A stretch of 13,213 nt of DNA from contig JACRNK010000131.1 in assembly GCA_016234985.1 (NCBI GenBank), positions 1 through 13,213 of the forward strand, in the 5' to 3' direction. The position numbers were made by a program, and so were the translations under genes. Shown here one piece after another: positions 1-13,213 of this stretch (position 1 is its first letter; every line of letters starts with the position of its first letter). Origin of the DNA: Deltaproteobacteria bacterium (GTDB lineage: Bacteria; Desulfobacterota; GWC2-55-46; UBA9637). The notes under the pieces are model-generated. The model saw only the letters and a program-made list of their open reading frames with translations, was not told the DNA's origin and ran no database searches.

Positions 1-1224
1 GCAAATAAGAAGGGCGGCGGGCATTTTACAGGGGAGGATGAAAGCCTCCTCTTTATGCTCGCATTCCAATCTGCAACAGCAGTTGAAAATGCAAGGCTCT
101 ATACAAAGACAACAGAGCTTGCAACAACAGACGGCCTTACAAGCCTTTTAAACCGAAGGGCATTTATGGAGAGGCTCACAGAGGAGGCCGCTCGCTCCAG
201 CCGCTATGAGCATTATTTTTCTTTTCTTTTAATAGATATTGACCACTTTAAGCTGGTGAATGACACCTATGGCCATGCTGCCGGCGATGCTGTTTTAAAA
301 TTATTGGCGCAAATCCTCAAGAGGCAGACACGTTCTGTGGATATTGTAGGGAGATACGGAGGAGAGGAGTTTGCAATTATTCTGCCTGAAACAAATTCCT
401 CAGGAGCCCAATTAGTGGGTGAAAGGATAAGGAATGTTGTTTCAAAATTACCATTCATTCTCCCGAATGGCAGCGAGATAGGGCTTACTATAAGCATTGG
501 CATCGCCTGTTTCCCGAGCTGTGCGGGTAATATTGAGCAATTAATTGAAAGGGCTGATGCTGCGCTCTATTCAGCAAAAAACGCAGGAAGGAATCTTGTC
601 TATCTCTACCGTGAAACACTGATTGTGCAATTGGAAAATAACCCTGAGCAGCTCGCTGTTCTTTTAAACAATGATGCTGGGAATATTGAGGCTGTTATAA
701 GCGCTATGGATGTGAAGGCATCATTCTTCCGTGAGCATACAGAAAAAGTAAGGCAGTATGCAATGCTTCTATCTCAAGGTCTTGGCCTTCAGGACAAAGA
801 AAGGGATGAACTGCGGCTTGCAAGCCTGCTGCATGATATTGGTTTTGTGGCAACCCCAACGATAATCCTGAGAAAGGCAGGCAATCTAACAGATGAGGAG
901 GAGGCTATAATAAATCAGCATCCTGCTAAAGGCGCTGAGATTATAAAAAAGGTTGCTGCATTGCAGCATCTCGCGCCAATTATCCAATCTCACCATGAGA
1001 GATACGACGGCGCAGGCTACCCTGATGGGCTTAAAGGCGATGATATACCATATCTTGCGAGGGTAATAGCTGTTGCAGATGCCTATGCCTCCATGACATC
1101 CGGCCTGCCATGGCGCAAGGCGCTCTCAAAGGAAGAGGCATTAAAAGAGATTCAGGCAGGGGCAGGTTTGCAATTTGACCCGAAGATTGTTGAGGTCTTT
1201 TGCAGGATTGATTTAATTTCATAA
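1..1224 (+). CDS. GAF-GGDEF-HD-GYP cyclic-di-GMP signalling protein (5' truncated by window edge)
   Basis: The reading frame is open from base 1, so the start lies outside the window; 407 residues are visible. Residues 1-34 look like the end of a GAF domain (GEDESLLFML, then ENARLY). A GGDEF domain follows (about 40-205), with the active-site motif GGEEF at 120-124 and an RxxD inhibitory-site motif at 111-114, five residues upstream. The C-terminal HD-GYP domain (about 225-400) has LLHDIG (His278-Asp279) and HHERYDGAGYP at 331-341. Both catalytic signatures look intact, so it could both make and degrade cyclic-di-GMP; which activity dominates cannot be read. An upstream sensory domain is likely. 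No operon partner is visible downstream; a hairpin starts at its stop codon. Confidence 0.93.
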   Translation, partial: ANKKGGGHFTGEDESLLFMLAFQSATAVENARLYTKTTELATTDGLTSLLNRRAFMERLTEEAARSSRYEHYFSFLLIDIDHFKLVNDTYGHAAGDAVLKLLAQILKRQTRSVDIVGRYGGEEFAIILPETNSSGAQLVGERIRNVVSKLPFILPNGSEIGLTISIGIACFPSCAGNIEQLIERADAALYSAKNAGRNLVYLYRETLIVQLENNPEQLAVLLNNDAGNIEAVISAMDVKASFFREHTEKVRQYAMLLSQGLGLQDKERDELRLASLLHDIGFVATPTIILRKAGNLTDEEEAIINQHPAKGAEIIKKVAALQHLAPIIQSHHERYDGAGYPDGLKGDDIPYLARVIAVADAYASMTSGLPWRKALSKEEALKEIQAGAGLQFDPKIVEVFCRIDLIS

Positions 1225-1270
1225 TATCCCTGCCAAAATTATAGCTATGTTAAGAAATAGCAGGGATATT
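1223..1270. other. Long-loop inverted repeat after the HD-GYP gene
   Basis: Perfect 11-base arms, AATATCCCTGC at 1223-1233 and its complement at 1260-1270, enclose a 26-base A/T-rich loop. The left arm begins inside the stop codon of the upstream gene. There is no T-run after the right arm, so it is not a standard intrinsic terminator. It may be a processing or termination structure. Confidence 0.45.
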
Positions 1271-1352
1271 CTGCAATTAATCGATAATTCAAGATACTAA
1301 CTGGACAGAAGAAGATTTAAAAAGGCTTAAATTAATTTAGAAGGGGATGCCT

Positions 1353-2332
1353 ATGTCAAAAGTCTTTTTTGCCTCTGCAAGGGCATTAAAATGGGATTAT
1401 AAGGAAAGCCTGCCGGGAAAATTAGAGAGGCTGATTAAGAAGATTGATTTTAAAAAATATTTTAAAAAAGACGAAGAGGTTGCAGTAAAGACTTTGTAAC
1501 AGATACTGTAAGGATAATGGGGCTTGATTATCTTGAGGTGGCAAATCAAAATGGGATTAACCATCACTCCTGCGGCGCGCCTGTAGTATTGGCAGATGGA
1601 TTGAATGGAAAGGATAATATACTTGTTAAAATAAAGAAGGGCAGTGTTTTAAAAGAGGTGGCAATTGCAACACTCATACATGATGTTTCTGCAATGGTTG
1701 TTCTCTCCCACTGCAAGGGGCATATAAATGCCGGCTATGCAGGCGCAATAAAGAATCTTGCAATGGGCGGCATAAGCTCTGAACATAGGATGCACGGCTG
1801 GAAAAAGGGCAGGGGATGTATTCATACCTTTGGCGAGGGGATTATCACATGGACAAAAGATAAATGCACATATTGCGAACAGTGCGTTAATGTCTGCCCT
1901 CTCGGCATAATAGAATTCAAAGGAAAGAAGTGGGCATACATAATGAATGAATGCTGGAGATGCGGAAGATGCACAAGGGTCTGCCCTGAAAAGGCGCTGC
2001 ATCTGCCGCAGAACGACGAGTATTTCCAAAAAGGCCTTGCAGAAGGCGCTGGCGCTGTGCTTTCCACATTTAAAAAGAAGAAGGTTATTTACATAAACTT
2101 TCTTCTTGATATCCAGCCTGAGTGCGACTGTATGCCTGTTGCAGATGTCCCGTTGTTTCAGGATCAGGGGATACTCATATCCGATGATATGGTTGCAATT
2201 GAGCAGGCATCAGTTGACATTTTACGAAAGGCAAGGTTTATCCCAGACTCAATGGCAGGTGATAGAAAGGTTAAGAAAGGCGAGGATGTGCTTAAAAAAC
2301 TTCATGGCAAGGAGAAAGGCTATTCATTGTAA
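1353..2332 (+). pseudogene. DUF362 / 4Fe-4S ferredoxin-domain protein, broken by internal deletion
   Basis: The gene starts at ATG 1353 after an AAGGGG ribosome site and reads MSKVFFASAR... through VAVKT, then stops at 1497-1499 (48 codons). Family-like sequence (FVTDTVRIMG, then LDYLEVANQNG) resumes at once in another frame, from about 1493 to the stop at 2332. In DUF362 proteins roughly 30 residues (an HFG... to GGKP stretch) normally separate these parts, so about 90-100 bases not divisible by three seem to be missing near 1490-1495. The downstream part keeps LSHCKGH, two [4Fe-4S] motifs (CTYCEQCVNVCP and CWRCGRCTRVCP, at 117-128 and 146-157 counted from Met 1517) and PECDCMP. An ORF from ATG 1517 (271 aa) could be translated but would lack the N-terminal region. 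An assembly error is the alternative. Confidence 0.8.
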
Positions 2333-2441
2333 ATTATTGTAATATTTAGTAATTTTCTATTTTAAGTCAATTTTGCAGCTTTTTTGTTACACTTTGTATT
2401 CCCCATAGAGGCTGACCATCAATAAAATCTATTTTAAATTC

Positions 2442-2458
2442 AATAAGTTATACTTATT
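2442..2458. promoter_or_regulatory. Perfect palindrome upstream of the sigma-54 promoter
   Basis: AATAAGT, TAT, ACTTATT form perfect 7-base arms around a 3-base centre. The centre lies about 40 bases upstream of the predicted transcription start, just ahead of the -24 element. That is closer than usual for an activator site of an NtrC-type protein, so a repressor or accessory site is equally possible. Confidence 0.4.
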
Positions 2459-2464
2459 TGCCTT

Positions 2465-2482
2465 TTGGCATACCTTTTGCTT
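2465..2482 (+). promoter_or_regulatory. Sigma-54 (-24/-12) promoter
   Basis: TTGGCATACCTTTTGCTT has the invariant GG (2467-2468) and GC (2479-2480) with exactly 10 bases between them, inside good flanking matches (TTGGCA and TTTGC). Transcription would start near 2491, about 50 bases before the ATG at 2540. It is the only convincing sigma-54 site found in the intergenic regions, and an NtrC-type activator is encoded in the same cluster. Confidence 0.75.
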
Positions 2483-2539
2483 TTAATAATTAATAGATAG
2501 AGAAAAAAGATTAATGATAATAATGAAAGGAGGATCAAA

Positions 2540-2884
2540 ATGAAAGAGGAAAGAAAAAATACACTCAATATAGGGATGAAGATTGGGGCAACCTTCGGTG
2601 GAATCGCCTTCTTAATCTTCGGGATACTCCCTGGCTTCTATTTCGGTGGTTACGGTACACTTTTACTTCTGACTAAGTTAACAGGAGATGCCGTTGCACC
2701 AACCCTTCTCGTGAGGGCAATCCTTGTAGCAGGAATTACCATAGGTATATTCTCGATCGGAGCTCTAAGTCTTGTAGTCGGTGCGATTCTTGGAACTGCA
2801 GCCGGTTATATTGTGAATACTATAAGCGCACTGGTAGCGCTTTCTGAGACAAAAGAGGCAGAAGAGACTGGAAGGGTAAAATAA
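2540..2884 (+). CDS. Small glycine-rich membrane protein, function unknown
   Basis: The product is 114 residues. A strong ribosome site (AAAGGAGGA) lies 7 bases before the ATG. After a charged N-terminus there is a hydrophobic Gly-rich segment (about 12-45, with FGGIAFLIFG and GFYFGGYG) and a second one (about 57-95, with GALSLVVGAILG), then an acidic/basic tail. The regularly spaced glycines suggest tightly packed helices. I do not recognise a named family. It sits behind the sigma-54 promoter and before the cytochrome genes. A distant resemblance in size and composition to the protein at 11296 is noted, but homology is not shown. Confidence 0.8.
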   Translation: MKEERKNTLNIGMKIGATFGGIAFLIFGILPGFYFGGYGTLLLLTKLTGDAVAPTLLVRAILVAGITIGIFSIGALSLVVGAILGTAAGYIVNTISALVALSETKEAEETGRVK

Positions 2885-2902
2885 CTTAAGATTTACCCAA
2901 AG

Positions 2903-2923
2903 GGGGGTGCTAACTGCACCCCC
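2903..2923 (+). terminator. GC-rich hairpin, possible terminator or attenuator
   Basis: GGGGGTGC and GCACCCCC form a perfect 8-base stem with the loop TAACT, 18 bases after the stop of the small membrane protein. It is followed by ATCTTCAGTT rather than a clean T-run, so termination may be partial. This would let some sigma-54 transcripts read through into the cytochrome genes. Confidence 0.5.
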
Positions 2924-2989
2924 ATCTTCAGTTATACACAGACGATTTGTAATCCTTTATTTTTTTAACTAAAGGAACTAAAGAAGTGG

Positions 2990-2995
2990 TATAAT
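2990..2995 (+). promoter_or_regulatory. Candidate sigma-70 -10 element for the cytochrome operon
   Basis: A perfect TATAAT lies 33 bases before the GTG start at 3029. No good -35 is found at the normal spacing; TTAACT at 2965-2970 leaves a 19-base spacer, so the promoter may need an activator. It could give the cytochrome genes a basal promoter separate from the sigma-54 one. Confidence 0.4.
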
Positions 2996-3028
2996 TATAC
3001 ATTAATATCCCCTTTTTGTGGAGGTGGC

Positions 3029-3940
3029 GTGAAAAGAGAGAAAATAACCTTATTATCTCTAATTTTTATTTTTTTGATTTCGCTTCTGTCCCATCCCGAT
3101 CCCGCCATTGCAAACAGCCTTTCCTGTTTGATATGTCATGGGACATCTGAAGGTGTGATATTCATAGACGGTGAGAGGTTCTCAAAATCTGTACATGGCA
3201 CACTGGATTGCACATCCTGCCATCTTAAATATATAGATACTCCCCATAAGACCCTTGAGAAAGAGATTGATAAATCAATCCTCGATATATCCTTATCAAT
3301 AAGAATAAAGAGTAAGGCAGACCCTGTTGCCCTCTCTGCCTGCAATCAGTGCCATCCTGATGTATTCGGAAAAGTCAAAGGTAGTGTCCACGGTCAAAAT
3401 ATATTCAAAAAGAAGAAATCAGACGGAGCCTACTGTACAGACTGCCATGGGTCAGCCCATTATATATCGCCAGGAAAATCTGGCCAGTCCCCTGTTGACT
3501 TTGGACATGTGATGGAGACATGCGGGGGATGTCACGAAAAAGAGTCTATCTCAAAAGATTATGGCTTCAGCCCAAAGGTTCTTGAAAGGTATAAGGAGAG
3601 TTTTCATGGAAAGAAATATATACTCGGGCATAAAAAGGTGCCTGTCTGCACGACCTGCCACGGAAGTCACGATGTAAAGAGCAGTAAAGACCCGCAGGCA
3701 ATGGTATTCGGGACAAACAGGTTAAATCTCTGCAGCAGTTGCCATCCCGGCGCAAATAACAAATTTACCTCTGCAATCACGCATAAACCTGTGGGCAGAG
3801 ACAACCCGATACCATACTACGCAGAGAAGACCCTTATCGTACTGACGATATCAGTCATCGCAGGCTGTATACTGCATGTACTACTTGAGGCATATGCGAT
3901 AATAAGGGATTATCTGAGAGAGAAGAGGAGGGAAGAATGA
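3029..3940 (+). CDS. Heptaheme c-type cytochrome with C-terminal membrane anchor
   Basis: The start is GTG with GGAGG at 3020-3024, giving 303 residues. A Sec signal peptide (hydrophobic 7-20, likely cleaved near AIAN 26-29) is followed by seven CXXCH heme motifs at Cys33, 61, 105, 136, 165, 207 and 235. One transmembrane helix (about 266-292) and a basic cytoplasmic tail end the protein. Extra histidines in repeated HG contexts (SVHG at 54-57 and 119-122, FHGK at 192-195) are good candidates for distal ligands, suggesting bis-His low-potential hemes. Its stop overlaps the next start (ATGA), so it is translationally coupled to the cytochrome b. The same domain layout recurs as the N-terminal half of the gene at 7811. 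It probably takes electrons from the membrane cytochrome b on the periplasmic side. This is not NapC/NrfH, which anchor at the N-terminus. Confidence 0.93.
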   Translation: MKREKITLLSLIFIFLISLLSHPDPAIANSLSCLICHGTSEGVIFIDGERFSKSVHGTLDCTSCHLKYIDTPHKTLEKEIDKSILDISLSIRIKSKADPVALSACNQCHPDVFGKVKGSVHGQNIFKKKKSDGAYCTDCHGSAHYISPGKSGQSPVDFGHVMETCGGCHEKESISKDYGFSPKVLERYKESFHGKKYILGHKKVPVCTTCHGSHDVKSSKDPQAMVFGTNRLNLCSSCHPGANNKFTSAITHKPVGRDNPIPYYAEKTLIVLTISVIAGCILHVLLEAYAIIRDYLREKRREE

Positions 3941-4677
3941 GTCAAGAGAGACATCAGTCACAGGTGAGTGAACTTCCTGAAGAGGTCGAGAGGCTCAATA
4001 TACATTACAGGATCCAGCACATAATACTATTTACCACCTTCATCCTTGTGGCCCTGACAGGCTGGGCACTTAAGTATCCTGAGGTGGAATACTCAAGTCG
4101 GTGGGTAAGGATATGGGGTGGCCCTGAGACAGCAGGCATCATCCATAGGGTTGCGGGTATCACTATGCTCCTCGATTTTTTATACCACCTGATATATTTA
4201 GGGTATCGTTTTTTCAAAGGGGAGCGCAGTTTTGATATAGTCCCAACCCCAAAGGACCTGGTGGACTTCTTTCAGAATATAAAATATTTCCTCGGCATAT
4301 CCAGAGATAAGCCCAAATTCGGGAGGTTCACTTATTCCCAGAAATTTGATTACTGGGCTGTTTTCTGGGGAATACTTATCATAGGTTCTTCAGGTCTTGC
4401 CCTTGCCTTCCCGACAAAGGCAGCCTTTTTAATCCCGTCCTGGGCAACGAACTGGGCATGGGAACTATTCTACATAATGCATAGCGATGAGGCACTCCTT
4501 GCGATTATATTCATATTCTTCTGGCATTTCTACAATGAGCACCTTAAACCCGATGTATTCCCTATGAGCTTTGTCTGGATTACAGGTAAGATATCAATAA
4601 AGAATCTGAAGGAACGCCATCCTGCAGAATTCGAACGTCTCTTCCCAAAGGCATCTATCAAGGAGAAGGAGGAATAG
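3937..4677 (+). CDS. Membrane cytochrome b subunit (quinol-oxidase-like, partner of the heptaheme cytochrome)
   Basis: The product has 246 residues and four predicted transmembrane helices (about 29-47, 66-90, 139-158, 183-200). Histidines placed as b-heme ligand candidates are His28, His70, His84, His182 and His197. The layout resembles the di-heme cytochrome b subunits of formate dehydrogenase and Ni/Fe hydrogenase. The start overlaps the preceding stop by four bases, with GAGGAGGGAAGA just ahead. It matches the C-terminal half of the gene at 7811 closely (NIHYRIQHI; FGRxTYxQKxxYW; WHFYN). By analogy with CbcL-type inner-membrane gates, I infer that it oxidises quinol and passes electrons to the periplasmic hemes. 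The direction of flow and the quinone type are not visible. Confidence 0.9.
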   Translation: MSQERHQSQVSELPEEVERLNIHYRIQHIILFTTFILVALTGWALKYPEVEYSSRWVRIWGGPETAGIIHRVAGITMLLDFLYHLIYLGYRFFKGERSFDIVPTPKDLVDFFQNIKYFLGISRDKPKFGRFTYSQKFDYWAVFWGILIIGSSGLALAFPTKAAFLIPSWATNWAWELFYIMHSDEALLAIIFIFFWHFYNEHLKPDVFPMSFVWITGKISIKNLKERHPAEFERLFPKASIKEKEE

Positions 4678-4683
4678 GGAATT

Positions 4684-5046
4684 ATGTACGGAAATAAGGC
4701 TGTCATAGTTATAGCGCTTCTTTTCCTTCTTACGGCCTGTCCAGGGCCTGATTTTAAAGCCGAAAAGAAAAGTCTACCAATGCCAGAAGGTGTCTCCTTT
4801 TCTGAAGAAAGGAAAGATAAGAAGGAAGAAACAATAAAGAACCTTATCTGTTTTAAGTGCCACATCTATGAGCGCTTTATACAGGGACCCCAGAAGGGTG
4901 TCTTTTCCCATACCGTTCATGCACAGTTTGAATACCACTGCAATCAATGCCATAGCTTCAGGGGGCATAAGACGATGGTCGTCAACAGGGATATATGCAT
5001 AAACTGTCATGGTGAGATGCCTAAATTAAAACGTGCGCCTGGTTGA
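4684..5046 (+). CDS. Triheme c-type cytochrome lipoprotein
   Basis: The product has 120 residues, with AAGGAGG at 4666-4672. A short hydrophobic N-terminus ends in a lipobox (LLTAC, Cys19), so the mature protein should be lipid-anchored. An unstructured linker (about 22-50) leads to a compact domain with three CXXCH motifs at Cys56, Cys86 and Cys105. His76, His79, His85 and His95 are free to serve as sixth ligands, as in small c7/c3-type cytochromes. It starts 6 bases after the cytochrome b stop. I infer that it takes electrons from the heptaheme cytochrome and hands them on. Whether it stays in the inner membrane or is sorted to the outer one cannot be decided; Pro20 follows the lipidated Cys. 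Confidence 0.9.
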   Translation: MYGNKAVIVIALLFLLTACPGPDFKAEKKSLPMPEGVSFSEERKDKKEETIKNLICFKCHIYERFIQGPQKGVFSHTVHAQFEYHCNQCHSFRGHKTMVVNRDICINCHGEMPKLKRAPG

Positions 5047-5070
5047 TAATACAAACACATTTAATTCTGT

Positions 5071-5128
5071 CCCCTCACCTAAATCCTCTCCCCTTCGGGA
5101 GAGGGGATGGGAGGGTGAAGCGGGGGAA
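5071..5128. repeat. Palindromic interspersed repeat, copy 1 (inside the cytochrome operon)
   Basis: The core hairpin is CCTCTCCC (5085-5092), loop CTTC, GGGAGAGG (5097-5104). It is flanked by the typical CCCTCACC and GGGTGAAG outer parts. It fills most of the gap between the triheme lipoprotein and the kinase, and its G-rich right end supplies the only ribosome-site-like sequence before ATG 5131. Two related copies lie near the right end. Elements of this sequence type occur widely in bacterial genomes as REP-like or MITE-like repeats. Confidence 0.75.
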
Positions 5129-5130
5129 AG

Positions 5131-6468
5131 ATGTTTAGGCTTTCAACTAAAACCCTCAGATTCAAGATTTCCCTGTCCCTTATAGCATTCATATTTTTCA
5201 CATGCTGGATTCTTTCCTTTATATTTGTTGTAAATGATCTAAACCGCATATCCGAGGATATCCAGAGGGAAGGAGAATTTTTTGCCGAGACGATTTCATC
5301 GGTCATCCCGAATCTCCTGGTGAACCGCAACTATCAGGTTATTGACGATATACTTGAGAATGTGAAAAAAAAGCCGCTCTTTAACTATATCCTCGTAACC
5401 GATCCTGAGGGAGGTATAATTGCCCAAACCGATCTTCCAGTGAAAGGTGAATATCAGGGATTAAGGAAGGTATCTAAGATCATCCTTTATAAAGGAGATG
5501 TCATAGGTAAGGTTGAGATCGGATTGAGGGTAGAAATCTTCTTCCAGAGAATGGGGAAGGCCCTTCTTGAGGCCTTCGCCTTCTCATTATTCTTTATGTT
5601 CATGGGAATCCTGCTTTCGATAACGATTTCGAAAAAGATCACCGCCCCTGTCGAAAGACTGAGCCAGAGGGCCACGGCCTTTACAGGGACAGGCCTTCCT
5701 GATGAAGGTTTAGAGGAATCTATTCAGGGCGATGAGGTGGAAGTCATGGAGAGGAGTTTTAACAGGATGATAGATGGACTGAGAAAAAAGGAGGAACAGA
5801 TCAAAGAGAAGAACAGAGAACTCCTGAATCTCGCAGGTGGCATATCACACGAACTGAATAATATAATAAACATAATAATCGGTTTCTCGAGGGCACTTCA
5901 GAGAGAGGTCGAAATAGAAAGCGAACACCACAGGGATTTAGAGACCATAATAAGGGAGGCAAAAAAGGCGAAAGCCGTTATCGAAAACCTCATGTCCTTT
6001 GCGAGACTGCCTGAAATGCAATACACTTATTTTGATATAGCAGGCTGCCTTGACGTCTGTATTGCGGACATAGAGAGCCAGATAAGGGTTCAGGGGATAA
6101 ATGTCAGGAGGGATTACGAAGATGGGCTTCCCCTTATGAGGGGTGATGAGAAACAGCTAAGGGAGTCCTTCTTTAATATAATTCTAAACTCGGTACAGGC
6201 GATGCCGGGAGGTGGAGAGTTGACTTTAGAATGCAAACGGCATAATAATATCCTTGAGATAAAGATTTCCGATACAGGTGAAGGGATACCTGATGATATA
6301 AAGGAGAGTATCTTCGAGCCCCTCTTTACGACAAAAAGGGGTGTCTGTGGGGTTGGACTCGGATTACCAATATCCAAGAAGATAATAGAGAGGCATAACG
6401 GTGCGATCTCATTCTCAAGTAAGAGAGGTGAGGGGACGACCTTTTATATCAGTATCCCCATCGATTAG
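5131..6468 (+). CDS. Membrane sensor histidine kinase (HAMP, HisKA, HATPase)
   Basis: The product is 445 residues. Two transmembrane helices (about 12-34 and 145-167) bracket a periplasmic domain of about 110 residues containing LVTDPEGGIIAQTD, which suggests a PAS/Cache-like sensor fold. A HAMP linker (about 168-222) follows. The H-box GGISHELNN carries the phospho-acceptor His240; then come the N-box (Asn353 in NIILNSVQAMPGGG), DTGEGIP at 381-387, FEPLFTTK and GVGLGL at 407-412. All catalytic parts are present and no heme motif is seen. The response regulator starts 12 bases after its stop, so the two form a classical NtrB/NtrC-like pair. The ligand or redox signal is unknown. Confidence 0.92.
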   Translation: MFRLSTKTLRFKISLSLIAFIFFTCWILSFIFVVNDLNRISEDIQREGEFFAETISSVIPNLLVNRNYQVIDDILENVKKKPLFNYILVTDPEGGIIAQTDLPVKGEYQGLRKVSKIILYKGDVIGKVEIGLRVEIFFQRMGKALLEAFAFSLFFMFMGILLSITISKKITAPVERLSQRATAFTGTGLPDEGLEESIQGDEVEVMERSFNRMIDGLRKKEEQIKEKNRELLNLAGGISHELNNIINIIIGFSRALQREVEIESEHHRDLETIIREAKKAKAVIENLMSFARLPEMQYTYFDIAGCLDVCIADIESQIRVQGINVRRDYEDGLPLMRGDEKQLRESFFNIILNSVQAMPGGGELTLECKRHNNILEIKISDTGEGIPDDIKESIFEPLFTTKRGVCGVGLGLPISKKIIERHNGAISFSSKRGEGTTFYISIPID

Positions 6469-6480
6469 GATCTAAAGGCT

Positions 6481-7860
6481 ATGAATACAGAGAACAAGGA
6501 AAAGATTCTCGTTATAGACGATGAGCCTGGCATGAGGGAGATGTTCAGGCGTTTGCTCAAGGACTCTGTAGTCCTTCTTGCCAAAGATGGCTATGAGGGC
6601 ATAGAGATAGTGAAAAAAGAAGACCCTGATATAGTCATATCTGACCTCAAGATGCCGAAGATGGACGGGATAGAGGTCCTGAAAAATATAAAGGAGTATA
6701 ATTCTACCATCCCCATTATACTTATAACAGCCTATGCAACCATCGAGACCGCTGTCGAGGCGATAAAGATAGGGGCCTATGACTATATAACAAAACCCTT
6801 CGACCCTGATGTCATAGAGATTACTATAAAGAACGCCCTCCAGCATAAGAGGCTTCTGGATGAGAATAGATACCTTAGGGAGAAACTGAAGGCCATGCAG
6901 GAAAGGGAAAAAATCATTGGTGAGAGCACGGCCATGAAAGAGGTCTTCTCGCTGGTCGAAAAGGTTGCACCCACTGATGCCACTGTCCTTATACAGGGTG
7001 AAAGCGGCACGGGGAAAGAGCTCATAGCACAGGCAATACATAAAAACAGCCTCAGGGCCGATAAGACATTCCTCTCAATAAACTGCTCTGCCTTCCCTGA
7101 GACCCTACTTGAGAGCGAGCTCTTCGGATACGAGAAAGGATCCTTTACAGGTGCCGTGAGATCAAAGGAGGGGCTCTTTGAGGCAGCTAACATGGGGACA
7201 CTATTTCTTGACGAGATAGGCGAGATGCCCCCAAGTCTACAGGTAAAACTCCTCAGGGTCCTTCAGGACGGTCTGATACTCAGGATAGGAAGCAGGAGGC
7301 CCTTTACAGTTGATGTGAGGATTATATCAGCTACAAACAAAAACCTTAAGAAGGAGGTGGAGGCAGGTAATTTCAGGGAAGACCTCTTTTACAGGATAAA
7401 TATATTTACCATAAATCTACCACCGCTCAGGGAAAGAAAAGAGGACATACCTCTGCTACTCCATTACTTCCTCCTCAAATACAATAAGAAATTCTCAAAA
7501 TCGGTTGAAACCATTTCACCGGCATTCATGAATTTCTTAATGAACTATCACTGGCCAGGTAATGTGAGGGAGATCGAGAATCTTATGGAAAGAGGGGTGT
7601 TGATGTCAGAGGGGAAACAGCTCGACATATCAACCCTGCCTGACGAATTAAGGGATAAATCGAAGATGGAGATACCATCCTATGATACCCTTACTTTCAG
7701 GGAGGCGAAAGAGAGATTCGAGAAAGACTACATACAATCGCTCCTTAAAAAACATGAAGGGAGGGTAAGCAGAGCTGCAATAGAGGCCGGGATGCCGAGG
7801 CCAAATTTCTATGAGAAACTTAAAAAATATAACATCCCTTATAAAAAAGAGTCTACATAG
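6481..7860 (+). CDS. NtrC-type sigma-54-dependent response regulator
   Basis: The product is 459 residues. The receiver domain (about 8-120) has Asp13-Asp14, the phosphorylation site Asp55, Thr83 and Lys105. The AAA+ domain has Walker A GESGTGKE (173-180), the sigma-54-contact loop as GSFTGA (220-225) instead of GAFTGA, and Walker B LFLDEIG (241-247). A Fis-type helix-turn-helix lies at about 421-450. Phosphorylated by the adjoining kinase, it should open sigma-54 promoters. The best local target is the -24/-12 site at 2465-2482. Its last 50 bases overlap the start of the fused cytochrome gene, so that gene is probably translationally coupled to it. Confidence 0.95.
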   Translation: MNTENKEKILVIDDEPGMREMFRRLLKDSVVLLAKDGYEGIEIVKKEDPDIVISDLKMPKMDGIEVLKNIKEYNSTIPIILITAYATIETAVEAIKIGAYDYITKPFDPDVIEITIKNALQHKRLLDENRYLREKLKAMQEREKIIGESTAMKEVFSLVEKVAPTDATVLIQGESGTGKELIAQAIHKNSLRADKTFLSINCSAFPETLLESELFGYEKGSFTGAVRSKEGLFEAANMGTLFLDEIGEMPPSLQVKLLRVLQDGLILRIGSRRPFTVDVRIISATNKNLKKEVEAGNFREDLFYRINIFTINLPPLRERKEDIPLLLHYFLLKYNKKFSKSVETISPAFMNFLMNYHWPGNVREIENLMERGVLMSEGKQLDISTLPDELRDKSKMEIPSYDTLTFREAKERFEKDYIQSLLKKHEGRVSRAAIEAGMPRPNFYEKLKKYNIPYKKEST

Positions 7861-9499
7861 ATTCCTTCCCTTCCTTTTTCCCTTCATAATATTGATGCTT
7901 CCATTTTTCACCATTGCATCTGATGATTTGGAGGCAAAATGTATAATCTGCCATAGCAGATTTAAGGACGAAAGATTTGTTGATGAAAGGGAGTACAAAG
8001 ACTCAGTCCATGGTAAGCTGGAATGCATGGGCTGCCATGCAATAAGGTTTTATAAGATGACCCATACCGTATCAGAAGAATTGATATCAAAAGATGTAAA
8101 AGAGATATCCAGATTCCTGAAAGGAAAGGGGAATGACCCAATAACAGTTGCCTCATGTGTGGGATGCCATAATAAGGAATATGAGGTCTTCAAAAAGAGT
8201 ATTCACGGAAAGGCGATCATTGAAGAGGGGATACAAAACGCAGCATTCTGTACAGACTGTCATAACCGTCATCACTATATCAAACTATCCTCAGCCCCTC
8301 TGTCCTCTGTATCAAGGCAGAGGATAGTGGAGACATGCGCCAGATGTCACAGTGACAGTACTATCGCGTCAAGATATGGATTGAATATCTATGTCGTTGA
8401 GTCTTACAGGGCACATTTTCACGGAAAGCGGTATGTCATGGGAAGCCGTGAGACACCAAACTGCGCCATATGCCATGGTAACCATGATATAAAATCCCAT
8501 AACGACCCTGAATCCCCTGTCTTTGGAGAAAATAAGGTGAGACTCTGTTCAAGGTGTCATGAAGGGGCAACAGAAGAGTTCGCCCGTGCCTTTACACACA
8601 GACCTATTGATTCAAAGAATAATCCAACCGCGTTCTATGCAAGAGTTGTTATGGTATGGATAATCGTCTCTGTCGTTTCCTTCCTTTTTATCCATCTCGT
8701 CCTTGACATCTATTCCGAAATAGCCAGAAAGATAAGAAAAGGGAAAGAACCCCTCAGGAAACCTTCTTTAAATATCTTTCTGAAGAATCTACCCAGAGAG
8801 GTTGAACGAATGAATATCCACTACAGGATACAGCACATAGTGCTTTTCACATCTATATTCTATCTGGCGGCATCAGGTTTCACTCTGAAATATCCCGATC
8901 TCAGGATATCACAGATGTGGATTAACCTGTGGGGAGGAATTAAAATGGCAGGCCACGTTCACAGATTCGGGGCAGTTGTCCTCATCACTGATACAATCTA
9001 TCATATCGGTTATATTATTTACATTGCTACCCAAAAAAGGTTAGGGGTAGATATGTTCCCTCGGGTTAAGGATATTAGAGATTGCTGGAAAAACATAAAG
9101 TATCTCACAGGAATCTCCGATGAAATGCCCAGATTCGGGAGGTACACCTATCTCCAGAAACTCAATTACTGGCTCGTTGTGATAATTGTCCTTGTTATGA
9201 CCCTGACAGGTTTTATGTACTGGTTTCCGACAACGACAGCAGATATACTCCCGGGTTGGTCCTCATTCTGGATATGGGGGGTTGCATATATTGCACACAG
9301 CACAGAGGCACTTATCGCCCTCTTCTTCGGGATGGTCTGGCATTTCTATAATGTCCACCTAAAAAGCCGTGTCTTTCCGATGAACTTGGTATGGCTTACA
9401 GGAAAGATTCCAATGGAAGACCTTATGGAGGACCACCCTCTTGAGTTTGAACATATGTTAGAGGAAAAACCGAAAAAGGAAAATTTTCAAGATCCCTGA
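7811..9499 (+). CDS. Fused heptaheme cytochrome c / cytochrome b (CbcL-like architecture)
   Basis: The product is 562 residues. The start at 7811 lies 50 bases inside the preceding gene; it is chosen because only this start gives a complete signal peptide (basic n-region 2-17, hydrophobic 18-35, ASD). Seven CXXCH motifs (Cys44, 72, 116, 147, 176, 218, 246) precede a transmembrane helix (277-300) and a short basic linker. A four-helix cytochrome b follows (about 335-515, with His341, His384, His398, His496 and His511). It is collinear with the two separate genes at 3029 and 3937 (303 + 246 residues), down to shared strings such as NIHYRIQHI. The layout recalls the inner-membrane cytochrome CbcL of Geobacter, but heme count and orthology are not established. 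It likely moves electrons from quinol to periplasmic hemes. Confidence 0.92.
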   Translation: MRNLKNITSLIKKSLHRFLPFLFPFIILMLPFFTIASDDLEAKCIICHSRFKDERFVDEREYKDSVHGKLECMGCHAIRFYKMTHTVSEELISKDVKEISRFLKGKGNDPITVASCVGCHNKEYEVFKKSIHGKAIIEEGIQNAAFCTDCHNRHHYIKLSSAPLSSVSRQRIVETCARCHSDSTIASRYGLNIYVVESYRAHFHGKRYVMGSRETPNCAICHGNHDIKSHNDPESPVFGENKVRLCSRCHEGATEEFARAFTHRPIDSKNNPTAFYARVVMVWIIVSVVSFLFIHLVLDIYSEIARKIRKGKEPLRKPSLNIFLKNLPREVERMNIHYRIQHIVLFTSIFYLAASGFTLKYPDLRISQMWINLWGGIKMAGHVHRFGAVVLITDTIYHIGYIIYIATQKRLGVDMFPRVKDIRDCWKNIKYLTGISDEMPRFGRYTYLQKLNYWLVVIIVLVMTLTGFMYWFPTTTADILPGWSSFWIWGVAYIAHSTEALIALFFGMVWHFYNVHLKSRVFPMNLVWLTGKIPMEDLMEDHPLEFEHMLEEKPKKENFQDP

Positions 9500-11220
9500 A
9501 CTGTAGGCAGCCTTATTATAAAGGTTGTTCCTTTCCCTATATCGCTACACACCATTATTTCCCCTTTATGGTTTTCTATTATACGCTGGGTTATGCTCAG
9601 CCCGAGGCCTGTACCTTTTGTTTTTGTGGTAAAAAAGGGGTCGAATATCCTCTCACGGTTCTCCTGTGGTATCCCCTCTCCGGTATCTATCACCTTTATG
9701 ACTATGTCTTTGTCTATATGTTCTGTGGAGACGGATATGGTACCGCCATGAGGCATCGCCTGCACAGAGTTAATAAAGAGATTTATAAAGACCTGGTGAA
9801 GTTCACCCTTATTCCCCATGACAGGTGGGAGATTTTCACCAAGGCTCTTCTCAATCCTGCAGGGTGTATCATCCCGCTCATACTGAAATAAAACAACCGA
9901 TATAGACTCCTCAATAACTCTGTTTATATATAGTATCTCCTGCTGGTATGAAGGCTTTGCGTACATGAGAAGACTCTTTGTAATCCTGTCCATCCTTGTT
10001 GCGGCATCCATTATATATTTAAGACATTCCCTTGCATCTTCATCATAACCCCTGTTAAGAAGGAGTTTGGAATATGCCACAATTATTGCGAGGGAATTTC
10101 CTATCTCATGGGCGATTCCTGCTGCTATCTCACCAATAGATGCAAACTTCTCCTGTCTTATCATCTGTTTGATGGTAAGGTTCAGTTTCTCCTCCTCCCT
10201 TATTAGGGACTCAACCATATTATTAAATGAAGTGGCCACAATCCCGATCTCGTCGGGCGATTCTATATCAACCCTCTGCGAAAGGTCTCCCCTTGCAACC
10301 CTGTTAGCCATTACCGAAAGCCTTTTGAGGGGACGGAGACTCCTCTTGACGACGATATAGTTTATAAGACTGAGTACCGCCATGATCAAAAGCGATATGG
10401 CGATATAATTTGCGATGATCCTCTTTTTTGCAAGGACGAGGTCATTCGTAGACATGACAATCCCGAATATAGCTTTTCCTCCTCCCTCCCTTTCGAGTGG
10501 TGCGAATATCACCTTGTATTCCTTCTTTTCAAAAAATAGCCTCTCGATTACTGACTCCCCCTTCTTTGTTACCCTCTCAATGAGATCAGGCGTGGCCTTT
10601 TTCTGTATCTCCAGTCTCTCATCCTCCGTCCTTAATGTGGAGGACACGACCCTCTCCCCGTAAAGGATGAATATGTCATTCCCTATCTTCTTCTTTATCC
10701 TTTTCAGATATTCATCATCGAAGCCAAAGCCAACCATGATGATCTTATCCCTGTTGACAGGTGCAACGACATCAAAATCGAGATTAACTGTATCTCCGAG
10801 CTGTTTTGGTATAAATCCCAATGTGAGTTCGCCAGAAAGCCCCTTCTTTATTAAATCTTTCTGTGATGTATTCCCTTCCTTCAGATACCTGAAAGGTTCA
10901 ATGTATATCTTGAGACCTTCCTGCATGAACAGGCCCAGATGGAAGAGACCCATAATACGTTTTTCACCATACTTCTCCATTATCCTCCTTTCATCCGCAA
11001 GGAGTTCGGCATAAAGGATCGCCTGTTTCTCTTTGTCCCTGAAAAAACTCTCAATGGTATCCCTGTAGGAAATTATCTCCTTTGTTGTACTCTCTTCCAT
11101 ACGGTGGGTGAGTATCTCACCTACAAAAAGGACAACCACAATGATCGCAAGAAATGAGAGGGTTACAAAAGGAAGAATTATCTTCCCCTGAAGGGTATTC
11201 TTTTTAATATTTATCTTCAT
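9487..11220 (-). CDS. Large membrane sensor histidine kinase, convergent with the fused cytochrome gene
   Basis: From ATG 11220 the product is 577 residues. Transmembrane helices lie at about 14-36 and 269-291, with a periplasmic domain of about 230 residues (Cache-like by size) between them. Then come a HAMP segment (about 292-345), the H-box GIAHEIGNS with His371, the N-box Asn484, DTGEGIP (512-518) and GTGLGL (536-541). A TTG at 11238 would add six residues, but it lies inside the predicted promoter and has no suitable ribosome site. The stop overlaps the fused cytochrome gene tail-to-tail by 13 bases. No response regulator adjoins it. It may feed the NtrC-type regulator of the cluster, giving two sensory inputs. 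Confidence 0.9.
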   Translation of the reverse strand: MKINIKKNTLQGKIILPFVTLSFLAIIVVVLFVGEILTHRMEESTTKEIISYRDTIESFFRDKEKQAILYAELLADERRIMEKYGEKRIMGLFHLGLFMQEGLKIYIEPFRYLKEGNTSQKDLIKKGLSGELTLGFIPKQLGDTVNLDFDVVAPVNRDKIIMVGFGFDDEYLKRIKKKIGNDIFILYGERVVSSTLRTEDERLEIQKKATPDLIERVTKKGESVIERLFFEKKEYKVIFAPLEREGGGKAIFGIVMSTNDLVLAKKRIIANYIAISLLIMAVLSLINYIVVKRSLRPLKRLSVMANRVARGDLSQRVDIESPDEIGIVATSFNNMVESLIREEEKLNLTIKQMIRQEKFASIGEIAAGIAHEIGNSLAIIVAYSKLLLNRGYDEDARECLKYIMDAATRMDRITKSLLMYAKPSYQQEILYINRVIEESISVVLFQYERDDTPCRIEKSLGENLPPVMGNKGELHQVFINLFINSVQAMPHGGTISVSTEHIDKDIVIKVIDTGEGIPQENRERIFDPFFTTKTKGTGLGLSITQRIIENHKGEIMVCSDIGKGTTFIIRLPTVQGS

Positions 11221-11226
11221 TAATTT

Positions 11227-11255
11227 AGGATATATCAAATACCCTAATTTGTCAA
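11227..11255 (-). promoter_or_regulatory. Sigma-70-type promoter of the large kinase, predicted leaderless
   Basis: On the minus strand TTGACA (11255-11250), a 17-base spacer and TATCCT (11232-11227) form a strong match. Only six bases separate the -10 from the ATG at 11220, so transcription would start at or within a base or two of the start codon. No ribosome site is present, which fits a leaderless mRNA. Confidence 0.6.
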
Positions 11256-11260
11256 TCTGC

Positions 11261-11289
11261 TTGATCTAAAAGGGTTTATGTGATAAATA
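11261..11289 (+). promoter_or_regulatory. Divergent promoter of the second small membrane protein, predicted leaderless
   Basis: TTGATC (11261-11266), a 17-base spacer and TAAATA (11284-11289) again end six bases before an ATG (11296). No ribosome site lies in the usual window. The -35 match is weaker than that of the opposite promoter. The two -35 elements are only five bases apart, back to back. Confidence 0.45.
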
Positions 11290-11295
11290 TTTAGC

Positions 11296-11607
11296 ATGGG
11301 AAGATTCTCAGGTATAAGAAAGGGGATCCTGATCGGCGGTATTGCTGGTATTATAACCGCTATCGCAGTCGCAGGTTCTCTCGAGACCTTCTTTGGTAAG
11401 GGTTTAGAAGGTGGCTGGTATGATGCCACAAGAAAAGACATGATAAACCTTTTTGGAAACAATATCGGTAACCTTAAATCACTAATCACAATCTATCTCT
11501 CTGTTATATTCATAATCATCTCAGGGATAGGCGGACTTGTCGGTGCCTTCTTCGGTCTCCTCATAGAGATATTTTTTTCCAAGTTAAAGGGTATCTTCGA
11601 GAGGTAA
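11296..11607 (+). CDS. Small glycine-rich membrane protein, function unknown
   Basis: The product is 103 residues. Two hydrophobic segments (about 10-27, with ILIGGIAGIITAIAVAG, and about 65-94, with GIGGLVGAFFGLLIEIFF) flank a polar loop containing GGWYDATRKDMINLFG; the tail is basic. Small-residue spacing such as GIGGxVGAxxG suggests helix packing. It is divergent from the large kinase with a 75-base gap and has no Shine-Dalgarno sequence. I recognise no family. Its size, glycine content and position beside the electron-transfer cluster parallel the protein at 2540, which may hint at a shared role. Confidence 0.72.
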   Translation: MGRFSGIRKGILIGGIAGIITAIAVAGSLETFFGKGLEGGWYDATRKDMINLFGNNIGNLKSLITIYLSVIFIIISGIGGLVGAFFGLLIEIFFSKLKGIFER

Positions 11608-11638
11608 TAATCATAGCCGCTTAGATAAAACTCTTATA

Positions 11639-11740
11639 TTATTCCTTCACTACCATAAAGCCCATTTTTATAATAGCTTCGCTAAGTTGTTCAACTGTGA
11701 CCTTGTTCTTTTCTATTTTTATTACTGCCTTTGCATCTTT
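11639..11740 (-). pseudogene. C-terminal remnant of a MerP-like heavy-metal-associated domain
   Basis: On the minus strand 33 sense codons ending in TAA read KDAKAVIKIEKNK, then VTVEQLSEAIIKMGF and MVVKE. This is the second half of an HMA/MerP fold. The N-terminal half with the metal-binding CxxC is missing, and a stop codon lies directly upstream in frame. It overlaps the 3' end of the thioredoxin-like gene in another frame, at an A5 run (11736-11740 and neighbours). A size change of that run would join the two. I infer decay of a mercury operon by deletion. Confidence 0.6.
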
Positions 11741-12048
11741 TTAACTGATTCTAAAATCGCCTTTACAATTATCTCTGCATCTGGCGCGCCTGAGATTTCA
11801 CCTTTTGCATTATAATATGTGCGGCAGCTAATGCTTTTTCTTCCAGCAACTATTCCAGTTACATCCTTACCGTCAACAAGTATTGTAGGCGAGCCATAGC
11901 CCTTCAGCTCTTTTGGCGTATTTGGATCATTTAAATCAACCTCATCCCATTGAGCAGGAATCCCTATTTTACCAAATGCCTCGTTAAGATTTTTTCTTGC
12001 CAATGAAATGTTTGGACATCCTTTGAAATATAACAATTCTACTTTCAT
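11722..12048 (-). CDS. Thioredoxin-like small protein of a mercury-type operon
   Basis: The product is 108 residues. The N-terminus MKVELLYFKGCPN is a thioredoxin-fold start with one Cys (Cys11) instead of CxxC. Further landmarks are GSPTILVDG with its likely cis-proline and a second Cys in the segment SCRTYY. Proteins of this layout often accompany mer genes, but their exact reaction is not settled; binding or exchange of thiol-bound metal is an inference. AAGGAGG precedes the ATG by 7 bases, and merR ends 14 bases upstream, so the two are cotranscribed. The last residues (KKMQRQ) run into a MerP-like remnant in a different frame, so the native C-terminus may be altered. Confidence 0.8.
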   Translation of the reverse strand: MKVELLYFKGCPNISLARKNLNEAFGKIGIPAQWDEVDLNDPNTPKELKGYGSPTILVDGKDVTGIVAGRKSISCRTYYNAKGEISGAPDAEIIVKAILESVKKMQRQ

Positions 12049-12062
12049 CTATTCGCCTCCTT

Positions 12063-12476
12063 TCATCTTTCCAGTGCCTCTAATATGGGGCACTCACTTA
12101 CTGGTCCTCTGGCTTTGCATTCCTTTGCCAAATTTACGAGAGCCTTCTTCATCCTCTGTAGAATCTTTATCCTCGTATCAATATCTGCAATCTTTGCCTC
12201 TGCCCGCTTCCTGACATCACCGCAGGTTACGCCTTGTTCAATTCTCAGGGAGAGAAGTTCCGCAATCTCCTTAAGGGAAAAACCCAACTCCTTTGCATGT
12301 CTTATAAACTGAATTCGTTTCACTGTCTCAGCAGGATAGTGCCGATAGCCAAGCGCTCCCCATTCTGATTGCCTCCTTGGCGGTCTGGGAATAAGCCCCT
12401 GCCTCTCATAGTATCGTATAGTTTCAATATTTACCCCTGCCTTTTTTGCCACCCTGCCAATTGTTAAGGTCTCCAT
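12063..12476 (-). CDS. merR: MerR, mercury(II)-responsive transcriptional regulator
   Basis: From ATG 12476 the product is 137 residues. The N-terminal winged-helix DNA-binding domain reads IGRVAKKAGVNIETIRYYERQGLI. A long dimerisation helix follows, and the metal-binding cysteines are Cys85, Cys120 and Cys129. Their spacing (35 and 9) equals that of Cys82, 117 and 126 in Tn501 MerR, which bind Hg(II) across the dimer. It is the first gene of its own operon, as in many mer operons of Gram-positive type, and is preceded by a canonical operator. Mercury genes for uptake (merT) and reduction (merA) are not seen in the window. A start at 12491 is possible but would place the ribosome site inside the coding region. 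Confidence 0.93.
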   Translation of the reverse strand: METLTIGRVAKKAGVNIETIRYYERQGLIPRPPRRQSEWGALGYRHYPAETVKRIQFIRHAKELGFSLKEIAELLSLRIEQGVTCGDVRKRAEAKIADIDTRIKILQRMKKALVNLAKECKARGPVSECPILEALER

Positions 12477-12484
12477 GAAAAAGT

Positions 12485-12489
12485 CCTCC
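12485..12489 (-). promoter_or_regulatory. merR: Ribosome binding site fixing the merR start
   Basis: GGAGG lies 8 bases before ATG 12476. It falls within codons 1-3 of the longer frame from ATG 12491, which has no ribosome site of its own. The METLTIGRVA start also matches the family. Confidence 0.75.
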
Positions 12490-12499
12490 ATAAATAATC

Positions 12500-12542
12500 A
12501 CCCTCTTCCCAGCCCTCTCCCATCAAGGGAGAGGGGGTATTG
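12500..12542. repeat. Palindromic interspersed repeat, copy 2 (merR leader)
   Basis: CCCTCTCCC (12513-12521), loop ATCAA, and GGGAGAGGG (12527-12535) form a perfect 9-base stem. It lies between the mer promoter and the merR ribosome site, so it would be in the 5' untranslated region of the mRNA, where it could dampen expression. Confidence 0.75.
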
Positions 12543-12548
12543 TGGTAA

Positions 12549-12579
12549 ATATAAACCATGTACTTAGGTACAGAGTCAA
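12549..12579 (-). promoter_or_regulatory. MerR-type promoter and operator (Pmer)
   Basis: On the minus strand: -35 TTGACT (12579-12574), a 19-base spacer, and -10 TTATAT (12554-12549). Within the spacer is the dyad TGTAC-CTAA-GTACA, the same GTAC-N4-GTAC core as the known mer operators. The over-long 19-base spacer is the hallmark of promoters that Hg-MerR untwists to activate. It drives merR itself and the thioredoxin-like gene. Confidence 0.88.
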
Positions 12580-12609
12580 GGAAATTTTTAGAGCAAAAGA
12601 ATTTTTTGC

Positions 12610-12640
12610 TTGACAAGCTACTACTCTTTGTAGTAATAAT
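12610..12640 (+). promoter_or_regulatory. Divergent 19-bp-spacer promoter with a different dyad
   Basis: -35 TTGACA (12610-12615), 19-base spacer, -10 AATAAT (12635-12640). The dyad TACTAC-TCTTT-GTAGTA at 12619-12635 has perfect 6-base arms. Outer arms CTTGA (12609-12613) and TCAAG (12640-12644) are nearly concentric with it. The architecture suggests a MerR-family or other dyad-binding metal regulator distinct from the adjacent MerR. The first gene downstream is the DUF302 gene. Confidence 0.55.
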
Positions 12641-12679
12641 CAAGGCGAACCACTTTCCTTCCTTTCTCACCTTCATCCT

Positions 12680-12722
12680 TTAGCCTTCTCCCCACAAGGG
12701 AGAAGGCGAGGTTGAGGGAAAG
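12680..12722. repeat. Palindromic interspersed repeat, copy 3
   Basis: GCCTTCTCCC (12683-12692), loop CACAA, GGGAGAAGGC (12698-12707) form a perfect 10-base stem. The flank GAGGTTGAGGGAAAG is typical of the element's outer half. It lies in the leader between the divergent promoter and the DUF302 gene and adjoins a possible gene tail. Confidence 0.75.
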
Positions 12723-12815
12723 ATTAAAACGAGGGCGAAAGGGCTAAAACAATTAAGATGGTCTATTGAGGATGATGATATGAAGGACTTAATAGATTTC
12801 CTAAAAACTTTATAA
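12720..12815 (+). pseudogene. Possible C-terminal gene remnant (cytochrome-c-like tail)
   Basis: A frame ending at TAA 12813-12815 reads LKQLRWSIED, then DDMKDLIDFLKTL. The ending is typical of class I c-type cytochromes (DEEMKDLVAFLKxL pattern). The frame has no usable start and upstream runs into the palindromic repeat, so the 5' part seems to be gone. It is too short to assign a family with confidence. Confidence 0.3.
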
Positions 12816-12833
12816 AAAGAGAGGAGATAAAAA

Positions 12834-13213
12834 ATGAAGAATGAGTTTGACTACACAGTGGAAACGAAAAAGGGTTTTGATGAGGCTGTTTCAGCAGTTG
12901 AGGCAAAGAGCAAGGAAAAGGGTTTTGGGGTGCTCCATACACACGATGTTAAAGCAACGCTTGCATCAAAGGGTTTTGACAGGGAGCCGTTAAAGATTAT
13001 TGAGATATGCAATCCAAAATATGCGACAGAGGTATTGAATAAGGATATAAAGATAGCCCTTATGCTTCCGTGTCCGATAAGCGTCTATGTTCAGAATGGC
13101 AAGACTTATATAAGCGCTTTAAGGCCAAGGGTGATAGCAGATTTTTATCCCAAATCTGATATTAAATCAATTGCAGATGAGGTGGACAGGTTTATTCTCA
13201 GTATTGTTGATGA
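12834..13213 (+). CDS. DUF302 family protein (3' end outside the window)
   Basis: ATG 12834 follows GAGGAG with 7 bases between. The frame is open to the window edge (126 residues visible). Landmarks of DUF302 are KGFDEAV near residue 15, VLHTHDV, KIIEICNP and the strongly conserved IALMLPCPISVY, followed by the segment GKTYIS. Members are near this length, so only a few residues should be missing. The biochemical role of the family is unknown; conserved Cys in EICNP and LPCPI could bind metal or thiols, which is inference. It lies downstream of the promoter at 12610. Confidence 0.85.
   Translation, partial: MKNEFDYTVETKKGFDEAVSAVEAKSKEKGFGVLHTHDVKATLASKGFDREPLKIIEICNPKYATEVLNKDIKIALMLPCPISVYVQNGKTYISALRPRVIADFYPKSDIKSIADEVDRFILSIVD

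Follow-up and report, generated by a model that had tools for sequence, protein, structure and literature searches.

Geobacter is described as using separate proteins as gates for separate potentials, and quinone-to-cytochrome gates of the CbcL and CbcBA type set the lowest potential for respiration to a mineral or an electrode. CbcBA of Geobacter sulfurreducens, in which CbcA carries seven hemes and which is under a sigma-54 regulator, transfers electrons near -0.2 V. It acts at the inner membrane and, according to excerpts of two reports (PMC6148476, PMC12307469), is similar to CbcL and more than 30-fold up on electrodes. CbcL of the same organism combines nine c hemes with a diheme cytochrome b and forms a redox complex with the triheme PpcA, and the excerpted text mentions no split paralogue alongside it in its operon (PMC9129911). 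The window analysed here, i.e. the whole 13,213-nucleotide stretch, holds putative counterparts of both gates. A split gene pair resembles CbcBA, by description, in having a c chain and a separate b chain; a fused protein resembles CbcL in joining a multiheme c part and a diheme b part in one inner-membrane chain, with seven c hemes as against the nine of CbcL. The triheme c7 partner of CbcL (PMC9129911, in excerpt) likewise has a putative equivalent in the window. What the window has beyond CbcBA is another module of fused type, a regulator gene separating the two modules, and a convergent kinase. The locus is CbcBA/CbcL-like, and what is new is an anciently diverged gate pair that is apparently passed on together with a regulator and a kinase. 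In the literature searched, CbcL or CbcBA was not found together with Nitrospirota, other spellings of the phylum being sparsely covered.

Judged from sequence, the split genes (3029..3940 and 3937..4677) and the fused gene (7811..9499), all on the + strand, encode what is the same predicted module of heptaheme cytochrome c, membrane helix and FdnI-like diheme cytochrome b, made once as two chains and once as one, as the first-pass annotation had proposed. The CXXCH motifs of the split heptaheme are at residues 33, 61, 105, 136, 165, 207 and 235, those of the fused protein at 44, 72, 116, 147, 176, 218 and 246. Each fused position is 11 higher, and the six spacings agree throughout; each fused protein has seven motifs (18/18 alignment rows). 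BLASTP aligns the split heptaheme with the fused protein at 35% identity (106/303, E 8e-71) and the split b chain at 46% (107/235, E 1e-73). The CbcA-like first chain, which starts at GTG, has a signal peptide and one C-terminal transmembrane helix (~268-286) and matches PF14522, PF14537 and PF09699 above cut-off; its gene overlaps by 4 bases that of the CbcB-like, four-helix b chain. The fused chain, in which a transmembrane helix joins the c domain to a four-helix b domain, matches PF14522 and PF01292 above cut-off, and the latter family scores 41.4 bits in the split and 39.6 bits in the fused b part against a curated cut-off of 30.1. The string NIHYRIQHI, earlier cited as shared, does occur in both window modules, but its first His is found in 0/28 single-module split b chains and in 1/29 split b rows, the one being the window's own.

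Among solved structures, FdnI, the cytochrome b556 of E. coli formate dehydrogenase N (1kqf chain C), was the only b-type chain matched at E 0.001 in a profile search (E 5.8e-09). Four b-domain histidines align in the profile alignment with FdnI His18, 57, 155 and 169, which we take to be the heme ligands of that protein; conservation at these four positions is 93% or higher both among the 33 split rows and among the 23 fused rows. The two proteins differ over a conserved His pair of the window protein, since no FdnI His stands opposite His398 and His295 precedes the aligned part, and in that the partner of FdnI is an iron-sulfur subunit, whereas the window b domain has a heptaheme cytochrome. 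In the c part the seven CXXCH histidines and seven further periplasmic histidines are kept in all of the 41 split and 23 fused sequences, an invariant set that fits bis-His ligation; the seventh further His (residue 85 of the fused protein) fell in a variable column of the first alignment and is invariant in the later one.

Upon this common frame, 14 positions of the b part and 2 of the c part are fixed differently in the split and fused classes (at least 93% within each class). The two in the c part are Ser191 vs His202 and Asn124 vs Ala135 (split vs fused), and those in the b part include Asp184 vs Thr498 and Glu201 vs Val515, all near presumed ligands. From these residues fixed differently beside the heme ligands we infer that the two modules are specialised; they may also differ in potential, a reading that the class-specific residues favour. 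With both gates in one unit, the residues that determine working potential can be sought by comparing a natural pair, and candidates are few in the heptaheme part, where there are only the two differences at the 93% level.

Separate trees of the heptaheme and b parts, for which an unrelated placement of the two modules had been named as the unfavourable outcome, put both in one family and rule out an origin from unrelated families as well as a recent local duplication. In the b tree (17 fused, 20 split and 14 other rows, chosen) the split and fused forms are one clade each (100/97 and 100/99), and their joint node (91/79) is only moderate. In the first heptaheme tree, which included one very long L030 sequence, the fused group fell apart. 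The tree was rebuilt after removal of the rows from L030, L031, L038 and other G genomes; it has a reduced outgroup, a smaller fused set and every second single-module heptaheme (18/36), and it separates split plus fused from longer fused cytochromes at 100/100, with fused alone at 94/75 and split alone at 79/83, neither of them starred. The short sequences P0015, P0021 and P0022 stand outside the b and rebuilt heptaheme trees, and the family statements refer to the best 120 of 1334 and the best 120 of 2423 protein matches. Among relatives, the split and the fused form thus make distinct clades within a single family, with strong support in the b part and weaker support in the c part, and their divergence is older than that among the cassettes.

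Plain redundancy, i.e. paralogues of one function and equal potential kept for dosage or backup, would account for the likeness of domains, heme spacings and ligand positions and for the co-expression expected from one cluster. It is nevertheless an unlikely explanation, given that the split/fused divergence predates that of the cassettes, that the 14 and 2 class-fixed residues would be unexpected under free redundancy, and that in the 6 loci whose context is readable the close fused form always comes with the split form. The last observation, set beside the frequent occurrence of the split form alone, is also the ground for a very improbable proposal that the two are obligate partners in one asymmetric, bifurcating bc gate, in which paralogous units of different potential would share a quinone site and pass the two electrons of menaquinol to carriers of different potential. 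In L038 and L097, whose heptaheme fused genes are more distantly related, the stretches read show no split pair.

The reading considered probable, though well short of certain, is that the locus would be a self-regulated sigma-54 operon in which two specialised menaquinol:cytochrome c gates are made together. All six genes previously placed between 3029 and 9499 were recovered there, but that unit has to be extended in both directions, upstream to a sigma-54 promoter and a small membrane gene and downstream to a second kinase. On the + strand, a -24/-12 type promoter matching the pattern at 2466..2481 (TGGCATACCTTTTGCT) is followed by a three-helix membrane protein gene, "pre" (2540..2884, no Pfam or NCBIfam family at E 0.01), and its 3' hairpin, by the split pair and by a gene for a triheme c7-type periplasmic cytochrome with the lipobox LTAC (4684..5046; PF14522, 28.6 bits vs cut-off 24.8). 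Histidine kinase 1 follows (5131..6468; HisKA and HATPase of Pfam, HAMP below cut-off), then an NtrC-type response regulator (6481..7860) with PF00072 receiver, PF00158 sigma-54 AAA+ and PF02954 Fis-type HTH_8 domains above cut-off, whose gene overlaps the fused gene by 50 bases so that the fused start lies within it. Histidine kinase 2 (9487..11238, - strand; sCache_3_3, HAMP, HisKA and HATPase of Pfam) is convergent and starts at TTG, or at ATG at 11220. The genes of the cluster overlap or are closely spaced. Neither RNA families nor tRNAs were found in the window.

Among the matches listed, the whole unit is found again mostly in Nitrospirota, with the sigma-54 promoter, small membrane protein, split pair, triheme cytochrome, NtrC-type regulator, fused gene and convergent kinase as constant parts. 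The contig is probably assigned to the wrong bin; comparison of its composition with that bin was without discriminating power. Both modules are readable in six loci (the window, L034, L035, L036, L037, L166), and in every one of these the modules flank an NtrC-type regulator gene and a kinase gene comes after them, which bears out the earlier view of a single system and is the opposite of a pair always found without kinase or regulator. The "pre" gene, 45-89% identical, precedes the split pair in L034, L035, L036, L037, L166 and L173. The triheme gene between the modules, reported earlier as a lipoprotein gene, is present in 5/5 cassettes readable there (the window and L034, L035, L036, L037; L166 has an assembly gap at that position), but the lipobox is confined to the window and L034 and is absent in L035-L037. 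No plasmid-borne relative of the split b chain was found at E 1e-10.

The two-component system said to be nested between the modules needs a similar correction. Its regulator is constant, and the regulators of seven cassettes form one clade (100/99). Kinase 1 is clade-specific: it is present in the window, L034 and L166, partial at the contig end of L033, and not found in L035, L036 and L037, i.e. in 3/6 loci readable there, which weakens its candidacy as the constant cognate kinase. The constant one is kinase 2, present in 7/7 loci readable there (window, L033, L034, L035, L036, L037, L166); its sensor part matched 10 proteins at E 1e-5, counting that of the window itself. For Nitrospirota, the locus supplies candidates for the sensor and regulator of this kind of respiration.

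The head promoter was noticed by eye and tested afterwards. It has zero mismatches, and nothing else in the window matches on either strand at one mismatch or fewer, a tolerance at which 58 of 200 whole-window shuffles contain a sigma-54 match. The pattern TGGCAY-N5-TTGCW occurs with no mismatch 66-112 bases upstream of the small membrane gene in 7/7 cassettes and is absent from 200 shuffles of each upstream stretch (1/36 single-module loci was omitted from the scan for its short upstream stretch). A scan of the window allowing 3 mismatches gave no sigma-54 site before the fused gene, and this, with the head site and the start of the fused gene inside the regulator gene, predicts co-induction. 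In the mechanism proposed, the Cache-domain kinase would sense a periplasmic signal and phosphorylate the regulator. The regulator would then activate sigma-54 RNA polymerase at the head promoter, and the levels of the two modules, of the triheme carrier and of the regulator would all rise. In each module menaquinol electrons would enter at the b hemes and pass through the heptaheme domain to the triheme c7 carrier. The modules would be specialised in potential or quinone site, and their joint presence would widen the working range of the cell without transcriptional switching. The layout suggests that both gates are made together, not swapped, under an apparent dedicated on-switch.

The first-pass annotation had favoured the opposite, redox-tuned switching, in which the two-component system would induce only one of the modules, depending on the potential of the acceptor. 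That now looks highly unlikely, with a single regulator for the locus, the fused start within the regulator gene and no sigma-54 site seen ahead of the fused gene in the window; nevertheless in L035, L036 and L037 another sigma-54 site follows the small membrane gene and precedes the split pair, so that the parts are separable there, and the two kinases of the window's clade could be two inputs. A TATAAT at ~2990, upstream of the split pair, may be a separate housekeeping promoter for it, and with the hairpin after the small membrane gene it makes a single transcript less certain. No convincing enhancer sites for the regulator were seen in the window; a TGTAA-N8-TTACA palindrome without mismatch occurs in L036 and L037 only.

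Electron uptake, with one or both modules reversed and menaquinone reduced by periplasmic cytochromes during mineral oxidation or with partner-derived electrons, is a doubtful but not negligible alternative: the fold is expected to permit both directions, and the CbcBA of Seep-SRB2 is predicted, in an excerpted report, to run in reverse (PMC10553843), but nothing in the window fixes the direction and no gene resembling an outer-membrane conduit is among its annotated genes.

Split pairs without a fused gene are common (36 single-module loci in Nitrospirota among the matches listed, defined by a split heptaheme in a displayed stretch that lacks a heptaheme fused gene; L173, a truncated cassette, is outside these counts). 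They share with the window the same split chains and a multiheme carrier behind them (29/36), the small membrane protein is often present, and an NtrC regulator and kinase are often nearby. They differ in that the carriers have 6 or 9 hemes, as against 3 in the cassettes, numbers as for repeated c7 units, that the kinase has one CXXCH (16/17 loci having regulator and kinase), and that the regulator belongs to another NtrC clade (16/18). A common regulator for paired and single-module loci is thus unsupported, and so is ancestral co-inheritance of the regulator with the split pair. After kinase 2 lies a small membrane protein (11296..11607, + strand) of unsure membership, seen only in close relatives: it has no match in L035, L036 and L037 and 75-84% matches in L033, L034 and L166.

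The genes from 3029 to 9499 form a compact cluster on the forward strand, in which a heptaheme cytochrome c gene (3029-3940; gene annotation and Pfam cytochrome c7/c3 families) and a cytochrome b gene (3937-4677; PF01292 over the cut-off) make up a split module. They are followed by the annotated genes of a triheme cytochrome (4684-5046), a histidine kinase (kinase 1, 5131-6468) and an NtrC-type regulator (6481-7860), and then by a fused gene (7811-9499) that joins a heptaheme part (c7/c3 families) to a b part (PF01292 over the cut-off). Beyond this range, which was that of the first-pass annotation, lie a perfect sigma-54 type site (2466-2481, forward strand), a small three-helix membrane protein gene after it (2540-2884, forward strand), to which neither Pfam nor NCBIfam assigns a family at E 0.01, and a reverse-strand kinase gene (kinase 2, 9487-11238; Pfam domains sCache_3_3, HAMP, HisKA and HATPase) that converges on the fused gene. 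The small membrane gene, split pair, triheme gene, regulator, fused gene and kinase 2 are here termed the cassette. The proposal that one module is present in split and in fused form is borne out: CXXCH motifs start at residues 33, 61, 105, 136, 165, 207 and 235 of the split chain and at 44, 72, 116, 147, 176, 218 and 246 of the fused chain, a constant offset of exactly 11, PF01292 is found in both b parts, and the two forms are 35% identical over the c part (E 8e-71) and 46% over the b part (E 1e-73), a likeness for which chance is ruled out as the explanation.

When named genomes were scanned with an alignment of 18 fused proteins, 36 loci came up. Five of these (L033-L037) are close; four bear the titles Nitrospirae or Thermodesulfovibrionia, and the fifth is titled "bacterium" only. 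Gene order in L034, L035, L036 and L037 matches that of the window, running from the split pair through the triheme gene and the regulator to the fused gene and its convergent kinase; the L033 stretch begins within kinase 1. Searching 395 genomes in the phylum of the cassette-bearing genome G441 added one more cassette, L166 in genome G741, whose triheme region is lost to a run of 100 N. Both modules, the regulator and kinase 2 occur together in all six loci that are readable there, the window included, and the small membrane gene precedes the cassette in these six and in a truncated cassette, L173. The cluster is thus one unit, and the neighbourhood mapping sustains the earlier idea of a single system with its own regulator as far as these genes go; the window, L034 and L166 have the nested kinase 1, also counted in that system, L033 has part of it, and in L035-L037 it was not found. 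None of the window's remaining genes has a match adjoining the cassette in L033-L037, L166 or L173. By indirect pairing, 4 of 21 other heptaheme fused proteins (P0002-P0022, among the best 120 of 1334 fused matches) and 4 of 9 other kinase 2 homologues appear to be accompanied by a split b protein among the best 120 of 2423, one kinase pairing being confirmed as L166. The kinase 2 sensor half retrieved 10 proteins at E 1e-5, the window's own included, among about 5.8 billion, in a search that reaches just those relatives with shared exact words.

Separate trees of the two parts group split with fused rather than placing them in unrelated families. In the b-part tree the fused (n=17) and split (n=20) proteins each form one clade (100/99 and 100/97) and jointly stand apart from 14 others at 91/79; in larger quick b trees the fused proteins are again one clade and the other listed split b proteins group with those of cassettes. 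In the heptaheme tree, fused and split chains are separated from longer fused cytochromes at 100/100, with values of 94/75 for the fused and 79/83 for the split chains alone (neither starred); an earlier heptaheme tree including very long rows did not hold the fused group together. Judged from the trees of both parts, the two modules are paralogues that diverged long ago, a conclusion that the b part makes firm. The split heptahemes of cassettes form their own clade (99/97), which would fit a cassette that was assembled once and has been inherited jointly since. In two fetched loci, L167 (genome G657) and L168 (G731), one match spans both the split heptaheme gene and the b gene, with a single TAA inside it, so that very little DNA change can separate a split from a fused arrangement.

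The histidines of the seven CXXCH motifs and seven other periplasmic histidines, one of which (His85 of the fused protein) is alignment-dependent, are retained in 41/41 split and 23/23 fused proteins, a set that fits bis-His ligation of all hemes. Profile alignment of the b part with the E. coli b-type chain FdnI (1kqf chain C; E 5.8e-09) aligns, among others, the four histidines that serve as heme ligands in FdnI. Positions fixed at 93% or above in each class number two in the c part (split/fused Asn124/Ala135 and Ser191/His202), both at most 3 residues from a presumed distal ligand, and fourteen in the b part, including Asp184/Thr498 and Glu201/Val515 near presumed heme ligands; such class-specific residues near ligands point to tuned properties of each module. 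Beyond the four FdnI-type ligands, membrane residues His295 and His398 of the fused protein correspond to His283 and His84 of the split chains. Both positions are held at 93% or above in split and heptaheme fused proteins, and among the other listed fused multiheme-b proteins (P0023-P0120) His295 is found in 97/98 and His398 in 92/98; they could serve a third b heme or line a quinone site.

The sigma-54 type site, first spotted by eye and then recovered by pattern scan, is the sole match on both strands of the window with up to one mismatch. Since a match, with one mismatch allowed, also turns up in 58 of 200 shuffles of the full window sequence, the weight of the site rests on recurrence in relatives: TGGCAY-N5-TTGCW starts 66-112 bases 5' of the small membrane gene in 7/7 cassettes (window, L034-L037, L166 and L173) and has no match in 200 shuffles of each of these stretches. 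A second such site lies 5' of the split pair in L035, L036 and L037, and none is found there in the window or L034. Enhancer-like palindromes without mismatch occur only in L036 and L037. A TATAAT at about 2990 in the window could be a candidate housekeeping promoter. The genes of CbcBA, the Geobacter inner-membrane cytochrome gate to which the split module is likened, are under a sigma-54 regulator.

From the gene anatomy observed we infer that kinase 2 and the regulator would activate the promoter at the cluster head, so that both modules would be made in greater amount along with the triheme carrier and the regulator itself; each module would then oxidize menaquinol at its b part and pass electrons through its seven c hemes to the carrier. 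The layout argues for joint production of both gates over the switching between modules suggested in the first-pass annotation. Geobacter CbcL, likened to the fused module, combines nine c hemes with a diheme b domain and has triheme PpcA as its partner in a redox complex (PMC9129911), Geobacter CbcBA is active near -0.2 V (PMC12307469), and reverse operation is predicted for CbcBA of Seep-SRB2 (PMC10553843). In the part of the literature surveyed, which includes the papers above, PMC12977616 and PMC6148476, no account of two such modules sharing a cluster was found.

The bin, G000, is about 63% complete, and its RecA is 87-98% identical to those of four genus genomes and 71-73% to those of the cassette-bearing G441-G445. 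A close fused protein is absent from the four genus mates, whose best matches to the window regulator reach 45-49%. The ferredoxin-like gene at 1517-2332 has no match at E 1e-30 in these mates, 57-66% identity in G441 (on a contig other than that of the cassette), G443, G444 and G445, and 35-41% in seven genomes from the wider class and phylum to which the bin belongs; it is absent from cassette-bearing G442. For the GGDEF/HD gene of the window there is no match at E 1e-60 in the four mates and matches of 39-45% in G443, G444, G445 and G723; it is also absent from the nearest cassette genomes G441, G442 and G741. Because three genes or gene sets thus match cassette-bearing genomes of another group better than the bin's own genus, and RecA places the bin elsewhere, the contig is probably misbinned Nitrospirota DNA. 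The alternative is that it reached the bin's organism by transfer; tetranucleotide usage of the window (r 0.76 with the bin, where other contigs give 0.67-0.81, and 0.84 with L034) fits both bin and L034. The cluster itself is unaffected by the question of the contig's owner.

Split modules also occur without a fused one. In the phylum of G441, 68/395 genomes gave a match at E 1e-70, with at most three best candidates scored per genome; only G441 and G741 exceeded 900 bits, the remaining listed matches being mostly split chains or longer fused proteins. Forty stretches were fetched, L166, L167 and L168 being annotated in full and 37 (L169-L205) by script. A split heptaheme is present in 36 (L173 left out), and in 28 of them the script located an adjoining b gene. 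A heptaheme fused gene was not seen in the stretches inspected, which are those of all these loci but L187; many of them stop at a contig end. In 13/35 of the loci (expected 1.0) a one-mismatch sigma-54 type match lies in the roughly 1 kb ahead of the split heptaheme. The carrier cytochrome behind the split pair has 6 hemes in 17 loci and 9 in 12, and was not found in 7 of the 36; with 3 hemes in cassettes, it is as if carriers were made of one, two or three triheme c7 units.

A regulator and kinase lie nearby in 17/36 single-module loci (16/30 among those with at least 6 kb downstream), and in 16 of the 17 the kinase has one CXXCH. Such kinases near split heptahemes, as in L169, L176, L188 and L204, are candidate c-heme redox sensors for this respiration; dCache_1 is over the cut-off in the three examined. 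In the regulator tree 16 of 18 single-module regulators, together with one from L168, form one clade (100/99) and seven cassette regulators a separate clade (100/99), with two L186 regulators elsewhere, other NtrC proteins between the clades and the deeper order not resolved. These separate clades suggest that at least two sensor-regulator sets have come to control the same gate. In 12/27 single-module loci whose upstream stretch spans 1 kb or more, the small membrane protein with three helices was found ahead of the split pair, within 3 kb and sometimes in two or more copies. In L038, from a record titled Deltaproteobacteria, a more distantly related fused heptaheme-b gene has behind it genes for a 12-heme cytochrome, a kinase and an NtrC regulator. 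In L170, L171, L179, L193 and L204 a decaheme gene of about 290 residues stands a few genes upstream of the split pair, possibly as part of an outer-membrane conduit.
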